Assembly: GCF_900104925.1 (NCBI RefSeq)
Contig: NZ_LT629735.1
Span: 714,291 to 778,290, forward strand
Direction of reading: 5' to 3'
From: Opitutus sp. GAS368
GTDB lineage: Bacteria; Verrucomicrobiota; Verrucomicrobiia; Opitutales; Opitutaceae
Length of the DNA: 64,000 nucleotides
The position numbers and the translations under genes were made by a program. A model generated the notes under the pieces. The model made no database searches, was not told the DNA's origin, and saw only the letters and a list, made by a program, of their open reading frames with translations. Each line of letters begins with the position of its first letter. Positions within the stretch are counted from its first letter, which is position 1. This document shows, one piece after another, positions 1 to 64,000 of the stretch.

Positions 1-179
1 ACGTTGCTGGAGCCACCGGCGCGGACGTCCATCACGGCCTTGACGGTCTTGAACGGCGGCGGCGTGAACCATTGCACGATGAGTTCCGGCGTGGTCCAGC
101 AGCGCCAGAGCTTTTCGCGCGGGGCGTGCAGCACGCGCTGGATGACGAGTTCACGGTCGGCAGGGAATGAGGAGGACAT
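1..179 (-). CDS. AHSA1/SRPBCC domain protein (partial, N-terminus only)
   Basis: The minus strand opens with an ATG at 179 and reads to the window edge, giving about 59 residues that begin MSSSFPADRELVIQRV. The pattern RVLHAPREKLWRCWTTPE followed by a W-F motif is the usual N-terminal strand-helix of Aha1-type START-like proteins, which bind small hydrophobic ligands. It resembles the two AHSA1 proteins at 4849-5967 in type but is not a close copy. The C-terminal two thirds lie outside the window, so ligand and operon partners cannot be judged. Confidence 0.75.
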   Translation of the reverse strand, partial: MSSSFPADRELVIQRVLHAPREKLWRCWTTPELIVQWFTPPPFKTVKAVMDVRAGGSSN

Positions 180-263
180 GATGGGATGGGATTGATGGTT
201 TCAATCAATACAACGAACAGGTAAAGGGCATCCGGACAGGACAGGCCGATTTTTTCCAGCCAG

Positions 264-1490
264 TCAGATCCCGAGGCCGGCCTGCCCGAACTGGACCGGG
301 CCGGGGCCGGCGCGGCGGGACACCGTTCCCGTGCGCTGGTTGAGAACGTCGCGGGCGATCTCCGGAGTGGTGGCGCTCAGCAGCTCGGCCGCCCCGGCTT
401 CCGCGAGCACATACCGCTCCGGACCGAGCCGGTCGACGATCTCGCCGGCCCCGCGACACGCCGCCGCACCTTCCGGGCTCCTGTTTTCAACCGTGGCAAC
501 GATATGGCGCAGGGGGCGCAATGCCTCAAAAGGCGGCGCCCGGTCGGGAAATGCCGGCGCCGGTCTCACCGCGGACAGTTTTTCCAAACGATCCCGCGAG
601 CCCATGGTCAGTTTCCTGCCGCACTCCGGGCAGTTTGGCCACGCGCCGAACGGCTCCTGGCAATCGCTGCACCAGTTCAGGAAATATCGGGTGAGTTCGA
701 TGGGATATTTCAGGGTGCCTTGGATGTGTTCCGTCGAGCCAGCGCGCAGCGCGGCCATGAGCGCGTCGTAGCCGGGTTCGATGTCCAGCAGGGTGCACTC
801 GCGGCCGATGTTTTCCAGCGAATGGGCGTCGGAACACGAGTAGAGCCCGTGCCGGTCCAGCCCCGGCACGCGGCGGCACATGGCCGGATTGGAGGTCAGC
901 CCGGTTTCCACGGCCCAGAGATTCGGCAGCTCGTCGCCGTAGACTTCCGCGGCGGAAGTCCCGCCGCCCACCACGCCCAGCACCGAGAACCACGGGTTCA
1001 TCACGTGCGGCGCGGCGACATGGACCCGGTCGAAATCCCGGGCCCCGCGCACGAGGTCCCGGCAGGACAGCGCCAGGGTGGGCCGGCCTTCCTGCAAATC
1101 GCCTTTCTTGGCGACGCGCGCCGCGAACTCCCGCGCCACGGCAGGCGACGGAAAATAGACCAGCTGGTGGATGCCCTGCATCTCCTCCGTCCCGGGCGGG
1201 GCGCAATTCACCTCCGTGCTGAGCACAAACCGCAGCGACCGGCGCAGGGCCTCCGGCAGGCGTGCGTGCACCGCCTTCTCCATCTCCGGTTTCAGGGCGA
1301 GCAGGCCGGACCCGGCCTCCATCGTGTGCGCCTCGATCTCCGCCAGCCATTGCGGTTGCAGGCAGTCGCCGGTGCCGAGCAAATCCACCCCCTTGCGCTG
1401 CGCCCAGAGCGCGATGTTCTCCAGCGTCATCGCCGGCGACACCCCGCCGGCATGGCGGGAGTGCAGGTGGAGATCGGCGGCAAAACGCAT
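264..1490 (-). CDS. PHP-domain protein resembling endonuclease Q (EndoQ)
   Basis: A 408-residue protein. The start is taken at the ATG (1490), just before MRFAADLHLHS and after a GGTGAAGG ribosome site; an in-frame TTG at 1523 is less likely. The N-terminus has the PHP metal motif DLHLHSRH, then a GTGD segment, and His/Asp-rich stretches follow (SCSDAHSLENIG). Near residues 285-310 is a four-cysteine zinc ribbon (CSDC...CPEC) followed by GRKLTMGSRDRLEKL. PHP domain plus zinc ribbon plus GRKLT..R.E.L is the architecture of the TIGR00375/EndoQ family, which nicks DNA 5' of deaminated bases. The length also fits (about 400-430). Function is inferred from the family. It is last in a minus-strand run with the epimerase, DTW and FKBP genes. 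Confidence 0.7.
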   Translation of the reverse strand: MRFAADLHLHSRHAGGVSPAMTLENIALWAQRKGVDLLGTGDCLQPQWLAEIEAHTMEAGSGLLALKPEMEKAVHARLPEALRRSLRFVLSTEVNCAPPGTEEMQGIHQLVYFPSPAVAREFAARVAKKGDLQEGRPTLALSCRDLVRGARDFDRVHVAAPHVMNPWFSVLGVVGGGTSAAEVYGDELPNLWAVETGLTSNPAMCRRVPGLDRHGLYSCSDAHSLENIGRECTLLDIEPGYDALMAALRAGSTEHIQGTLKYPIELTRYFLNWCSDCQEPFGAWPNCPECGRKLTMGSRDRLEKLSAVRPAPAFPDRAPPFEALRPLRHIVATVENRSPEGAAACRGAGEIVDRLGPERYVLAEAGAAELLSATTPEIARDVLNQRTGTVSRRAGPGPVQFGQAGLGI

Positions 1491-1541
1491 GCCTTCACCA
1501 TAAGCATCCCCGGCAAAACTCAATGCCGGCCGTGCGGCTGC

Positions 1542-1627
1542 TCAGGGCACGTGCTTGATCCGGATCCGGCGGCAGGCGATGGCGCCCTTGTCGGCCTCGC
1601 GGGCGATCGCGCCCGGCTGAGATCAAA
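1542..1627 (-). pseudogene. possible orphan gene tail
   Basis: Between the epimerase stop and the EndoQ-like gene the minus strand holds a short frame ending READKGAIACRRIRIKHVP and a TGA at 1544-1542. It has no start codon and only about 27 codons. The ending resembles the C-terminal strand of beta-sandwich domains such as DUF1080, but this is too short to assign. It may simply be non-coding. Confidence 0.2.
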
Positions 1628-1633
1628 AACTCC

Positions 1634-2641
1634 TCAACCCCGTGGCGCCGTCACGACAAACTTGTCCCACGCCGCGATGAGCCGGTCGTCCGGGGTGTCG
1701 GCCGGCAAAGGCGGCACCGGCTTGTGCCGGTCGATCCACGCCACGGTGCGGCGGACGCCCTCCTCGTAGGACGTGGTGAGGCGGAACTCCGGCACGTCGC
1801 GCTTCAGCTTCGTGTTCGAATAAACGCCGTGAAACCGAAAAATCTCGTCGAGCAGCACGTAGCGCTTGGCATCGACCGCCAGCAGGAAATCGGTCGGCAG
1901 GTGCACAAGCCGGGGCTCTGGCGCGCCGATGGTCGCGGCGGTGCGCCGAACGTATTGGTCCCACGTGACCACCTCGTCGGCCACGGCGTTATAGGCCTGG
2001 CCGAAGCAGCGTGGATTGGCCGCGGCATGGGCGAAGCCCCGGCCGACGTCGTCGGCATAGGCGCTCTGCCAGAGTCCGTGGCCGTCGCCGCTGACGATGA
2101 CCGGCCGGCCTGCGCGCAGGCGGGCAAGGAACGAGGGCTCGGTGTGCAGGTTGTTGATGATGCCGCCACCCGGGCCGTAGGTGTGCGAGGGTCGGATGAT
2201 CGTGACCGGCATCTTCCCCTCGGCATGGGCCCGCAGGAAAAGCTGCTCGCACGCGAACTTGTGGCGCCCGTATTCCGAGTGCGGCACCTGCGGGGTGTCT
2301 TCGGTGGTGGGCACGACAGTCTGCGTGTTGCCGTAGGTGCACACCGTGCTGCAGAAAATGAAATGACCGCAGCGGCCGGCGCCGGCCCGCAGCACGCTGG
2401 CGGCCTCGTCGGGCCGGAAGCAGATCATGTCGATCACAACGTCCCACGGTCCGGCTGCGACCACGGCCTGTTCGAAGGCCGGGAAATCCTGCCGGTCGCC
2501 CACCAGGCGCCGCACCCCGGGACCCAGCCGGTCGTCGGTCCGGCCGCGGTTGAAGACCGTGAGGTCGGCGCCGCGCTCGCGGAGGGCCTGGACGATCCCG
2601 GTCGAGATAAGGCCGGTCCCACCGATGATGAGCACGCGCAT
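1634..2641 (-). CDS. NAD-dependent epimerase/dehydratase (extended SDR)
   Basis: A 335-residue extended short-chain dehydrogenase. The start is the ATG at 2641, immediately before the Rossmann motif MRVLIIGGTGLISTG; 12 further in-frame codons upstream are not conserved-looking. NRGRT after strand 2 indicates NAD(P) binding. The catalytic pair appears as Y124-G-R-H-K128. Members act on nucleotide sugars or related substrates in the cytoplasm; the substrate cannot be named here. The DTW gene lies 54 bases upstream, in the same direction. Confidence 0.85.
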   Translation of the reverse strand: MRVLIIGGTGLISTGIVQALRERGADLTVFNRGRTDDRLGPGVRRLVGDRQDFPAFEQAVVAAGPWDVVIDMICFRPDEAASVLRAGAGRCGHFIFCSTVCTYGNTQTVVPTTEDTPQVPHSEYGRHKFACEQLFLRAHAEGKMPVTIIRPSHTYGPGGGIINNLHTEPSFLARLRAGRPVIVSGDGHGLWQSAYADDVGRGFAHAAANPRCFGQAYNAVADEVVTWDQYVRRTAATIGAPEPRLVHLPTDFLLAVDAKRYVLLDEIFRFHGVYSNTKLKRDVPEFRLTTSYEEGVRRTVAWIDRHKPVPPLPADTPDDRLIAAWDKFVVTAPRG

Positions 2642-2695
2642 GGCCCGGTTAAATTGGCCCGGCCCGCCGCTGTCCAACCAACAATTCCCGGGCAG

Positions 2696-3364
2696 TCAGC
2701 AATGCGGCCGCCGCTCACCCAGCCGCGCCAGCAGCTCCGGCATCGCGGTGCGCAGGGGCGAAGTCGCGAGAAACTCGTCGGCCCGCGCCTTGGCCCCGCG
2801 GGTGCGGAGACCGGCGTAGACGTGCAGCTCGAACTGCAGGCGGAGTGCGGCCTCGGCCGCGGTGAGCCCGAGCGCGGCATACAGGAACAGCAGCGCCTCC
2901 ACCGTCGCGTATTTTCCCGCCCCCGGCGCGTTGCGCAGCCAATAACGGCTCGGGCCGGTCATCGGCAGGCTGATGCGCCGGCCCCATTGCCCCACCACCT
3001 CCAGCATCGAACCGGCCTCGCTCCAGCTGCCGTCGAGCAGCAATACCTGGAGGTTCGCCGGCACGGCACCGGCCGGCAGCTCCTCGCCGCGCGGATGCAG
3101 GATCCAGAGTTCGCGGCCGGGCTGCACGACCGAGGCCCGCCCCGGTGGCTTCTCCTGCCAGAAAACATGGCCGCGCGAACCCGTCACGATGCGGTTGATC
3201 AACCGTCCCGTGCTCGTCGGCCGCCAGTATTCCCGCTTGTGGATGAGCACGTCCACCTGCAGCGGGGTCGCCACCGGTTGGTGGCCCGCGCAGATGCACC
3301 AGCGCGGCGGGCACCGGCAACGCTCGCAGCGCGGGGTGGTTTCAAGGACGACGCTCCGGGCCAT
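2696..3364 (-). CDS. DTW-domain tRNA-uridine aminocarboxypropyltransferase
   Basis: A 222-residue DTW-domain protein. The family (TapT/Tuaa) transfers the 3-amino-3-carboxypropyl group of S-adenosylmethionine to uridine 47 in the tRNA variable loop. Visible marks are the N-terminal cysteine cluster CERCRCPPRWCIC, the IHKREYWRPTSTGRLI segment, and the name-giving motif as LLLDGSW (a D-x-S/T-W variant). Length matches the family. The start ATG at 3364 is two bases from the FKBP stop, which suggests coupled translation from the upstream gene. Confidence 0.85.
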   Translation of the reverse strand: MARSVVLETTPRCERCRCPPRWCICAGHQPVATPLQVDVLIHKREYWRPTSTGRLINRIVTGSRGHVFWQEKPPGRASVVQPGRELWILHPRGEELPAGAVPANLQVLLLDGSWSEAGSMLEVVGQWGRRISLPMTGPSRYWLRNAPGAGKYATVEALLFLYAALGLTAAEAALRLQFELHVYAGLRTRGAKARADEFLATSPLRTAMPELLARLGERRPHC

Positions 3365-3366
3365 GG

Positions 3367-3873
3367 TCAGGGCTTGACCGCCGGTTCCGGGTTCACGGCG
3401 ATCAGCTCGAGGTCGAAGATCAGCGCGGAAAACGGCGGGACCTTGCCCGCGCGCAGGCCGCCGTAACCGAGGTGCGGGGGAATGTAGAACACCGCCTTGG
3501 CGCCGGGCCGGAGCGTGAGCATGGCCGCGGACCAGCCGGGAATGAGCCCGCCGACGGCAAAGTCGGACGGCTGGCCGCGCGCCCGGGAGTCATCGAACAC
3601 CGTGCCATCCACCAGCCGGCCGGTGTAGTGCACGCGCACCCGGTCCTGCAGCTGCACGAGGGGGCCCTCGCCGGGCGCGATGATCCTGATGCCGAGGTTG
3701 CTCGGGCGCCACGCGATGCCTTTGTCCGCTGCGATCTTCTGGCCGAAATATTGTTCGCGGCGCAGCTCGGCCTCGCTCTTCTCCGGCCCGGCCGGGGCCG
3801 GCGGTTCCTTGGGACCGCAACCCGCGAGCAACAGGACGGCCAGCAGCCCGCAGGTGCGCAGGACGGGATTCAT
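3367..3873 (-). CDS. FKBP-type peptidyl-prolyl cis-trans isomerase, lipoprotein
   Basis: A 168-residue protein starting at the ATG at 3873. Residues 1-19 form a lipoprotein signal with lipobox LLAGC, so the protein is probably anchored in a membrane facing the periplasm. A charged linker follows. The FKBP fold then starts near residue 70 with RVRVHYTGRLVDGTVFDDS and continues with GLIPGW...GYGGLR and the closing strand FDLELI. It catalyses prolyl isomerisation in secreted proteins. It is the first gene of the minus-strand run 3873-264, back to back with the receiver gene at 4024. Confidence 0.85.
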   Translation of the reverse strand: MNPVLRTCGLLAVLLLAGCGPKEPPAPAGPEKSEAELRREQYFGQKIAADKGIAWRPSNLGIRIIAPGEGPLVQLQDRVRVHYTGRLVDGTVFDDSRARGQPSDFAVGGLIPGWSAAMLTLRPGAKAVFYIPPHLGYGGLRAGKVPPFSALIFDLELIAVNPEPAVKP

Positions 3874-4023
3874 CCGCCCAGCCTGCAACAGTTCCGCGCC
3901 AAAACCAGCCGGAAAAATCAACGGGCGGCCGCCGCGCGGCCCGGGCTGCACCCGGCGCCCGCGTGGTGCTTTCAAATGTTTTTCGCAGAACAAAACCCCT
4001 GCCGCCGCGTCGGAACACCACCT

Positions 4024-4476
4024 GTGAACCCGCCTCTGCCCGCCGCCGTCACACTTCCGCCCGCTCTCCGGCCGCTGCGCGTACTCTATGCCGATGATGT
4101 GCGCCAACTGCGCGAACTGATGACCTTGATGCTCAAGCGCGAGCAGCACGGGGTGGAAACGGTCGAGAACGGGGCGGAGGCCCTGACCCGGCTGACCGCC
4201 GCCCCCACCGGCTACGACCTGCTCATCACCGATCACCACATGCCCCGGCTGAACGGCCTGGAACTCGTGCGCCGGGCCCGCGGGCTGGACTATCCGGGCA
4301 GGATCATCGTCTTCAGCTCCGAACTCGGCCCGCTGGTGCACGAGGAATACCGCCGGCTCAACGTGGACCTGATCCTGCCCAAGCCCGTTTTTCCCCTCAC
4401 CTTGCGGTTGATGCTGCGCCAGCTGTTCGCCTCGCATTACCCGGAGCCGGTGGCCTCGGAGGCGCAGATTTATTAA
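4024..4476 (+). CDS. stand-alone response-regulator receiver protein (paralogue 1)
   Basis: A single receiver domain of 150 residues with no output domain. The acidic pair is D24-D25 (VLYADD), the phospho-acceptor D70 lies in LLITDHHMP, the switch serine is in IVFSSEL, and the lysine is in ILPKP. The GTG at 4024 is preferred because it gives the same 18-20 residue N-terminal tail as the paralogues at 8994 and 12457; an in-frame ATG at 3976 would add 16 residues. CheY-like proteins relay phosphate by protein contact. No histidine kinase is nearby. Confidence 0.85.
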   Translation: MNPPLPAAVTLPPALRPLRVLYADDVRQLRELMTLMLKREQHGVETVENGAEALTRLTAAPTGYDLLITDHHMPRLNGLELVRRARGLDYPGRIIVFSSELGPLVHEEYRRLNVDLILPKPVFPLTLRLMLRQLFASHYPEPVASEAQIY

Positions 4477-4481
4477 TTTAG

Positions 4482-4510
4482 TTCTTGCTTAATTAAGTTT
4501 TCTCTTAAAT
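4482..4510 (+). promoter_or_regulatory. candidate promoter with internal palindromic operator of the ArsR gene
   Basis: TTCTTG (4482-4487) and TTAAAT (4505-4510) are spaced by 17 bases, ending 9 bases before the ArsR start. The spacer holds the perfect palindrome CTTAATTAAG (4488-4497). A repressor bound there would block RNA polymerase, which fits ArsR autoregulation. This is AT-rich sequence in a GC-rich setting; the match is by eye. Confidence 0.5.
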
Positions 4511-4519
4511 ACAGGTGGC

Positions 4520-4852
4520 ATGCAAAGCCTCCTGGCCATCGCCGACCCGACCCGCCGCCGCATCGTTGAACTGCTCGCGCAGCGCGACCGCACCGCCGGC
4601 GAGCTGGTGGCGGAATTCGACTTGAGCGCCCCGGCGATTTCCCAGCACCTGAACGTGCTGCGCGAGGCCGGGCTCGTCACCACGCGCGCCGAGGGCCAGT
4701 CGCGCATCCAAACGCTCAATCCCGCCGGCCTGGACGACCTCGGGGCCTGGCTCGAGCGCACCCGGAATTTCTGGAGCCAGCGGCTCGACGACCTCGAGCG
4801 CGAGCTGAAGGCCGACGATGAACGCAACAACCGCAAAAAGAAAAGATCATGA
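4520..4852 (+). CDS. ArsR/SmtB-family winged-helix repressor
   Basis: A 110-residue regulator with the typical ArsR start LLAIADPTRRRIVELLA, the recognition helix SAPAISQHLNVLREAGLV, and the wing TTRAEGQSRIQTLN. It lacks an obvious CxC metal site, so it probably belongs to the large non-metal branch that pairs with AHSA1 proteins. The ATG at 4520 follows AGGTGG. Its stop overlaps the next start (ATGA at 4849), indicating translational coupling, so it likely controls its own operon with the SRPBCC genes. Confidence 0.85.
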   Translation: MQSLLAIADPTRRRIVELLAQRDRTAGELVAEFDLSAPAISQHLNVLREAGLVTTRAEGQSRIQTLNPAGLDDLGAWLERTRNFWSQRLDDLERELKADDERNNRKKKRS

Positions 4853-5394
4853 AAGAGAACGACCAACCCGCCCAGTTCCCCGCCCCCGGCGAAATCCGCA
4901 TCATGCGCACGCTGCCCGGCCCCATCGAGCGCGTCTGGACCTACCTGACCGACCCCGAGAAGCGCAGCCGCTGGTTCGCCGGCGGCCCGATGGAGCTCCG
5001 CGCGGGCGGGAAGATGGAACTCTTCTTTCAGCACAAGAACATCTCCCCCACCGAGACGCCACCCGCCGAGCACGCCTGCAAACACGAGGGCGGCAAGAGC
5101 ATGGCGGGTACGATCCTCCGCTGTGAGCCGCCCCGCGTGCTCAGCTACACCTTCGGGGAGAATTCGGACGTCACCTTCGAACTCATCCCCCAGGACGAGA
5201 AAGTGCTCATGATCCTCACGCACCGCAGCCGCGGGGACGACCTGCCATCCCTCATGGGCTTCGCTTCCGGCTGGCACGCGCATCTCGCCATTCTGCTCGC
5301 CCAGCTGGAAGGCACGCCCCAGCCGCCCTTCTGGGCGACTCACGCCCGCTTGAAAACCGAATACGAGAAACAGCTTCCCGTGAACGTGAACTGA
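4849..5394 (+). CDS. AHSA1/SRPBCC protein, tandem copy 1
   Basis: A 181-residue START-like protein. The N-terminal motif EIRIMRTLPGPIERVWTYLTDPEKRSRWFAGG is the classic Aha1-type strand, helix and W-F turn (quoted in parts: residues about 16-46). ELRAGGKMELFF and LSYTF..NSDVTFEL follow. The fold forms a hydrophobic cavity for a small ligand, not identifiable here. It overlaps the ArsR gene by four bases and is followed after 24 bases by a close paralogue, so all three are probably one transcript. Confidence 0.85.
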   Translation: MKENDQPAQFPAPGEIRIMRTLPGPIERVWTYLTDPEKRSRWFAGGPMELRAGGKMELFFQHKNISPTETPPAEHACKHEGGKSMAGTILRCEPPRVLSYTFGENSDVTFELIPQDEKVLMILTHRSRGDDLPSLMGFASGWHAHLAILLAQLEGTPQPPFWATHARLKTEYEKQLPVNVN

Positions 5395-5418
5395 ACTCAC
5401 CCCGCAAAAAGAAGAATC

Positions 5419-5967
5419 ATGAAGAACAACGACGACCGCGCCCAGTTCCCCGCCCCCGGGGAGATCCGCATCATGCGCACGCTGCCGGGTCCCATCGAAC
5501 GCATCTGGACCTACCTGACCGATCCCGAGAAGCGCAGCCGCTGGTTCGCCGGCGGCCCGATGGAGCTGCGCGCGGGCGGAAAGGTGGAGCTCTTCTTCCA
5601 GCACAAGATCATCGCCCCAGGCGAAACGCCGCCTGAGAAATACGCCGCGGTGCACAATGAAGGCTTCAAGATGCCCGGCACGATCCTCCGCTGCGAGCCG
5701 CCCCGCGTGCTCAGCTACACCTTCGACGACAACTCCGACGTCACCTTCGAGCTCATCCCCCAGGATGCCAAGGTCCTGCTGATCCTAACCCACCGCAGCC
5801 GCGGCGAAGACCTCCCGTTCCTCAGCGGCTACGCCAGCGGCTGGCATTCACACCTACTGCTCCTCATCGCCCTGCTCGACGGCACCACGCCCCCGCCCTT
5901 CTGGGCCACCCACACGCGGCTGAAGGCCGAATACGAAAAGCTCCAAGCCGCCGCCCAGCGGGGTTAA
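5419..5967 (+). CDS. AHSA1/SRPBCC protein, tandem copy 2
   Basis: A 182-residue paralogue of the preceding gene, near-identical over residues 8-50 and at ILRCEPPRVLSYTF. It has diverged in the central loop (IIAPGETPPEKYAAVHNE versus NISPTETPPAEHACKHE) and in the last 20 residues. The loop borders the ligand cavity in this fold, so the pair may bind different ligands; that is inference. It is the third gene of the ArsR-led unit, with an AAGAAGAATC ribosome region before the ATG. Confidence 0.85.
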   Translation: MKNNDDRAQFPAPGEIRIMRTLPGPIERIWTYLTDPEKRSRWFAGGPMELRAGGKVELFFQHKIIAPGETPPEKYAAVHNEGFKMPGTILRCEPPRVLSYTFDDNSDVTFELIPQDAKVLLILTHRSRGEDLPFLSGYASGWHSHLLLLIALLDGTTPPPFWATHTRLKAEYEKLQAAAQRG

Positions 5968-6112
5968 CCCACTGCAATTTTAGCTGGGACGCCTCGAAGA
6001 GCTGTCCCAACCAAGCCCCGTCAAATCGACCCAAGGCTACCGCCTTGCCCAGACACCTCCCTCTCCTGCACCCCATCGTTAAAAGCTTCCTCGCAACCGA
6101 ATTCATTCTCCC

Positions 6113-6853
6113 ATGAAAGACCAAACCATCCTCATCACCGGCGGCACCACCGGCATCGGCCTCGCCACCGCCCAACTCCTGCAAGCCGGGGGCGCGCGGG
6201 TCATCGTCACCGGCCGCAACCCGGAGACCTTGGCCGTCGCGCGCGCCACGCTCGGCCCGACCGCCATCGTCCTCGCCTCCGACTCCGCCTCGCTCGCCGA
6301 CGCCTCGGCGCTCGGAGCCCAGATCGGGCAGCATGCCGGGAAACTCGACGGCGTGTTCCTCAACGCCGGCATCGCCCGGTTCGCCCCGATCGAGGCGGTG
6401 ACGCCGCGGTTTTTCGACGACTTGTTCGAGGTCAATGTCCGCGGCCTGTATTTCCAGCTCCAGTCGCTGCTGCCCGTCCTCGCGAACCCGGGCGCGGTGG
6501 TGCTCAACGCCTCGCTCTCGGCGGAAATCGCGATGGCCAACGCCAGCGTCTATGCGGCGACCAAGGCCGCCGTCGTGGCCCTGGGCCGGAACCTGGCCGT
6601 CGAGCTCGCCCCGCGCGGCATCCGCCTCAACACGATCAACCCGGGCCCGGTCACGACGCCCATCTTCGGCAAGCTCGGCCTGCCGGCCGACGCCGTGCAG
6701 GGCTTCGTCGAACAGACGACCGCGAAGTCGCTGGCCAAACGCTTCGGCACCGCCGACGAGATCGCCAAGCTCGCCCGCTTCCTCCTCTCCGCCGACTCCC
6801 GCTACATGATCGGCGCCACGGTCCGTATCGACGGCGGCATCGGCCTCGCCTGA
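6113..6853 (+). CDS. short-chain dehydrogenase/reductase (classical SDR)
   Basis: A 246-residue classical SDR. TGGTTGIG (residues 9-16) binds the cofactor, TGRNPE after strand 2 favours NADP(H), and NAG is at 84-86. The catalytic Ser lies at 134/136 with Y147-AAT-K151. The C-terminus VRIDGGIGLA is typical. The substrate is unknown. It lies 145 bases after the second AHSA1 gene and 27 bases before the two-unit SRPBCC gene. AHSA1, SDR and ArsR genes often travel together in small inducible clusters. Confidence 0.85.
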   Translation: MKDQTILITGGTTGIGLATAQLLQAGGARVIVTGRNPETLAVARATLGPTAIVLASDSASLADASALGAQIGQHAGKLDGVFLNAGIARFAPIEAVTPRFFDDLFEVNVRGLYFQLQSLLPVLANPGAVVLNASLSAEIAMANASVYAATKAAVVALGRNLAVELAPRGIRLNTINPGPVTTPIFGKLGLPADAVQGFVEQTTAKSLAKRFGTADEIAKLARFLLSADSRYMIGATVRIDGGIGLA

Positions 6854-6880
6854 GCCGCTCCCTCAGCACCAACAGTCAAA

Positions 6881-7909
6881 ATGCGCCTTATTCCTCCTCC
6901 AGCGCTGCGGGTCCTGACCACACTCCTCCCGCTCGTCTGCACCCTCATGCTTTCCGCCGCAACCACCAGTCCCACTGACCACGACAACTCCGCCATGAAT
7001 AATCAAAAAAACTACACCACGGCCTTTACGGTAGATCAAACTCCGGAAGCAGTCTTCGCCGCCATCAACAACGTCCGCGGCTGGTGGTCGGGCGAGATCC
7101 AGGGCGCCACCGACAGGCTGGGCGCCGAGTTCACCTACCGTGTCCCCGGCGTGCACTATTCCAAACAAAAGATAACGGAATTCATCCCCGGCAAGAAAGT
7201 CGTGTGGCACGTGTCGGACGCCGACCTCGCCTTCGTGCAGGACAAAGACGAGTGGAAGGGGACGGACATTGTTTTTGAAATCGCCAAAAAAGGCGACAAA
7301 ACCGAGGTGCGTTTCACGCACGTAGGGTTGGTCCCGCCCTATGAATGTTACGACTCCTGCTCGAATGCGTGGGGCCTCCTGGTGGAAGGCAATTTGCGCA
7401 AGCTGATCACCACCGGTAAACCGCAACCGAGTCCGTGGCCGGCCGTCAAGGGATACACCACGGTCTTTACGGTGGACCAAACTCCGAAAGAAGCCTTCGA
7501 CGCCATCAACAACGTCCGCGGCTGGTGGTCGGACGAAATCGAAGGCAGGACCGACCAGCTCGGTGAATTCAAGTATCACTACAAGGACATCCACCGCTGC
7601 ACGATCAGGGTCACCGAGCTTTCCCCCGGGAAAAAAGTAACCTGGCACGTCGTCGCCAACTACTTTAACTTCGTCAAAGACAAAACCGAGTGGGTTGACA
7701 CCGACATCGTCTTTGCAATCGCCCGGGTGGGCGACAAAACAGAAGTGCGCTTCACCCATGTGGGCCTAAGCCCACAACATGAATGCTACGGCGTCTGCTC
7801 GGATGCCTGGGGCACCTACATCAACGGCAGCCTGCGCGACCTGATCGCCAAGGGCAAGGGCCAGCCCAACCAGAATGAACAACTGGCGCGCAAACACGGC
7901 CAGGAATAG
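6881..7909 (+). CDS. two-unit SRPBCC (START-like) protein, possibly exported
   Basis: A 342-residue protein made of two tandem copies of one START-like unit: roughly residues 43-180 and 187-325. Both contain TVFTVDQTP/TAFTVDQTP, AINNVRGWWS, PGKKV.WHV, TDIVF.IA..GDKTEVRFTHVGL, and a C-terminal YEC/HEC...C pair of cysteines. The N-terminus to about residue 27 is hydrophobic and ends LSAAT, so with this start the protein may be exported. An alternative ATG at 6995 (MNNQKNYTT) would give a cytoplasmic protein lacking that segment. Single-unit relatives are common; the fused duplication is unusual. Confidence 0.75.
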   Translation: MRLIPPPALRVLTTLLPLVCTLMLSAATTSPTDHDNSAMNNQKNYTTAFTVDQTPEAVFAAINNVRGWWSGEIQGATDRLGAEFTYRVPGVHYSKQKITEFIPGKKVVWHVSDADLAFVQDKDEWKGTDIVFEIAKKGDKTEVRFTHVGLVPPYECYDSCSNAWGLLVEGNLRKLITTGKPQPSPWPAVKGYTTVFTVDQTPKEAFDAINNVRGWWSDEIEGRTDQLGEFKYHYKDIHRCTIRVTELSPGKKVTWHVVANYFNFVKDKTEWVDTDIVFAIARVGDKTEVRFTHVGLSPQHECYGVCSDAWGTYINGSLRDLIAKGKGQPNQNEQLARKHGQE

Positions 7910-7914
7910 ACCGC

Positions 7915-7953
7915 GCCGAAATCCGCATCGATGGCGGCTACCGCCCCGCCTGA
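7915..7953 (+). pseudogene. orphan SDR C-terminus
   Basis: Directly after the two-unit SRPBCC stop there is a frame AEIRIDGGYRPA followed by TGA. This is the usual closing strand of short-chain dehydrogenases (compare VRIDGGIGLA at the end of the SDR at 6853) and has no start. It looks like the tail of a second SDR whose body was replaced or lost. It is only 12 codons, so chance cannot be excluded. Confidence 0.35.
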
Positions 7954-8001
7954 ACCACCCAATCCTCCTCAACCAATCGTCCGCACTGAATCCCACCCAT
8001 C

Positions 8002-8739
8002 ATGAAAACCAGCTCGTTCGACTCCCCTAAGACCGTTTCGCCGGAGCAATGGCTCGCGGCTCGCAAGGAACTCCTCCGTGAAGAAAAAGAATTCACCCGC
8101 CTGGGTGATCGCCTCGCCGCGCGCCGTCGCGAACTCCCGTGGGTGAAGATCACCAAGCCCTACACCTTCGACTCGCCGCGCGGCCGCGTTGCGCTCGCCG
8201 ACCTGTTCGAGGGCTGCAGCCAGCTCATGATCCAGCACTTCATGCTCGGACCCGGCTGGGAGGAAGGCTGCAAGAGCTGTTCCTTCATGCTGGATCACTT
8301 CAACCCGACCGTGCTGCACCTGAAGGCGCGCGACGTTTCCTTTGCCGCCATCTCCCACGCCCCGCTGAAGGAAATCCTCCCCTTCAAGGAACGCATGGGC
8401 TGGAACATCAACTGGGTCTCCGCGCATGGCACCGGTTTCAACCAGGATTTCCACGTGTCGTTCACCGAGGAGGAAATCGAGCGCGGCGGCGTGCCCTACA
8501 ATTACGGCAAGATGGATTTCCCGCAGACCGAGGCGCCCGGCATCAGTGTCTTTGCCCGCAATGCCGCCGGTGACGTGTATCACACCTACTCCAGGTTTGG
8601 CCGCGGTGTGGAAGTGGTGATGACCACCTACGATCTGCTCGACCTCGTGCCCAAGGGGCGCGACGAGGAAAATGACGAATACGGCATGGGATGGCTTCGC
8701 CATCATGACCGCTATGAGCATGTTCCGGCCAGGGCTTAG
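8002..8739 (+). CDS. DUF899 (thioredoxin-like) family protein
   Basis: A 245-residue DUF899 protein. Visible family signatures are EKEFTRLGDRLAARRRELPWV near residue 35 (20-residue core), YTFDSPRG, LMIQHFMLGPGWEEGC.SC, MGWNINWVSAHGTGFN and the closing MGWLRHHDRYE. The fold is thioredoxin-like; no reaction is established for the family, although genes of this type often sit beside AHSA1 and ArsR genes, as here. A C-x-x-C (CKSC) is present near residue 91. The next gene starts inside its 3' end. Confidence 0.85.
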   Translation: MKTSSFDSPKTVSPEQWLAARKELLREEKEFTRLGDRLAARRRELPWVKITKPYTFDSPRGRVALADLFEGCSQLMIQHFMLGPGWEEGCKSCSFMLDHFNPTVLHLKARDVSFAAISHAPLKEILPFKERMGWNINWVSAHGTGFNQDFHVSFTEEEIERGGVPYNYGKMDFPQTEAPGISVFARNAAGDVYHTYSRFGRGVEVVMTTYDLLDLVPKGRDEENDEYGMGWLRHHDRYEHVPARA

Positions 8740-9136
8740 GCGGTTTGGCCGCTGGCTGGTGCCGGCCACGTTGCTCGCCGTGGCCCCGAAATGCGCGCTG
8801 TGCCTGCTCGCCTACGCCGGCCTGGGCGCCGCGCTCGGCCTCGGCGGCCCGGAGCTCTGCGGGGCGGCCCCCGGAACGGACGGGCTCCCGGTGCTCCTCG
8901 GGGCGCTGGGGGCGCTGGGGGCGGGCGGCGTGGTCATCTTTAAAGGATTTTTGCAGAACCGTCCGCCGGCTGGCGCGTCTTACATCCAGCCCCGTGCCCA
9001 CCAAGACCAGCGACACTTCCACTCCCTCCTCCCGGCCGCCGCATGGCCGGCCCGCCCGCGTGCTCTATGCCGAGGACATGGCCGACCTGCGGGAGGTGAT
9101 GCGCCTTATCCTGCAGAGCGAAGGTTATCAGATTGA
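8705..9136 (+). CDS. small two-helix membrane protein (MerC-like), 3' end overlapping a receiver gene
   Basis: Begins at one of three close ATGs (8705, 8714 or 8720) inside the DUF899 3' end. The conserved part is RRFGRWLVPATLLAVAPKC followed by ALCLLAYAGLGAALGLGG, a first membrane helix with a PKCALC cysteine pair. A second hydrophobic stretch (VLLGALGALGAGGVVIF) follows. Similar short membrane proteins of about 80-90 residues are common beside DUF899 genes. Here the frame stays open to 9136 and overlaps the receiver gene by 143 bases. The last 45 or so residues look like out-of-frame receiver sequence, so a native stop has probably been lost. Confidence 0.55.
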   Translation: MTAMSMFRPGLRRFGRWLVPATLLAVAPKCALCLLAYAGLGAALGLGGPELCGAAPGTDGLPVLLGALGALGAGGVVIFKGFLQNRPPAGASYIQPRAHQDQRHFHSLLPAAAWPARPRALCRGHGRPAGGDAPYPAERRLSD

Positions 9137-9434
9137 AACGGTCAACGACGGCGCCGCGGCTCTCCGCTGCCTGCGGGAAAACCTCGCCGGGTTCGACCTG
9201 CTCATCACCGACCATCACATGCCGGAACTGAACGGCCTGGAGCTCGTGCATCAGCTCCGGACGACCCCCTACCGGGGCAAGATCATGGTCTTCAGCTCCG
9301 AACTCGATCCCGAGGTGCACCGTGAATACCATCGGCTCGGCGTGCAGGTCATCCTGCCCAAGCCCATCCGCCCGTCGGTCCTCCGCAAGGCGCTGGAGGA
9401 CCTTCTGCCGGCGGCGCTCCGGGGACCGGCTTGA
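8994..9434 (+). CDS. stand-alone response-regulator receiver protein (paralogue 2)
   Basis: A 146-residue single receiver domain starting at the GTG at 8994. Acidic residues lie in VLYAEDM, the phospho-acceptor D73 in LLITDHHMPELNGLELV, the switch serine in MVFSSEL, and the lysine in ILPKP. It is clearly paralogous to the proteins at 4024 and 12457, including the unusual DHHMP and FSSEL strings. It has no output domain. It begins inside the preceding membrane-protein frame and ends just before a strong terminator. Confidence 0.85.
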   Translation: MPTKTSDTSTPSSRPPHGRPARVLYAEDMADLREVMRLILQSEGYQIETVNDGAAALRCLRENLAGFDLLITDHHMPELNGLELVHQLRTTPYRGKIMVFSSELDPEVHREYHRLGVQVILPKPIRPSVLRKALEDLLPAALRGPA

Positions 9435-9443
9435 GCACAAAAA

Positions 9444-9469
9444 AGCCGGCCGGTGATTCCCGGCCGGCT
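9444..9469 (+). terminator. strong hairpin, probably a bidirectional terminator
   Basis: AGCCGGCCGG (9444-9453) and CCGGCCGGCT (9460-9469) form a perfect 10-bp stem with a six-base loop, preceded by AAAAAA on the plus strand (a U-tract for the minus transcript). It lies between the convergent receiver and lipoprotein genes. Confidence 0.75.
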
Positions 9470-9488
9470 GAATAGAAACCACGGGGCG

Positions 9489-9935
9489 TCAGCTGGCGCG
9501 CGCCTTGCGGTAGGAGGCCTGCAGCCGGTCCCACGCGAGGACCACGTTGTCCTTGGCCGCCGCCCAGGTGTCCGCGGTGGCGGTGCCGAGCGCATTCAAC
9601 TTGGCCTTGTAGTCGGCCTCGGAGTTCTTCAGCTCAGCCATGGCCGCCCGGCGGCTGGCCGTGGCCTGCGCTTCGGAGTAATTCGCGCGCAGCTCGCTCA
9701 CTTGCACGTCGAACCGGGCGGAAAGGGACTTGGCCTTGGCGTTGAAATCATCGCGCTTCTCAAAGGTGAAGCTTTTGACCTCGCCCCAGGCATCGACGAT
9801 GGCCTCCTGGGTGTCGTGCGCGGCTTCCTTGACCGCCGCGGTGGCCTCGGCGCGTTTCTCTTTGCTGCAGCCGGTGCACGCCAGCGCGGCGCCGCCCAGC
9901 AGGACGAGGAGGAGGGAGGGAATGAGTTTTTTCAT
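9489..9935 (-). CDS. small helical lipoprotein
   Basis: A 148-residue protein with a lipoprotein signal (LLLVLLGGAALACTGC, Cys at 23). The rest is charged and helical, with many Ala, Lys and Glu residues and phrases such as KEAAHDTQEAIVDAWGEVK. It resembles periplasmic apolipoprotein-like or YtxH-like helical proteins that coat or space the envelope. No catalytic motif is visible. The start ATG at 9935 is preceded by GGAGG-containing sequence in the right place. Confidence 0.7.
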   Translation of the reverse strand: MKKLIPSLLLVLLGGAALACTGCSKEKRAEATAAVKEAAHDTQEAIVDAWGEVKSFTFEKRDDFNAKAKSLSARFDVQVSELRANYSEAQATASRRAAMAELKNSEADYKAKLNALGTATADTWAAAKDNVVLAWDRLQASYRKARAS

Positions 9936-10225
9936 GATATCGTTGGGTTGGGAATGAGGGCGGGCGAGGCATCCGGCTCTCGCCCTGACAGCCCGCCGCG
10001 AATACCGCGGCTCAGGAGCAGACCCCGCCTACGCTCCCGGGTGGCGGGAAAAATTTGCCGCGGGCGGAAAATCCGGAACCACCCGCCCCGGTTCCGGTCC
10101 TGCGCCCGCCCGGACCGCGGCGAAACAAGCCGCGGGATCAGGCCGGGGGCGCGGGGTTTATTTCCGCCGCGCCAGTCTTGCCAAGCCCCGGGCGGCCGTA
10201 TCTGCTAATCAAAATAATCATCCCC

Positions 10226-12370
10226 GTGCTGATCAAAAACTCCTCCCGCCCGACGCCCGTGCTGACCTCGCTGCTCGCGACCCTCTGCCTGGCCGCCCCG
10301 CTCACCCTCCACGCCCAGTCGGACGTCAACCCGCTGCTCACCGAGAGCCCGCTGCCGTTCCACTACCCGCAGTTCGACAAGATCAGGAACGAGCACTACG
10401 GCCCGGCCTTCGAGCTGGGCATGGCCGAGCACCTCAAGGAGGTCGGGACCATCGCGAACAACCCCGCGAAGCCGACCTTCGAGAACACGATCGTCGCGCT
10501 GGAAAAGGCCGGTCAGCTGCTGGACCGCGTCTCCACGATCTTCTTCGCCCTCTCCGGCTCCAACACGAACCCCGAGATGCAGAAGCTGCAGCGCGAGCTC
10601 GCGCCGAGGCTGGCCGCGCACCGGGACGCCATCACGCTCAACCCCGTGCTCTTTGCCCGCATCGACGCGCTCTACGGCGCGCGCGACACCCTCGGCCTCG
10701 ACGCCGAGTCGGCGCGGCTGCTCTGGCGCTACCACCGGGACTTCGTCCGCGCCGGCGCCAAGCTGCCGGCGGCCGACAAGGAAAAGCTCAAGCTCCTCAA
10801 CGGCGAGCTGGCCTCGCTCACGACCGCCTTCACCCAGAACACCCTCAAGGAGGTCGCCGCCTCGGCGGTCACGGTCGACACCAAGGAGGAGCTGGCCGGA
10901 CTGACGGACGATGAGATCGCCGCCGCCGCCGCCCTGGCCGCGAAGGACGGCCATGCGGGCAAGTTCGACATCCGCCTGGTGAACACCAGCGGGCAGCCGC
11001 CGCTCACCAACCTGACCAACCGCGCCACGCGCGAGAAGGTCATGGCGGCCTCCCTCGCCCGCGGCAGCCGCGGCGGCGAGTTCGACACCCGCGCCATCGT
11101 CACCGGCATCGCGAAGAAGCGCGCCGAGCGCGCCACCCTCCTCGGCGCCCCGACCTTCGCCGACTATTCCCTCGCGGAGCAGACCGCCGGCTCCGTCGCC
11201 GTGGTCAACCGGCTCCTCGCCCAGCTCGGGCCCCCGGCCGTGGCCAACGCCCGCCGCGAGGCCGCCGACATGCAGGCCATCATCGACGCGGAGCAGGGCG
11301 GCTTCCAACTCGCGGCCGGCGACTGGCAGCTCTACGCCGAGAAGGTCCGCAAGGCGAAATACGACTTCGACGAGACGCAGCTCAAGCCCTACTATGAGCT
11401 TAACCACGTCATCCTCGACGGCGTGTTCTACGCCGCGCACCTGGAATACGGCCTCTCCTTCAAGGAACGCCACGACCTGCCCGTTTATGAGCCCAGCGTG
11501 CGCGTGTTCGACGTGTTTGACGCGGATGGCAGGCAGCTCGCGATCTTCATCGGCGACTACTACGCCCGCTCCAACAAGAATGGCGGCGCCTGGATGAATT
11601 CCTACGTCTCGCAGAGCGGCCTGCTCGGCGACCTGCCCGTCGTCGCCAACCACCTCAACATCCCCAAGCCGCCCGAGGGCCAGCCCACGCTGCTCACGCA
11701 CGACGAGGTGAAGACCGCCTTCCACGAGTTCGGCCACGCGCTGCACGGCATGTTCTCCCAGGTGCAGTATCCGCGCTTCTCCGGCACCAGCGTGCCGCGC
11801 GACTTCGTGGAGTATCCCTCGCAGGTGAACGAGATGTGGGCCGTCTGGCCCGAGGTCCTGAAGAACTACGCGAAACATTACCAGACCGGCGCGCCCATCC
11901 CGCAGGCGCTGCTCGACAAGGTCGAGGCCACGAAGAAGTTCAACCAGGGGCATGACACCCTGGAGCTCGTCGCCGCGAACGTCATCGACCAAGCCTGGCA
12001 CCAGCTCAGGCCCGACCAGGTCCCCGCCGCCGATGATGTCGTGGCCTTCGAGACCGCCGCTCTGCACAAGGCCGGGCTCGACTTCGCACCCGTGCCCCCG
12101 CGCTACCGCAGCGCCTATTACTCGCACAGCATGGGCGGCTACGCCGCGGGCTACTACTCCTACTTCTGGAGCGAGGTGCTCGATGCCGACACGGTGGAAT
12201 GGTTCAAGACCCACGGCGGCCTGACGCGCGCCAACGGCGACCGCTTTCGCAAGCTCCTGCTCTCCCGCGGCGGCAGTGAGGACGCGTTGAAACTCTTCCG
12301 CGACATGACCGGTGGCGATCCCGACATCAAGCCGCTGCTCGTGCGCCGCGGTCTCGATACGGCCAAATGA
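10226..12370 (+). CDS. dcp: M3 family peptidyl-dipeptidase (Dcp type), exported
   Basis: A 714-residue zinc metallopeptidase starting at the GTG at 10226. Residues 1-30 look like a signal peptide ending LTLHAQS, so it is probably periplasmic. The body begins PFHYPQFDKIRNEHY and has PTFENTIVALE, typical of oligopeptidase A/Dcp proteins. The zinc site is H500-EFG-H504 in FHEFGHALHG, with the third ligand Glu downstream in VEYPSQVNEMWA. Dcp removes C-terminal dipeptides from oligopeptides. A GC-only upstream region of about 290 bases holds no other gene. Confidence 0.85.
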   Translation: MLIKNSSRPTPVLTSLLATLCLAAPLTLHAQSDVNPLLTESPLPFHYPQFDKIRNEHYGPAFELGMAEHLKEVGTIANNPAKPTFENTIVALEKAGQLLDRVSTIFFALSGSNTNPEMQKLQRELAPRLAAHRDAITLNPVLFARIDALYGARDTLGLDAESARLLWRYHRDFVRAGAKLPAADKEKLKLLNGELASLTTAFTQNTLKEVAASAVTVDTKEELAGLTDDEIAAAAALAAKDGHAGKFDIRLVNTSGQPPLTNLTNRATREKVMAASLARGSRGGEFDTRAIVTGIAKKRAERATLLGAPTFADYSLAEQTAGSVAVVNRLLAQLGPPAVANARREAADMQAIIDAEQGGFQLAAGDWQLYAEKVRKAKYDFDETQLKPYYELNHVILDGVFYAAHLEYGLSFKERHDLPVYEPSVRVFDVFDADGRQLAIFIGDYYARSNKNGGAWMNSYVSQSGLLGDLPVVANHLNIPKPPEGQPTLLTHDEVKTAFHEFGHALHGMFSQVQYPRFSGTSVPRDFVEYPSQVNEMWAVWPEVLKNYAKHYQTGAPIPQALLDKVEATKKFNQGHDTLELVAANVIDQAWHQLRPDQVPAADDVVAFETAALHKAGLDFAPVPPRYRSAYYSHSMGGYAAGYYSYFWSEVLDADTVEWFKTHGGLTRANGDRFRKLLLSRGGSEDALKLFRDMTGGDPDIKPLLVRRGLDTAK

Positions 12371-12456
12371 CCCGGGTGTTAAAATTCGTAAATTTTTCAC
12401 AGCACACCAACGAGACAACAGATGACTTATCTGCTATTGCCTAGGTGCAACTCCTC

Positions 12457-12861
12457 ATGAGCACTCCTGTCACATCGCAAACCACGAGTGCGGCTCCCAA
12501 AAAGTCGCTCCGCGTGCTTTACGCCGACGATATGCGCGAGTTGCGTCAATTGCTTGAGGTGGTGCTTGGGCGCGACGGGCACAAGGTCGAGTCCGTCCCG
12601 GACGGCAACCTCGCCCTTGACCTGTTGCGACCGGACCCGACCGCGTATGATGTGGTGATCACCGACCACCACATGCCCACGGTCAGCGGCCTTGAGCTGG
12701 TGGCCAAGCTGCGCGCGATGAATTACACGGGGCGGATCATCGTCTTCAGCTCCGAATTGAGCGAGGAAGTCGATGCCATGTATCGCCACTACAAAGTGGA
12801 CTTCATCCTGCCGAAGCCGGTCTTCCCTTCCGAGCTCCGGGCCTTGTTCGCGACCCTCTGA
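12457..12861 (+). CDS. stand-alone response-regulator receiver protein (paralogue 3)
   Basis: A 134-residue single receiver domain. The ATG at 12457 has AGGTG nine bases upstream. Acidic pair in VLYADDM, phospho-acceptor D70 in VVITDHHMP, serine in IVFSSEL, lysine in ILPKPVFP. It shares these strings with the proteins at 4024 and 8994. An AT-rich leader of about 85 bases separates it from dcp, and a GTAGG-type repeat follows at once after its stop. Confidence 0.9.
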   Translation: MSTPVTSQTTSAAPKKSLRVLYADDMRELRQLLEVVLGRDGHKVESVPDGNLALDLLRPDPTAYDVVITDHHMPTVSGLELVAKLRAMNYTGRIIVFSSELSEEVDAMYRHYKVDFILPKPVFPSELRALFATL

Positions 12862-12862
12862 G

Positions 12863-12946
12863 GCCGGGCGGCGACTCCGCTCACCGCCAAGGCGCGGATC
12901 CGACTTCGCCAAGGCTACGACGGACAAGACGGAGTCCGCGCCCTAC
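12863..12946. repeat. GTAGG-superfamily hairpin, subtype A (long form)
   Basis: Begins GCCGGGCGGCGACTCC and ends GGAGTCCGCGCCCTAC, with the internal segment TTCGCCAAGGCTACGACGGA. The same long form occurs inside the SNF2 gene at 58091-58174 and a part of it at 29127-29160. Ends pair imperfectly. Confidence 0.75.
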
Positions 12947-13020
12947 CCGAATCCAATAAAAACCCCCGCTCCAAAGGATCGTGCCAGGTGATCCGGCCCG
13001 CGGAACTCCCTGTTCCACCC

Positions 13021-13791
13021 ATGGTCACAAGCCGCATGATACCGTCATCCCTCGCCCGGCCGGGCTGGCTGCTGCTGGCCGGTTTGCTGATGGTCGGCGC
13101 GCTGCGCGCCGCGGAAGGCGGTTTTTCCGCCACCCTTTCGACCGGGCAGAAAAACGCCGCGGGGCTCGCTGCGCTGAGTGCGGCGGAACTCACCGCCCTC
13201 GACCAGCTGGTGGCGGATGACCTGGCCTATGCCCGGCGCGAGAATCTCACCGCCCTCGAGGGCGCCTTTGTTGCCCGCCAGGCCGAGGCCGGGCGCAAGT
13301 CGGCCGGGCTCGACCGGCTCACCCCCGAACAGCAGGCCAGGCTGAACGCGCTGGTCGCGGCCGCGATCACGGCCCGTCCGACGCCCAAGGAGCGCCCGCG
13401 CCTGAAGGACAGCGACGTGCTCGTGAAAAACCAGCCCCAGGTCCACGGCTCGGTGACGGTCGCGTATGGCTGGGGGGCCGGCGGCCGGAGCATGCGCGCC
13501 GGCTCGATGTGGCTCGATTACTATGATCCCGAGAGCCACCTCGGCATCGGGGTGGGCCTCAGCACCGTCAACGGAAGTTACCCGGGCTACTATCCTGGTT
13601 ACTATCCCGGCTTCGCGACCGGCGGTTTCTACCCGGACTACTACGACCCGCGCTATTACACACCGTCCGCCACCTATTACGACGCCTCTTACCGCGGCGA
13701 TTCCTTCCGGAGCTCCTTCCAAGGTGACGGCGCGTGCTTCCGCGCCGGCCCGTCGGGCGGATTTGGCGGACGGGGTGGCCGCCACCCCTGA
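13021..13791 (+). CDS. exported protein with Tyr/Gly/Pro-rich C-terminus
   Basis: About 256 residues from the ATG at 13021 (alternatives: GTG 12988, ATG 13036). A hydrophobic segment (WLLLAGLLMVGALRA) is a signal peptide. Residues 30-110 are helical with LTALDQLVADDLAYARREN and LDRLTPEQQARLNALV. The second half has SVTVAYGWG, then repeated PGYYPGYYPGF and YYDPRYY runs and a Gly-rich end. No family is recognised; low-complexity Tyr-rich tails of this kind occur in Verrucomicrobial envelope proteins. Confidence 0.65.
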   Translation: MVTSRMIPSSLARPGWLLLAGLLMVGALRAAEGGFSATLSTGQKNAAGLAALSAAELTALDQLVADDLAYARRENLTALEGAFVARQAEAGRKSAGLDRLTPEQQARLNALVAAAITARPTPKERPRLKDSDVLVKNQPQVHGSVTVAYGWGAGGRSMRAGSMWLDYYDPESHLGIGVGLSTVNGSYPGYYPGYYPGFATGGFYPDYYDPRYYTPSATYYDASYRGDSFRSSFQGDGACFRAGPSGGFGGRGGRHP

Positions 13792-13803
13792 GACTCGTCG
13801 GGC

Positions 13804-14133
13804 TTATTTCGCCGCGTCCGGCAGCGGCCGGTTTTGCGCGGCGTCCTCGATGATCAGCAGCCAGTCCTGGCCGCGGCCGGAAATCGGCGGCGTGGAGGTC
13901 TGGAACCCGTGCGTCTCGGTCGTGTGCACGACCCGGCTGGCCCCGTAGCGCGGATCGCCGTCAAGCGTGGGCTGGGGCGGCGTGAGCGCGTAGCGTGTTC
14001 CATGAACAGGCCGCTGTCGTGGTCCTGCGCACCGTGCGAGGACTGCACCAGGTTGGAATCGAGCCCGGCCGCATCCGGGAGCGCGACCGACGACAGCCCC
14101 CCGGCGCCAAAATCCCCCTTGAGCCGCGGCGGG
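13804..14133 (-). pseudogene. frame-disrupted gene tail
   Basis: On the minus strand a coherent C-terminus reads RYALTPPQPTLDGDPRYGAS through GRGQDWLLIIEDAAQNRPLP to a TAA at 13806-13804. Upstream, a different frame reads LKGDFGAGGLSSVALPDAAG, then SNLVQSSHGAQDHDSGLFMEH. The two frames meet near 14006-14012, so an indel seems to break one former gene. There is no start codon. The peptidase T gene begins just beyond. The family was not recognised. Confidence 0.45.
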
Positions 14134-14158
14134 CTTCCGCGTTTGGTCGGGCGTGCCG

Positions 14159-15406
14159 ATGAATCCGCCGCCCGATTCCGCCGATCTGCTCGACCGCTTC
14201 CTGCGTTATGTGCAGATCGACACGCGCAGCAACGACCAGTCGGCGACGACCCCGAGCACGCCCGGCCAGTGGGACCTGCTCCGGCTGCTCGAGACCGAGT
14301 TGAAGGCGCTCGGCCTCGTGGGCGTCACCCTGACGGAGCACGGCTACCTTCTTGCGACGGTGCCGGCGACCTCGGCGAAGAAAACCCCGGTTGTCGCCTG
14401 GTGCGCCCACGTGGACACCGCGACCAACCTGCCGGGCCGGGCCAAGCCCCTCGTGCACCGGGCCTATGACGGCCGGCCCATCATTTTGCCGGATGACCCG
14501 GCGCAGAAGCTGACGATCGAGGCGACGCCCTTCCTGCGCGATTGTCTCGGCCACGATCTCATCACCGCCAGCGGCACCACCCTGCTCGGCTCGGACGACA
14601 AGTCCGGCGTCGCGGTCATCATGGCCGCCGTGCGCCACCTGCTGCGCCACCCGGAGATCCCGCACGGCCGGCTCCGCCTCTGTTTCAATCCCGACGAGGA
14701 GATCGCCCGCGGCATGGCCAGGATCAACCTCGCGCAGCTGGGCGCGGACGCCGGCTACACCCTCGACGGGTCCAGCCCGGGCGAGATCGACTTCGAGACC
14801 TTCAGCGCCGACGCGGCCGTGCTGGAAATCCACGGCGTGGCCGCGCATCCCGGCTGGGCGAAGGATGTGATGGTGAACGCGGCGCGCCTCGCCGGCCGTT
14901 TTCTCGCCGCGCTGCCGCCCGACCTGTCCCCCGAGCGGACGAGCGGCCTGGCCGGGTTCATCCACCCGGTCGAGTGCACGGCCTTCGCCGAGGTCGCCCG
15001 CGTGAAGCTGATCCTGCGGGACTTCGAGCTCGACGGCCTCGCCGCCAAGCGCGCCGTGGTCGGGAAGATCGTCGGGGAACTCCGCGCCGCCGAGCCGCGC
15101 GCGCGCTTCGACCTCACCTTCACGGAGCAATACCGCAACATGCGCTACTGGCTGGAGCAGGACATGCGGCCGGTCGAGTTCGCCCGGGAGGCGATCCGCC
15201 GCGCCGGTCTCGCGCCGAAATCCACCGCCATCCGCGGCGGCACCGACGGCTCCAACCTCACCGCGCGGGGCCTGCCCACCCCCAACCTCTTCTGCGGCAT
15301 GCACGAGGTGCACAGCCCGCGCGAGTGGGTCAGTCTCCAGGACATGGCGAAAGCGGTTGAAACCCTCGTGCATCTGGCCTCAGTCTGGGACGAACGCTCC
15401 GCATGA
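14159..15406 (+). CDS. pepT: peptidase T (tripeptide aminopeptidase)
   Basis: A 415-residue M20 metallopeptidase, close to the usual 405-410 of PepT. It starts LLDRFLRYVQIDTRSN. The first metal His-x-Asp is in WCAHVDTA, the bridging Asp in LLGSDDKSGVAV, the catalytic Glu pair in FNPDEEIARG, and the last His in FCGMHEVHSPREWV. IRGGTDGSNLTARGLPTPN is the usual C-terminal signature (20-residue core). It releases N-terminal residues from tripeptides in the cytoplasm. The stop overlaps the next gene (ATGA at 15403). Confidence 0.92.
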   Translation: MNPPPDSADLLDRFLRYVQIDTRSNDQSATTPSTPGQWDLLRLLETELKALGLVGVTLTEHGYLLATVPATSAKKTPVVAWCAHVDTATNLPGRAKPLVHRAYDGRPIILPDDPAQKLTIEATPFLRDCLGHDLITASGTTLLGSDDKSGVAVIMAAVRHLLRHPEIPHGRLRLCFNPDEEIARGMARINLAQLGADAGYTLDGSSPGEIDFETFSADAAVLEIHGVAAHPGWAKDVMVNAARLAGRFLAALPPDLSPERTSGLAGFIHPVECTAFAEVARVKLILRDFELDGLAAKRAVVGKIVGELRAAEPRARFDLTFTEQYRNMRYWLEQDMRPVEFAREAIRRAGLAPKSTAIRGGTDGSNLTARGLPTPNLFCGMHEVHSPREWVSLQDMAKAVETLVHLASVWDERSA

Positions 15407-15831
15407 AATCACTCCTGTCGCGCCTGCCCTTGATTCTCAGCCTCGGCCTGCTGCTCGGCGGCTGCGCCTCGTTTGACAGCACGCTGGACAGCGGGCGCAG
15501 CCTGAAAAAGGTCCAGCGGTTCTTCGTGTTGAGCAATCACAACGACAATCGGGCCCTCGACCGGCAGATCGCGACGGCCCTCCAGGCCCACGGCCGCACC
15601 GCCGAGGTGGGCCCGCTGACCATGATGCCTGACGACACACAGGCCGTCGTGTCCTTCGCGGACAACTGGGCGTGGGACTTCGGCGAGCACCTCGTCTTCC
15701 TGAAGATCAGCGTCCGCGACCCCTCGAAGGAACAATATTACGCCAGCATCACCTTCAGCGCCCGCGTGCCGCTGCGCGAGAAACCGGCGGTGACCATCGA
15801 CCGCCTCGTCGGCGCGCTGCTCGAGAAATAG
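15403..15831 (+). CDS. small lipoprotein, coupled to pepT
   Basis: A 142-residue protein whose ATG overlaps the pepT stop by four bases. The N-terminus is a lipoprotein signal with lipobox LLGGC (Cys 22). The mature part has alternating strands (RFFVLSNHNDNRAL, ATALQAHGRTAEVG, QAVVSFADNWAWDF) and resembles the DUF4136-like lipoprotein fold, in which a short alpha/beta domain recognises envelope partners. It is probably at the outer membrane. Function unknown. Confidence 0.7.
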   Translation: MKSLLSRLPLILSLGLLLGGCASFDSTLDSGRSLKKVQRFFVLSNHNDNRALDRQIATALQAHGRTAEVGPLTMMPDDTQAVVSFADNWAWDFGEHLVFLKISVRDPSKEQYYASITFSARVPLREKPAVTIDRLVGALLEK

Positions 15832-15853
15832 CCGGAGTTTTGCGGTAGATAAT

Positions 15854-15953
15854 AAGGTGGAACGCGGCCTCTGGACGCGTTTTCAGGATGCTCATCCTGC
15901 GTTCGTTCAAGACGAGCACGCAACAAACCCGTCCGGAGGCCGGGTTCCACCTT
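15854..15953. repeat. inverted repeat of about 100 bases
   Basis: AAGGTGGAACGCGGCCTC (15854-15871) pairs with GAGGCCGGGTTCCACCTT (15936-15953), with a nested CAGGATG/CATCCTG hairpin inside. It lies between convergent genes and may also end transcription. Confidence 0.65.
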
Positions 15954-15955
15954 GC

Positions 15956-16522
15956 CTAGCCAAACACCGCTTCGCGTTCGCTCGCGGTCAGCTCGCGCCA
16001 TTTTCCCGGCGCCAGGTCGCCGAGTTCGAAGCGCCCGATGCGCATGCGCCGCAACCGCAATGTCGGGTGGCCGATGGCCGCGGTCATCCGCCGCACCTGC
16101 CGGTTCTTGCCCTCGGTCAACTCGAGCGCCAGCCAGCAATCGGGCACGGACTTGCGCGCGCGGACCGGCGGATCGCGCGGGGGCATGGCCGGCGCGGGTT
16201 CCAACCGTCGCACCATGCAGGGCTGCGTGGTGTAGTTGCCGATCTTCACGCCGCGCGCCAGCTGCGCGAGCGCCGCGTCGGTCGGGATCCGCTCGACCTG
16301 CGCCCAATATTCGCGCGGGTGCGCGGCCGCCGGGTCGAGCAGGCGCGAGTTCAGCCCCGGTTCATCGGACAGGAGCAGCAGTCCCTCGGAATCGGCGTCG
16401 AGCCGGCCGAGCGCATAGGTGTTCGGCGGCAGCGAAAAGTCCGCCAGCGTCCGCCACGCCGAGCCCGGCTCGGGGGTGAATTGCGAGAGCACCCCGTAGG
16501 GTTTGTGCAGGACGAGGAGCAT
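15956..16522 (-). CDS. rluE: rRNA pseudouridine synthase, RluE/RsuA type
   Basis: A 188-residue enzyme without the S4 domain, a length typical of RluE, which modifies U2457 of E. coli 23S rRNA. It begins MLLVLHKPYGVLSQFTPE, has the catalytic motif GRLDADSEGLLLL (nucleophile Asp), then ARGVKIGNYTTQP and the C-terminal GKNRQVRRMTAAIGHPTLRL. The short length and start at KPYG argue for RluE over RsuA or RluB; the exact target is by family only. Minus strand, next to the F420-type gene. Confidence 0.8.
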   Translation of the reverse strand: MLLVLHKPYGVLSQFTPEPGSAWRTLADFSLPPNTYALGRLDADSEGLLLLSDEPGLNSRLLDPAAAHPREYWAQVERIPTDAALAQLARGVKIGNYTTQPCMVRRLEPAPAMPPRDPPVRARKSVPDCWLALELTEGKNRQVRRMTAAIGHPTLRLRRMRIGRFELGDLAPGKWRELTASEREAVFG

Positions 16523-16535
16523 GAAGCAACAACGG

Positions 16536-16589
16536 TGGGGCGGGCACTCCGTTGCCCGCCGCGGCGCGGACGGAGTCCGCGCCCTGCCG
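16536..16589. repeat. GTAGG-superfamily hairpin, subtype A (short form)
   Basis: GTGGGGCGGGCACTCC near 16536 pairs with GGAGTCCGCGCCCTGCC near 16573, enclosing a GTTGCCCGCC-type inner stem. It sits between rluE and the oxidoreductase gene. The terminal T/A of GTAGG...CCTAC has decayed. Confidence 0.65.
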
Positions 16590-16594
16590 GACGT

Positions 16595-17245
16595 TCAGCG
16601 CGTCAGCCGCGCCCAGGTGAAGTTCGGGTTGCGGCCCTCGCGGATGCTGAGGCGGATCCAGAGCAGCGCCAGCGGCTCGAGGCTGCGCGCCATGCCCAGC
16701 CCGCCGGTGTCCACGGGGTCGAAGCCGAGGTCGGTGGCGAGCTTGTGCGTCGTCGCCTTCGCGCCGTCGTGGTCGCCGCAGTAGAACATCACGGGCTTCA
16801 GTCCGGCGGCGTTCGGGTAGGCCGGGTTGGCGAAATTCTCCCAGCCGTAGGTGTTGAACGCCTTCACGACCTGCGCGCCGGTCGCGAGTTTCTCGACCTC
16901 CTCCGCGCCGGAGGTCGTCGAGCCGAGCGAGAGACTGAGGCTGCCGTCGCCGGCCAGCGACAGGGGATTCGTGCAGTCGATCAGCACCTTGCCGCGGAGG
17001 TCGCCCATCGCCGCGATCGCGTCGGACACGGCCGGCCACGGCGTGGCGAGCACGATGATGTCCGCGCTGCGCGCCGCATCGGGCAGGGTCACGGCGGTGG
17101 CGGCGACCCCGATCTCCGCGAGCGGGGGCTGGGTCTTGCCCTGGCCCGGGTTGCGCACGCCGAAGATGATGTAATGCCCCGCCTTGGCCCACGCTTTGCC
17201 GAGTGAGCCACCGAGCTTGCCCGCTCCGATAATCGCGATTTTCAT
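16595..17245 (-). CDS. NADPH-dependent F420 reductase-like oxidoreductase
   Basis: A 216-residue single Rossmann-domain protein starting at the ATG at 17245: MKIAIIGAGKLGGSLGKAWA. Further marks are GVRNPGQGKT (NADPH recognition after strand 2), IIVLATPWPAV, LIDCTNPLS, and the late KAFNTYGWENF, which belongs to the F420-reductase-like/NADP oxidoreductase family. Whether the organism uses F420 is unknown; many bacterial members act on other substrates. Confidence 0.8.
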   Translation of the reverse strand: MKIAIIGAGKLGGSLGKAWAKAGHYIIFGVRNPGQGKTQPPLAEIGVAATAVTLPDAARSADIIVLATPWPAVSDAIAAMGDLRGKVLIDCTNPLSLAGDGSLSLSLGSTTSGAEEVEKLATGAQVVKAFNTYGWENFANPAYPNAAGLKPVMFYCGDHDGAKATTHKLATDLGFDPVDTGGLGMARSLEPLALLWIRLSIREGRNPNFTWARLTR

Positions 17246-17392
17246 ACGGCGGCCAGATTGACGTTTCGCGGGCATTGGGCAACAACTCCGTGTGTGCCGG
17301 CGCAAAAACCTTGGTAAAAATGGGATGGCTGGCCGTGCTCGCCGGCGCACTGCTTTTCCTCGCGGCGCAAGACCGTCCGGCCTGCCGCCTGC

Positions 17393-18043
17393 CTAGGCGG
17401 CCGCCGGGATCACGTAGCAGAATACCGCCGCCCAGTGGCACGCACTGCCGCCGAGCACGCACAGGTGCCAGATGGCATGGTGATACGGCAGGCGCTTCCA
17501 CAGATAGAAGGCCGCACCGCCCGTGTAGCACAGGCCGCCGGCGAGCAGCAGTCGCATCCCGCCCGCCGGCAGCGCCGCGAGCAGCGGCTTGAGCGCCACC
17601 AGCACCAGCCAGCCCATCGCCAGATAGATGAGCGTCGAAACCAGCCGGAAGCGCCCGGCCAGCCAGAACTTGATCGTCACGCCCGCCACCGCCAGGCCCC
17701 ACACCACCCCGAAGAGGCTCCAGCCCCACGGACCGCGCAGCGTGACGAGCACGAACGGCGTGTAGGTGCCCGCGATGAGCAGGAAGATGGCGGCGTGGTC
17801 GAATTTCTGGAGCCGCTGCTTGAGCCGCTCGCCCCGGAGGCTGTGATAGAGCGTCGAGGCCGTGTAGAGCAGCACCAGCGTGGTGCCGAAGATGGCCGTG
17901 CTCACGACATGCCAGGCATCGCCGTTCCGCCCGGCGAAAACCAACAGCAGCACCAGGCCCGCCACGCTCAACACGGCGCCCAGCGCATGCGTCAGGCTGT
18001 TGGCGAATTCCTCGCGGGCGGTGTAGGCGGCGGACATGACCAT
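17393..18043 (-). CDS. hemolysin III / PAQR-type membrane protein
   Basis: A 216-residue seven-helix membrane protein of the Hly-III (YqfA) family. It begins TAREEFANSLTHALGAVLSV, the conserved EE.AN..TH.lG entry. TASTLYHSL and KFDHAAIFLLIAGTYTPF hold the Ser/His/Asp residues of the presumed zinc site, and LPYHHAIWHLCVLGGSACHW closes it (20-residue core). The start ATG overlaps the TPR gene stop as TGATG, or is at 18037. Role in membrane homeostasis is by family. Confidence 0.85.
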   Translation of the reverse strand: MVMSAAYTAREEFANSLTHALGAVLSVAGLVLLLVFAGRNGDAWHVVSTAIFGTTLVLLYTASTLYHSLRGERLKQRLQKFDHAAIFLLIAGTYTPFVLVTLRGPWGWSLFGVVWGLAVAGVTIKFWLAGRFRLVSTLIYLAMGWLVLVALKPLLAALPAGGMRLLLAGGLCYTGGAAFYLWKRLPYHHAIWHLCVLGGSACHWAAVFCYVIPAAA

Positions 18044-20184
18044 CAGTGCGCCAGCTTTTGCAATTCCTCGAGCTCGGACCGGATCGCGCTGTCGTCGGGC
18101 CGGGCCCCGGCGAGTTGACGGTAGCGATCGATCGCCTCGGGCAGCCGGCCCAGGTGGATCAGCACCCGGGCGAGATTGTGCCGCGCGTCGGGATAACCGG
18201 GATCGAGCTCCAGGGCCCGCTCGTAGGCCGCGATGGCCTCGGGCAGGCGGCCGAGTTCCGCGCGGACGTTGCCCAGGTTGTTGGCCACATCCGCATAGTC
18301 GGGTTTCAGCCGCAGGGCCTCCTCGTATTGCCCCAGGGCCGCGGGCAGCCGGCGGGCTTGGGCCAGGGCATTGCCCAGATTGTAGCGGGCCTCGGCATAA
18401 TTCGGGTCCAGCCGCACCGCCTCCTCGCCCTCCCGGAGGGCCTCGGCCCCGCGCCCTTGCTCCAACCGGACATTGGCCAGGTTGCTGTGCGCCTCGGCGA
18501 AACCGGGCTTGAGCCGCACGGCTTCCGCATAATGGACCGCGGCCTCCTCGAGGCGCCCGCCGGCGAGCAAGGCATTGCCCAGGTTGTTGTGCGCCTCGGC
18601 ATAGTTGGGCTGCAGCCGCAGGGCCTCCTCATACTGGTTGCTGGCCTCGGCCGGGCGGCCCAGCCGCGCCAAGGCCAGCCCGAGGTTGTAATGCGGTTCC
18701 GGCACGCCCGGCTGGAGCCGGACGGCTTCCTCATATTGCGCCTGCGCCTCGGCGAAGCGGTTGGCGGCAAAAAACGCCTTGCCCAGATTATTGTGGGCGC
18801 GGCCGTTCGCCGGCCGCTTGGCCACGGTGTCGGCCCACAACCCCGGCTCGCTGCCGTAGTCGGCGTTGCGCCGGACCGTGAGCCCGCCCCACCCCACCGC
18901 CAGCGCACCGCAGACCACCAGGCCGCGCCGCCCCAGCCAGGCATAAAGTCCCAGCACCGCCGGCCCCAGGATCGCCACCAGCGGAAGATACATCCGGTGC
19001 TCCGCCACGGTTTGGGTGGCCACCGGCACCACGCTCGAGCTCGGCGCCAGAATCAGGAAAAACCACGCGCCGGCAAAGCCCCACACCGGACGGCGCACCA
19101 GCGCCACTCCGGTGCCGGCCGCCAGCGCCACGAGCAACAGGGCCTGCAGCCAGACCTCCCCCAGCCCGCCGACCGTCGCCGTGCCATAGTCGAAGACCAG
19201 CGGATCCGGCCACACCACCAGCCACAGGTAGTGGATGATCGCCTGGCATTGGGTCAGCAGGTAGCGCCACGGGCCGACCTCCGCGCCAAAGCCCGCGGTG
19301 CCGCCGCGACCCGTCGTGCCGGCCACCAGCCAGGCCAGCAACAGCCACGTGGCCGCCAGTCCACTATAATAGCGCCACCGGCGGCGCCACGCCTCGCGAA
19401 AGCTCCCGGCCACGAACGTGCGATCATAGAGCAACACCATCAGCGGCGCCGACGCCATGACCTCCTTGCTCGCCATGCCCGCAAGACAGGCGACGATTGA
19501 GATACCGGTCCAAAGTCTGCTTTCAGGTTTCAGGTTTGCTTCGCCATCTCCGCGTCGGACGCTCCGTCCGGTCTCAGGTTTCTCTGCCATCCTGATGAAG
19601 GCGTAAAGCGTCAGCAGATAGCACAGGGCCATCAATGATTCCGCCCGTTGCACCACGTAGGTGACCGACTCCGTCTGCAGCGGATGCAACGTCCAGAGCA
19701 GCGCGACCGCCAGCGCGAGCCAGGTCGCGTCCCTTTGTAGGAGCCTGCTTGCAGGCGATTCCGGGGCGCCCGGTATCGCATTACGTCCTGAGTCGCCTGC
19801 AAGCAGGCTCCTACCCGGCAATCCCGCCAGCGTCCGCCGCACGATGCCAAACAGCGCCAGTCCCGCCAGCACATGGATGAGCAGATTGACCAGGTGGTAG
19901 CCGCGCACGGCTTCGCCGCCCAGCGACTGGTTGAGCGCCAGGCTGAGGTTGACCAGCGGCCGGCCGCTGACCGTCAGGCCCCCATCGAGCCCGGGCGCCA
20001 GCACCCCGCCGAGCGACCATCCCGGGCGGATCGATGGATTGTCCACGATGGCGGGCACGTCATCGAAGACAAACGGGCCCGCGAAGCTGTTGTGGTAGGC
20101 GGCCAGCGCCGCCAGCACCAGGCCGCTCGCGGCCAGCCAGATCGCCCGGCGGGCGGAGGCGGAGGACGGCGGCGGGACGTTCAC
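18043..20184 (-). CDS. multi-span membrane protein with C-terminal TPR repeats, containing two in-frame repeat insertions
   Basis: 713 residues from the GTG at 20184. The N-terminal 440 residues are a polytopic membrane domain (about 10 helices) opening with AYHNSFAGPFVFDDVPAIVDN, a motif of TMTC-like and bacterial O-glycosylation-type TPR proteins. Residues about 455-710 are seven or eight tandem 34-residue TPRs (A..NNLG.AL...GR..EA...YEEA.RL.P). A hairpin repeat (19737-19814) adds residues reading RSLLAGDSG...SPASRLLQ, and a TTTCAGGT-type repeat (19519-19583) adds AEKPETGRSVRRGDGEANLK. Both keep the frame and fall in loops. Function is uncertain; glycosyl transfer or envelope assembly is possible. 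Confidence 0.8.
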   Translation of the reverse strand: MNVPPPSSASARRAIWLAASGLVLAALAAYHNSFAGPFVFDDVPAIVDNPSIRPGWSLGGVLAPGLDGGLTVSGRPLVNLSLALNQSLGGEAVRGYHLVNLLIHVLAGLALFGIVRRTLAGLPGRSLLAGDSGRNAIPGAPESPASRLLQRDATWLALAVALLWTLHPLQTESVTYVVQRAESLMALCYLLTLYAFIRMAEKPETGRSVRRGDGEANLKPESRLWTGISIVACLAGMASKEVMASAPLMVLLYDRTFVAGSFREAWRRRWRYYSGLAATWLLLAWLVAGTTGRGGTAGFGAEVGPWRYLLTQCQAIIHYLWLVVWPDPLVFDYGTATVGGLGEVWLQALLLVALAAGTGVALVRRPVWGFAGAWFFLILAPSSSVVPVATQTVAEHRMYLPLVAILGPAVLGLYAWLGRRGLVVCGALAVGWGGLTVRRNADYGSEPGLWADTVAKRPANGRAHNNLGKAFFAANRFAEAQAQYEEAVRLQPGVPEPHYNLGLALARLGRPAEASNQYEEALRLQPNYAEAHNNLGNALLAGGRLEEAAVHYAEAVRLKPGFAEAHSNLANVRLEQGRGAEALREGEEAVRLDPNYAEARYNLGNALAQARRLPAALGQYEEALRLKPDYADVANNLGNVRAELGRLPEAIAAYERALELDPGYPDARHNLARVLIHLGRLPEAIDRYRQLAGARPDDSAIRSELEELQKLAH
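19519..19583. repeat. TTTCAGGT-type repeat inside the TPR gene
   Basis: CTTTCAGGTTTCAGGTTTGC at one end and CCGGTCTCAGGTTTCTC at the other. It is the same TTTCAGGTYTCAG unit found between genes at 33433, 36217 and 38251, here encoding a hydrophilic loop. Confidence 0.65.
19737..19814. repeat. GTAGG-superfamily hairpin, subtype F, inside the TPR gene
   Basis: A 78-base element with perfect 22-bp arms: GTAGGAGCCTGCTTGCAGGC begins the left arm (19737-19758) and the right arm is 19793-19814, ending CTCCTAC. Length is a multiple of three and no stop arises in the gene frame. Confidence 0.85.
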
Positions 20185-20447
20185 AGGCGCGATAGGAAGA
20201 GTTAATTTCCAGGATGGAAACTGTATTTTCCGCCGGTCCCTGCCCGGCCAAAATCAAACCGACCGATTGGCAATGCTTATGCTTTTCTGTGACGGTCATC
20301 GGTCAAAAGTTACGGGCATGAAACTTCCCGGTTTTGCGAGCAGAGAGCGGGGGTTGCAGGCTTGACTCAACCTTATGACAAGCGTTCGCTGCGCCAGTCC
20401 TCGTTCAGGCCACCAACCTGAAACCTAACACCAACTGCATTTACACC

Positions 20448-23400
20448 ATGCACAAATCGTTCCTTAAATCGTTAGTTCTCGCAGTTGTCACGGCCCTCGC
20501 CCTGACACTTTCGCCCACTGCGTTCGCGCAGATTACGACCTCCGGCATGTCCGGCACGTTGCGCGCCGCCGATGGGCAGGCCTTGCCCGGCGTGACCGTT
20601 ACCGCGGTCCATACGCCCACCAACGCCACATTCACCGCGGTGACCAGCCCGGCTGGCCGCTTCACCTTCATCGGCCTGCCCGTGGGCGGTCCCTACACGG
20701 TTAGCGCCAAGACGGACGCCGGTGATGCCGTGAACACCAACGTTTTCACCGAGCTCGGCAACGAGGTCGAGATTGCCCTCAGCGCCAAGTCCGAGACGGT
20801 GCAGCTTGAGAAACTCGTCGTCGGCGGCCGCCGCGGCGACCTGGACGCCTTCGCGCAAGGCTCCGGCACCATTCTCGATCGGGTCCAACTCGACGCCAAG
20901 CCCACCACCGAGCGCTCCTTTGCCGACCTCGTGAGCGCCACCCCGCAGGTCACCCTGCAGGCCCTCTCGAGCGCCAACGACCGCGAAGAGGCCCACATCG
21001 TCGCCCTCGGCCAGAACAACCGCTTCAACTCCTTCATGATCGACGGCGCCCGGATCAACGACGTGTTCGGCCTGAACGGCACCGGCCTCGCCGCCTTCTT
21101 CAACCCGATTTCCCCCGACACGCTCGATCAGATGTCGGTCGCGGTTTCCCCCTATTCCGCCAACTTCTCCTTCTTCACGGGCGCGGCCATCAACGCCGTC
21201 ACCAAGAGCGGCTCGAACGAATTCCATGGCTCCGCCTACTACTATTTCAAGGGCGACCGGGCCTACGGCGTCCAGCTCCAGGGCGACAACCCCAAGGAAG
21301 AAGCCGCCACCGGCGTCAAGATCCTCCCGAAGCTTAAGCGCACCACCTACGGCGCCACCTTCGGCGGTCCGATCTGGAAGGACCACATCTTCTTCTTCCT
21401 GAACTATGAGAAATACGACAGCATCAGCAACGGCCGCACGCTCACCTTCTCCCCGGATGCCGGGATCGAGGACCAGATTCTCGCCCGCCTGAAGCAATAC
21501 TCCAGCACCGTCAACTGGGGCGACAAGGTCACTTCCGCCACCAGCAACGAACAGACCGAGAAGAAAATGCTGGCCAAGGTGGACTGGAAGATTTCCGACA
21601 AGCACCGCCTGACCGTGCGTTACTCCAAGACGGACGGCTTGGTGCCCCAGTTTGGCAACCTCGGCAGCGGCGTCACCATCAACGGCGTCTCCAGTCCCTC
21701 GATCGGCGCCGCCCTCACCAGCAACTTCTACAACCAGACCCGCGTGGGCAAGTCCTACTCCGCCCAGTTCAACAGCGACTGGACGCCGGACTTCAAGACC
21801 GAGCTCCGTTTCACCCGCAACACCGACGACCAGCTGACCCCGACGGTTGCGACGGCCCCGCTGATCGTGATCAACGGCATTTCGGGCACCAACCTTCAAA
21901 CCAATGCCCCGGGCACCGGCGCCGAAGTCGCCGGCACGGAGCAGTTTCGCCACGGCAATATCATCAACGTGGTCAACCGCCAGGCTTCCGCCAAGGCCGA
22001 CTACTTCTGGAACAACTTCGTCTTGACCGGCGGTGTCGAGCGCGAGTGGTCCGACTTCGTCAACCTGTTCCGCTCCGGTTCCTACGGTCTCGTCGCCTTC
22101 CGCAGCCTGGCCGATTTCATGGCCGACACGAACGGCGTGATCTCGCGCAATTACTATGATCCCGCCGTCCGTCCCGTCGCCGACATCTCCGACTTCGCCA
22201 TCAACTCCATCTATGCCCAGGCCAAGTGGAATTACAGCAATCGCCTGAATGCGACGTTCGGCCTCCGCCTCGACCAGACCGAGACCAGCATCCACCCGGC
22301 CTTGAACCAGGCCTTCCTCACCACCACCGGCTTCCGCAACGACGGCACTCCGGGCGGTGTCTCGGCCCTCGCGCCGCGCTTCGGCTTCAACTACTCGCTC
22401 GACGACAAGCGCATCACGCAGCTCCACGGCGGCTTCGGCTACTTCATGGGGCGTTCGCCCTGGGTGTTCTTCTCGAACTCCTTCGGTAATACCGGCGTGG
22501 GCACCTTCAGCCGCTCCTCGACCGACACGGTCAACCCCCTCACCGGCAGCCTGACCCAATACTTCACCAGCGAATTCAACGGCGCGAGCCCGATCGGCAC
22601 CGGCACGGACAACCCGACGCTCCGCCGCGAGGTTGATTTCAACGACAACAATGTGAAAATGCCGGCCGTCTGGCGCGGTAACCTGAACATCGACCACAAG
22701 CTGCCGTTCCTCAACTCGACCGTGACGGTCGAGTATGACTACACGAAGGTCGCCGAGGGTCTCATCACGACCAACGAGAACCTCAAGCCCCTCGTCGGCG
22801 CCCTCGCTCTCGACGGCCGCGCCCGGTTCTCCGGTGCCCCCAGCGTCCAGGCCAATGCGCTGTATCCCGCCTACACCAACATGTATCGGGTGAGTAACAC
22901 CAAGGTCGGCCAGTCCAACTACGTCACCATGGAGTGGAGCCGCCCGATGAAGGACAACTGGTCCTTCCGGCTCGCCTACACCCGCGGCCACTCCACCGAA
23001 GCGCAGTCCAACAGCCAGACCACGGCGGGCGGCCAGTTCCTCCGCAACATCGTGTTCAACCAGAACACGGTCGAGCTCAGCACCGCCGACTACGAGATCA
23101 AGGACCGCATCCAGTTCAACCTCAGCCGGCAGTTCGAGTTCATCAAGAAGCTCAAGACCACCGTTTCGCTCTACTACGAAGGCCGCTCGGGCAACCCCGA
23201 AAGCTGGGTCTTCGGCGGCGACCTCAACGGCGACGGCCAGAGCTTCAACGACGCCGTGGTCATCCCGACCGGTCCGACCGATCCGAAGTTCGACTTCTCG
23301 GGCATGACGCAGGCCCAGCAGGACGCCTTCTTCGCGCTCATCAACAGCAGCGGCCTCGCCAAATATGCCGGCCAGAAATTTGTGCCGAAGAACGCGTTCT

Positions 23401-23744
23401 ACGAACCGTGGGTCAACCGCCTCGACCTGAACTTCAGGCAGGACATCCCCATCCGCGGGCCGGCCAAGCTCCAGCTCGGTTTGGACTTCGTCAACTTCGG
23501 CGCCTTCCTCAGCCGCAGCACCTTCGGCTACACCGAGGTCGCGCCGAATCAGTCGAACGATGCGTTCCGCACCCTCACCCTCACCAGCGGCACGTCCTAC
23601 AACGCGCTCGGCCAGATCAAGCCGCTCTTCAGCGGGACGGTCACTGCCACCAATCCGAACGGTGTTTTCATCCCGACCCCGAACCTGATCGACAACCTGC
23701 AGTCGCGCTGGCGCATTCAGCTCGTCGCGAAGCTGCTCTTCTAA
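20448..23744 (+). CDS. Oar-like TonB-dependent receptor
   Basis: A 1098-residue outer-membrane receptor. The signal peptide ends SPTAFAQ. Residues about 33-115 form a carboxypeptidase-regulatory-like beta sandwich (GTLRAADGQALPGVTVTAVH). A plug follows with TERSFADLVSATPQVT and MIDGARINDVFGLN, then an approximately 800-residue beta barrel ending WRIQLVAKLLF with the usual C-terminal Phe. Such receptors take up large substrates such as oligosaccharides, peptides or siderophores; the substrate cannot be told. It stands alone between a 260-base leader and a terminator. Confidence 0.88.
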   Translation: MHKSFLKSLVLAVVTALALTLSPTAFAQITTSGMSGTLRAADGQALPGVTVTAVHTPTNATFTAVTSPAGRFTFIGLPVGGPYTVSAKTDAGDAVNTNVFTELGNEVEIALSAKSETVQLEKLVVGGRRGDLDAFAQGSGTILDRVQLDAKPTTERSFADLVSATPQVTLQALSSANDREEAHIVALGQNNRFNSFMIDGARINDVFGLNGTGLAAFFNPISPDTLDQMSVAVSPYSANFSFFTGAAINAVTKSGSNEFHGSAYYYFKGDRAYGVQLQGDNPKEEAATGVKILPKLKRTTYGATFGGPIWKDHIFFFLNYEKYDSISNGRTLTFSPDAGIEDQILARLKQYSSTVNWGDKVTSATSNEQTEKKMLAKVDWKISDKHRLTVRYSKTDGLVPQFGNLGSGVTINGVSSPSIGAALTSNFYNQTRVGKSYSAQFNSDWTPDFKTELRFTRNTDDQLTPTVATAPLIVINGISGTNLQTNAPGTGAEVAGTEQFRHGNIINVVNRQASAKADYFWNNFVLTGGVEREWSDFVNLFRSGSYGLVAFRSLADFMADTNGVISRNYYDPAVRPVADISDFAINSIYAQAKWNYSNRLNATFGLRLDQTETSIHPALNQAFLTTTGFRNDGTPGGVSALAPRFGFNYSLDDKRITQLHGGFGYFMGRSPWVFFSNSFGNTGVGTFSRSSTDTVNPLTGSLTQYFTSEFNGASPIGTGTDNPTLRREVDFNDNNVKMPAVWRGNLNIDHKLPFLNSTVTVEYDYTKVAEGLITTNENLKPLVGALALDGRARFSGAPSVQANALYPAYTNMYRVSNTKVGQSNYVTMEWSRPMKDNWSFRLAYTRGHSTEAQSNSQTTAGGQFLRNIVFNQNTVELSTADYEIKDRIQFNLSRQFEFIKKLKTTVSLYYEGRSGNPESWVFGGDLNGDGQSFNDAVVIPTGPTDPKFDFSGMTQAQQDAFFALINSSGLAKYAGQKFVPKNAFYEPWVNRLDLNFRQDIPIRGPAKLQLGLDFVNFGAFLSRSTFGYTEVAPNQSNDAFRTLTLTSGTSYNALGQIKPLFSGTVTATNPNGVFIPTPNLIDNLQSRWRIQLVAKLLF

Positions 23745-23770
23745 GCCGGTTCTGGCCTCCTCTTGACCCC

Positions 23771-23803
23771 AAGGCGCCCGGTGCAAACCGGGCGCCTTTT
23801 TCT
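23771..23803 (+). terminator. intrinsic terminator of the TonB receptor gene
   Basis: AAGGCGCCCGG (23771-23781) pairs with CCGGGCGCCTT (23788-23798) around a six-base loop, followed by TTTTC. Confidence 0.85.
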
Positions 23804-23809
23804 TGCCCT

Positions 23810-23875
23810 GTAGGGTCGTCGCTTGCGACGACCTCGCCCACGCCAAGCTAAGGTCGTCGCGAGCAACGACCCTAC
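23810..23875. repeat. GTAGG-superfamily hairpin, subtype D
   Basis: GTAGGGTCGTCGCTTGCGAC starts the left arm and the right arm ends GCAACGACCCTAC. An inner GTCGTCGC.GCGACGAC stem nests inside each arm. It lies directly behind the terminator. Confidence 0.8.
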
Positions 23876-23984
23876 ATTTTGAATCCGCGGGGTGAGGACA
23901 CCCCGCCTCCATGATCCTGACTCGCGTGACAGCACCACTGAGGGAAACCGCCCCCGGATGGAGCGCGTCTCAACGCGGTTTGCT

Positions 23985-24057
23985 GGAGGGCCCGCGTCCC
24001 TGCGGGCCGCGCCCGGGTGAGGGGATTCGAACCGGCCCGCAGGGACGCGGGCCCTCC
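23985..24057. repeat. GGAGGGCCC hairpin, subtype G
   Basis: Perfect 24-bp arms: 23985-24008 (GGAGGGCCCGCGTCCCTGCG...) and 24034-24057. A single right arm of the same sequence is at 31803-31826. The loop contains GGGGATTCGAACC, which resembles a tRNA T-loop read on the other strand, but the stem does not complete. Confidence 0.8.
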
Positions 24058-24126
24058 ACCTTCGGATGGTTCGAACTCAATCCCCGCCGCCTGCGCGCAC
24101 GTTTTCGTTTTTATTCTCGAAAAATA

Positions 24127-24227
24127 TTTCCCCTCTGAAAACCGCGCTCGACTGGGAATTTTTCGCGTCAAGAAAATATTTGTCCCGTGTGCGCCCCGCA
24201 GGCGTTTCGCGTTTTTCAGAGGGGAAA
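24127..24227. repeat. long inverted repeat upstream of nrdB
   Basis: TTTCCCCTCTGAAAACCGCG (24127-24146) pairs with CGCGTTTTTCAGAGGGGAAA (24208-24227) with one mismatch. AAAATATTT occurs twice nearby (24121, 24173). It lies about 110 bases before the likely nrdB promoter. The interval 24058-24335 holds no gene I can support. Confidence 0.6.
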
Positions 24228-24335
24228 TCGCCTTTCCGGGCTTTTTTTGCCCCCGCGAATCACCGCCGCGAAGCTGTCACAATGTTGTCCACTCAAAAAG
24301 TGACGGAAAATTTGCAAAAACCGTCCTTAATCTGT

Positions 24336-24364
24336 TTGACGGGGTTTGGGGCCGTTCCCATTAG
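24336..24364 (+). promoter_or_regulatory. candidate nrdB promoter
   Basis: TTGACG (24336-24341), a 17-base spacer, then CATTAG. The -35 matches five of six; the -10 is weak. It would give a leader of about 140 bases before nrdB. Confidence 0.3.
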
Positions 24365-24512
24365 TTGTGGTCAAGGTTCCGGGCATCCACATCCTGTGGT
24401 GGTCGACAACGTGTTAGAAAGTAATGGCAACTTGGTGTCGCCAGAGGCTTTCAGCCGTCTCTAGACCACGGGACACACACCGCTTTTCTTAAATTTCGTC
24501 AGCCGTTTCGCC

Positions 24513-25598
24513 ATGCAAAAATCATTTTCCGTCGGCACCAAAACCTTCGTGCTCGATCAGGACAAGGCGGAGGCCGCATTCGCCGCCAAGAAGGTCATCA
24601 ACGGCCGCCAGGTTCCCTACTTCAACATCCTCCCCCTGAAATTCCAGTGGGCCTACGATCTCTACAAGACGATGAAGGCCAATCACTGGGAGCCGGAGGA
24701 CGTCCCGATGGGCAAGGACATCGAGCAGTGGCGCGACACCAAGGCCGTGTCCGACATCGAGCGCTGGATCATCCGCATGGGCATCGGCTACTTCTCGGCC
24801 GCCGAGGGCATCGTCGGCGACAACATCCAGCACGTCGTCCGCGAGATCGTCACCGCCCCCGAGCTCAAGCTCGTCCTCGGCCGCCACGCCCACGAGGAGA
24901 ACATCCACGCCGACTCCCTCCTCTACATGATTTCCTCCCTCGGCATCAACCCGCACGAGTGCGAGGCGATGTTCGAGGACGTGAAGTCCATCACCCGGAA
25001 GAACGAGTTCGTGAACAAGGTTTCCCAGGACCTCCGCCGCGACCTCGACATGACGAAGGTCGAGAACATGCAGCTCCTGGCGAAGAACATCTTTGTCTTC
25101 GGCCAGTGCATGGAGGGCACCCAGTTCTACGGCCTCTTCGGCATGATCCTGTCGCTTTACCGGCAGAACAAGTTCCCCGGCATCGGCCAGATGTTCCGCT
25201 ACACCCTCCGCGACGAGTCGAACCACATCGAGCTCTTCCGGAACCTGTTCATGGACCTCATCGAGGAGAACCGCCAGATCTGGACCGCCGAGTTCAAGGA
25301 AGAGCTCCGGCAGACGATGGCCGAGGGCATCCAGCTCGAGAAGGACTTCATCCGCGACTGCCTGCCGGTCAACGCCGTCGGCCTGTCCATCGAGGAATTT
25401 CTGACCTACATCGACTACATCGCCGACCGCCGCCTCGAAGGCTGCGGCCTGACCCCGCTGAACCCCGGCATCAAGAATCCCCTGCCGTGGCTCGCGGAAA
25501 TGATGGACATCAAGAAGGAACAAAACTTCTTCGAGGGTCGCGTCACCGAGTATCAGAAATCCTCCGCGCTCGCCGTCGCGAGCGACGACGAACTCTGA
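24513..25598 (+). CDS. nrdB: ribonucleotide reductase R2 subunit lacking the radical tyrosine (class Ic type)
   Basis: A 361-residue R2 protein. All six metal ligands are visible: E98 (AAEG), E129 and H132 (EENIH), E201 (CMEG), E235 and H238 (RDESNH). The position four residues after the first His, Tyr122 in E. coli, is L136 (HADSLLYM). Glu at the first ligand and a hydrophobic residue at the tyrosine site are marks of the class Ic (Chlamydia-like, Mn/Fe cofactor) R2 group, where Phe, Leu or Val replaces Tyr. With NrdA it makes dNTP precursors. The nrdA gene follows after 84 bases. A metal-based radical is inference from the family. Confidence 0.92.
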   Translation: MQKSFSVGTKTFVLDQDKAEAAFAAKKVINGRQVPYFNILPLKFQWAYDLYKTMKANHWEPEDVPMGKDIEQWRDTKAVSDIERWIIRMGIGYFSAAEGIVGDNIQHVVREIVTAPELKLVLGRHAHEENIHADSLLYMISSLGINPHECEAMFEDVKSITRKNEFVNKVSQDLRRDLDMTKVENMQLLAKNIFVFGQCMEGTQFYGLFGMILSLYRQNKFPGIGQMFRYTLRDESNHIELFRNLFMDLIEENRQIWTAEFKEELRQTMAEGIQLEKDFIRDCLPVNAVGLSIEEFLTYIDYIADRRLEGCGLTPLNPGIKNPLPWLAEMMDIKKEQNFFEGRVTEYQKSSALAVASDDEL

Positions 25599-25604
25599 GT
25601 TGTT

Positions 25605-25630
25605 TTGTAGGGCGGGATCACCGTATCCCG
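25605..25630. repeat. GTAGG-superfamily, subtype B half element
   Basis: GTAGGGCGGGATCACCGTAT followed by CCCGCC: one small hairpin (GCGGGAT/ATCCCGC). It is the left half of the elements at 34990 and 61036 and lies between nrdB and nrdA. Confidence 0.7.
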
Positions 25631-25682
25631 CCTCTTCTCAGCCTCCAGCCCCACGCCTCTCGCCTCAAGCCTCTCCCCGCCC

Positions 25683-28600
25683 ATGAACCCTCCTTCCATT
25701 GCCCAGGACCTTGCCCTCAAGAAACTTAGCGTCACGCCCCCCGACCAGAAACCCAACTACAACTGGCGCGACATCCTCGGCGGCGAGGACCTCCCGGTCC
25801 CCGAGATTCAGGTCCTCTGCCCCCACGGCGAGGAGCGTTTCGACCTGAGTGAGGTCGCTGACACCGTCGGCCGTTCCCTCTCCAACCTCCTCCTCGCCAA
25901 GGGCGAGAAGGACATCTTCAACGAGAAGAACCAGCGCTTCGTCGCCGACGTCACCCGCGAAGTCGCCCAGAACCTCACCAAGAAAGCCCTCGAGCGCGGC
26001 CCCCTCCGCGTTTCGTTGCATGATCTTTACGTGCTCATCGAAAAAACCCTCGTCGACAACAACGCCCACGACGTCGCCAAGAGCCTCCTGCTCAAGCGCG
26101 CCTCCAAGCTCAACCTCGCCCGCGAGACCCACGGCGTCACCGTCCGCCTCATCCGCCGCAACCACCAGGTCGTGCCCTGGAACAGCGCCAAGATCGAGAT
26201 CGCCATCCGCAAGGCCTTCCTCTCCCTCCAGAAGGACCCCGCCCCCGCCTCGGCCATCACCCGCGCCGTCACCGAGCGCGCCGCCGCCGTGAAGCAGGCC
26301 TTCCTCCACATCGAGGAGGTCCAGGACATGGTCCAGGAGGAGCTCATGAAGGCCGGCCACTACAAGGTCGCCGAGGACTACATCCTTTACCGCGCCCACC
26401 GCCAGGCCGCCCGCGAAGCCGCCCCCGAGCTCGCGCCCGAGCCCACCGCCGCCCCCTCGCAGCCCTCCATGGTCGTCGTCGCCCGCGCCGACGGCACCAC
26501 CGAGCTCTGGAACGGCCTCGACCTCAAGAAGCGCATCGAGTTCGCCTCCATCGGCCTCGAGCTCTGCCTCACCCCCGACCAGATCGAGGCCGAGCTCCGC
26601 CGCGCCCTCTTCGACAACATCGCCCTCGGCGACCTCAACAACACGATCATCCTCAACGCCAAGACCCTGATCGAGAAGGACGCCGACTTCGCCAAGTTCG
26701 CCGGCCGCATCCAGCTCTCCTACATCTACGAGGAGGTCCTCGGCTGGGACATCGTCCGCGACGGCATCGCCGCCCTCAAGAAGTTCCACCAGCAGGCCTT
26801 CGCCAAATACATCGACCACGGCATCGCCATCAAGCGCCTCACCCCGCGCCTCAAGGAATACGACCTCGCCAAGATCGCCGCCGCCCTCGACCCCTCCGCC
26901 GACCTCGAGTTCGACTTCCTCGGCGTCCAGACCGTTTACGACCGCTACCTCATCATCGACAAGACCGGCAAGCGCTCCAAGCGCCTCGAGACCCCCCAGT
27001 TCTTCTGGATGCGCGTCGCCATGGGCCTCTTCCTCGACGAGAAGAAGAAGGGCCGCGAGGACTGGGCCATCCGCCTCTACGAGCTCTACAAGTCCCGCCG
27101 CTTCTGCTCGTCCACGCCGACCCTTTTCAACTCCGGCACCCTCCACTCCCAGCTGTCGTCCTGCTACCTCTACTACGTGGACGACTCCCTCGAGGGCATC
27201 ATGTATCGCGGCATCGCCGAGAACGCCCAGCTCTCCAAGTGGGCCGGCGGCCTCGGCGGCTCCTGGACCTCCGTCCGCGGCACCGGCGCCCACATCGCCG
27301 GCACCAACGGCGAGTCGCAGGGCGTCATCCCCTTCCTCAAGCTCCACAACGACCAGCTCGTCGCCGTCAACCAGGGCGGCAAGCGCAAGGGCTCCGGCTG
27401 CGCCTACCTCGAATCCTGGCACAACGACATCTTCGAGTTCCTCGAGCTCCGCCGCAATACGGGTGACGACCGCCGTCGCACCCACGACATGAACACGGCG
27501 AACTGGATCCCCGACCTCTTCATGAAGCGCATGGAGGCCCGCGGCACCTGGACCCTCTTCCGCGCCAACGAGACCCCCGACCTGCACCACCTCTACGGCC
27601 GGAAGTTCGAGGAGGCCTACCTCAAATACGAGAAGATGGGCGAGGAAGGCAAAATCCAGGCCCACAAGATCGAGGCCCTCGAGCTCTGGAAGAAGATGCT
27701 CTCGATGCTCTTCGAGACCGGCCACCCGTGGATCACCTTCAAGGATCCCTGCAACGTCCGCTCCCCGCAGGACCACGCCGGCGTCATCCACTCCAGCAAC
27801 CTCTGCACGGAGATCACGCTCAACACCTCGAACGAGGAGACCGCCGTCTGCAACCTCGGCTCCGTCATCCTCGACTCGCACCTCAAGCCCGACGGCTCCC
27901 TCGACCACGAGAAGCTGCGCGACACCATCCACGTCGCCGTCCGCGCGCTGGACAACGTCATCGACATCAACTTCTACCCGACCGTCGCCGCCAAGACCTC
28001 CAACCTCCGCCACCGTCCCATCGGCCTCGGCGTCATGGGCCTGGCCAATTCGCTCTACATGAAGGGCATTCCCTTCGCCTCGTCGGAGGCCGTCGAGTTC
28101 AACGACGAGTTCATGGAGGCCATCGCCTACTACGCCTACGAGTCCTCCTCCGACCTCGCGGCCGAGCGCGGCACCTACTCCAGCTACAAGGGCTCGAAGT
28201 GGGACCGCGGCCTGCTCCCGCCCGACACCGTCGAGCTCCTCGCCCAGGAGCGCGGTCTGCCCATCCAGGTCCCGGCCGGCGGCAAGATGGACTGGACACC
28301 CCTCCGCCAGAAGATCGCCAAGCACGGCATGCGGAACTCCAACGTCCTCGCCATCGCCCCCACCGCGACGATCTCCAACATCACGAACACGTCGCCCTGC
28401 ATCGAGCCCACCTACAAGAACCTCTACGTCAAATCCAACCTCTCCGGCGAGTTCGTCGTCCTGAACCCCTTCCTCGTGAAGGACCTCAAGGCCCGCAACC
28501 TCTGGAACCAGGAGATGATCGACGCCCTGAAGTATTTCGACGGCGAGCTGAAGGACATCGAGGCCATCCCCGCCGACCTGAAGGCCCGTTACCTCACGGC

Positions 28601-29069
28601 CTTCGACGTCGACTTCAAGTGGGTGATCGACGCCGCCGCCCGCCGCCAGAAGTGGATCGACCAGTCCCAGTCGGTGAACCTGTGGCTCAAGAGCCCGGAC
28701 CTGAAGGTGCTCAGCCACATGTATCGCCACGCCTGGCACGCCGGCCTCAAGACCACGTATTATTTGCGGACCTTGGGTGCCTCGAACATCGAGAAGGCGA
28801 CGGTCAGCGTGAAGAAGGAAGTCCGCGGCGCCGCCGGCGAAACCAAGGCCGAGACCGCGACCCGCGACGCCAAGGACGTCGCCACCGCCGCCGCCCTCAG
28901 CACCGCCCCGTTCGGTGGAGGGTCGATCTCCGCATCGACCGAACCTCAGGTTTCAGGTCTCAGCTCTCAGGTTTCTGCTTCTGCGAAGAAGATCTACACC
29001 CCCGCCGAGAAGACCGCCTGCAGCATCGAAGCCATGAAGAACGGCGAGATTTGCGAGGCCTGCCAATAA
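25683..29069 (+). CDS. nrdA: ribonucleotide reductase R1 subunit with two ATP-cone-like domains
   Basis: 1128 residues, long for NrdA but like the Chlamydia-type R1. Residues about 38-140 and 148-245 are two ATP-cone-like regulatory domains (the second has RLIRRNHQVVPWNSAKIEIA). The catalytic core shows C494 (SCYLYY), N706-x-C708-x-E710 (NLCTEI), C723 (AVCNLGS) and the tyrosine pair Y1026-Y1027 for radical transfer. The mobile tail ends CEACQ. Residues about 1078-1100 in the tail linker (SISASTEP...SSQVSAS) are encoded by a TTTCAGGT-type repeat. Partner of nrdB just upstream; a terminator follows. Confidence 0.93.
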   Translation: MNPPSIAQDLALKKLSVTPPDQKPNYNWRDILGGEDLPVPEIQVLCPHGEERFDLSEVADTVGRSLSNLLLAKGEKDIFNEKNQRFVADVTREVAQNLTKKALERGPLRVSLHDLYVLIEKTLVDNNAHDVAKSLLLKRASKLNLARETHGVTVRLIRRNHQVVPWNSAKIEIAIRKAFLSLQKDPAPASAITRAVTERAAAVKQAFLHIEEVQDMVQEELMKAGHYKVAEDYILYRAHRQAAREAAPELAPEPTAAPSQPSMVVVARADGTTELWNGLDLKKRIEFASIGLELCLTPDQIEAELRRALFDNIALGDLNNTIILNAKTLIEKDADFAKFAGRIQLSYIYEEVLGWDIVRDGIAALKKFHQQAFAKYIDHGIAIKRLTPRLKEYDLAKIAAALDPSADLEFDFLGVQTVYDRYLIIDKTGKRSKRLETPQFFWMRVAMGLFLDEKKKGREDWAIRLYELYKSRRFCSSTPTLFNSGTLHSQLSSCYLYYVDDSLEGIMYRGIAENAQLSKWAGGLGGSWTSVRGTGAHIAGTNGESQGVIPFLKLHNDQLVAVNQGGKRKGSGCAYLESWHNDIFEFLELRRNTGDDRRRTHDMNTANWIPDLFMKRMEARGTWTLFRANETPDLHHLYGRKFEEAYLKYEKMGEEGKIQAHKIEALELWKKMLSMLFETGHPWITFKDPCNVRSPQDHAGVIHSSNLCTEITLNTSNEETAVCNLGSVILDSHLKPDGSLDHEKLRDTIHVAVRALDNVIDINFYPTVAAKTSNLRHRPIGLGVMGLANSLYMKGIPFASSEAVEFNDEFMEAIAYYAYESSSDLAAERGTYSSYKGSKWDRGLLPPDTVELLAQERGLPIQVPAGGKMDWTPLRQKIAKHGMRNSNVLAIAPTATISNITNTSPCIEPTYKNLYVKSNLSGEFVVLNPFLVKDLKARNLWNQEMIDALKYFDGELKDIEAIPADLKARYLTAFDVDFKWVIDAAARRQKWIDQSQSVNLWLKSPDLKVLSHMYRHAWHAGLKTTYYLRTLGASNIEKATVSVKKEVRGAAGETKAETATRDAKDVATAAALSTAPFGGGSISASTEPQVSGLSSQVSASAKKIYTPAEKTACSIEAMKNGEICEACQ
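28945..28975. repeat. TTTCAGGT-type repeat inside nrdA
   Basis: CTCAGGTTTCAGGTCTCAGC followed by TCTCAGG. It encodes a Ser-rich stretch in the flexible tail linker, just before the redox-active C-terminus. The duplicated tail at 29170 carries a different sequence at this point. Confidence 0.7.
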
Positions 29070-29095
29070 CGTCCACCCATAGATTCAAACCCCCG

Positions 29096-29125
29096 AGGCA
29101 GCCTTAACCGGCTGCCTTTGTTTTT
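29096..29125 (+). terminator. terminator of nrdA
   Basis: AGGCAGCC (29096-29103) pairs with GGCTGCCT (29110-29117), then TTGTTTTT. A similar hairpin follows the duplicated nrdA tail. Confidence 0.8.
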
Positions 29126-29126
29126 A

Positions 29127-29160
29127 CCTCCGCCTTGTCGGCCGTAGCCTCGGCGAAGGC
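29127..29160. repeat. fragment of GTAGG subtype A (inverted orientation)
   Basis: CCTCCGCCTTGTCGGCCGTAGCC and what follows is the reverse complement of the middle of the long subtype A element (compare 12901-12931). It lies at the junction between nrdA and its duplicated tail. Confidence 0.6.
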
Positions 29161-29169
29161 TGAACGCTC

Positions 29170-29413
29170 GGTGCCTCCAACATCGAGAAAGCGACGGTCA
29201 GCGTGAAGAAGGAAGTCCGCGGCGCCGCCGGCGAGACCAAGGCCGAGACCGCCACCCGCGACGCCAAGGACGTCGCGACCGCCGCAGCGCTCAGCACCGC
29301 TCCGTTCGGCACTCCCAGCTCCCAGCTCTCCCAAGGTCTACACCGCCGCCGAGAAGACCGCCTGCAGCATCGAAGCGATGAAGAACGGCGAGATCTGTGA
29401 AGCTTGCCAATAG
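29170..29413 (+). pseudogene. duplicated 3' end of nrdA
   Basis: From GGTGCCTCCAACATCGAG the sequence repeats the last 290 or so bases of nrdA (28776-29069) at roughly 90 percent identity by eye, down to a tail encoding CEACQ and a TAG. It has no start, and the linker (29311-29333, CTCCCAGCTCCCAGCTCTCC) shifts the frame, so the body and tail are in different frames. A terminator like that of nrdA follows. It is clearly a non-functional remnant. Confidence 0.9.
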
Positions 29414-29447
29414 TCTATATCAGGATCTGATACACACCGATTCATGC

Positions 29448-29478
29448 AAGGCGGCCCTAAACGGCCGCCTTTTGTTTT
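29448..29478 (+). terminator. second nrdA-type terminator
   Basis: AAGGCGGCC (29448-29456) pairs with GGCCGCCTT (29463-29471), then TTGTTTT. It belongs to the duplicated nrdA tail. Confidence 0.75.
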
Positions 29479-29492
29479 ACCTATACACATGA

Positions 29493-30371
29493 CTAAACGT
29501 TCCAATTCCGCCCATTTATTTATCCGAAGATGATTTCGGAACTTACTCGGTAATTGATGGGAAACAGAGACTGACGGCTATCCATGCGTTCATGCGTAAC
29601 AAACTGCGGTTGCATAACCTCGAGTCGTTCGCCCACCTGGAACGCGCCAAGTTCGAGGATTTGCCGCCGCCGCTGAAAAATGCCTTAACGGTAAGACCAT
29701 ATTTGCGAGTCGTTACGTTGCTAAAACAAACTGACGCAGATCTGAAATATGAAGTTTTTCGACGTCTTAACTGCGGCGGTGAGCCGCTAAACGCGCAAGA
29801 AATCCGCAATGTTGTTTTTAGAGGGCCATTCAACGACCTCCTCATTGAACTTTCCACGGAAGACTTCCTGAAATCCCAGCTCAAAATTAAAGGTAAGTCT
29901 GCGTCAGCATATCGGCAGATGCTAGATGTTGAATACGTGCTGCGATTTCTGACCCTCAGAGAAAACTGGCATGGATTCTCTGGAAGCTTGAGAACTTCCA
30001 TGGATCACTTCATGCGGGAAAACAGAAAGATATCGTCGTCAGAGATCACAAGATTCCGACATGCTTTTAAATTCGCAATAAGGGCCTGCGAGGAAATCTG
30101 GGGTGATGTCGCTTTCTTAAGGCCATATAATGGCAGTTGGCGGGATCAGATGCTAGCCGGGATGTATGACGCACAGATGCTAGCCATAAGCGAACTCGGC
30201 CAAGCGAAGCTTCCAGCGCTTAAGAAACACAAAAAAGCCATCATTGAGAAAACGAAGAGCCTCTTCCAAGACCCAAGCTTCGAAACCGCAGTAAGACAGG
30301 GCACAAATACTCCGTCCAGAATTCTGCATCGAGTAGATACCATGCGGAGCATGCTTCTGTCTTTCACATAA
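29493..30371 (+). pseudogene. 5'-truncated DUF262 (GmrS/ParB-like) gene
   Basis: The frame is open from 29493, just after an in-frame TGA, and reads NVPIPPIYLSEDDFGTYSVI then DGKQRLTAI. This is the conserved core of DUF262 proteins, a ParB/Srx-type nuclease or NTPase domain found in GmrSD and other defence systems. The first 50-60 residues of the family and a proper start are missing; the nearest ATG (29592) lies after the DGKQR motif. The rest to residue 290 is intact. Base composition is clearly lower in GC than the flanks, suggesting transfer. A truncated HEPN-like gene follows at once. Confidence 0.75.
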
Positions 30372-30372
30372 G

Positions 30373-30753
30373 ATGTCAGTTGCTCGCAGTTCTCTCGTTG
30401 GCCGTATGGCTGTCTATAAAGACGTCATCCAGCTGGAGACTTTAGTAGCGAAAGCACCGGCGGAGACTCAACACAACGAGCGCGCCAAATTTCTGCGCAA
30501 CGGAACTGCAGTGGCCGGGTTCGCGGTATTGGAAGACTTTATTCGTGCCCGTTCGGCGGAGCTACTTCAACGGGTCAGAACTCCTATTTTAAAATTCGAT
30601 GACCTCCCGGAGAGGTTGAGGAATGCAACAACTGCGTCCGCTCTTTCTGCTCTTTCATTTCAAGCAGACCTTAGAAGGAAAGCCGGTGAAGACCATGCCC
30701 GATCATGTCTCTTTCCACCCCGAAACCGAATATCCCAAAAATACCTGAGATAA
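30373..30753 (+). pseudogene. truncated HEPN-like (MAE_28990 type) gene, partner of DUF262
   Basis: The ATG at 30373 is one base after the DUF262 stop. The protein reads QHNERAKFLRNGTAVAGFAV then LEDFIRARSAELL, which resembles the MAE_28990/MAE_18760 HEPN family often encoded beside DUF262. About 126 residues remain where the family has over 200; the last 20 or so residues (PPRNRISQKYLR) look like foreign sequence, so the 3' end is probably lost. HEPN proteins are typically RNases in toxin or defence pairs. Assignment rests on context as much as sequence. Confidence 0.5.
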
Positions 30754-30853
30754 GGCGGCAAAATCGATTCAGCCAATTTCGATCCTTCCGGGCCGTCAAA
30801 AAGGGTCAGTGCGAGTATCTTGTAGTCAGCAGCAGCTAACCACGATCGCCGCC

Positions 30854-31465
30854 CTATTCTTCCGCGAACTCCGGGGGCTTGAGGGGTGCAAGGAGGTGAT
30901 CGAGTTCCGGCTGCGTCGGGTTGCGGATGGAGCGCACGGTGAGGACCGCCGCGCCCGCGGGCAGCGTCACCCGGGTCGGCTTGTCCACCGTCAGCCCGAG
31001 CAGGACGGTTGCGAGCGGCGAATTGTGCGGCAGGCATTCGATGCCCGTGGCCGGATCACTGCCGGTCTCGCCATATGTCGCCACAAGAAATGTGAAGCGG
31101 TGCTTACGGTTCGTCCCCACGTCTTCCTTCTCGATCACGGCCACGTGGCCCAACAGCAGCGTGTCAGTCGGCTTGGTGAGCCACCCCACCGGGTCGACCT
31201 CAATGAATGTGTTGCGGCGGTAGAACCGGTCGAGCTCGTCCATCTTGCGGTCGACCGCCCGGATTGCGTCCTTGGCGGCCTTGAACCCGAAATTCTCCCG
31301 CAGATCGCCCTGGCTGTGCGCCTCGACCTTGTCCACCACCAGTTCCGCTCGCTTCACCTTCAAGGCCGCGAACTCGTCGGCCAGCACGCGGTTGAAGCCC
31401 GCGCGGACGTAAATCGTGGCCGGCGCCGGAATGCGGAAGATGTGCTTGCGACGCGGAGGTGCCAT
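30854..31465 (-). CDS. GreA/GreB-family transcription elongation factor-like protein
   Basis: A 203-residue protein starting at the ATG at 31465. The coiled-coil part carries EAHSQGDLRENFGFKAAKDA, matching the Gre signature GDLSEN..Y..AK (with F for Y). The C-terminal domain has EVDPVGWLTKPTDTLLLGHV and a Gre-like FKBP-fold end. It is longer than GreA (about 158) and starts with a basic PPRRKHIF tail. Gre proteins rescue backtracked RNA polymerase; this divergent member could instead be a regulator that binds the secondary channel. Confidence 0.7.
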   Translation of the reverse strand: MAPPRRKHIFRIPAPATIYVRAGFNRVLADEFAALKVKRAELVVDKVEAHSQGDLRENFGFKAAKDAIRAVDRKMDELDRFYRRNTFIEVDPVGWLTKPTDTLLLGHVAVIEKEDVGTNRKHRFTFLVATYGETGSDPATGIECLPHNSPLATVLLGLTVDKPTRVTLPAGAAVLTVRSIRNPTQPELDHLLAPLKPPEFAEE

Positions 31466-31623
31466 GGATCGAAGGACCGCCCTCAACGAGCAAGATGACG
31501 CTCCCGCCGTCAACGCGCGAATCCCGGCCTGAATCCACCAAGGCCGGGCCGGGCCTCGCTGACCAAAGCGCCAGACCAGCCACCACTTTGAACCGGTGGC
31601 GAAGCTCGTTACGGAGCAAATGG

Positions 31624-31685
31624 TCACCACTAATCCACACTAAGGCCCCACTAATTAGTGTCACATTAGTGGAGATTAGTGGTGA
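31624..31685. repeat. nested ATTAGTG palindrome
   Basis: TCACCACTAATC (31624-31635) pairs with GATTAGTGGTGA (31674-31685). Inside lie CACTAA, CCACTAATTAGTG and ATTAGTGG, so six copies of ACTAAT/ATTAGT occur in 62 bases. The intergenic region 31466-31893 also holds a GGCCCGCAGGG arm and a cttcttggcttcttcgtgt-type unit; no gene is seen in it. Confidence 0.75.
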
Positions 31686-31802
31686 GACCTTCTTGAGCCC
31701 GCCCAGCAACCGGCATCCCTTCGCTTCTTGGCTTCTTCGTGTTCAAAATCCTCCTGCTCCGTCCGCGAGGTCGAACTTGCCGCCGAACCGAATGCCCCGA
31801 AC

Positions 31803-31826
31803 GGCCCGCAGGGACGCGGGCCCTCC
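31803..31826. repeat. single arm of subtype G hairpin
   Basis: GGCCCGCAGGGACGCGGGCC and CTCC: identical to the right arm at 24034-24057, without the left arm. Confidence 0.7.
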
Positions 31827-31893
31827 AAATCCGGTCCTCACTTTGCATCCTTCGCGTGAGCTTCGTGATGAACCCTAAGGCCCGGAGGCCGGG

Positions 31894-33348
31894 CTAAAAT
31901 TTCGGGAACCCCAATTGGGTGGCGACAGCGCGCAATTGATCGAAGGCCGGCTCCGCCGGCGTGCCGGAGGGGAGACAGGGCGGACTGACATATCCGCTTG
32001 GAACCGTGTAGGCGCCGGCGGCGACGTTCGGGTGATTGAAATCGAGCACCGTGGCCAGGTTGTTCGCGCCGAGGTCACGCTCGGTCAAGGGGGGCAGCCC
32101 GAACCGCCATTCGATCATTTTCAACACCGACGTATGGTCGAAGTGCCGCTTGGCGACGTAGCCGCGCCGGGCGAGTGGCGATATGACCAGGCAGGGAACG
32201 CGAAAGCCGAGCCGGCCGTCGCCGTCGCCGGCCGCCGCCTGGATCGCGGGCACCGGCAGGCGAACCGGCGGGGGGACGTGGTCGTAAAACCCGCCCCATT
32301 CGTCGAAGTTGATGACGAGAACCGTGGAGGACCAATTCGGGCTGGTCCGGATGGCATCGTAGATCTGATTGAGAAACTGCTCGCCATCGCGGATGTCGGC
32401 GTGGGGATGGTCGTCGGCGGAGGTGCCGGTGTCTTCATCGAGGAACTTCGGGTCGATGAAGGAGACATTGGGCAGGCTGCCGGTCCGGCAGTCGGCGAGA
32501 AAAGCCGCATAGGGTTTGCTGATGCCGAGATATTTGGCGCCCCAGAGCGCGAGAAAAGGGGCATCCACATAGTAATAACTCCGCGTGCAACCGGCGTCTG
32601 CCAGCCGGTCCCAGATCGTCGGAAGGACCGAGGTGGTCATCGAGTTGGCGATGCGGTCGGTCTGGGCGGCATGTTGCATGAAGCGGTTGGGATAGGTCTC
32701 GGCCATGATCGCCGCATAATAGTTGTCGCACACCGTCCACGCCGGGGCCGCCTGGCCGAGGAAGCCAAGGTCCGGCTGCTGATAAAAGCCGATGGAGAAG
32801 GTGTCGCTCGGGTTGGCCCCCGGCAGCAGCCAGCCATTGCAGGCCCCGTTGGCGTATTCGACCCGGCCGCCGCTGTAGGAATGATTCGGATCCACCAGGC
32901 CGCAGCCCCGATAATCCTGGGCGCCGCCCGCGCCGAGCGCGTAGGTGTCATGTTCGGCGTTGTTGGCATCGAAATAGGACAGTCCCGCCTGCCGGCCGTT
33001 GGCCCCGGGCAGCCAGCCGAGGAAGTGGTCGAATGAGCGGTTTTCCATCATCACCACGACGATGTGCTCGATGCCGGATTGCGCGGGCGGCGGGAGCGGC
33101 TGCGGAACAAAGACGTCGCTGACCCCGGGCCGGTTGCTAGAGCCGCCGATATGGGCCAGGCCGTAAAAGTCCTCGATGGTGGCCAGGACGTTGTAGTGAT
33201 TCATCGCCGTTCCCGTCGGGGTCTGTACCTCATCGTTTACCGCGAGAGCGCCAATGCCATTCGCATCACCCTGCTCAAACACGAACGCCGCCACCCACTG
33301 TTCGGCATGCAGCGGTTGTGATGAAATCCTTCCTGTCATTGACCCCAT
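31894..33348 (-). CDS. phosphoesterase (phospholipase C / acid phosphatase type) with a foreign N-terminus
   Basis: 484 residues as an open frame. From about residue 95 it is a phosphoesterase family protein: HIVVVMMENRSFDHFLGWLP (metal site), ETYPNRFMQHAAQTD, FDEWGGFYDHVPPP, PCLVISPLARRGYV and FDHTSVLKMIEWRFGLPPLT. These enzymes hydrolyse phosphate esters, usually outside the cytoplasm. Residues 1-90 do not contain a signal peptide. Instead TPTGTAMNHYNVLATIEDFY followed by GLAHIG and VSDVF is the normal C-terminal end of another phosphatase of this superfamily. The gene may be a fusion left by deletion between two phosphatase genes; the true start is uncertain. Confidence 0.75.
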   Translation of the reverse strand: MGSMTGRISSQPLHAEQWVAAFVFEQGDANGIGALAVNDEVQTPTGTAMNHYNVLATIEDFYGLAHIGGSSNRPGVSDVFVPQPLPPPAQSGIEHIVVVMMENRSFDHFLGWLPGANGRQAGLSYFDANNAEHDTYALGAGGAQDYRGCGLVDPNHSYSGGRVEYANGACNGWLLPGANPSDTFSIGFYQQPDLGFLGQAAPAWTVCDNYYAAIMAETYPNRFMQHAAQTDRIANSMTTSVLPTIWDRLADAGCTRSYYYVDAPFLALWGAKYLGISKPYAAFLADCRTGSLPNVSFIDPKFLDEDTGTSADDHPHADIRDGEQFLNQIYDAIRTSPNWSSTVLVINFDEWGGFYDHVPPPVRLPVPAIQAAAGDGDGRLGFRVPCLVISPLARRGYVAKRHFDHTSVLKMIEWRFGLPPLTERDLGANNLATVLDFNHPNVAAGAYTVPSGYVSPPCLPSGTPAEPAFDQLRAVATQLGFPKF

Positions 33349-33432
33349 CCCAGCCTTTTCAGTTTTTGCGCATTTGCCTCCCAGCCATTCGGACAGCCGT
33401 AGGCCAGACGAAGTCTGATCCGCGGTTTTTCT

Positions 33433-33473
33433 TTTTCAGGTCTCAGCTTTCAGGTCTCAGATCTCGGTTTTTA
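33433..33473. repeat. TTTCAGGT-type repeat
   Basis: Tandem units TTTTTCAGGTCTCAG, CTTTCAGGTCTCAG, ATCTCGG in the gap before the PilZ gene stop. Confidence 0.65.
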
Positions 33474-33475
33474 GC

Positions 33476-34204
33476 TCAGCTGACCAGCCGCAGAAACTTG
33501 CGGATGTCGGGCGGAATGGCCGCGGGCAGGTTCGACGCCGCCAGCGAGAACTCCCAGCGCGCCTCCGCTTCCTGCGCCGACGAGAGCGACCCCCCTGTGC
33601 CGCCTCTCTCCGTCGGCGCCGCCCGGAAGCCCACCTCCGCCTTGTTCTTGATCATGTCCGTTTCCACCGTCGCCAGCGCCGCGGCGTAGCGCCCCATCGT
33701 GTAATCGAAGCCCACGATTGTCCGCTCCGGCTTGTTGTCGCGGTATACCACCAGCTTCGTGTGCCCCGGCCCGCGGTATTCCTCCTTGTAGAACCCGGGG
33801 CGATCGCTGTCGGTCGTCCCGCCTTTCAGCGTCGCGCTCGCGACGATGGCCTTGAGATACGGCTGCAACTCGTCCGCGGCGGCATAGTCAAATTTCACCC
33901 CGCACACCGAATACCGGGCGGAGCAAAGGTAATGGGCGAGCGTGCAGCGCATCTCCGTCTTCACCGTGCCGCACGCAAGCTTCAGCACGCAGCTGTCGCC
34001 CTTGTAGGCCACGGCCGCCAGGCTGATCTGGATGTGGGCGCCCGAAGCCGACAGATCCACCAGCGTTCCCACCCAGTCCTTGTTCGCCGAAGCCTCGTCG
34101 GAGCTGCGGATCCGGATGGAGGCGCGCAAACGGCAGTCTTCGCTCACGGCATAGCGCGTCTGCTTGCGTTGGGATTCCTTGGCCTTGGCGTCGTTCGAAC
34201 TCAT
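33476..34204 (-). CDS. PilZ domain protein (c-di-GMP binding)
   Basis: A 242-residue protein starting at the ATG at 34204. The PilZ signature is complete: RKQTR (RxxxR, residues 13-17) and DLSASG (D/NxSxxG, near residue 49), followed by the beta barrel. A second, unassigned domain fills residues 130-240 with GFYKEEYRGPGHTKLVVYRD and ends in a short helical tail. PilZ proteins bind cyclic di-GMP and alter motility, export or polysaccharide synthesis. The second half was not recognised. Confidence 0.8.
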   Translation of the reverse strand: MSSNDAKAKESQRKQTRYAVSEDCRLRASIRIRSSDEASANKDWVGTLVDLSASGAHIQISLAAVAYKGDSCVLKLACGTVKTEMRCTLAHYLCSARYSVCGVKFDYAAADELQPYLKAIVASATLKGGTTDSDRPGFYKEEYRGPGHTKLVVYRDNKPERTIVGFDYTMGRYAAALATVETDMIKNKAEVGFRAAPTERGGTGGSLSSAQEAEARWEFSLAASNLPAAIPPDIRKFLRLVS

Positions 34205-34259
34205 CGGAAGCCCGCACTATGAGCCTTCCCCCGCAAAGCGCAACCAAGGCGTAAATTCC

Positions 34260-34400
34260 ACACCAAGAAGCAAAGAAGCTAAGTTCGGCTTGGTTTTTCG
34301 TTTCTTGGTGTTTTTCGGCCTGTCTTTCCTTCGCGCTCTTGGCGTCCTTGGCGTGAGGCCCCTGTATTCTTAGCTTCTTTGCTTCTTCGTGTTTTCCCCT
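34260..34400. repeat. AAGAAGCAAAGAAGCTAAG-type repeat, inverted pair
   Basis: CACCAAGAAGCAAAGAAGC (34261-) and TCTTAGCTTCTTTGCTTCTT (34368-) face each other, with cttggtgtttttcgg and ctcttggcgtccttggcgtg units between. Related units occur at 31712, 35162, 35706, 37470 and 40395. Confidence 0.65.
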
Positions 34401-34456
34401 CTTCCCGGAGTAGAGCCGTATTGCCGTCCTCGATCCATTTGTCAGTGTAGCAATCC

Positions 34457-34993
34457 ATGAAACCGGCCAAGCTGCCCGCCCCCCCGCCGACGATCCGCTT
34501 CAGTGCCAGGTTGGAGGAGCCCCTTCTCCCCCTGCCCAAGGCCGCGAGTGCGAAGCTGCCGCGAGGCCCGGTGGTGGTTGAGGCGACCATCAATGGCTTC
34601 CCCTTCCGGGCCGCGCTCGAGGGCAAAGGCGGTCACGGCCTCAAGGTGAACCCCATCATGCTCGCTGCGGCGGGCGCCGGGTTGGGCGACACGGTCACGG
34701 TGGAGATTACGCGGGTCGGGGAAGAAGCGGAGACCCGCGTGCCGACGGATCTGCGCGAGGCCCTGGCCGCCGCCCCGCGAGCCCGGGCGACGTGGGATGC
34801 GAACACGCCCAACGCCCGGCAAAATTGGATCCTCTGGCTCAGCTCGGGCAAACTCGAGGAAACGCGCCGGATCCGGATCAAGAAAGCCTGCTCCATGCTC
34901 GGCGCCGGCAAGAAACGGGTCTGTTGTTTCGGCGGCCTGACCTGGCTCAGGAAGGACCACAAAACCGCCGGCGAAAACTGGCTGCCGCTGTAG
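34457..34993 (+). CDS. YdeI/OmpD-associated family protein with DUF1905 domain
   Basis: 178 residues. Residues 10-95 are DUF1905 (RFSARLEEPLLPLPKAASAK, VEATINGFPFRAALEGKGGH, and ITRVGEE). Residues 100-145 match the YdeI/OmdA helical part (LREALAAAPRARATWDANTP, ARQNWILWLSSGKLEETR). YdeI-type proteins are linked to polymyxin or bacteriocin tolerance in enterobacteria, but the role here is unknown. The last residues WLPL run directly into a GTAGG repeat whose TAG is the stop codon. Confidence 0.8.
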   Translation: MKPAKLPAPPPTIRFSARLEEPLLPLPKAASAKLPRGPVVVEATINGFPFRAALEGKGGHGLKVNPIMLAAAGAGLGDTVTVEITRVGEEAETRVPTDLREALAAAPRARATWDANTPNARQNWILWLSSGKLEETRRIRIKKACSMLGAGKKRVCCFGGLTWLRKDHKTAGENWLPL

Positions 34994-35068
34994 GGCGGGA
35001 TCACCGCATCCCGCCGCGAACATGATCGCATCCACGAATGAAGGCGGGATGCGGTGATCCCGCCCTAC
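34990..35068. repeat. GTAGG-superfamily hairpin, subtype B
   Basis: GTAGGGCGGGATCACCGCAT starts the left arm; the right arm ends GTGATCCCGCCCTAC. Arms are 25 bp or more and near perfect, and each arm also contains its own small GCGGGAT/ATCCCGC hairpin. Overlaps the YdeI-like stop codon. Confidence 0.85.
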
Positions 35069-35196
35069 AATTTTAGCGCAGCTGCTTGATTCCTCCTTGG
35101 CGTCTTTGCGTCTTTGCGTTGAAAAGGAAGCTGTGCCGCTGCCGAAGACCTGAGCTGACAATTCCACACAAAGAAGCCAAGATTCCCGTATTCCTG

Positions 35197-35703
35197 ATGC
35201 GCACTTTGCTTCTTAGTTTCTTAGTGTGTGTCGTTGTTTGTTTCATTGGCTGCGCCAAGCCGGCCGACCTGCCGGACATCACCGTCAGCGCGGCCTCCCC
35301 CGGTGAGTTCACGCGGTTCCGCGCCGAGCTGGACACACGCTTCACGCCGGAGCAGCTGAAGGATTTCGACACCGCCACGCAGGAATTGCGGCTCGACGCC
35401 ATGAACCGCGACGTGGCGACCGCCGCCGCCCGCGAGGAGGACATGGTGCGCGTCGCCAACGGCAAGACCGTCCACGCCGTCACCCTTCTCGGCTGGCAGG
35501 CGAGAAAAGCCCGCTTCCTCCGCGAAATCGCCGAGATCTCCCGGATGATCGACCACGACGAGCAGCAAGCCGTCAGGACCGCCGCCACCGGCACGCCCGA
35601 GTCCGTCACCCGCCGTCTCGGCAGTGAAAGGGAAGTCCTGGCCAAGCTGCAGCACAACCTCGCCGACACCGAAGCCCGCCTCGCCGAGCTGGCCAAACCC
35701 TGA
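35197..35703 (+). CDS. lipoprotein whose signal peptide is encoded in a repeat unit
   Basis: 168 residues from the ATG at 35197. The signal LLLSFLVCVVVCFIGC gives a lipidated Cys at 20. The mature part is helical with LDTRFTPEQLKDFDTATQE and ISRMIDHDEQQAV, ending in a coiled coil (LAKLQHNLADTEARLAEL). The bases for the signal peptide (TTGCTTCTTAGTTTCTTAGT, 35205-35224) match the AAGAAGC/GCTTCTT repeat family that flanks this gene. No enzyme motif is seen. Confidence 0.65.
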   Translation: MRTLLLSFLVCVVVCFIGCAKPADLPDITVSAASPGEFTRFRAELDTRFTPEQLKDFDTATQELRLDAMNRDVATAAAREEDMVRVANGKTVHAVTLLGWQARKARFLREIAEISRMIDHDEQQAVRTAATGTPESVTRRLGSEREVLAKLQHNLADTEARLAELAKP

Positions 35704-35705
35704 TT

Positions 35706-35800
35706 CTATCTCACACGAAGAAGCAAAGAAGCTAAGGGTGAACTTTGTTTCTTGGCTTCTTTGTGTTCTCCCGTGCTGGCTTCTTGGTGTTTTCCCACCC
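35706..35800. repeat. AAGAAGCAAAGAAGC-type repeat
   Basis: CACACGAAGAAGCAAAGAAG then TTTCTTGGCTTCTTTGTG and GGCTTCTTGGTGTTTTCCC form an inverted pair in the gap between two lipoprotein genes. Confidence 0.6.
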
Positions 35801-35802
35801 GG

Positions 35803-36183
35803 CTATCGCGTCTGATATTCGACGTAACGGACCCGGCCGCCGATAAAGACCACGAGCATGTCCCGCTCCACTTCCTTGTGGTAAACCTCGCGCGTGACGG
35901 GCTTCCTGATTTCCGCGTCGTTCTGATCGTGCACGCCGGCGACGAGCACCTCGCTCCAGCCCGTCGCCGTCGGGGGCGACAGGTGATAGTGGGTGTAGAT
36001 CCAGACAGTCTCAGGTCCGCCGGTGCCGACCCGCTGCTGCCGGTGGTTGGGCCGGCCCAGGGCCGCCTCGACGGGTTCCGGCGCATCCCCGAGGTGGAAA
36101 TCCCCAGCCGGACGCACCGGTGAGCTGCAGCCCGCCAGGCCAAGGGTCAGCGTGGCCATCACGAGTAGCAGATAAGATTTCAT
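35803..36183 (-). CDS. small lipoprotein
   Basis: 126 residues, ATG at 36183. Signal peptide with lipobox LGLAGC (Cys 19). The mature domain reads AGDFHLGDAPEPVEAALGRP, which is like the start of SmpA/BamE-type or DUF-type small beta domains (a helix that precedes a substrate-free sheet), then TVWIYTHYHL and DMLVVFIGGRVRYVEYQ. Such proteins often support outer-membrane assembly; here this is only a resemblance. Confidence 0.6.
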   Translation of the reverse strand: MKSYLLLVMATLTLGLAGCSSPVRPAGDFHLGDAPEPVEAALGRPNHRQQRVGTGGPETVWIYTHYHLSPPTATGWSEVLVAGVHDQNDAEIRKPVTREVYHKEVERDMLVVFIGGRVRYVEYQTR

Positions 36184-36216
36184 GAGGTAACAGCGCGGTG
36201 TGGACCCGAACCCTTT

Positions 36217-36250
36217 CAGGTTTCAGGTCTCAGCTTTCAGGTCTCGACGG
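36217..36250. repeat. TTTCAGGT-type repeat
   Basis: CTTTCAGGTTTCAGGTCTCA and GCTTTCAGGTCTCGACGG, three units in the gap between a lipoprotein gene and csbD. Confidence 0.6.
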
Positions 36251-36260
36251 CGGCAAGCCG

Positions 36261-36440
36261 TCAGCTCCCGAGCACTTGCTTGATCTCGCCGATCTTCTTC
36301 TGGACCTGGCCCTCGATTTTGTCCGCCTTGCCCTCGGCTTCCAGGCGGGGATTGCCGACCGCCTTGCCCACCGCCTCCTTGATGCCGCCGGTGATGTTTT
36401 TGACAGTGCCCTCGGCTTTGTCCTGGTTGCTTGATTTCAT
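36261..36440 (-). CDS. CsbD-family stress protein
   Basis: 59 residues from the ATG at 36440. It reads MKSSNQDKAEGTVKNITGGI then KEAVGKAVGNPRLEAEGKAD, the standard CsbD pattern of a lysine-rich, helical hydrophilin, ending IGEIKQVLGS. CsbD proteins are induced by general stress or phosphate limitation in other bacteria; function unknown. A broken second copy lies at 37551-37589. Confidence 0.85.
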   Translation of the reverse strand: MKSSNQDKAEGTVKNITGGIKEAVGKAVGNPRLEAEGKADKIEGQVQKKIGEIKQVLGS

Positions 36441-36544
36441 GGGAAGGACTTTACGCGAAATCCCATACCTATCCCATGGGGTCTTGCCCGCCGTGGTTAA
36501 ACCCACTTCGCGACCTTCGTGCCGTCGCGCGGGATGTTCTGTTT

Positions 36545-37336
36545 TCAGGTCTCTCTTCCAGCCGCCCGGCCCGCCCGGCGGCGACGCCACACCAGCATAA
36601 CGCTCCCCAAGCCAAGGATGAGCGCGTAAGTCGCCGGCTCGGGGATCGCGGCCTGGGAGAAAGTGGTCGAATACGCCAGGTCGCTGGTGCTGCTGCCCCA
36701 GGCGCTGCTCTCCAGCACGCCCAGTCCCGGATCGGTGGCGCTTGAATAGGTTTTTGCCCCGAAATCAGGGCCGCCCGTGGTTGAAGAAACCGCAATGAGC
36801 CCCGGTTCCGAATTGTTCGGATCGGCCGTGGAATTTTGAAACGTGACCATCGCGTAGGTCTTGGTCGGGTCGAGCACCAGACCGGTGGTGTCGAACGTAT
36901 AGGTCAGCCAGTAACCATAGGGATTGGGTGCGGCATAGGCTGACGTTGCCACCAAGGTGGAACCCAAGGTGGAGGACCACAAGACCGCGCCCGTGGGACT
37001 TGGATTGGCCTTATTCCATTCCATCACGGTTGCCTGGACATAGGTGCTGGGAAACCCCGGGTTGGGCACGTAGTAGACGCTGAAACTGTTCAGCGTCACG
37101 TTGGTGCCATCGGGCGTCGTAAACGGCTGGGCGTCCACCACGTAGGTGTTTTGGGTGCCGCCCGACGCATAATTGTTCGAGAGCGCGTTGAAAAACGTGC
37201 CGGCGAGCGGTGGGCCCGGGGAAATGGTAAGGGTCTGCGCGAAGGCCGGAACGACCGGGCTGATTGCGGCAAGGACAACCGCGGCCCAGGCCCCGGCGGG
37301 AAATTTCCAACCCAGACATGTGGCAGGTGCATTCAT
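36545..37336 (-). CDS. PEP-CTERM sorting domain protein
   Basis: 263 residues. The signal peptide ends VVPAFAQ. The mature part is beta-rich and Ser/Thr/Tyr-rich (TFFNALSNNYASGGTQNTYV, ALILGL) without catalytic motifs. It ends IPEPATYALILGLGSVMLVW then RRRR, the classic PEP-CTERM signal: PEP motif, one membrane helix and a basic cluster. Such proteins are cut by exosortase and delivered to the surface or extracellular matrix. It implies an exosortase elsewhere in the genome. Confidence 0.88.
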   Translation of the reverse strand: MNAPATCLGWKFPAGAWAAVVLAAISPVVPAFAQTLTISPGPPLAGTFFNALSNNYASGGTQNTYVVDAQPFTTPDGTNVTLNSFSVYYVPNPGFPSTYVQATVMEWNKANPSPTGAVLWSSTLGSTLVATSAYAAPNPYGYWLTYTFDTTGLVLDPTKTYAMVTFQNSTADPNNSEPGLIAVSSTTGGPDFGAKTYSSATDPGLGVLESSAWGSSTSDLAYSTTFSQAAIPEPATYALILGLGSVMLVWRRRRAGRAAGRET

Positions 37337-37550
37337 TGATTTGATCTTCTGTCCCTCATGCTATCGCTGCGCTCCGGGCCGGTCGAGCCCAATGTCCCCG
37401 GGCCGATCCCATGGTTTCTTTTCCCGTTGCGCTGTGCTCAGCGCCCGGGATCAGTCGCGCAGCCTGCGCCGCGGCTGAGCTTCTTTGTGTCCCCGGTTTT
37501 TCGTCTTCGCGACTTCGTGTGAGACCTGTGGCTCTGTTTCCGCCCGAGCT

Positions 37551-37589
37551 GACGGTGCCTTCCGTTTTGTCCTGGTTGCTTGATTTCAT
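37551..37589 (-). pseudogene. 5' fragment of a second csbD gene
   Basis: ATG at 37589 then MKSSNQDKTEGTV, 12 of 13 residues identical to the CsbD start at 36440. After this the frame leaves the family and runs into repeat sequence. The upstream bases (CCCATGGGGTCTTG at 37630 and 36474) are also shared, so a segment with promoter and start was duplicated and then cut. The gap 37337-37675 holds otherwise only a cttctttgtgtcc-type repeat. Confidence 0.7.
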
Positions 37590-37675
37590 GTTTTTGTGAA
37601 GTGCCTTCACGCCAGACCCGACGCCAGTCCCATGGGGTCTTGTCCACCGTAAGCGCACGCGCCAGCCTGCGGGCC

Positions 37676-38140
37676 ATGAAATCCCCGCTGCTTGCCTGCC
37701 TCGTCCTGCTGTCCGCCCTCTCGGCCCGCGCCGCCGATGCCGGCGCCCCGGTGGCGAATGTCTACATCATGGAGCTCCTGACCGACTTCCTGACGCACAA
37801 CAGCGACCCCGCCCGCCACGAGAAATTCTGGGCCGACGAGATCGTCTACACCAGCGCCATGGGCGTCGTGCGCACCAAGACCGATATCATGAAGAATGTC
37901 CATGAAGCCGCGGCCAAGCCCGTGGCGGCGGGTGCGAAGCCCGGGCCCGTCTATTCCGCCGAGGACATCAACATCCGCCCCTACAACGGATTCGCCGCCC
38001 TCACCTTCCGCCTCGTCGCCCGCAATCCCGACGGCACCACCGACTACTACCGCAACAGCGGCACGCTGATCTTCCGCGACGGCCGCTGGCAGGTCATCAC
38101 CTGGCAGGCCACCAAGATCCCGCCCGCCGAGAAGAAGTAA
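37676..38140 (+). CDS. exported NTF2-like (DUF4440-type) protein
   Basis: 154 residues from the ATG at 37676. The signal peptide ends ALSARAAD. The mature domain has LTDFLTHNSDPARHEKFWAD then SAMGVVRTKTDIMKNV and RLVARNPDGTTDYYRNSGTL with FRDGRWQVITWQ, the cone-shaped NTF2/SnoaL pattern. Family members bind or turn over small molecules; here it would act outside the cytoplasm. A GTAGG-type hairpin follows the stop. Confidence 0.75.
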   Translation: MKSPLLACLVLLSALSARAADAGAPVANVYIMELLTDFLTHNSDPARHEKFWADEIVYTSAMGVVRTKTDIMKNVHEAAAKPVAAGAKPGPVYSAEDINIRPYNGFAALTFRLVARNPDGTTDYYRNSGTLIFRDGRWQVITWQATKIPPAEKK

Positions 38141-38150
38141 GGCCGAAACT

Positions 38151-38216
38151 GTAGGAGGGGCTTTACGCCCCGATTTCATGGCACCTCGATCAATCGGGGC
38201 GTAAAGCCCCTCCTAC
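38151..38216. repeat. GTAGG-superfamily hairpin, subtype C
   Basis: Perfect 25-bp arms, 38151-38175 (GTAGGAGGGGCTTTACGCCC...) and 38192-38216 (ending CCCCTCCTAC), around a 16-base loop. A second copy is at 58698-58764. Confidence 0.88.
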
Positions 38217-38250
38217 AGTTTATCTCTCCGTGACTCTTTGGTTCGTCATC

Positions 38251-38282
38251 CTCAGGTTTCAGGTCTCAGGTTTCAGGTTTCG
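38251..38282. repeat. TTTCAGGT-type repeat
   Basis: CTCAGGTTTCAGGTCTCAGG then TTTCAGGTTTCG: four direct units, 50 bases upstream of the YkgJ gene. Confidence 0.65.
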
Positions 38283-38330
38283 TCTTCCTTATCGCGTTTC
38301 GTCCGGCGCCTGTGATGCCTGAGGACCCGC

Positions 38331-39044
38331 ATGCCCGCCCGCACCTCCGTCGCCCAGCGCTTCCAGATCTTCGACCACACCGTGGCGGAGATGCAGGACC
38401 GCCTGCTCATGGTCCGCGCGCCCGCGCAGATGATGACCGCCCTCCGCTGGGGCATGGACGAACTCGACTCGACCTACGCCAAGACCGCCGCCGGCGTCCG
38501 CGCCAAGGTCGCCTGCCGCGACGGCTGTGACTTCTGCTGCCACGTCCCGGTGGACGTGCAGGCCCACGAGGTCTTCTTCGCCGCCGACCACCTCCAGGTT
38601 CACTCCTCGCCCGCCGGACTCAATGAGGTCATCGCCCGCCTGGCCGCACACCGCGGCCGCGTCGCCGCCTTCGCCAAGGATGCCCGGGCCACCAGCCGCC
38701 AGCCCTGTGCGCTGCTGGTCGCCGGCTCCTGCTCGATCTATGCCGGACGTCCCGAGGCCTGCCGTTCGCACCACACCAGCAACGCCGCCGTGTGCGAAGC
38801 CAACATGGCCGATCCGTCCGTGAACCTGACCAAGGTCTACCTCCCCGCCCTCCGCGCCCGCATGTTTGCCGTGATGCTGGGCCTCGACGAGGCGATCGAG
38901 GCGGCCGGCTACGACGAGCGCTCCTACGATTTTGGTTCGGCGCTGCACGAGGCGCTGACGAACAGCCTCTGCCTCGCCCGATGGATGCGCCGGCAATCCG
39001 CGTTCCCCGACTCCTGCCTCGCCGACGCCAGCGGGGTCGCCTGA
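38331..39044 (+). CDS. YkgJ-family cysteine cluster protein
   Basis: 237 residues with the YkgJ (CxxCxxCC-type) metal-binding pattern: ACRDGCDFCCHVPVDV near residue 62, a second Cys in RQPCALLVAGSCSIYAGRPEACRS (in parts, residues 124-147), and CLARW near 223. Family proteins are thought to bind zinc or an iron-sulfur cluster; their role is unknown. The N-terminal 60 residues are helical. It stands alone between repeats. Confidence 0.8.
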   Translation: MPARTSVAQRFQIFDHTVAEMQDRLLMVRAPAQMMTALRWGMDELDSTYAKTAAGVRAKVACRDGCDFCCHVPVDVQAHEVFFAADHLQVHSSPAGLNEVIARLAAHRGRVAAFAKDARATSRQPCALLVAGSCSIYAGRPEACRSHHTSNAAVCEANMADPSVNLTKVYLPALRARMFAVMLGLDEAIEAAGYDERSYDFGSALHEALTNSLCLARWMRRQSAFPDSCLADASGVA

Positions 39045-39051
39045 TTGGTCT

Positions 39052-39105
39052 GTAGGGTCGCCGCTCGCCGGCGGACCGCGGCCCGGCGACAAGCACCGGC
39101 CCTAC
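39052..39105. repeat. GTAGG-superfamily hairpin, subtype E (degenerate)
   Basis: GTAGGGTCGCCGCTCGCCGG starts and ACAAGCACCGGCCCTAC ends the element; the arms have several mismatches, so it may be an older copy of subtype D. Confidence 0.65.
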
Positions 39106-39184
39106 ACCCATACTTCAACATCTCCTCGACCGGCACAGCCGGTTCGGCGTTGCCCGGCCGGGACGGACCCGGCTGGCTCGGTGC

Positions 39185-39562
39185 ATGAGCGAACCGAAAG
39201 ACTTCCCCTACGTCACGCGGCTCAACGTCCAGTTCCAGCCGCTCGAACTCATCGACGAAGGCGCCCTCTCCGCCGCCTGTCCGCACCAGTGGTTCAACCA
39301 GACCCTCTGCGAGGTGAATGAATCCGTCGTCCGCGTCGGCGTGGTCGAGGGCGAGTATCACTGGCACAAGCACGACCACGACGACGAGTTCTTCTACTGT
39401 GTCGAGGGCCTGTTCCACATCGACCTCGAGGGCCGCACCATCACGCTCCAGCCGCGGCAGGGCACCGTCATTCCCAAGGGCGTGATGCACCGCCCGCGCG
39501 CCCCGCAGCGCACCGTCATCCTCATGGTGGAGACGAAGGCCATCGTGCCGACCGGCAGCTGA
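39185..39562 (+). CDS. cupin domain protein
   Basis: 125 residues, ATG at 39185. Cupin motif 1 is H61-x-H63 with E68 (HKHDHDDEFFYCVEG) and motif 2 is GTVIPKGVMHRP (His102), so the full metal site of three His and one Glu is present. Single-domain cupins of this size include sugar isomerases, dioxygenases and unknown binding proteins. No partner gene suggests a substrate. Confidence 0.85.
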   Translation: MSEPKDFPYVTRLNVQFQPLELIDEGALSAACPHQWFNQTLCEVNESVVRVGVVEGEYHWHKHDHDDEFFYCVEGLFHIDLEGRTITLQPRQGTVIPKGVMHRPRAPQRTVILMVETKAIVPTGS

Positions 39563-39707
39563 CGGTCCGCCGCGCCGGGTGGAACGGGTTGACCCAACAC
39601 GCTTGTCTTGCCGCAGCGGATGTCCTGAAGCGCGCTCCCCCTTGTTTGTGAGCCAATTGGCCTCCAATCTTTGAACATCTGCCTTCCGGCCAAGTCTGAC
39701 CCCTGGC

Positions 39708-40334
39708 ATGCGCGCCCCGGCTGGTCGACCCCACCTTCCCGCCCTGTTGTCGGCGACCGCCCTGGCCCTGCTGGCCCGGTTGGCCGTGGCTGATGTTCCC
39801 GCCGAAGCCAAGCAGGCCATCCAAGCCGGCTTGCCGCACTACGATCCCGCCGCCTACGAAAAGGCCCAGGCGGACAAAGCGGCCCGCGCCGCGCCCAAGA
39901 ACGCCCCCGCCGCTCTTTCCGAACCGACGCCTGCGACCCCGACCCCGACAACGTCCGCCGCCGCCAGCGAGCACACCCTCGCCCTGCCCACGGTGACGGT
40001 CCACCCGAACACCGATTTCCCCAAGCCCCTGCCGCGCATCGCGGAGCACCAGCCGCTCCACGACGCGCCCACCGAGCTTTTCGAGTCGCCCGCCGGCCGC
40101 GACGCCCGGCTGGTGCGGAATCATCTCAGCAAATTCGACCAGATCGTCGGCCGCCTGTTTGGCTTCAACCCCGTGGTCCGGGCGAAAGAGAGGGAAGCCG
40201 AGAAGGAAAAAGCCCGGCAGATGAACGAGCTCGCCGCCGCCTTGGAAATGCAAGCCGCCCTCGGCCGCGATCCCGAGGAGATCAAGAAACTCCGCGCCGA
40301 GTATACAAAGCTGTATTACTCCGGCCCGAAATAA
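39708..40334 (+). CDS. hypothetical exported protein with Pro/Thr/Ala-rich linker
   Basis: 208 residues. A signal peptide ends LLARLAVADV. Residues 60-95 are low complexity (PATPTPTTSAAASE), followed by a PTVTVHPNTDFPKPLPRI segment and a charged helix at the end (VVRAKEREAEKEKARQMNEL). No family was recognised. It may be a periplasmic linker or anchor protein. Confidence 0.6.
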   Translation: MRAPAGRPHLPALLSATALALLARLAVADVPAEAKQAIQAGLPHYDPAAYEKAQADKAARAAPKNAPAALSEPTPATPTPTTSAAASEHTLALPTVTVHPNTDFPKPLPRIAEHQPLHDAPTELFESPAGRDARLVRNHLSKFDQIVGRLFGFNPVVRAKEREAEKEKARQMNELAAALEMQAALGRDPEEIKKLRAEYTKLYYSGPK

Positions 40335-40341
40335 GTCGAAG

Positions 40342-40545
40342 GTAGGGGCGCTTGCCCCCAAGCGCCCGGGCTGTTGAGGGCAACAGCCTCTCCAAAAATC
40401 CCTTTGTGCACTTCGTGCCTTCGTGGTTAATATCGTTAATACCAAACACCCAAAGCTTTTACACGAAGGCCGCAAAGAACGCAGAGATATTTCCCCTCGC
40501 GGGATCTGCTTCGCGGTCTTGGCGACCTTGGTGTAGAGTGGAGTA
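40342..40545. repeat. mixed repeat region before the HD gene
   Basis: GTAGGGGCGCTTGCCCCCAA at 40342 starts a half GTAGG-type element. Then cttcgtgccttcgtggtta (40409-) and ACACGAAGGCCGCAAAGAAC (40462-) form an inverted pair of the cttcgtg/cacgaag type. No gene is seen here. Confidence 0.55.
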
Positions 40546-40557
40546 GCTGGAGGCGAT

Positions 40558-40566
40558 TGGTATAAT
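40558..40566 (+). promoter_or_regulatory. extended -10 promoter element close to the HD gene start
   Basis: TGGTATAAT is a full extended -10 (TGn plus consensus TATAAT). Its end lies 11 bases before the ATG at 40578, so the transcript would start about four or five bases before the start codon. No good -35 is seen. Confidence 0.5.
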
Positions 40567-40577
40567 ATTTTCTTCAC

Positions 40578-41222
40578 ATGCCCCTCCCGACCAAGGACGC
40601 CGCCCTCGCCCTGCTGCACGAACACGTGAAGGATGATTACCAGCGGCACCACGCGCTGATGGTCGCGACCGCGATGGAAGGTTACGCCGCGCAGTTGTTC
40701 CCTCGCCTGCCCGAAGGGCACCCGGCTCAGTCACCTTCCGCTTCGCTCCAGGCCACACCTGCCGGTGTGACCATCTCCGCGCTGCCGCGCTCCGTTGCCG
40801 AGGACCCGCTGCTGTGGCATCTCACCGGCCTGCTCCACGACCTCGATTACGAGGAACACCCCGGGACGCACCCGGCGCCGTCGCTGCAATGGTTCAAGGA
40901 TTGGGGTTATCCGCCCGAGTTGATCCACGCCGTCGAGGCCCACGCCTACGGCTACCATGGTTTCACGACGCTACCGCAAACCAAGCTCGCCGCCGCGCTG
41001 GTCGCGACCGACGAGCTCTGCGGCATCTTCTACGCCTACCGGAAGATGAACTCCGTGCCCTACGGTCAGATGAAACCCGGCTCCATCAGGAAAAAATTCA
41101 AGGACCCCGGCTTCGCGGCCAAGATCGACCGCGCCACAATCCAGCTGGGCTGCGACAAGCTCGGCGTGTCCCTCGACGACCACATCGCCAACCTGGTCAG
41201 GTTTTTGGGCCCGCTGCCATAG
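40578..41222 (+). CDS. HD-domain hydrolase-like protein with a probable insertion
   Basis: 214 residues. The HD motif is GLLHDLDYEEHPGTHP, preceded by a first His in YQRHHALMVATAMEGYA, and followed by HAVEAHAYGYHG. Proteins like this are usually about 185 residues and join the AMEGYA helix directly to EDPLLWHLTGLLHD. Here residues about 43-73 (PRLPEGHPAQSPSASLQATP...) intervene, and the bases hold small hairpins (GCCCGAAGGGC; GGCCACACC/GGTGTGACC), so a repeat may have been inserted in frame. HD proteins hydrolyse phosphoester or nucleotide substrates. Confidence 0.75.
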   Translation: MPLPTKDAALALLHEHVKDDYQRHHALMVATAMEGYAAQLFPRLPEGHPAQSPSASLQATPAGVTISALPRSVAEDPLLWHLTGLLHDLDYEEHPGTHPAPSLQWFKDWGYPPELIHAVEAHAYGYHGFTTLPQTKLAAALVATDELCGIFYAYRKMNSVPYGQMKPGSIRKKFKDPGFAAKIDRATIQLGCDKLGVSLDDHIANLVRFLGPLP

Positions 41223-41292
41223 CCGCGCGGACGGAACGGCGAAAGTTTCATCCCGACCATCACCACCGTCCGCGAAAGCTGTCTTACAGGCC

Positions 41293-42213
41293 ATGCCTCA
41301 TCCCGCGGTCCCGGCCTCCCTGATCCGAATATTCCGAATGCTGTCCGCCGGCCTGCTGCTGGCCGGGATGGGGACTCCCCCCGCCCGGGCGGAGCAACCG
41401 GCCGCCGCGCTGCAGGCGCGCTATGTCGCCCTGCAGGACCAGCTCAGCCACAACGCCTATCGGCGGCCCCTGTTCCTCGATTCCACCGAGGCGAAGGATG
41501 GATTGAAGGGCGACCTGTTCGTGGTGATCGATCATCCCTTTGCGACTGTCAGCCAGGCCTTGCAGGTGATGGAGCACTGGGCCGACATCCTGATCCTGCA
41601 TCTCAACGTGAAGGGCTGCCGCGTCGTGAGCCGCCCGGCGGGCCGCACGCTGCTGGTGAGCATCGGCCGGAAAAACGACGAGCCGCTCGACCAGGCCTAC
41701 CCTGTCAGTTTCGGCTACCGCGTGGCCGCCGCGCAGGCCGACTACCTGCACATCCTGCTGCACGCGGACACCGGGCCGATGGGGAGCCGGAACTATGAGA
41801 TCGCGCTGGAGGCCGTGCCGCTGAAAGCCGGCCGGACGTTCATCCACCTCGCTTATTCCTATGACTATGGTCTCGCCGCCCGGCTCGCGATGAAGGGTTA
41901 CCTGGCCACCATCGGCAGTGACAAGGTGGGCTTCAGCGCAACCGCATCGCCCCCGGGCGGTGCCGCCGTGCTGGTCAACGGCGTGCGCGGCGTCGTGGAA
42001 CGCAACACCATGCGGTATTACCTCGCGATTGAAGCCTTCCTCGGCGCGCTCGCCGTGCCGGCGGCCGACCAGCTTGAGAAGCGGCTGCACGACTGGTTTG
42101 CCGCGACCGAGCAGTTCCCCGTGCAGCTGCATGAGCTCGACGAAGCCGTCTACCTGGCGATGAAACGCAAGGAGGTGCGGCAGCAGCCATCCGGGCCGGA
42201 TCCGTCGGGTTGA
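41293..42213 (+). CDS. exported protein of unknown function
   Basis: 306 residues with a signal peptide ending GTPPARAEQ. It has the strings LSHNAYRRPLFLDSTEA, GDLFVVIDHPFATVSQAL, HLNVKGCRV, and YLATIGSDKVGFSAT then RGVVERNTMRYYLAIEAFLG. The alternation suggests a START/SRPBCC-like helix-grip domain exported to the periplasm, a type also known from Proteobacteria without an assigned role. The convergent neighbour is an outer-membrane protein. Confidence 0.7.
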   Translation: MPHPAVPASLIRIFRMLSAGLLLAGMGTPPARAEQPAAALQARYVALQDQLSHNAYRRPLFLDSTEAKDGLKGDLFVVIDHPFATVSQALQVMEHWADILILHLNVKGCRVVSRPAGRTLLVSIGRKNDEPLDQAYPVSFGYRVAAAQADYLHILLHADTGPMGSRNYEIALEAVPLKAGRTFIHLAYSYDYGLAARLAMKGYLATIGSDKVGFSATASPPGGAAVLVNGVRGVVERNTMRYYLAIEAFLGALAVPAADQLEKRLHDWFAATEQFPVQLHELDEAVYLAMKRKEVRQQPSGPDPSG

Positions 42214-42224
42214 CCGCGGGACGC

Positions 42225-43247
42225 TCAGGGCGCCCGTGCGGCCGGGTGGCGGGGCCACGGGTTCTTGAGATCGCTGTTGTAGCGGAGCTTGAACGACGCC
42301 CCCAGGCTGTTGCCACCCGGGCCATAGGTGTCATTCAGGGCGAAGCCGACCAGCCAGTTGCTCCTCAGCCGGTGGTCGTGGCGATGGGGAATTTCCCAGA
42401 GCACGCCGGGGCGGACCGTGTAGATGTCCCCGCCACCGTGGTTGATCCACCGGGACGTGTCGTAGGACGCCTCGAAAGTGTAGTGCAGGCGGTCGCGATC
42501 GATCACGAAGCCGCCGGTCATCCCCCGCGAATTCTCCTGAAAGGCGTTTTTGGCAAATTCACCCGCCAGGGAGGTTTTGCTCACATTGTCGAGATGGAAG
42601 CCCACAAATATCCGCCGGTCCGGGTGTGACCCGAGCCGGTGCGAGAAGGTGGCGTAGGGTTCCAGATGGCGCAGCCCGTCGGTCAGTTCCGGTGACGGGT
42701 GGCCGGTCGGAAACTCATCGTTGAGGCCGACGCCGGTCTCCCAGCCGGCGAACAGGGGTTGACCGAGATTGAACTTCACGCCGAGCTTGAGATTCGCCGC
42801 GCCGTATTCGTCGAAAGCGCGGATGGCACCGTTGCCGTGGCTGAAATACAGGTCGCTGCCCGCGCTGATCTCGCAGTTCTCCGTCAGGCCGTAGCGCAAG
42901 GTGGTGGACAGGCGCATGTAGTCCTTCCGTTGCCAGTCGCCCAGGTGTGGGTTGACCGAGAGCCGCAGGGCATACTTCTCCAGCGTCGTCGGCAGGTGGC
43001 TCTGGAAGACCTCCTCGATGACCAGTTCATCGTCGCCCAGTTTCCTGGGCGAGGCGACGTTGGCGCCGGCAACTTCGTTCTCCACCGGCGCCGCGACGCC
43101 GCGGCCGGCCGCCGCCAACACGAGGCCCACGGCAAGGAGGCCGCCCCGGGTTGGATGCCATTGCCCGGTCCACGCGGCGATGCGCGACCAAGGTCCGGCG
43201 GTCTTGTTTTCCAAGGTGAGAGGCTGCAGGCAGGTGGGTGTCGTCAT
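42225..43247 (-). CDS. outer-membrane beta-barrel protein
   Basis: 340 residues, ATG at 43247. After a long N-region there is a hydrophobic segment GGLLAVGLVLAAAGRGVAAP, a possible signal peptide. The rest is alternating amphipathic strands with many Tyr, Gly and Asn (RYGLTENCEISAGSDLYFSH, ATFSHRL, FVGFHLDNVS) as in transporter-like or MetA-pathway-type barrels. No specific family is certain. It lies back to back with the gene at 43431, with a 183-base gap for both promoters. Confidence 0.65.
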   Translation of the reverse strand: MTTPTCLQPLTLENKTAGPWSRIAAWTGQWHPTRGGLLAVGLVLAAAGRGVAAPVENEVAGANVASPRKLGDDELVIEEVFQSHLPTTLEKYALRLSVNPHLGDWQRKDYMRLSTTLRYGLTENCEISAGSDLYFSHGNGAIRAFDEYGAANLKLGVKFNLGQPLFAGWETGVGLNDEFPTGHPSPELTDGLRHLEPYATFSHRLGSHPDRRIFVGFHLDNVSKTSLAGEFAKNAFQENSRGMTGGFVIDRDRLHYTFEASYDTSRWINHGGGDIYTVRPGVLWEIPHRHDHRLRSNWLVGFALNDTYGPGGNSLGASFKLRYNSDLKNPWPRHPAARAP

Positions 43248-43430
43248 GAGTGCGGCCCCAGAATCGGACGTGACCGCATGTGACTATACCCTGCGGCCGG
43301 CTGGGTGATAGGGGGTGTTGACACCATGGTGCTGATCCGCCGCAGGACCGTTCGCCGAGTTCCGCGAAAAAATCCCGTAAAGGCCGGTTCGGGATGAAAC
43401 CTGCGGCCAGCGCGGACAGTCACATACCCC

Positions 43431-43952
43431 ATGAACTCAAAAACCATCCTGTTCCTGGCCCTGGCCGCCGCCGGCAGTCTGGCGCCCGCCGCCCGGGCCC
43501 AACACCTTGACGTCGGCATCGACATCCGTCTCGGCCGCGCCCTGCCGCCGCCGCCGCCCGAGGTGGTCGTGATCGAGCAGGTCGGCCCTCCGGAACCGCC
43601 GCCCTGGGCCCGGAGCCACTGGTATCACCGCAGCTACGGCTATTACTATTACCCCGGCTGTGACGTCTATTACCGCCCGTCCGACCACGTGTGGTTCTAC
43701 CTCGAGGGCGGCACCTGGCGCTTCGGCCCCCGCCTGCCCGACTACATCCGGGTGGACTTCGGCCGCGCCGTCTCCCTCAAGCTCGAGAGCGACCGGCCGT
43801 ATGTCTTCCACGACCGGGTCGTGACCTACTACCCGGCGAATTACTTCGCCAAGGTGAAGTTCCGGAACGATCACGACAACCGGCGCGATGACCGGCATGA
43901 CGATCGCGACGACCATGGCCGCGATGACCGCGACCGGGACCGGCGCCACTGA
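43431..43952 (+). CDS. exported Tyr-rich protein with Asp/Arg/His repeat tail
   Basis: 173 residues. Signal peptide ends APAARAQ. A proline run (PPPPP) and HRSYGYYYYPGCDVYYRPSD precede WRFGPRLPDYIRVDFGRAVS and a short beta region. The last 28 residues repeat (H/R)DDRDD-type units (RRDDRHDDRDDHGRDDRDRD). The type is common in Verrucomicrobia as small surface or periplasmic proteins; the acidic/basic tail may bind metal. A terminator follows. Confidence 0.65.
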   Translation: MNSKTILFLALAAAGSLAPAARAQHLDVGIDIRLGRALPPPPPEVVVIEQVGPPEPPPWARSHWYHRSYGYYYYPGCDVYYRPSDHVWFYLEGGTWRFGPRLPDYIRVDFGRAVSLKLESDRPYVFHDRVVTYYPANYFAKVKFRNDHDNRRDDRHDDRDDHGRDDRDRDRRH

Positions 43953-43969
43953 GCCGAACCCTCCCCCGT

Positions 43970-43998
43970 GCCGCCGGTCCCACCGGCGGCATTTTTTT
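43970..43998 (+). terminator. intrinsic terminator
   Basis: GCCGCCGGT (43970-43978), loop CCC, ACCGGCGGC (43982-43990), then ATTTTTTT. Ends the gene at 43431. Confidence 0.88.
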
Positions 43999-44142
43999 GC
44001 CTTGGTTTCGCCCCGGCGAGAACCAAGGACAAACCCCGGGCCGCGAGCACGCGGCAACGGGGTCCCGCTTTCACTCCACCCGCCATCAAACCGTAACAGG
44101 CTTTGGGCTGGTCACCCCCGGCCGGCGCGGAACAATGGCGGG

Positions 44143-45345
44143 ATGAGCCTCCCCTTCCAGCCGCTTCCGCCGCGGCCCGTGCGCCGGGTTCGGACCGCCC
44201 TGTGGGCTTCCGCCCTCGCGGTGACCGGATGGACGGCCGCGGTGGCGGCGCCGGTGACGTTTGTCTTCACCTCGGATGTGCATTTCGGCATCAACCGGGG
44301 CAATTTCCGCGGCGCGGCCAATGTGGAATCACGGGTGGTGAACGCCGCCATGCTGGAGGCCATCAACGCCGTGCCCGCGGCCGTGCTGCCCGCCGACGGC
44401 GGCCTCAACGCCGGCCGGCCCGTGGGTCCGGTGGACTTCGTCGTCATCACCGGCGACCTGGTCAACCGGCAGGAACTCTACCCGATCCATATCCAGAGCG
44501 CCGCCGTCTCGTGGGGCCAGTTCGCGGCCTGTTATGTCGACGGCCTGGCGCTGCATGATGCCACCGGCCGGCCCACCCCGCTCCTGCTCGTGCCGGGCAA
44601 CCACGATGTCTCGAACGCCATCGGTTCCCCGAGCAAACTGGTGCCGGCCAGAGACGCCACGTCGCTCATCGGGATCTACAACCGCATGATGCGCCCGGCG
44701 CTCCCCCGCACCACGGCGACCTATGCCTACCCCGCCGACCGGATCCAATACTCGCGCGACTTCGGTGGCGTCCACTGCGTCTTCCTTTCGATCTGGCCCG
44801 ACCGTGCGGCCCGCGCGTGGATGGAATCCGACCTCCAGGCCGTGCCGGCCGGCGAACCCGTGTTCATCTTCTGCCACGACCCGCCCGAGGGCGACGCCCG
44901 CCATTTCACCAACCCGAACGGCGCGCACGACATCAACGACCGCGACAAATTCGAGAACGTGATCGCCGACGTCTACGCGGACGGGGTGGTCGCTTCCGTC
45001 GGCGGCAAGCCGGACGGTCCCACCACCATCGAGCAGCGCGCCTTCGCCGCGTTTCTCAAGGCGCACCCCAATATCACCGGCTACTTCCACGGCCACTCCA
45101 ACTGGACCGAGTTCTACACGTGGCCCGGCCCCGACGGGGATCTCAGCCTCAGCGTCTTCCGCTCCGACTCCCCGATGAAAGGCAAGGTTTCCGGCAAGGA
45201 CGAGACCAAGCTGGCATTCCAGGTGGTGGTGTTCGACGCCGCCCAGCGCAAGCTGACCGCCCGCGAGTGCCTCTGGAACACGTCGGCCGCCGCGGGTCCG
45301 CTGGCCTGGGGCCAGACCCGGACCGTCAGCCTTGCCGCACCCTGA
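44143..45345 (+). CDS. exported metallophosphoesterase
   Basis: 400 residues, ATG at 44143. Signal peptide ends WTAAVAAPV. Metal motifs of the calcineurin-like superfamily are complete: FTSDVHFG (DxH), VVITGDLVNR (GD), LVPGNHDV (GNHD), FCHDPPEG and GYFHGHSNW (GHxH-type). It hydrolyses phosphate ester bonds outside the cytoplasm, with two bound metals. Substrate unknown. The GVHCVFLSIWPDRAARAWME segment is the usual middle strand (20-residue core). Confidence 0.85.
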   Translation: MSLPFQPLPPRPVRRVRTALWASALAVTGWTAAVAAPVTFVFTSDVHFGINRGNFRGAANVESRVVNAAMLEAINAVPAAVLPADGGLNAGRPVGPVDFVVITGDLVNRQELYPIHIQSAAVSWGQFAACYVDGLALHDATGRPTPLLLVPGNHDVSNAIGSPSKLVPARDATSLIGIYNRMMRPALPRTTATYAYPADRIQYSRDFGGVHCVFLSIWPDRAARAWMESDLQAVPAGEPVFIFCHDPPEGDARHFTNPNGAHDINDRDKFENVIADVYADGVVASVGGKPDGPTTIEQRAFAAFLKAHPNITGYFHGHSNWTEFYTWPGPDGDLSLSVFRSDSPMKGKVSGKDETKLAFQVVVFDAAQRKLTARECLWNTSAAAGPLAWGQTRTVSLAAP

Positions 45346-45358
45346 GCCGGGGCCCGCT

Positions 45359-45697
45359 TCAAGCCCGATCCGGCGGCGCGGTCCCGGCCGTGCGGCCGGA
45401 GGGATGCGAGGCGACGAAGCGAAAACCCAGCGTCGCGACCACCGTGAGGACGGCCACCGTGCCGGCCAGGTTCCGGCCGTGCCACAACCCGCCAAACCAG
45501 TCGATGAACTCGGCCGACACCACGTTGGCCCGGCCGCCATACACCGCCAGCTCCCGCTTGTATTTCCGGTTGGAGTGCAGATCGGCCAGCAACGGATCGT
45601 CGTCCGGCGGTTCCGCGATGGCGTAGATCGCCACCGCGCCGCCCAGCCCGAGGAGGAGCAGGCCGAGGCTGATGAAGTTGGTTTTCCGGGGACTCAA
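45359..45697 (-). CDS. small two-helix membrane protein
   Basis: 112 residues with a TTG start at 45697. Two membrane helices are visible: LGLLLLGLGGAVAIYAIA (residues 11-28) and LAGTVAVLTVVATLGFRFVA (residues about 77-96). A soluble segment between them carries KYKRELAVYGGRANVVSAEF then IDWFGGLWHG. No family was recognised. It is convergent with the metallophosphoesterase and just downstream of gpt. Confidence 0.55.
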   Translation of the reverse strand: MSPRKTNFISLGLLLLGLGGAVAIYAIAEPPDDDPLLADLHSNRKYKRELAVYGGRANVVSAEFIDWFGGLWHGRNLAGTVAVLTVVATLGFRFVASHPSGRTAGTAPPDRA

Positions 45698-45742
45698 GGT
45701 GGCGGTGGGCTGCCCTTGGCGGGCCCACGGCGGCGGTTTTCC

Positions 45743-46258
45743 CTAGGCCTTCGTGCTGAGGTTGCCGCCGTCCTTGATCGGCTTCACGAACCGGTAGTCG
45801 ATGTCCCAGGGGAAGAATATCCACTTGTCCTGCTTGAACTCCTTCACGCAGGTGTCGACGAACGGCCGGCCGGCCGGCTTGGCGTAGAGCGTCGCGAAGT
45901 GCGCCTTGGGCAGCAACTGCCGCACCACCTGCGCCGTCCTGCCCGTGTCGACGAGGTCGTCGATCAGCAAAAAGCCCGCGCCGTCGCCGGCGACGCCCTT
46001 GAACACCTGCACGCCGCTCTGCGACTGCGCCGGCCCGCCGCTGCCGGCCGCGTAGCTCGCCACGCAGACGGTGTCGATCAGCCGGATCTCCAGTTCGCGC
46101 GCCACCAGCGCCGCCGGCACAAGGCCGCCGCGCGTGATGGCGACGATGCCTTTCCACGTGCCCAGCTGGTGGAGTTGCTGCGAGAGGAAGCGCGCGTCCC
46201 GGTGCAGCTCCGGCCAGGACACCACAATTTCGTCCGTGTAACGTGAGGGATCGCCCAT
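45743..46258 (-). CDS. gpt: xanthine-guanine phosphoribosyltransferase
   Basis: 171 residues from the ATG at 46258. It resembles E. coli Gpt closely: IVVSWPELHRDARFLSQQL, WKGIVAITRGGLVPAALVAR, IDTVCVASY, and the PRPP motif FLLIDDLVDTGRTA, then LYAKPAGRPFVDTCV and KWIFFPWDIDY. It salvages guanine and xanthine to the nucleotides. A degraded copy of its first 19 codons occurs at 50660-50714. Confidence 0.88.
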   Translation of the reverse strand: MGDPSRYTDEIVVSWPELHRDARFLSQQLHQLGTWKGIVAITRGGLVPAALVARELEIRLIDTVCVASYAAGSGGPAQSQSGVQVFKGVAGDGAGFLLIDDLVDTGRTAQVVRQLLPKAHFATLYAKPAGRPFVDTCVKEFKQDKWIFFPWDIDYRFVKPIKDGGNLSTKA

Positions 46259-46369
46259 GCCCCAGGCTGCCCGCTGGCCCCGGGCCCGCCAAACTTATTT
46301 CTGCTTTTCTGCCCTCGGGGGCTTCTCGCGGTGCTTGCCATCACATTCCTCTCCTGCAACCCAATCAGC

Positions 46370-47302
46370 ATGAACCCAGGAACGCGGTTTCACCAGCTCG
46401 GCGCCCGCCTCAGGTCGTGGAACACCGCGCCGGTCACGCGCGAGGAGTATGCCCGGCACTACCAATCCTGGGGCGGGAGCTTCATCCTGCACCCGGAGGT
46501 CCTGCAGTTCTTTGGGGACGTCCATGGCATCCGGACCGACTACCACGGCTACTTCCATGGGGAGCAATGCATCGGCGTGGTGCCGGCCTGGGGTCCCCGC
46601 ATCGCGGGTGACCGCCAGGCCCTTCAAGTCCATCGGCTGACCGATCAGGTTGATTTCGGCTACCCGGTTCTCCACCTGCCCGTCGCGCCCGGGTATAATT
46701 GCCTGGTGCTGTTCCGCGCGGGGTTTCTGCTGGGCCTGCAGCGGCGGCAGGTGGCCGGCGCCGTGTTCCCCGGCCTCAAGCAGATGGCGATTTTGAAGCG
46801 AATCCCCGACGAGCTGCCGACCGGCAAAAAGGAATACCAGATCAAGGAGCGGCGGTTCGAGCGGCTCGGCGGCACGGTGCGCGACATCGGGGAGTTCAGC
46901 AGCGAAGAGATCATCGCCATGTATGAGGCGCTCCACCTGGTTCGCTGGCAGCGCAAACCGCACGCCATTGGGACAATGAAGGCGACGCTCGATCACCTGG
47001 GGCAGTTCCTTTTCGGCAAGGTCCTCTGGCTCAAGGACCGCCCGGTCGCGATCCAGATCAACTATCGCGCCGAGACCAGCCGCACCGTCTGCATCGACTA
47101 CATCAACGGCGGCGTGGACAAGTCCTTCAACGGGATCAGCCCCGGTTCGCTGCTCTCCTATATCAACGGCCGTGACGCGTGCGCGGAGGCGCAGGCCAGC
47201 GGCCGGCAGCTCATTTACAGCTATGGCAAGGCCAACACCGCCTACAAGGACCAGTGGTGCCATCGCGTCGCCCGGGGGTTTACCGGCTTCTGGCTGCCGT
47301 GA
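46370..47302 (+). CDS. Mig-14-family protein
   Basis: 310 residues, ATG at 46370. The segment YARHYQSWGGSFILHPEVLQ near residue 30 and KKEYQIKERRFERLGG near 155 fit the Mig-14 family, a GNAT-like fold. In Salmonella mig-14 supports resistance to antimicrobial peptides and survival in macrophages. The end YSYGKANTAYKDQWCHRVAR gives the acceptor-like strand (20-residue core). In this organism the role is unknown; related GNAT proteins modify envelope molecules. Confidence 0.7.
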   Translation: MNPGTRFHQLGARLRSWNTAPVTREEYARHYQSWGGSFILHPEVLQFFGDVHGIRTDYHGYFHGEQCIGVVPAWGPRIAGDRQALQVHRLTDQVDFGYPVLHLPVAPGYNCLVLFRAGFLLGLQRRQVAGAVFPGLKQMAILKRIPDELPTGKKEYQIKERRFERLGGTVRDIGEFSSEEIIAMYEALHLVRWQRKPHAIGTMKATLDHLGQFLFGKVLWLKDRPVAIQINYRAETSRTVCIDYINGGVDKSFNGISPGSLLSYINGRDACAEAQASGRQLIYSYGKANTAYKDQWCHRVARGFTGFWLP

Positions 47303-47395
47303 GCGCGCCCGGGCCCCGGTGTCCCGCCGGCGTTTTCCCGCAAACAGCGTGACAATTGCCGGAAAATCATTTCACAAGGCGGTTTCAACCCATCC

Positions 47396-48001
47396 ATGAA
47401 CGACAATCTAGACGAACTCAAAGGCCTGGTCGCCGCCCTGAAAGCCGACCAGCAGGCCCAGAAGGACAAGGAAAAGCGCGATGCCTGGACCAAATACGTG
47501 TCGCTCTCCATGATCTTCCTCGCGGTGCTCGCCGCCGTGGCGACCCAACGGGGCGCGGGCTATTCCTCGGCGGTCATGAAGCAGCTCAACGAGGCGACCT
47601 TCAACCAGGCCGAAGCCTCCGACCAATGGTCCTACTACCAGGCGAAGGGCATCAAGCAGAGCCTCTACGAGCTCGAGCGCGAGCGGCTCGCCGCCACCAA
47701 TGCCGCTGACGCGAAGGGTCTCGCGGCCCTGACCGCCCGGGTCGACCGCTACGAGAAGGAGAAGAAGGACATCACCACCGCCGCCAAGGCCCTCGAGGCG
47801 AAACGGGACGCGGCGCGCGAAGGTTCGGCCCTGGCCGGATCGGCGAGCCGGGAAATGGGGCTGGCCACGCAGGTCTTCCAGATCGCCATCGCCCTCGGCG
47901 GTATCACGCTCGTCGTCAAGAAACGCTGGCTGTGGTATGCGTCGCTCCTGTGCGGCGCGCTCGCCACGGTTCAGATGGTCTTGGTGCTCTTCCCCGGCTG
48001 A
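47396..48001 (+). CDS. DUF4337 membrane protein
   Basis: 201 residues, ATG at 47396. A basic helix (DQQAQKDKEKRDAWTKYVSL) leads into a first membrane helix, then NEATFNQAEASDQWSYYQAK, the recognisable DUF4337 core, a long coiled coil (YEKEKKDITTAAKALEAKRD), and two closing helices (VFQIAIALGGITLVV; LLCGALATVQMVLVLF). Function of the family is unknown. Its last 31 bases overlap the convergent esterase gene. Confidence 0.85.
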   Translation: MNDNLDELKGLVAALKADQQAQKDKEKRDAWTKYVSLSMIFLAVLAAVATQRGAGYSSAVMKQLNEATFNQAEASDQWSYYQAKGIKQSLYELERERLAATNAADAKGLAALTARVDRYEKEKKDITTAAKALEAKRDAAREGSALAGSASREMGLATQVFQIAIALGGITLVVKKRWLWYASLLCGALATVQMVLVLFPG

Positions 48002-48849
48002 TCCGGCCGCGCCCACTCGAGGAAGCCGGGCAGCACCCGCGCCCACGTGGCCTCGTTATGCCTGCCGCCCGGGATCTCGACATATTCAAGGTCGGTTCCG
48101 CGGCGAAAGCCGCGGTGCTCCAGCTCGTCCAGCAGCTCGGTGGTGTCCTGCACGGCGTCGATGACGCCGTTGCCGTCGCGATCGCTTTCCTCCTCCTTGG
48201 TGCCCGCCGAAAACCAGAGCCGCAGCCGCGGCGGCCGGGCCGTCTCCCGCACCATCCGGTGGACCAGCCGCGAGGCTTGCTGCGCCGCCGGCGAGGTGTT
48301 GTCGGACCGCCACCAGAACGAGCCGGAAAAAATCCCCGCCAACCCGAAGACCTCCGGGTGATGCCAGGCGAGGTCGAACGCGGCCAGTCCGCCGAGCGAA
48401 GAACCCATGATGCCGGTGCGCGCCGGGTCCGCGGCCAGACCGTAACGGGCCCGCACGGCCGGCAGCACCACCTCGAGCACCACGCGCTGGAATTCGGCCG
48501 CCTTCCGGCCGCGGCCGGCGTAGTCCGGCGTGCCGGCCAGGCCGTATTCCTCGATGCGGTCGGCGCCCGCCGGGATCGCCACGACGAGCGGCGGCGACAT
48601 CACGCCCTTCGCCGCCAGCCCGGCGACCGCCTCCTCCAGCCGCCACGCGGCCATGTTCTGCCCGTCCAGGGCGACGAGCACCGGTGTGGCCGGCTTCACT
48701 CCGCCGGGTGGCAGGTAAATCCGCACCTCGCGGGGTGCCAGGCCGCCGAAATCCAATGCCGGCAGGGCTTCCGCCGTGGCGCGGAGGTCGTTGACGCCAA
48801 GCCATAACAGCAGCGCCCACCCCACCCTGAAGAAACGCCCCGTTCGCAT
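47971..48849 (-). CDS. exported esterase D / enterochelin-esterase-like hydrolase
   Basis: 292 residues from the ATG at 48849. A signal segment (GWALLLWLGVNDLRATAEA) precedes REVRIYLPPG, VLVALDGQN and the nucleophile elbow TGIMGSSLGGLAAFD (GxSxG). A late His is in PGGRHNEATWARVLPGFLEW, and Asp in KEEESDRDGNGVID. This fits the EsxA/Fes-like alpha/beta hydrolases of putative esterase family, which cleave esters of siderophores or sugars. It overlaps the DUF4337 gene by 31 bases tail to tail. Confidence 0.8.
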   Translation of the reverse strand: MRTGRFFRVGWALLLWLGVNDLRATAEALPALDFGGLAPREVRIYLPPGGVKPATPVLVALDGQNMAAWRLEEAVAGLAAKGVMSPPLVVAIPAGADRIEEYGLAGTPDYAGRGRKAAEFQRVVLEVVLPAVRARYGLAADPARTGIMGSSLGGLAAFDLAWHHPEVFGLAGIFSGSFWWRSDNTSPAAQQASRLVHRMVRETARPPRLRLWFSAGTKEEESDRDGNGVIDAVQDTTELLDELEHRGFRRGTDLEYVEIPGGRHNEATWARVLPGFLEWARPDQPGKSTKTI

Positions 48850-49033
48850 GCCCCGGTTCTGGCTGGACGGCGTTGCGACGCAAGCCCGCGGGGGGGCGGC
48901 ACCACCGGCTTGGGCATTGACCCTTTTGCCCGCCACCGCATCATCGCGCCCAATTCAAATGACCGACGGGAAGTCCCCCGGCCAGCCCGGGCCGCCTCCG
49001 ACTTCAGCCGGCCACCAGTAACAAAGGCAACTT

Positions 49034-49669
49034 ATGAAACTCGTGGAATGGTCGATGCAAGGCCTCGAATTCGGCAACTGCAACTGCGCGGTGGGCTGCC
49101 CCTGCCAGTTTAACGCCCTCCCCACGCTCGGCCATTGCCGGGCGCACACTTTCGTCCAGATCGACAAAGGCCGCTTCGGCGACGTGACCCTCGACGGCCT
49201 GCGCTGGGGCATCATGGGTCTGTGGCCCGGCCCCATCCATCTCGGCAACGGCACCTTCCAGGCGATCGTGGACGAGCGCGCCGACGCCAGGCAGCGTGCC
49301 GCGCTCGAGAAGGTCGCCCACGGCAAGGAAACCGAGCCGGGCAAGCTCATCTGGCAGGTGTTCTCGGCCATGGTCACCAAGCTGCTGCCCACGCTCTACA
49401 AGCCCATCGACCTCGCGATTGATCTCAAGACCGGCTCGGCCAAACTCAAGGTGCCGGGGGTCATCGACAGCAGCGCCAGCCCCATCAGCAATCCCGTGAC
49501 CGGGGCCGCGCACCGCGCCCGCGTCACGCTGCCGACCGGCTTCGAGTTCACCGACGCCGAGTTCGTCGCGGGCAAGGCGAAGACCTCCGGGGCCATCGAC
49601 CTCGCCTTCGACAACACGCACGCGCACCTCGCCAAGATCCACTGGAGCACGCACGGCGTCGTGCGCTGA
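49034..49669 (+). CDS. DUF1326 protein, partner of DUF2182
   Basis: 211 residues. The DUF1326 start CNCAVGCPCQFNALPTLGHC near residue 16 carries four cysteines suited to metal binding, followed by GLRWGIMGLWPGPIHLGNGT and IDLAFDNTHAHLAKIHWSTHG. It is four bases from the DUF2182 membrane gene; the two are nearly always adjacent in other genomes and probably form one system of unknown function. ATG at 49034. Confidence 0.85.
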   Translation: MKLVEWSMQGLEFGNCNCAVGCPCQFNALPTLGHCRAHTFVQIDKGRFGDVTLDGLRWGIMGLWPGPIHLGNGTFQAIVDERADARQRAALEKVAHGKETEPGKLIWQVFSAMVTKLLPTLYKPIDLAIDLKTGSAKLKVPGVIDSSASPISNPVTGAAHRARVTLPTGFEFTDAEFVAGKAKTSGAIDLAFDNTHAHLAKIHWSTHGVVR

Positions 49670-49672
49670 CCG

Positions 49673-50446
49673 GTGGCTGAGCCGACCACGCTCGAGTCCC
49701 TCCTGCGGCGCGACCGCTGGCTCGTCGGCCTCGCGCTGGCCGTGGTGATCGCATTGTGCTGGGCGTGGATCGTGCCCATGGCGGTCGACATGTATGGCCG
49801 CATGTCCGGATCGTCCGCGTGGATGATGACCGACCGCTGGGACTTCACCCACCTGGTGCTGCTCTTCGCCATGTGGGCGGTGATGATGGTCGGCATGATG
49901 CTGCCCTCGGCCGCCCCGGCGCTGCTCATCTACGCGGCCGTGGTGCGCAAAAGCCCCGACGGCGCGCGGGCGGCGACCCACGCCTACGCCTTCGGCGGCG
50001 GCTACCTGCTGGTGTGGACGGTCTTCAGCCTCGCCGCCACGGTCCTGCAGCGGGCGCTCGCGAAACTGCTGCTGCTTTCGCCGATGATGGAGACGTCGGA
50101 CCGCCGGCTCGGCGGCGCGCTGCTCCTCGTCGCCGGGCTTTTCCAATTCACGCCGTTCAAGCGGGCCTGCCTGCAATACTGCCGTTCGCCCGCGGAGTTC
50201 CTCACCCGGCACTGGCGCCCCGGGGTCGCGGGCGGGTTCCGCCTCGGGTGGCTGCACGGGCTCTACTGCCTCGGCTGCTGCTGGGCCCTGATGTTGCTGC
50301 TGTTCGTCGGCGGGGTGATGAACCTCTGGTGGATCGCCGGGCTCACCGTCTTCGTGCTGCTCGAGAAGGTGGCGCCGCTCGGCGCGCAGGGCGGCCGCCT
50401 CTCCGGCCTGCCGCTCATGGCGCTCGGGCTCTGGTTCCTGCTTTGA
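49673..50446 (+). CDS. DUF2182 metal-binding membrane protein
   Basis: 257 residues starting at a GTG three bases after the DUF1326 stop. Six to seven membrane helices. The family pattern MWAVMMVGMMLPSAAPALL (methionine-rich helix), CRSPAEFLTRHWRPG and GWLHGLYCLGCCWALMLLLF (20-residue core with a CLGCC) suggests soft-metal binding. It is predicted to handle a metal such as copper together with DUF1326; that is inference from residues and pairing. Confidence 0.85.
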   Translation: MAEPTTLESLLRRDRWLVGLALAVVIALCWAWIVPMAVDMYGRMSGSSAWMMTDRWDFTHLVLLFAMWAVMMVGMMLPSAAPALLIYAAVVRKSPDGARAATHAYAFGGGYLLVWTVFSLAATVLQRALAKLLLLSPMMETSDRRLGGALLLVAGLFQFTPFKRACLQYCRSPAEFLTRHWRPGVAGGFRLGWLHGLYCLGCCWALMLLLFVGGVMNLWWIAGLTVFVLLEKVAPLGAQGGRLSGLPLMALGLWFLL

Positions 50447-50464
50447 GTCGCGGCCGAAACCAGG

Positions 50465-50625
50465 GAGTATTTTCAAACCCAACATATACCCGTTTCCTGT
50501 CATTCTGAACGAAGTGAAGTTCCGAGCGCAGCGACATCCTCATCCATGCGTTCGCTCGCGATATGGCCTTCGCTGCTGTGGATCCTTCGCTCCGCTCAGG
50601 ATGACAAACCGGGTTTGAAAACACT
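50465..50625. repeat. long CATTCTGAACGAAG-type palindrome
   Basis: Outer arms GAGTATTTTCAAACCC (50465-50480) and GGGTTTGAAAACACTC (50610-50625), inner arms TGTCATTCTGAACGAAG (from 50499) and CTTCGCTCCGCTCAGGATGA ending at 50604. This cattctgaacgaag unit is known from many genomes as an interspersed repeat. Confidence 0.7.
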
Positions 50626-50628
50626 CCC

Positions 50629-50658
50629 TAAAGTTCGCTGGTGGCGCGAAGTGTTCCT
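50629..50658. repeat. GTTCGCTGGTG-type repeat
   Basis: TAAAGTTCGCTGGTGGCGCG and AAGTGTTCCT; closely similar to 52438-52468 in front of engB. Confidence 0.55.
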
Positions 50659-50659
50659 C

Positions 50660-50714
50660 GGTGCAGCTCCGGCCAAGACACCACGATCCCTTCCGTGTAA
50701 CGGGAAGGATCGCC
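50660..50714 (-). pseudogene. 5' fragment of a second gpt
   Basis: The minus strand encodes GDPSRYTEGIVVSWPELHR, 17 of 19 residues as in the Gpt start at 46258 (GDPSRYTDEIVVSWPELHR). The base match to 46201-46255 is high by eye. Nothing of the remaining enzyme is present; beyond residue 19 the sequence is a repeat. A leftover of a partial duplication. Confidence 0.75.
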
Positions 50715-50808
50715 TGCCCCACGACGCACGCCGGGTCCGTTCGCGCCAATGTCATTCTGCTGGACATGCCTTGCGGGCCCGGATTTTTTCCTAGCTCTCA
50801 CCGGACGC

Positions 50809-51390
50809 ATGAGGCTCAGCAACGACACGACCATCCGTTATTTCGCCTGGCTGGAGGAAGAGGTGGCCGGCCCCTACACCCTCGAGGGCCTTGAGTCGTT
50901 GGTTTACCTGGGAAAGATCACCCCCGATACGCTGGTCTGCCCCGAGGGCACGGAGCAGTGGGAGCCGATCCGCCGCACGGATTTCGTCCGCCAGCTTTTC
51001 CCCAAGCTGTCGGAAAAAACCACTCCGCGGGCCTGGGGTCGCCCGGGCCAGTCGGACCGCCACGACCTCAAAGAGTTCTCGTTCGGCGAGGTGAAATTCG
51101 AGAAAGTGAACACGGCCGATAGCCATGGCCGGATCGAGGTGAATGACCTGCTCCAGGAAATCCGCCAGGCCGAGCGCGATTCCGGCCAGGATCTGGTCAA
51201 GGAAGACCGTTTCAGGATTTCCAAGCGCAGCCGGGATTTCTGGATCATGCTGATCGGCGGGAATGTCATCCTGTTCGGCTCGGCCCTCTGCATGCAAAAC
51301 ACCATCAGCTTCGTCTTCGCCATCGCCGGCTCGGGACTCTTCACCTGGGGCCTCATCTGGTCGATGTATGGCGTGATGGGAAAATACTGA
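50809..51390 (+). CDS. GYF_2-domain membrane protein
   Basis: 193 residues from the ATG at 50809. Residues 8-60 form a GYF_2 domain ([20 protein letters not shown] then [13 protein letters not shown]), a small fold that binds proline-rich or partner proteins. The middle is charged, and two membrane helices near the C-terminus ([39 protein letters not shown]) anchor it. Probably a scaffold; partner unknown. Confidence 0.8.
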
Positions 51391-51445
51391 CGCCTGCCCG
51401 CCGGGCGCCGCTGGCCTTTCGGGCGGTTCTGGCCACTGTGCCCGC

Positions 51446-52435
51446 ATGGTTCCGTTTTCGGTCCTCGATCTCTCCAACATTGTCCAAGGCGGCACGGTCG
51501 CCGGCGCTCTCGACCGCTCGCGCGAGCTGGCCCGGCACGCCGAGGCGCTCGGCTACCGCCGCTTCTGGCTGGCGGAGCATCACAACATGCCGGGCATCGC
51601 CAGCGCGGCGACCGCCGTCGTCATCGCGCATGTCGCGGCCGGCACATCCACCATCCGCGTCGGCTCCGGCGGCATCATGCTGCCCAACCACGCGCCGCTG
51701 GTCATCGCGGAGCAATTCGGCACGCTGGCCGCGCTCTTCCCCGGCCGCATTGATCTCGGCCTCGGCCGCGCGCCCGGCACCGACCAGCCCACGGCCCGCG
51801 CCCTGCGCCGCGGCGGCAGCGACGTGTCCGACAGTTTCCCGCGCGACGTGACGGAGTTGCAGTCCTACTTTCAGCCGGCGGTGCCCGGCCAGGTCGTGCA
51901 GGCCGTGCCCGGCGCCGGGCTGGACGTGCCCATCTGGCTGCTCGGCTCCAGCCTGTTCGGCGCGCAACTCGCCGCGGTGCTCGGTCTGCCCTTCGCCTTC
52001 GCGTCGCACTTCGCCCCGGATTACCTCGAGCAGGCGCTCACCCTCTACCGCCAGGGCTTCCAGCCCTCCGCCACGCTGGCCCAGCCCTACGCCATGGCCG
52101 CGATCGGCGTCGTCGCAGCCGACACAGACGCCGCCGCGACGCGCCTTTTCACCTCGCTGCAGCAGAGCTTCGTGCTCCTCCGGCGCGGCACGCCCGGCCT
52201 GCTGCCGCCGCCGGTGGACCGCATGGACGGCCGCTGGACGCCAACGGAGCGGGCTGGCGTCGAACACGCCTTCCGCGAGGCCGTGGTCGGCTCTCCCGCC
52301 ACGGTGAAACGCGGCCTGGAATCGTTCCTGCAACGGACGGGAGTGGACGAACTCATGGTGACGGCGGCGATCCACGACCACACCGCCCGCCTGCGTTCCT
52401 TCGAGCTGGTCGCGCAGGTGCGGGACAGCCTCTGA
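51446..52435 (+). CDS. LLM-class flavin-dependent oxidoreductase
   Basis: 329 residues of the bacterial luciferase-like family, MsnO8 type: [16 protein letters not shown] at the start, [40 protein letters not shown], and [17 protein letters not shown], each well conserved. They use FMNH2 (or F420) to oxidise substrates with oxygen. The F420-reductase-like gene at 16595 is far away, so no link is claimed. Confidence 0.88.
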
Positions 52436-52437
52436 AA

Positions 52438-52468
52438 CTAAGGTTCGCTAGTGCGGCGAAGTGGGTCC
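52438..52468. repeat. GTTCGCTAGTG-type repeat directly upstream of engB
   Basis: CTAAGGTTCGCTAGTGCGGC and GAAGTGGGTCC match the unit at 50629-50658. The element lies 12 bases before the CTG from which the conserved EngB sequence begins. Confidence 0.55.
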
Positions 52469-52479
52469 CTGCTGGTTGC

Positions 52480-53232
52480 CTGAAAATCAAGTCCGCCCTC
52501 TTTGCCGTCAGCTCGCCCGACCTGGCCACGTGCCCGCATCCCGTGCTGCCGGAGTTTGCCTTCATCGGCCGCTCCAACGTCGGCAAGTCCTCCCTCATCA
52601 ACCTGCTGACGGAGAAAAAGGACCTCGCGAAGGTCTCCGACCTGCCGGGCAAGACGAAGCTGATCAATTTCTTCACGATCAACGGCACGTGGAGCCTCGT
52701 CGACCTGCCCGGCTACGGCTACGCCCACGTGGCGAAGACCGACCGCCAGCTGTTCAACACCGCCGTGCGCGACTACCTCGGTCACCGGCCGACCCTGCGC
52801 CGCACCTTCGTGCTCATCGACTCGCGCCACGAGCCGCAGGAGATGGACCTCAAGTTTGTCCACTGGATGGGCACCCACGCCCTGCCCTTCGCGCTCATCT
52901 TTACCAAGATCGACAAGCAGGCCGCCCAGCACTCCCGCAACACCATCGCGCAGTTCCGCACCGCCATGGCGAAGTCCACCGACGCCCAGCCGCCGGTCTT
53001 CGCCAGTTCGTCGACGACGAAGAGCGGCCGCGCCGAGATCCTGGCCTTCATCGCGCAGGCCCTGCCGGCGCACAACGCCCCCAAGGCGTTCGCCGTCGCG
53101 CCGATGATGAACCACCCGCACGCGGCGCCTTTGCCTGGCGACGGCCAGGACAAACACCGGGCTGGCAGCAGCCAGCAACGGCGCTCGACGCCGGTCGGTG
53201 ACGACATGCTCGGCGACGACTTGGACGAGTAA
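52480..53232 (+). CDS. engB: ribosome-biogenesis GTPase EngB (YihA/YsxC), start codon unclear
   Basis: The conserved protein starts KIKSALFAVSSPDLATCP, preceded by CTG at 52480 where the family has ATG; no ATG, GTG or TTG lies in frame between the upstream stop and the GTG at 52543. From there G1 is GRSNVGKSS, G3 is DLPGYGYA, G4 is TKID, and G5 ASSST. EngB is needed for 50S subunit assembly and is usually essential. About 250 residues; the tail after residue 205 is long and hydrophilic, ending DDMLGDDLDE. Either CTG or GTG 52543 (losing 21 residues) must serve as start. Confidence 0.85.
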   Translation: MKIKSALFAVSSPDLATCPHPVLPEFAFIGRSNVGKSSLINLLTEKKDLAKVSDLPGKTKLINFFTINGTWSLVDLPGYGYAHVAKTDRQLFNTAVRDYLGHRPTLRRTFVLIDSRHEPQEMDLKFVHWMGTHALPFALIFTKIDKQAAQHSRNTIAQFRTAMAKSTDAQPPVFASSSTTKSGRAEILAFIAQALPAHNAPKAFAVAPMMNHPHAAPLPGDGQDKHRAGSSQQRRSTPVGDDMLGDDLDE

Positions 53233-53264
53233 TCGGTCCTCTGTCTTCCGTCCTCCGTCCTCCG

Positions 53265-53531
53265 TTGCACGACCACCCAGACCTCCCGCCGTGCGCCGGC
53301 TGCGGCCGTTGCTGCCACCTCGTGGTGGAATTGCGCGCCGGCGATGTGGTGCCGGAGGAATTTGTAGTCGAACATGCCGGCGTGCGCTGCATGGACCAGC
53401 ATGGCGACGGCGCCTGCGTGGCCCTCGATCCAGCCACGCGCCTCTGCACCATCTATGCAGACCGCCCGCAGACCTGCCGCGACTTCCAGCGCGGCAGCAA
53501 TCTCTGCCGGCAGATCCTCGGTGCGGCCTGA
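53265..53531 (+). CDS. short YkgJ-type cysteine cluster protein
   Basis: 88 residues from a TTG at 53265; no other start is available. It reads PPCAGCGRCCHLVVEL near residue 9 (CxxCxxCC), then CVALDPATRLCTIYADRPQT and CRDFQRGS, the standard minimal YkgJ pattern that likely binds a metal or iron-sulfur cluster. A CTCTGTCTTCCGTCCTCCGT repeat (53239-) sits directly before the start, as with engB. A strong terminator follows. Confidence 0.75.
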   Translation: MHDHPDLPPCAGCGRCCHLVVELRAGDVVPEEFVVEHAGVRCMDQHGDGACVALDPATRLCTIYADRPQTCRDFQRGSNLCRQILGAA

Positions 53532-53549
53532 AATCCGACCAAAAGAAAA

Positions 53550-53578
53550 GCCGCCCCGGGAAAATTTCCCGGGGCGGC
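53550..53578. terminator. very strong bidirectional terminator
   Basis: GCCGCCCCGGGAAA (53550-53563) and TTTCCCGGGGCGGC (53565-53578) form a 14-bp perfect stem. AAAAGAAAA before it gives a U-tract for the minus-strand transcript from 53589; TTTTCTTT follows on the plus strand. Confidence 0.85.
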
Positions 53579-53588
53579 ATGGTTTTCT

Positions 53589-53681
53589 TTAGAATCGGCG
53601 CTCACGGCGGTCGTTGCCCGCGATGATGTAAATCATCGCGACCGACAGCCAGGAGACCGAGATGGCGATTGCGGTCATCAT
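53589..53681 (-). CDS. 30-residue single-helix membrane peptide
   Basis: ATG ATG at 53681-53676, stop TAA at 53591-53589. The start is preceded by the perfect ribosome site AAGGAGG (53699-53693) at a good distance. The peptide is MMTAIAISVSWLSVAMIYII followed by a basic tail (AGNDRRERRF): one membrane helix with a positive C-terminal end. A strong terminator begins 11 bases after the stop. Too short for routine calling, but the combination of ribosome site, helix and terminator supports a real gene. Confidence 0.6.
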   Translation of the reverse strand: MMTAIAISVSWLSVAMIYIIAGNDRRERRF

Positions 53682-53699
53682 GACTTTATCGTCCTCCTT

Positions 53700-54150
53700 G
53701 CCGCTTGCAGCGGCGGTCTGGGCCCTTTCCCACCCAGCAGGTCAGGGCGTTTTCACTGAACGACGGGAAGGCACCCAGCGCCTACCGTCACCCCAGAGGA
53801 TGAGTCGATTTCGCCGTCTGACAAGCGGCAGATTGGTAAATTTCTTGCCGTTGATTAATAAGGGTTAACGAATTATTTTTTACAAAAAAGCTCTCCACGC
53901 ACCGGAATGGCCCAGGAGGACTCAGGCAGTTGAAGTTCACTCCATCCGCCAGCGACCCAGGGCAAGGTGGAGTGCGCTGCCGCGAGCGACACACCCCGCC
54001 CTGACGGGCACCCCTCTCCAAGGGGACCCAAACCGACGCCGGCGATCATCCCCTCCGGAGAGAGGCCTGTCGGCCATGGGCCCGGCGACGGCTGATGGCG
54101 CGGAGCGCCGGGTGGGTCGGAACCTGACGGATTAGTGTTAGCCGGCCGAC
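53700..54150. other. gene-free interval
   Basis: About 450 bases with no frame I can support. It contains an AT-rich stretch at 53850-53887. On the minus strand TTGTAA and TATTAA (19-base spacing) lie there and could drive the small gene at 53589. A GTGACGGGCACCCCTCTCC-like short repeat follows near 54000. Confidence 0.4.
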
Positions 54151-54576
54151 TCAGGCCAGCGTCGCCGTGAGCGTGACCTTCGCGTTGAGCAGCCGCGAGA
54201 TGGGGCAGCCGGCCTTGGCCTTCGCGGTGATCTCCTCGAACTTGCCCGCGTCGATCCCGGGGATCTTCGCCTTCAGCACGAGGTGCGAGGCCGTGACGGT
54301 CCAGCCGGCGGGCGGGACATTGTCCAGGCTGACCTCGGCGGTGACATCAAGCCGGTCGGGCGTGAGGCCCGCCTCGCCGAGCATGGCGGAGAGCGCCATC
54401 GCGAAGCAGCCCGCGTGCGCCGCGGCGATCAGCTCCTCGGGATTGGTGCCGGCGCCCGACTCGAAGCGCGAGCCGAACGAGTATTCCGTATTCTTCAAAG
54501 CGCCACCGGGAGCGGTGAGCGCGCCCTTGCCGGACTTGAGTGAACCCTGCCAGACAGCGGATGCGGTGCGTTTCAT
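54151..54576 (-). CDS. OsmC-family peroxide reductase
   Basis: 141 residues from the ATG at 54576. It begins KRTASAVWQGSLKSGKGALT, as E. coli OsmC does, with the peroxidatic cysteine region HAGCFAMALSAMLGEAG and the resolving cysteine region AKAGCPISRLLNAKVTLT. The active Arg/Glu (SRFESGAGTNPEELIAAA) are present. It reduces organic hydroperoxides with thiols in the cytoplasm. Confidence 0.9.
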   Translation of the reverse strand: MKRTASAVWQGSLKSGKGALTAPGGALKNTEYSFGSRFESGAGTNPEELIAAAHAGCFAMALSAMLGEAGLTPDRLDVTAEVSLDNVPPAGWTVTASHLVLKAKIPGIDAGKFEEITAKAKAGCPISRLLNAKVTLTATLA

Positions 54577-54636
54577 AAGTGCAGACAGGGAAACCATTCC
54601 CATCCGCAACGCAACTGCCCCGTCGTCAAAACGGCG

Positions 54637-55161
54637 TCACGCCTTCAGCAGGCAGCACTGCTTGTATTTCTTCCCGCTGCCGCACGGGCAAGGCTCGTTG
54701 CGACCGACCTTCGGCGCCGCGGACTTGTAGGGCGCCGGCCCGATCCGCGCCTCGCGGGTGTAGAGCCACGTGCCGTTGCGACGCAAAAACTCCGCCTTCT
54801 CGTGCAAGACCTTCTCGACGCCGTCCTCCAGGCCGTAGGCGGAGAAATCCACATGGGCCTTGTCGGGATTGTCGGCCGCCACCTCATGGCCGTGCACCTC
54901 GAGCCGCGTCCACGTCACCGCCGGCTCGCCTTCCTCGGCGACATACGGCTTGCCCGCGGTCGGCCCGTGCGTGTCGTGGAGGAACTTGAAGTTGTGCGCC
55001 ACGTGGGCCGTGAAACGCGCCCGCATCAGCTGCTCCGCCGTCGCCGGTTGCTTCCGGCCGGCATGGAACGGCTCGCAGCACAGCTCGAACGGCTGCCCGC
55101 TGCCGCAGGGGCAGGGCTGCCCGCGTGGCGGTTTGTGGTCCTTGGTCGGCTCGGAAGACAT
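54637..55161 (-). CDS. YchJ-family protein with two SEC-C motifs
   Basis: 174 residues. An N-terminal SEC-C zinc motif ([17 protein letters not shown]), the YchJ domain ([20 protein letters not shown] then [12 protein letters not shown]) and a second SEC-C at the end ([20 protein letters not shown]). SEC-C motifs bind zinc and in SecA touch SecB and ribosomes. YchJ proteins are widespread without a set role. The C-terminal SEC-C is not universal in the family. Confidence 0.85.
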
Positions 55162-55216
55162 CCTCCAGACCTACAGGGAGGCCGCGCGCGATGGCGAGGG
55201 CAAAGCTCGGCTCAGG

Positions 55217-55369
55217 CTACGGGCCGGGCGCCTGCGTCTTGACCACCCAGATCAGGATGACCCCGGCGACCAGAAACAGTAGCACCGCGCCGACCATCCA
55301 GAGGTTCACCTTGGTCGTACGTTTGTGCACATCGACGACCGGCCCCGGTTGGTTTTGATCGAAGCCCAT
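55217..55369 (-). CDS. small single-helix membrane protein
   Basis: 50 residues, ATG at 55369, stop at 55217. It starts MGFDQNQPGPVVDVHKRTTK and has one membrane helix NLWMVGAVLLFLVAGVILIW. N-terminal charged tail in, short C-terminal tail. It lies between the ferritin-like gene and ychJ, all on the minus strand, so it may be co-transcribed. No family recognised. Confidence 0.55.
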   Translation of the reverse strand: MGFDQNQPGPVVDVHKRTTKVNLWMVGAVLLFLVAGVILIWVVKTQAPGP

Positions 55370-55390
55370 GGGGTGGTTGGCGCGCGCCGG

Positions 55391-55846
55391 TTACTCGCCG
55401 ATCTTCGGGTTGTCGATGCCGAGGGCGTCCGCCAGGTCCGTCAGGTGCTCCTGCTCCTGCGCGATGATCTGCCGCAGGACCTCGCTCAGGCCGTATTCAC
55501 CCATCGCCTCCGCCTGCCGGACCCGCGTGCGGTAGGCCTTGATCGTATCGGCCTCGTTCTGCAGGTCGAAGCGCAACATGGCCCCGGCCTTGGCGGACAT
55601 CTTCACCGGCTTCGGCACGGTGACGGGTGTGCCGTTGAAATAATCAATCTGCTTGGCGATCAGCAACGCGTGGTTCAGTTCTTCGCCGGCGTGTTTCTTG
55701 AGCTCGCCGGCGATGGCCTGGAACTTGGCGCCCTTCATCGTCTGGCTGTAGACGACATAGGCGATGACCGCCTGGAATTCCCGGGCGAGATCCTCGTTGA
55801 GCAGCTTGACCATCTCCTTGCGGGTGATTTTGGCGGTTTTTTTCAT
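55391..55846 (-). CDS. ferritin-like protein (bacterioferritin type)
   Basis: 151 residues, four-helix bundle. The di-iron ligands appear as E in NEDLAREFQAVIAYVVYSQT, then E..H in AGEELNHALL, and in the second half E in FDLQNEADTIKAYR and E..H in AQEQEHLTDLADAL. These are typical of ferritin-like or Dps-related proteins that oxidise and store iron or detoxify peroxide. It may act with OsmC nearby against oxidative stress. Confidence 0.82.
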   Translation of the reverse strand: MKKTAKITRKEMVKLLNEDLAREFQAVIAYVVYSQTMKGAKFQAIAGELKKHAGEELNHALLIAKQIDYFNGTPVTVPKPVKMSAKAGAMLRFDLQNEADTIKAYRTRVRQAEAMGEYGLSEVLRQIIAQEQEHLTDLADALGIDNPKIGE

Positions 55847-55971
55847 GCGGGGGCGGCGGCCGTGATCGGCGCCACCATGCCTGACAGCGGAACGCTCCGG
55901 GTGGTTGCGACATTTCCACCGGCCGGGTGATTGACTCCCGGCCCGCGCCCGGTGGTAAATGACACCTCCCC

Positions 55972-56136
55972 ATGAAGAAACCCACGGCCGATGAGCGCAA
56001 ACACCGCTGCACCCGCAAGCGGCGCTACCGCACGCAGGGCGACGCCCTCGACGCCGCCTTGGTCGCCGGCGTGGCCGGCTCGCGCACCGCCTACCAGTGC
56101 CCGCTCTGCGGATTCTGGCATCTCACCTCCCGTTGA
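55972..56136 (+). CDS. small basic zinc-finger-like protein
   Basis: 54 residues, ATG at 55972, stop just before the SNF2 gene start at 56141 (four-base gap). It is basic at the N-terminus (KHRCTRKRRYRTQGDALDAA) and ends AYQCPLCGFWHLTS. Cys 13, CPLC and His give a possible zinc site. Short proteins ending CP.CG.WHLT are found in many bacteria. Coupled to the SNF2 ATPase, so it might be an accessory, but this is only context. Confidence 0.65.
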   Translation: MKKPTADERKHRCTRKRRYRTQGDALDAALVAGVAGSRTAYQCPLCGFWHLTSR

Positions 56137-56140
56137 TCCG

Positions 56141-58693
56141 ATGCTCCGTCTCCTGCTGCCACCCAACCTCGCCACCGCCGCTCCGCGCGACGCCATCGCC
56201 GTGCGCGTGGAGCTGGACCTGTCGGCCGCTTGGCCGGGCGACCGGCCCGGACAGACCCCGGCCGGCCCGCCGGCCGGAACGGTGCTGCCTGAAAACCTCG
56301 CCCCCGCCCTCGCCATCCTGCAGCGCCTCGGCGTGTCCGCGCAGCCGGTGTCGCTGATCCAGCTCAAGCGCGCCCAGCTGCGCGAGCTCGTCCACGCCCT
56401 CACCGGCGAGCGCGTCTTCTTCCGCGCCGACCGGCCCACCCTGCCGCTGGCCTGGAACGGCCTCGCGCTGCCCGGCGTGAGCGAGCACTTGACCGAACCG
56501 GTCGCGCCCCCGCCGGCCCCGGTGGCCAAGCCGAAGCCGAAGAAGAAACCCGAGCCCGAGGACGACGATCTCACGCCGCTCACCGTGGACGGCTCGGAGC
56601 ATTTCCTCGCCATCACCCTGCCCTCGCGCGAGTCGATGGTCTACGATGCCGCCCTCGAGTTCCTCCGCACCCACCGCTTCGTCCTCGACCCGCTCACCCG
56701 CAAGTGGTGGCTGCGCGACCGCCACAAGGTTCTCAACCTCCTCGCCACGCACGGCGCGCTGCTGCGCGACAACCTGCACGCCGAATTCACCGCCAATTTC
56801 GAAAAAAACACGGCGCATCTCAAGGCCGCCGAGATCGCCGCGCAGATCGGCGAGGAGGCCGACGGCTACGACGTCACGCTCGGCCTCAAGGCCGGCAGCG
56901 CCCCCGATGCGCAAATCCGTTCGGCCGTCGCGACCGGCCGCGGCTATATCGAGGCCGACGGCGCCATCTACCTGATCGACGCCGCCAAGCTCACCGGGTT
57001 GGAGGCCGCGCAGCGCGCGCTCGCCGGCGAGGTGTCCGCCGCCAGTGCCCAGGGCCGGCACCGCATCGCCAAGGCCCGCGCCGCCGAGGTGACCGACCTG
57101 CTGGAGAGCATCGCGCCGCATTTCTCGGCGCCCGAAACCTGGCACCGGCGCAGCGCCGCGTTGAAGAATCTTTCCGTGCTGCCGCCCGCCCCGGTGCCGG
57201 CCAGCTTCACCGCCGTGCTGCGTCCCTACCAGCAGCTCGGCGTCGCGTGGCTCTGGCACCTGCACGGCCAGGAACTCGGCGGCATCCTCGCCGACGAGAT
57301 GGGCCTCGGCAAAACGCCGCAGGCCCTCGCGCTCCTCGCCGCCGTGGTAGGGCGGCGAGTCCCTTCGCCGCCGAAGCGCGGAGCGGAGTCCGCGCCCTAC
57401 CCCCCGCACCTCGTCGTCGTGCCGGCCTCGCTCGTGGAGAACTGGCGGCGCGAGGCCGCGCGCTTCGCGCCGGCGCTGCGCGTCTTCGTCCATCACGGCG
57501 GCGCCCGGCTGGCGGCCGGAGAGTTCGCCGGTTACGACCTCGTGCTCACCTCCTACGGCACGCTGGCGCGCGACACGGAGCTCTTCGCGGGCGTGCCCTT
57601 CGACGTCATTCTCGCCGACGAGGCGCAGCACCTGAAGAACCGCCGCACCCAGGCCGCGCAGGCGCTGCGCGTGCTGCACGGCCGCAGCCGCTTCCTGCTT
57701 ACCGGCACGCCGCTGGAGAACTCGCTCGACGACCTGCGTTCGCTCTTCGAGTTCCTGATGCCCGGCTTCCTGCCCAAACTCCCGCCCGGCATGAAGCGCG
57801 AGGAGCGCGCCTTCCACGACGAGCGGCTGCGCGTCCAGACCGCGCCCTACATCCTCCGCCGCACCAAGGCCATCGTCGCCCCCGAGCTGCCGCCCAAGAT
57901 CGAGCAGGTCATCTGGTGCGAGCCGACCGCCGCCCAGGCCGCCCTCTACCAGCACATGCAGGAGGCCACCGAGCGCGAACTCTTCGACCTCGCCGCCCAG
58001 GGTGCCTCGGAGGGCCGGCTCCATCTCGCCACGCTCACCCAGCTGCTGCGCCTGCGCCAGATCTGCTGCGACCCGCGGCTGGTGGAACAGGTCGGGCGGG
58101 GAGTCCCTGCCCCGCCGAGGCGCGGATCCGACTTCGCCAAGGCTACGACGGACAAGACGGAGTCCGCGCCCTACCGGAATTCCGCCAAGCTCGAGGCCTT
58201 CCGGGAATTGCTGGCCGAGTCCGTCGACGAGGGCCACCGCATGCTCGTCTTCTCGCAGTTCACCTCGCTGCTGGCGCTGCTGCGCGAGGAACTCGAGGCC
58301 GAGGGCGTCGCCTATTGCTACCTCGACGGCTCGATGACCACCCGGGCCCGCCAGACCGCGGTGGACAAGTTCCAGGACGACGAGACCGTCCCGGTCTTCC
58401 TCATCTCGCTCAAGGCCGGCGGCACCGGCCTCAACCTCACCGGGGCGGACACCGTCGTGCACTACGATCCGTGGTGGAATCCCGCCGTCGAGGCGCAGGC
58501 CACCGACCGCACGCACCGCATCGGCCAGACCAAGGTCGTCACCAGCTACCGGCTCATTTGCGCCGGCACGGTCGAGGAGAAGGTCATGGCGCTGCAGGAC
58601 GGGAAGCGCGCGCTGCTGGCCGGCGTGTTCGACGCCAGCGACGCGGCCGCCGCGAAGCTCAGCCTCGCCGACCTCCGCGCCCTGCTGAAATAA
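56141..58693 (+). CDS. SNF2/Rad54-type DNA-dependent ATPase with two in-frame repeat insertions
   Basis: 850 residues from the ATG at 56141. Helicase motifs: I, DEMGLGKT (K391); II, DEAQ (D493); III, LLTGTPLENSLDDLRSLFEF; IV-VI, LISLKAGGTGLNLTGADTVV and EAQATDRTHRIGQTK. SNF2 ATPases translocate on duplex DNA to remodel protein-DNA complexes; bacterial ones include HepA/RapA. Two hairpin repeats of the GTAGG superfamily lie in frame: 57347-57400 (residues 403-420, VGRRVPSPPKRG...ESAPY) between motifs I and Ia, and 58091-58174 (residues 651-678, VGRGVPAPPRRG...ESAPY) between the two lobes. Both encode a Pro-rich loop. Confidence 0.88.
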   Translation: MLRLLLPPNLATAAPRDAIAVRVELDLSAAWPGDRPGQTPAGPPAGTVLPENLAPALAILQRLGVSAQPVSLIQLKRAQLRELVHALTGERVFFRADRPTLPLAWNGLALPGVSEHLTEPVAPPPAPVAKPKPKKKPEPEDDDLTPLTVDGSEHFLAITLPSRESMVYDAALEFLRTHRFVLDPLTRKWWLRDRHKVLNLLATHGALLRDNLHAEFTANFEKNTAHLKAAEIAAQIGEEADGYDVTLGLKAGSAPDAQIRSAVATGRGYIEADGAIYLIDAAKLTGLEAAQRALAGEVSAASAQGRHRIAKARAAEVTDLLESIAPHFSAPETWHRRSAALKNLSVLPPAPVPASFTAVLRPYQQLGVAWLWHLHGQELGGILADEMGLGKTPQALALLAAVVGRRVPSPPKRGAESAPYPPHLVVVPASLVENWRREAARFAPALRVFVHHGGARLAAGEFAGYDLVLTSYGTLARDTELFAGVPFDVILADEAQHLKNRRTQAAQALRVLHGRSRFLLTGTPLENSLDDLRSLFEFLMPGFLPKLPPGMKREERAFHDERLRVQTAPYILRRTKAIVAPELPPKIEQVIWCEPTAAQAALYQHMQEATERELFDLAAQGASEGRLHLATLTQLLRLRQICCDPRLVEQVGRGVPAPPRRGSDFAKATTDKTESAPYRNSAKLEAFRELLAESVDEGHRMLVFSQFTSLLALLREELEAEGVAYCYLDGSMTTRARQTAVDKFQDDETVPVFLISLKAGGTGLNLTGADTVVHYDPWWNPAVEAQATDRTHRIGQTKVVTSYRLICAGTVEEKVMALQDGKRALLAGVFDASDAAAAKLSLADLRALLK
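57347..57400. repeat. GTAGG-superfamily subtype A, short form, inside the SNF2 gene
   Basis: 54 bases, GTAGGGCGGCGAGTCCCTTC to GGAGTCCGCGCCCTAC. Length is a multiple of three and no stop appears in the gene frame. Confidence 0.85.
58091..58174. repeat. GTAGG-superfamily subtype A, long form, inside the SNF2 gene
   Basis: 84 bases, GTCGGGCGGGGAGTCCCTGC to GGAGTCCGCGCCCTAC. It contains the same TTCGCCAAGGCTACGACGGA core as 12863-12946. The frame is kept. Confidence 0.85.
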
Positions 58694-58697
58694 AGCT

Positions 58698-58764
58698 GGA
58701 GGAGGGGCTTTATGCCCCGATGGCCACGGGACCGCCATCCATCGGGGCATAAAGCCCCTCCTAC
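58698..58764. repeat. GTAGG-superfamily hairpin, subtype C
   Basis: Left arm GGAGGAGGGGCTTTATGCCC (from 58698), right arm GGGCATAAAGCCCCTCCTAC ending 58764. Same family as 38151-38216 with TTTATGCCCC for TTTACGCCCC. Directly after the SNF2 gene. Confidence 0.85.
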
Positions 58765-58825
58765 AAAAACGGGATTTGCCTAATGGAATATCCTGGGCTG
58801 CGTTTGGTTCTTACCTCTCCCCGCC

Positions 58826-59290
58826 ATGAAATCCCTCCTCGCCACCCTCTGCTCCCTGGCTTTTGCCTCCGCCGCTGTCGCCGCCGACACCCACGCCAAG
58901 GGGGCCGAGCCCGCCCACATCTCGCAGGGCCAGACGGTCAACCTCGCCGACTATGTCGTGCCCGGCAAGACGACCATCTTCGACTTCACCAGCAAGTATT
59001 GCGGCCCCTGCCAGGCTTACAACGAGCCCCTGGCCCAGCTGCACCGGCAGCGCGAGGACGTCGCGGTCGTGAAGGTGGACATCAACCGGCCCGAGGCCAC
59101 CCGGATTGACTGGCAGTCACCGGTCGCGCAGGAGTTCGGCCTGCATAGCATCCCCCACTTCAAGGTCTACGGCCCGGACGGCACGCTCATCGCCGAGGAC
59201 AAGCTGGTCATCGGGCCCGACGGCCGGCCGACCAGTCGCGACGCCAAGGGCCGCGACATGGTGAACCGGATGATCGAGCAGCTGAAGTGA
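58826..59290 (+). CDS. exported thioredoxin-family protein
   Basis: 154 residues, ATG at 58826. Signal peptide ends ASAAVAADT. The active site is KYCGPCQAYNEPLAQLH (CGPC), with the cis-proline in HSIPHFKVYGPDG. The redox motif is that of thioredoxin rather than DsbA, suggesting a periplasmic reductant or disulfide carrier. Confidence 0.85.
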   Translation: MKSLLATLCSLAFASAAVAADTHAKGAEPAHISQGQTVNLADYVVPGKTTIFDFTSKYCGPCQAYNEPLAQLHRQREDVAVVKVDINRPEATRIDWQSPVAQEFGLHSIPHFKVYGPDGTLIAEDKLVIGPDGRPTSRDAKGRDMVNRMIEQLK

Positions 59291-59307
59291 GCGGCCGGCG
59301 CGCCGTG

Positions 59308-59835
59308 TCAGCCGCGCCAGTAACCTTCCACGTAGACGTAACTGCCGCGATCGCGCCGCCAATGCGGGGCGACGTAGGTGCGGGCCCGCTCCGGCGGACG
59401 CACCCAATGGCCCTCGACCCAGACATAGCGTCCACCGCCGGCATAGCTCCAGTAGCCCCTGATCCACACCGCCTCCTCATACGGCCGCTCATAGACAACC
59501 TCCTCGCGCACGGTCGGGGGCGGCGGCGGGGGCGGCGGTTCCGAGACCACGACGTTGGTGGTGGCCTCCCGCTCGGAGCGGTAAATGGTGCCCTGCTCGT
59601 GGTCGTTGGCATTGCCCAGCGTGCCGCCGGCGATGGCGCCCGCCACCGCACCGATGGCCGCGCCTTGGGCACCGTTGCCGTGCCCGGAATTATTGCCGAT
59701 GATCGCGCCGAGGACCGCGCCCAAGGCCGCGCCGCCGACGGCGCCGCGCTGCGTGTTCGGTCCCGTGTCGACGCAACCGCTGAACAGGGTGGAAGCCGCC
59801 AGGGCGGCCAGAAGAATGGGTGTCTTGGTATTCAT
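59308..59835 (-). CDS. glycine-zipper lipoprotein with YXWGxW-type repeats
   Basis: 175 residues from the ATG at 59835. Lipobox TLFSGC. Residues 32-78 are a glycine zipper (GAVGGAALGAVLGAIIGN and GAAIGAVAGAIAGGTLGN), a motif of pore-forming or membrane-inserting proteins. A run of eight prolines separates it from three aromatic repeats of type W.EGHW.RPP and WIRGYWSYAGG. The type is common among envelope proteins of Verrucomicrobia and Planctomycetes. It is probably at the outer membrane. Confidence 0.75.
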   Translation of the reverse strand: MNTKTPILLAALAASTLFSGCVDTGPNTQRGAVGGAALGAVLGAIIGNNSGHGNGAQGAAIGAVAGAIAGGTLGNANDHEQGTIYRSEREATTNVVVSEPPPPPPPPTVREEVVYERPYEEAVWIRGYWSYAGGGRYVWVEGHWVRPPERARTYVAPHWRRDRGSYVYVEGYWRG

Positions 59836-59989
59836 CAATGGCTATGACGCTAACCGACCGCCTCAGGTTCCGTCAACCCCACCCCTGGAATGCTTTTTTC
59901 CGGAAAAGCAGGGTCCCCGCCCATCCCCCTCCTGCCCCGGGCCGCATTTCCGCGTTTTCATTTCTCCGCAGGGCCGCATCTTGGGGGCC

Positions 59990-60985
59990 ATGATGCGCCG
60001 TCTGCTGCTCCCCGCCGGTTTCTGCCTCGGCCTGACGCTGGCCGCGCAGACCACCCCGGCCGGCCCTGTCCGGCCCGAGGACACTCCCGCGCAGCCCGCC
60101 GCCGCGCCGGCGGAAGCGGCCCCGGCCGGCCCGCCCGTCGCCAACTGGATCGAGGCCCAGGTGGAGCTGCACCGCCGGGGATTCTCCTGCGGCTCGATCG
60201 ACGGCCTGCGCGGGGCGCAGACCGCCGAGGCGCTGAAGGCCTTCCAACGCAACGAGGGTCTGAGCGAGACCGGCGAGCTCGACAAGGCGACCCTGACCCT
60301 CCTGCTCCTCACCGCCCCCGTCTATACCACCCACACCTTCACCGCGGAGGAGCTCGCCCGCCTCGAGCCCGTGCCCGACACCTGGCTCGGCAAATCGCAG
60401 CGCCCGGAGCTCTACTACGCCACGGCCTTGGAATTGATCGGCGAACAATACCACGCCAACCCGAAGTTCCTCCGCGCGCTGAACCCGGATTTCAACTGGG
60501 ATGACATCCTGCCCGGCGCCACGGTCAAGGTGCCGGCGGTCGCGCCGTTCACCAGCCCGCTCAAGGTGGCACGTATCCATATCCGCCTCGCCGATCATGT
60601 GCTCGAGGCCACCACGGAGGAAGGGCAGATTGTTCTGCACTGCCCGGTGAGCATCGCGCGCAACGTCGACAAGCGCCCCGTCGGCGAGCTGCATGTGATC
60701 GTCGTGGCGCCCAACCCCGATTACACGTGGGATCCCGAGGTGTTCAGCGAGTCGCCCGAGGCGAAGGAACTGGGCCGCAAGCTCATCATCCCGCCCGGCC
60801 CGAACAATCCCGTGGGCCTCGCCTGGATCGGCCTGGACCGCACCGGTTACGGCATGCACGGCACGCCCGAGCCCGAAAAGGTCGGCCGGACCGAGTCGCA
60901 TGGCTGCTTCCGCCTGGCCAACTGGGACGCCGTCGCCCTGCTGGCCCTCGTGCACATCGGGCTGCCCGTTGTGGTCGAGCCCTGA
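59990..60985 (+). CDS. L,D-transpeptidase with peptidoglycan-binding domain
   Basis: 331 residues, ATG at 59990 (or 59993). Signal peptide ends TLAAQTTP. Residues about 52-108 are a PG_binding_1 domain (EAQVELHRRGFSCGSIDGLR, ALKAFQRNEGLSETGELD). The YkuD catalytic domain is residues 195-331 with the active motif GMHGTPEPEKVGRTESHGCF followed by R (nucleophile Cys). It forms 3-3 cross-links or anchors proteins in the cell wall. Confidence 0.88.
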   Translation: MMRRLLLPAGFCLGLTLAAQTTPAGPVRPEDTPAQPAAAPAEAAPAGPPVANWIEAQVELHRRGFSCGSIDGLRGAQTAEALKAFQRNEGLSETGELDKATLTLLLLTAPVYTTHTFTAEELARLEPVPDTWLGKSQRPELYYATALELIGEQYHANPKFLRALNPDFNWDDILPGATVKVPAVAPFTSPLKVARIHIRLADHVLEATTEEGQIVLHCPVSIARNVDKRPVGELHVIVVAPNPDYTWDPEVFSESPEAKELGRKLIIPPGPNNPVGLAWIGLDRTGYGMHGTPEPEKVGRTESHGCFRLANWDAVALLALVHIGLPVVVEP

Positions 60986-61035
60986 ACCGCCCGGCGCGGT
61001 GGTGTCCTGATTCGGAATACGGATTGCGTTTTGTT

Positions 61036-61104
61036 GTAGGGCGGGATCACCGCATCCCGCCTCCGGTGGAGCGCAGAAGGCGGGATGCGGTGATCCCGCC
61101 CTAC
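61036..61104. repeat. GTAGG-superfamily hairpin, subtype B
   Basis: GTAGGGCGGGATCACCGCAT starts and GGTGATCCCGCCCTAC ends it; arms are the same as at 34990-35068, the loop differs (CTCCGGTGGAGCGCAGA). Confidence 0.88.
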
Positions 61105-61230
61105 AATGTCAAATCAGGACACTACCCTTGGCGCGACCCCATTGACACGCCCGGCGCCACGGGGTATCAATCGAAGTTCACCCCGTGCGGCCCGTTTGCG
61201 CCGCTTCCCCACAACCCAAAGGAGATCAGT

Positions 61231-61524
61231 ATGAAAAAGCATCAGTCCCTGATCGCGCTGGCGTGCACGCTGGCGCTGGCCCTGTCCGCCCCCCTCACCG
61301 GTCGTGCCGACGAAAAGGCCAAGAGTGACGACAAGCCCGCCGCCTCGACCGAGCCCATGTATTCCGTTTCCTGCCCGTCGCCGTGCGAGTTCACCGTCAA
61401 GAGCCACGACAAGGCCGAGCTCATCGCGGCCATCAAGGCGCATGCCAAGAGCCATCACAAGATGGACATGTCCGACAAGGACGTCGAAGGCATGATCAAG
61501 GTGAAGGAAGCCAAAAAGAGCTGA
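61231..61524 (+). CDS. exported DUF1059-like small protein
   Basis: 97 residues, ATG at 61231 after the strong ribosome site AAGGAGATCAGT. Signal peptide ends LTGRADE. The mature part has CPSPCEFTVKSHDKAELIAA and IKAHAKSHHKMDMSDKDVEG, a DUF1059-like motif of Cys and His residues that suggests metal binding. Terminator at 61553. Confidence 0.78.
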   Translation: MKKHQSLIALACTLALALSAPLTGRADEKAKSDDKPAASTEPMYSVSCPSPCEFTVKSHDKAELIAAIKAHAKSHHKMDMSDKDVEGMIKVKEAKKS

Positions 61525-61552
61525 GCCTCCTTCCTCCGCCCTTGTTTTGCGA

Positions 61553-61578
61553 ACCCCGCCCTCCCGGCGGGGTTTTTT
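61553..61578 (+). terminator. intrinsic terminator
   Basis: ACCCCGCC (61553-61560), loop CTCCC, GGCGGGGT (61566-61573), then TTTTT. Ends the gene at 61231. Confidence 0.88.
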
Positions 61579-61644
61579 ATGGCCGGGGCCGGCGACCCGC
61601 GAACGGGGGTTTTCTTTTGGGAATTTTTGTGTCTTGTTGCCGCC

Positions 61645-62523
61645 ATGTCGCCGCGCTTCCTGCTCCTCGCCGCCCTGCTCACGGTCCGCGCCTTCGCGGA
61701 CGATTACACCAGGTCCATCGAGGATTGGCGCGCCGCGCGCGTCGCCCGCCTGACCACGCCGGACGGCTGGCTGACTCTCATCGGCCGGCATCTGCTCGCC
61801 CCGGGGACGAACACCGTGGGCACCGCGCCGGACAATTCCATCAAGCTCGCGTCCGGCCCTCCCTACCTCGCCACCGTCACGCTCGCCGCCGACCGCAAGA
61901 TCACCCTCCAACCCAACCCGAGCGCGTTGCTGGAGGTGGACGGCGTGCCCACGCACCACCCGGCCGAACTGGTGGTCGAAAGCGAGAAGCCCACCAAGGT
62001 CACGTTCGGCACGGCGAGCTTCTATGTCATGCGCCGCGGCGAGGGCCTCTACCTGCGCGTGCGCGACAGCGCGGCCGCCGGCCGCGCGCACTTCGCCGGC
62101 CTCGATTATTTCCCCATCGATCCGGCGTGGCGCATCGAGGCCGCATGGGTGCCGTTCAACCCGGTCAGGCAGGTCAACATCACCAACCTGATCGGCGTGA
62201 CCGAGCCCGCGCCCGTGCCGGGCCGGGCCGTGTTCACCCACCAGGGCCACACCGTCGAGCTGCTGCCGATCGACGAGGGCGGCGACGACCTGTTCTTCGT
62301 GCTCACCGACCTCACCGCCGGCGAGGACACCTACGAGGCTTCGCGTTTCCTCTACGCGCCCAAGCCAAAGGCCGGCGAGACGAAGGTCGTCCTTGATTTC
62401 AACCGGATGCAGAATCCGCCGTGCGCCTTCACCGCCTTCGCCACCTGCCCGCTCCCGCCGAAGGAAAACCGCCTGCCGTTCCGCGTCACCGCCGGGGAAA
62501 AGAAATACCGTGGAAACCACTGA
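61645..62523 (+). CDS. DUF1684 family protein, exported
   Basis: 292 residues, ATG at 61645. Short signal ending VRAFAD. DUF1684 features: SIEDWRAARVARLTTPDGWL then TLIGRHLLAPG and the closing DFNRMQNPPCAFTAFATCPL then PPKENRLPFRVTAGEK. The family consists of exported or cytoplasmic beta proteins of unknown role. The next gene, GH53, follows after about 100 bases. Confidence 0.85.
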   Translation: MSPRFLLLAALLTVRAFADDYTRSIEDWRAARVARLTTPDGWLTLIGRHLLAPGTNTVGTAPDNSIKLASGPPYLATVTLAADRKITLQPNPSALLEVDGVPTHHPAELVVESEKPTKVTFGTASFYVMRRGEGLYLRVRDSAAAGRAHFAGLDYFPIDPAWRIEAAWVPFNPVRQVNITNLIGVTEPAPVPGRAVFTHQGHTVELLPIDEGGDDLFFVLTDLTAGEDTYEASRFLYAPKPKAGETKVVLDFNRMQNPPCAFTAFATCPLPPKENRLPFRVTAGEKKYRGNH

Positions 62524-62625
62524 TACGCTGATCGCCGGCCGGAACGGTGCCCCGCGCGCGCACCCCGGCCTGCCGGACAACGGCCAGCGGGCCGTGCGCG
62601 CCGGGGGCCTCAAGCCCCTTCCCTG

Positions 62626-63723
62626 ATGAAATCCTTCCCCGCAGCCGCGCTGGTCCTGCCGATCCTGCTCGGCCTGGCCGGCTGCGCAACGGACCGCGCC
62701 GTGCCGCCCGCCCCGCGGCCGGTGCTGGCCTACGCCATCGGCGCCGACCTGTCGTTCCTTCGTCAGGCCGAGGCCCGCGGCACAGTGTTCAAGGACCAGG
62801 GCGCGGCCCGGCCCGGTCTGCAAATCTTCCGCGACCACGGTTACAACTGGATCCGGCTGCGGATCTTCCCCACGCCTGACGAGCTGCCGAACGACCTCGC
62901 CTACACCCTGGCCCTCGCGCGCGAGGCGAAACAGCTCGGTTTCAAATTCCTGCTCGATTTCCACTACTCGGACACGTGGGCGGACCCCGCCAAGCAGTTC
63001 CTGCCCGCCGCCTGGACGGGCAAGTCGCATGCGGAACTGGTGAACCTGATCCACGACTACACCCGCGATACGATCCGGGCCTTCCGCGAGGCGGGCGTCA
63101 TGCCCGACATGGTCCAGCCGGGCAACGAGATCATCAACGGCATGCTGTGGCCCGACGGCCGCCTGCCCGCGCAGTGGGACCACCTCGCCGCGCTCCTGAA
63201 ATCCGCCATCGCCGGTGTCGACGCCGGGCGCGGCGATGCCCCGCGGCCGCGCATCATGATTCACATCGATCGCGGCGGCGACCGGGCCGGCACGCAGGCG
63301 TTTTTCGACCAATGCCTCGCGCGGGGGGTCGACTTCGATGTCATCGGCCAGAGTTATTATCCGTGGTGGCACGGCTCGATTCTCGACCTGCGGGAGAACC
63401 TCGCCTTCATGGCGGAGACCTACCGCAAAGACATCATCGTGGTGGAGACCGCCTACAATTGGCGCCCGGCCGAATACAAGTCGGGCGGCGCCCCGTTCCC
63501 CGAGACCCCGGAGGGCCAGCGCGGCTTCCTCGATGAGGTGAACCGCGCCGTCCTCGCCACCCCGCACGGCCTCGGCAAGGGGGTCTTCTGGTGGGAGCCG
63601 GCCGTGTCGCTCTCGCCGATCCACAGCCGCGGCATGTTCGACGCGGAAGGCAACGCGCTGCCGGTGATCTCCGTCTTCGACAGATTCGCCCGCGGCCATC
63701 CACCCAAGAAGTCCGCGCCCTGA
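62626..63723 (+). CDS. GH53 endo-beta-1,4-galactanase, lipoprotein
   Basis: 365 residues, ATG at 62626. Lipobox GLAGC (Cys 19). The TIM-barrel of glycoside hydrolase family 53: ADLSFLRQAEARGTVFKD, GYNWIRLRIFPTP, LLDFHYSDTWADPAKQ, the acid/base Glu in QPGNEIINGMLWPDGR and the nucleophile Glu in IIVVETAYNWRP. It cleaves beta-1,4-galactan side chains of pectin and type I arabinogalactan at the cell surface, indicating plant-material degradation. Confidence 0.9.
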   Translation: MKSFPAAALVLPILLGLAGCATDRAVPPAPRPVLAYAIGADLSFLRQAEARGTVFKDQGAARPGLQIFRDHGYNWIRLRIFPTPDELPNDLAYTLALAREAKQLGFKFLLDFHYSDTWADPAKQFLPAAWTGKSHAELVNLIHDYTRDTIRAFREAGVMPDMVQPGNEIINGMLWPDGRLPAQWDHLAALLKSAIAGVDAGRGDAPRPRIMIHIDRGGDRAGTQAFFDQCLARGVDFDVIGQSYYPWWHGSILDLRENLAFMAETYRKDIIVVETAYNWRPAEYKSGGAPFPETPEGQRGFLDEVNRAVLATPHGLGKGVFWWEPAVSLSPIHSRGMFDAEGNALPVISVFDRFARGHPPKKSAP

Positions 63724-63807
63724 GATTTTGACGGTCCGGGCCGCCCGACCTTGCCCCGGTCCTCGTTTCTGCCCGGTTGGTAGTGGGTCGGTTTGGTTTC
63801 TTCGCTG

Positions 63808-64000
63808 TGGTAGGTCGGGGTTTATCCCCGACAGGTTGCGTGGCATGTCGGGCCTATTACCAATCGCCTCAAGCTCGGGGGTGTCTTCAAACCTCCGAAA
63901 AGGACCACTAATGAGGATTACCTATTGAAGTTACATCGATCAGCTAGCGGGTAGGGCGAGTCGTCCCGACGAGCCGCTCCGTGCCACGGCTCATCCGGAG
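63808..64000. repeat. GTAGG-type repeat region at the window end
   Basis: GTAGGTCGGGGTTTATCCCC (63810-) and GTAGGGCGAGTCGTCCCGAC (63951-) begin two further elements; the second is cut by the window edge. No gene is seen after the GH53 stop at 63723. Confidence 0.55.

Follow-up and report, generated by a model that had tools for sequence, protein, structure and literature searches.

The window, that is, the whole stretch of 64,000 nucleotides analysed here, carries a gene for an SNF2-family ATPase whose reading frame includes two copies of a dispersed hairpin repeat. How such elements come to lie inside an enzyme with intact helicase motifs, how the frame stays open and whether the protein has any use for the peptides that they encode are the questions raised by this locus.

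Repeats in the SNF2 gene

The SNF2 gene (56141..58693, + strand) encodes 850 residues in one open frame, which begins with a conserved start (MLRLLLPPN) at 56141 and closes with the stop codon at 58693. The Pfam domains SNF2-rel_dom (residues 363–647, E = 2.9e-60) and Helicase_C (residues 683–795, E = 9.9e-26) are matched over their full or nearly full length, helicase motif I (residues 385–392) is invariant or nearly so across 41 aligned rows, and the best solved-structure match to the protein by sequence is the SNF2/Rad54 helicase 1z63. The first element (site S1; 57347..57400, + strand, 54 nt; residues 403–420, VGRRVPSPPKRGAESAPY) lies in the loop 3′ of motif I and the second (site S2; 58091..58174, + strand, 84 nt; residues 651–678) between the helicase lobes. 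An earlier note on this DNA had described both as in-frame members of an interspersed hairpin family that leave the helicase motifs intact; its coordinates are exact, and it was right about the frame, the motifs and, as set out below, the family (family A). A third repeat, of a different family (family B, ...GQTPAGPPAGTV...), is in frame near the N-terminus on the + strand, with approximate bounds of ~56242..56286 (residues ~34–49) and an exact pattern match at 56258–56284 (G000:C1:770548-770574). A palindrome of family D (58700..58764; fold z of -8.7) begins 6 bases past the stop codon; by eye, family D is also found in frame at S1 of locus L078.

The 3′ core of family A, GAGTCCGCGCCCTAC, has five matches in the window with up to two mismatches, against 0.24 expected; one of the five, at 57836, was judged to be ordinary helicase coding sequence and was rejected as an element. 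The genome (4,150,783 bases searched, one contig) contains 36 core matches with at most one mismatch, 26 of them exact, compared with one match for the reversed-pattern control. Copy 2 is longer than copy 1 by 30 nt because a second short repeat (58127..58157, + strand; bounds approximate, judged by eye against copy 1) is nested between its hairpins; the core of this inner repeat, TTCGCCAAGGCTACG, has 32 genome matches with at most one mismatch, of which 12 are exact. The same composite of family A and inner repeat recurs at 12863..12946 (+ strand), where 76 of 84 positions are identical to 58091–58174; the right-hand 57 nt are the same in both and the left arm differs. A further copy of 53 nt, recognized by its core, lies at 16535..16587 (+ strand), and neither of the ORFs over it has a Pfam match. 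The units that the earlier note had placed at 12863 and 16536 are therefore both real.

In an ungapped inverted-repeat test, which is the stricter measure, the scores of the window's two copies were reached by 8 of 60 and 9 of 60 shuffles; bulges in their stems, or a division into two stems, keep the test from singling them out. It was therefore rejected as a sole test, and folding and copy number were added. By RNA folding the copies have z scores of -5.0 (copy 1) and -3.4 (copy 2), and none of 200 shuffles was as stable for either. Copy 2 folds into two hairpins with the outer ends GTCG and CTAC, which is the layout of a head-to-head GTAG REP pair; the best fold of copy 1 is a single long bulged hairpin. 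All 22 complete copies retrieved by an end-motif search start with GTA, GTG or GTC followed by GGGCGG and end in the TAC, TGC or CAC variants of CCTAC, part of this agreement being imposed by the selection itself. In all 22 a G precedes GTRGGGCGG (or GTCGGGCGG) and a C succeeds the TAC-type end; no target-site consensus was found in this set beyond these two bases. A length divisible by three, which the earlier note had taken as evidence, occurs in 15 of the 22 and is ordinary for the family, and so is no evidence of coding selection. The outer-end motif (GTAG or of the GYRG type), the dispersion in tens of copies lying mostly outside genes and the stem of 5–13 bp with a short loop, often in head-to-head dimers, are those of GTAG-tagged REPs. 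The two segments are most likely non-autonomous GTAG-tagged palindromic repeats built of two head-to-head REP hairpins, with GTAG at one outer end and CTAC at the other in the manner of a REP dimer or REPIN; two loops of the ATPase that tolerate extra residues carry them in frame.

The same loops in relatives and in other genes

From 110 loci we obtained 92 distinct SNF2 proteins, one with an in-frame stop; the named sources include Lacunisphaera, Candidatus Didemnitutus, Opitutus, Oleiharenicola and Ereboglobus. S1 was taken from motif I to the next strand and S2 between the helicase lobes, and all loop lengths include fixed flanks. The proteins were divided by us, from titles and similarity, into 47 Opitutaceae-like and 45 other rows, the latter including L029, which belongs to the same family as the window. 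S1 spans 17–37 residues (median 19) and S2 12–13 in the 45 other rows, compared with 15–52 and 10–88 in the 47 Opitutaceae-like rows. The segments are thus insertions relative to orthologues, as the earlier note had proposed; none of the 92 orthologues carries them as ordinary conserved sequence, the outcome that the note had set against its own claim, and the claim survived. The net gain in the window's protein is smaller than the elements (S1 30 versus ~19 residues, S2 36 versus 12–13, flanks included), so that the insertions were not clean, and no target duplication was seen at the inserts.

The loops of relatives hold other repeats. Peptide patterns assign repeat families to 12 rows at S1 and 11 rows at S2, with seven family labels at each loop (A, B, C, D, E, F and G2 at S1; A, D, E, F, G2, H and L at S2). 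At S1 the occupants are A in the window, B in L072, L074, L101 and L014, C in L073, D in L078, E in L081, L087 and L093, F in L090 and G2 in L082; at S2 they are A in the window, E in L072 and L073, F in L086 and L101, G2 in L078, L083 and L087, D in L087, H in L082 and L093 and L in L023. Inverted repeats with scores reached by none of 60 shuffles were found in 6 of 24 S1 rows and 9 of 23 S2 rows long enough to test; the family-B inserts, like the two of the window, fail this test. Several orthologues (L075, L076 and L079) have no repeat at these loops. Many long loops of the wider family (e.g. L022, L102 and G034) are without palindromes by these tests or by eye, and loops must therefore grow in other ways too.

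Genome-wide counts cover four families, A, B, E and F, of which A, E and F were matched in 11, 13 and 15 of 38 genomes, respectively, mostly within the genus, with one match for the three reversed controls combined; family F is also present in high copy number in G023 and G024. The strict family-B pattern has 29 matches across 29 genomes, seven of which are in the SNF2 gene described here or in orthologues of it (one of four in G000, one of one in G003, one of three in G004, two of three in G014 and two of six in G017). The closest orthologue found, L072, is 94.2% identical to the window's protein (L003) outside the loops and clusters with it in a quick tree calculated with the loop columns removed (SH-aLRT 93), and the two differ in their occupants at S1 (A in the window, B in L072) and at S2 (A and E). 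By eye, the Mfd linkers of the same two genomes (G000 and G004) also differ, with a G2-like element versus A at linker M1 and A versus E at linker M2. Different families occupy the two SNF2 loops in different relatives, and for this reason the loops look like safe sites of long standing; since both families and peptides are replaced there, the pattern argues against selection for this particular peptide.

The loops that carry repeats are of low predicted order, most strongly S2 and the N-terminal site, with S1 weakly disordered. In the AlphaFold model (mean pLDDT 82.9) values fall below 50 at residues 30–47 (the third repeat), 123–141 (a linker with palindromes in L012 and L014), 654–674 (S2) and 844–850. 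The order of S1 is less clear-cut, with block means of 80 and 64 and neither helix nor strand predicted for residues 405–422. As a control we used a paralogous SNF2 protein, 43% identical in the part that the two have in common and taken from mostly the same relatives. A scan for long inverted repeats found 14 in 11 of 31 genes of the window's type (SNF2-A), the gene of the window not being among the 11, and none in 30 genes of the paralogue; codon-shuffled SNF2-A genes gave one in 31. The loops of the paralogue are short and nearly constant in length (S1 readable in 29 of 30, S2 in 22 of 30). The inverted repeats of L027 and L156 lie outside the loops, are perhaps due to chance given the one in 31 shuffled genes and were rejected as loop inserts.

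Among other host genes, which were chosen by us and are a selection from all genes, family A was traced through eight of its 36 matches that were put to Pfam. In five of these the host gene has domains to either side of the match: two matches are in SNF2 and one each in Mfd, an OGG-like glycosylase and a PUA/SAM methyltransferase. Pfam matches were absent from the ORFs over 730863, 3761978 and 393588, and likewise at the family-E copies of L195 and L227; locus L192 of family E has Pfam matches in both directions. Few of the 36 matches have a good coding score on both sides, although this is a weak measure. These results, together with the interchange of families and peptides at the same loops, do not bear out the earlier note where it states that the repeat acts as a protein-coding linker. 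In a set of 42 family-E elements (39 of 40 loci), picked by us among the matches listed and so not random, seven were scored as genic, compared with 54.5% of positions placed at random in those loci. The codon score has low sensitivity (the threshold of 0.1 calls just these 54.5% of random positions genic), so that we claim only a relative depletion; the elements look under-represented in genes. The hosts that could be named are UvrA, Mfd, a tRNA (uracil-5-)-methyltransferase-like protein, glycosyltransferases (that in L208 below threshold) and a DUF2238 protein. In Mfd orthologues two linkers are variable, each with several families, and long inverted repeats are present in 10 of 30 Mfd genes, those of L239 and L253 being outside both linkers. 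The UvrA linker near residue 527 contains palindromes in four of 23 aligned genes (L260, L262, L272 and L274), compared with six of 23 with palindromes anywhere in the gene; 23 of 30 loci were aligned, the others being too short.

Reading register, nesting and origin of the inserts

All GTRGG-type starts at the two SNF2 loops are in register 0, on the first codon base (8 S1 rows and 9 S2 rows), and at both Mfd linkers all eight elements found begin at the second codon base (register 1). Register uniformity was rejected as a rule for all relatives, as the S2 palindrome of L023 (GTGGCATGGG...), which is from outside the genus, begins at the third codon base; at least that insertion was therefore independent. 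Because family E can be read through in three registers and family A in two or three, agreement in register is informative for them; families C, F and H have a single open register and add nothing to the argument. By hand calculation, with a random choice among open registers, the chance of the agreement is ~1 in 18 for each of the two SNF2 loops, in an argument that is post hoc and based on a small sample. At S2 of both L072 and L073 the E element is followed by a family-F end, GGAYAACCCGCCCTACC, and at S1 of L081 a decayed tail of a similar kind can still be made out by eye. On the sequence, the tails beyond E match what would be expected if an element had been inserted into, or had replaced, a resident REP.

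The account that we favor, and regard as probable, is that tolerant loops acquired RAYT-type REPs neutrally and that REP was then replaced by REP. At each loop, an ancestor within the Opitutaceae would first have acquired an older GTAG REP, frame-breaking copies being lost. The loop would thereby have become a safe site, where later REPs of other families could nest in the resident or replace it; we propose that the frame stays open because the new element takes over the place and the register of the old one. In copy 2 a further short repeat would then have become nested between the two hairpins. We infer that RAYT-type transposases presumably move the elements, that replacement takes place in situ and that the translated peptide, whose neutrality is assumed here, is most likely a neutral spacer. 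A wider form of this reading, which we put forward tentatively and hold to be somewhat short of an even chance, is that disordered linkers of SNF2, Mfd and UvrA in the Opitutaceae are permanent docking sites for REPs, with frame-preserving exchange at the same register. One linker would then pass through a series of unrelated translated repeats with the protein remaining intact, amounting to a REP-guided, frame-preserving exchange of cassettes inside coding sequence.

Part of the sharing of sites could reflect independent insertions filtered by selection. As a complete explanation, in which REPs insert at random sites, those in frame in the few tolerant loops are retained by selection and replacement in place is not required, independent insertion seems to us unlikely, though it deserves serious weight. 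The low predicted order of the loops, the short-looped paralogue without inserts (0/30), the scarcity of family E in genes (7/42 versus 54.5%) and the different register of the L023 insert at S2 are all as it would have them. Speaking against it are the single register kept at each site, even by families with two or three open, the remnants of a family-F end outside a nested E element and the two sister species that differ at all four linkers compared. That REP-encoded linkers are instead useful, and selected for changing the ATPase (the reach of its lobes or the binding of partners), is improbable in our judgment: the hosts do include nucleic-acid enzymes (SNF2, Mfd, UvrA, the OGG-like glycosylase and RNA methyltransferase-like proteins), and the same host tendency is reported in the available part of the survey by Di Nocera et al. 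(PMC3733652), but at a single site close relatives vary freely in peptide sequence, length and family, several orthologues (L075, L076 and L079) have no repeat there, and glycosyltransferases and the DUF2238 protein are also hosts.

Two further explanations set translation or REP activity aside. The hairpin might be kept for an effect in DNA or mRNA, such as folding, pausing or the binding of gyrase or a transposase, its translation being incidental. The stable folds of the window's copies (z of -5.0 and -3.4) would suit such a role, as would the S1 inserts of L072 and L101, which differ by one change in each arm of a possible stem (rows L004 and L005; one pair, by eye). The window's copies are not strong ungapped palindromes, however, and the in-frame inserts at S1 of L082 and S2 of L083 are not outstanding (scores reached by 60 of 60 and 20 of 60 shuffles), and we consider a hairpin effect very improbable. 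Homologous recombination of a gene segment between species, by which occupants would be exchanged with no part played by REPs, appears the most doubtful of all. Well conserved flanks would make such an exchange possible, but no donor was seen, the window's protein being the only one of the 92 whose peptide pattern shows family A at either loop, and the SNF2 composite has its right-hand 57 nt exactly in common with the 12863 copy of the same genome, an identity that points to copying or exchange within the genome. For the favored account of neutral capture and replacement, the close relatives that differ in their loop elements offer a direct approach, since swapping or removing the loops would probe neutrality and replacement as well as any effect on the enzyme.

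Relation to known repeats

A parallel drawn for such proteins is the RPE of Rickettsia, which Ogata and colleagues in 2002, and Claverie and Ogata in 2003, reportedly described as palindromic repeats lying in frame inside apparently functional proteins. In-frame palindromic repeats within proteins are common to both cases; the lineage differs. The SNF2 loops provide a natural series for the question raised by Rickettsia, namely whether selfish palindromes can build linkers and how they stay in frame. Intragenic repeats of R. conorii equated with RPE-4 and RPE-6 are of the CGTC type (PMC3733652), and this description sets them apart from the window's elements with their GTAG tag.

GTAG REPs themselves were surveyed by Di Nocera, De Gregorio and Rocco (2013), who described 24 families, dimers, RAYTs and intragenic copies (PMC3733652). 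In the available part of that article Opitutus terrae has the most intragenic REPs among carriers of GTAG elements; more than half of the intragenic inserts are dimers or groups, coding for 20–30 residues in frame, and they are suggested to sit in linkers or loops. The hosts are often genes for DNA synthesis and repair, among them two doubly hit uvrA genes, a DNA ligase and RNA helicases, and the authors speculate on the usefulness of inserts in repair enzymes (PMC3733652). The elements of the window resemble those of O. terrae in being GTAG palindromes and dimers that are in frame and sometimes occur twice in one gene. Both the kind of element and its occurrence in a related bacterium are thus already known, and the earlier note, which had taken in-frame repeats to be new for this lineage, was mistaken on this point, as in-frame GTAG REPs have been reported mostly from O. 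terrae (PMC3733652, in the part available). What sets the present loci apart from that description is the reoccupation of SNF2, Mfd and UvrA linkers by several families, the nesting and the register that is fixed within a clade. The recB genes of two Xanthomonas species carry different REPs at about the same site, whereas in other genes of the recB category the REP sites differ (PMC3733652); beyond this remark, in the available part of the article, we found no account in the literature of an exchange of families at fixed linkers, and the supplement of the article may name an O. terrae SNF2 gene. What looks new is the turnover of REP families at fixed linkers.

The genome has nine Y1_Tnp matches. 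The family-A end CGCGCCCTAC was seen near none of them within the nine loci read, in which a RAYT dedicated to family A was accordingly not found; by eye, several of these loci are close to GTAGG/CCTAC repeats of other families. REPINs have been described mainly as extragenic, whereas the copies in the SNF2 gene are intragenic and were not matched to a family-A RAYT in the nine loci. They share with REPINs, which are paired REPs moved by RAYTs (PMC3116915, in the part available), the head-to-head REP pair, the small size, the dispersion and the presence of RAYT-type genes in the genome. Elements of this kind may also explain the odd peptides VGR...PPY, VGASLLA...REQARSH and TPAGQQAGTV, which turn up repeatedly in these bacteria in proteins unrelated to one another.

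Palindromes within and downstream of the SNF2 gene

A fourth palindrome site of the SNF2 protein is its N-terminal linker (residues ~119–141 of the protein encoded in the window), which has long palindromes in two of the orthologues, L012 (CDS 332–409) and L014 (CDS 419–507). At the other end of the gene, the stop codon is followed after 6 bases by a near-perfect hairpin of repeat family D (window 58700–58764; RNA folding z of −8.7 versus shuffles), a candidate that could act as a terminator for the SNF2 gene. Family D, as assigned by eye, is also present in translated sequence, in the repeat-bearing loop S1 of L078. No SNF2-A orthologue was found by the search of G018, a member of the genus with a 99% complete genome, and the top match lies within the 1222-residue frame of a paralogue.

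Mfd and UvrA linkers

Two linkers of Mfd, at residues ~270 and ~418, contain REP-encoded segments in the protein of the window's own genome (G000:C1:4132703–4136191; L230) and in orthologues (L231–L259), with repeat families that vary from species to species. The UvrA linker at residue ~527 of the query (loci L260–L289) contains palindromic inserts in G018, G004, G023 and G024, which differ among these relatives.

Further palindromes and Y1_Tnp matches

Five additional GTAGG...CCTAC palindromes in the window (19737–19814, 23810–23875, 34990–35068, 38151–38216 and 61036–61104) were sorted by eye into four families, including family D. The genome contains nine matches to Y1_Tnp, the domain of RAYT-type transposases (L063–L071), several of which lie close to GTAGG and CCTAC repeats that belong to at least two families. 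Two of them, L063 and L064, have equal Y1_Tnp scores and frames of 152 residues each, and in these respects resemble an IS200-type pair.
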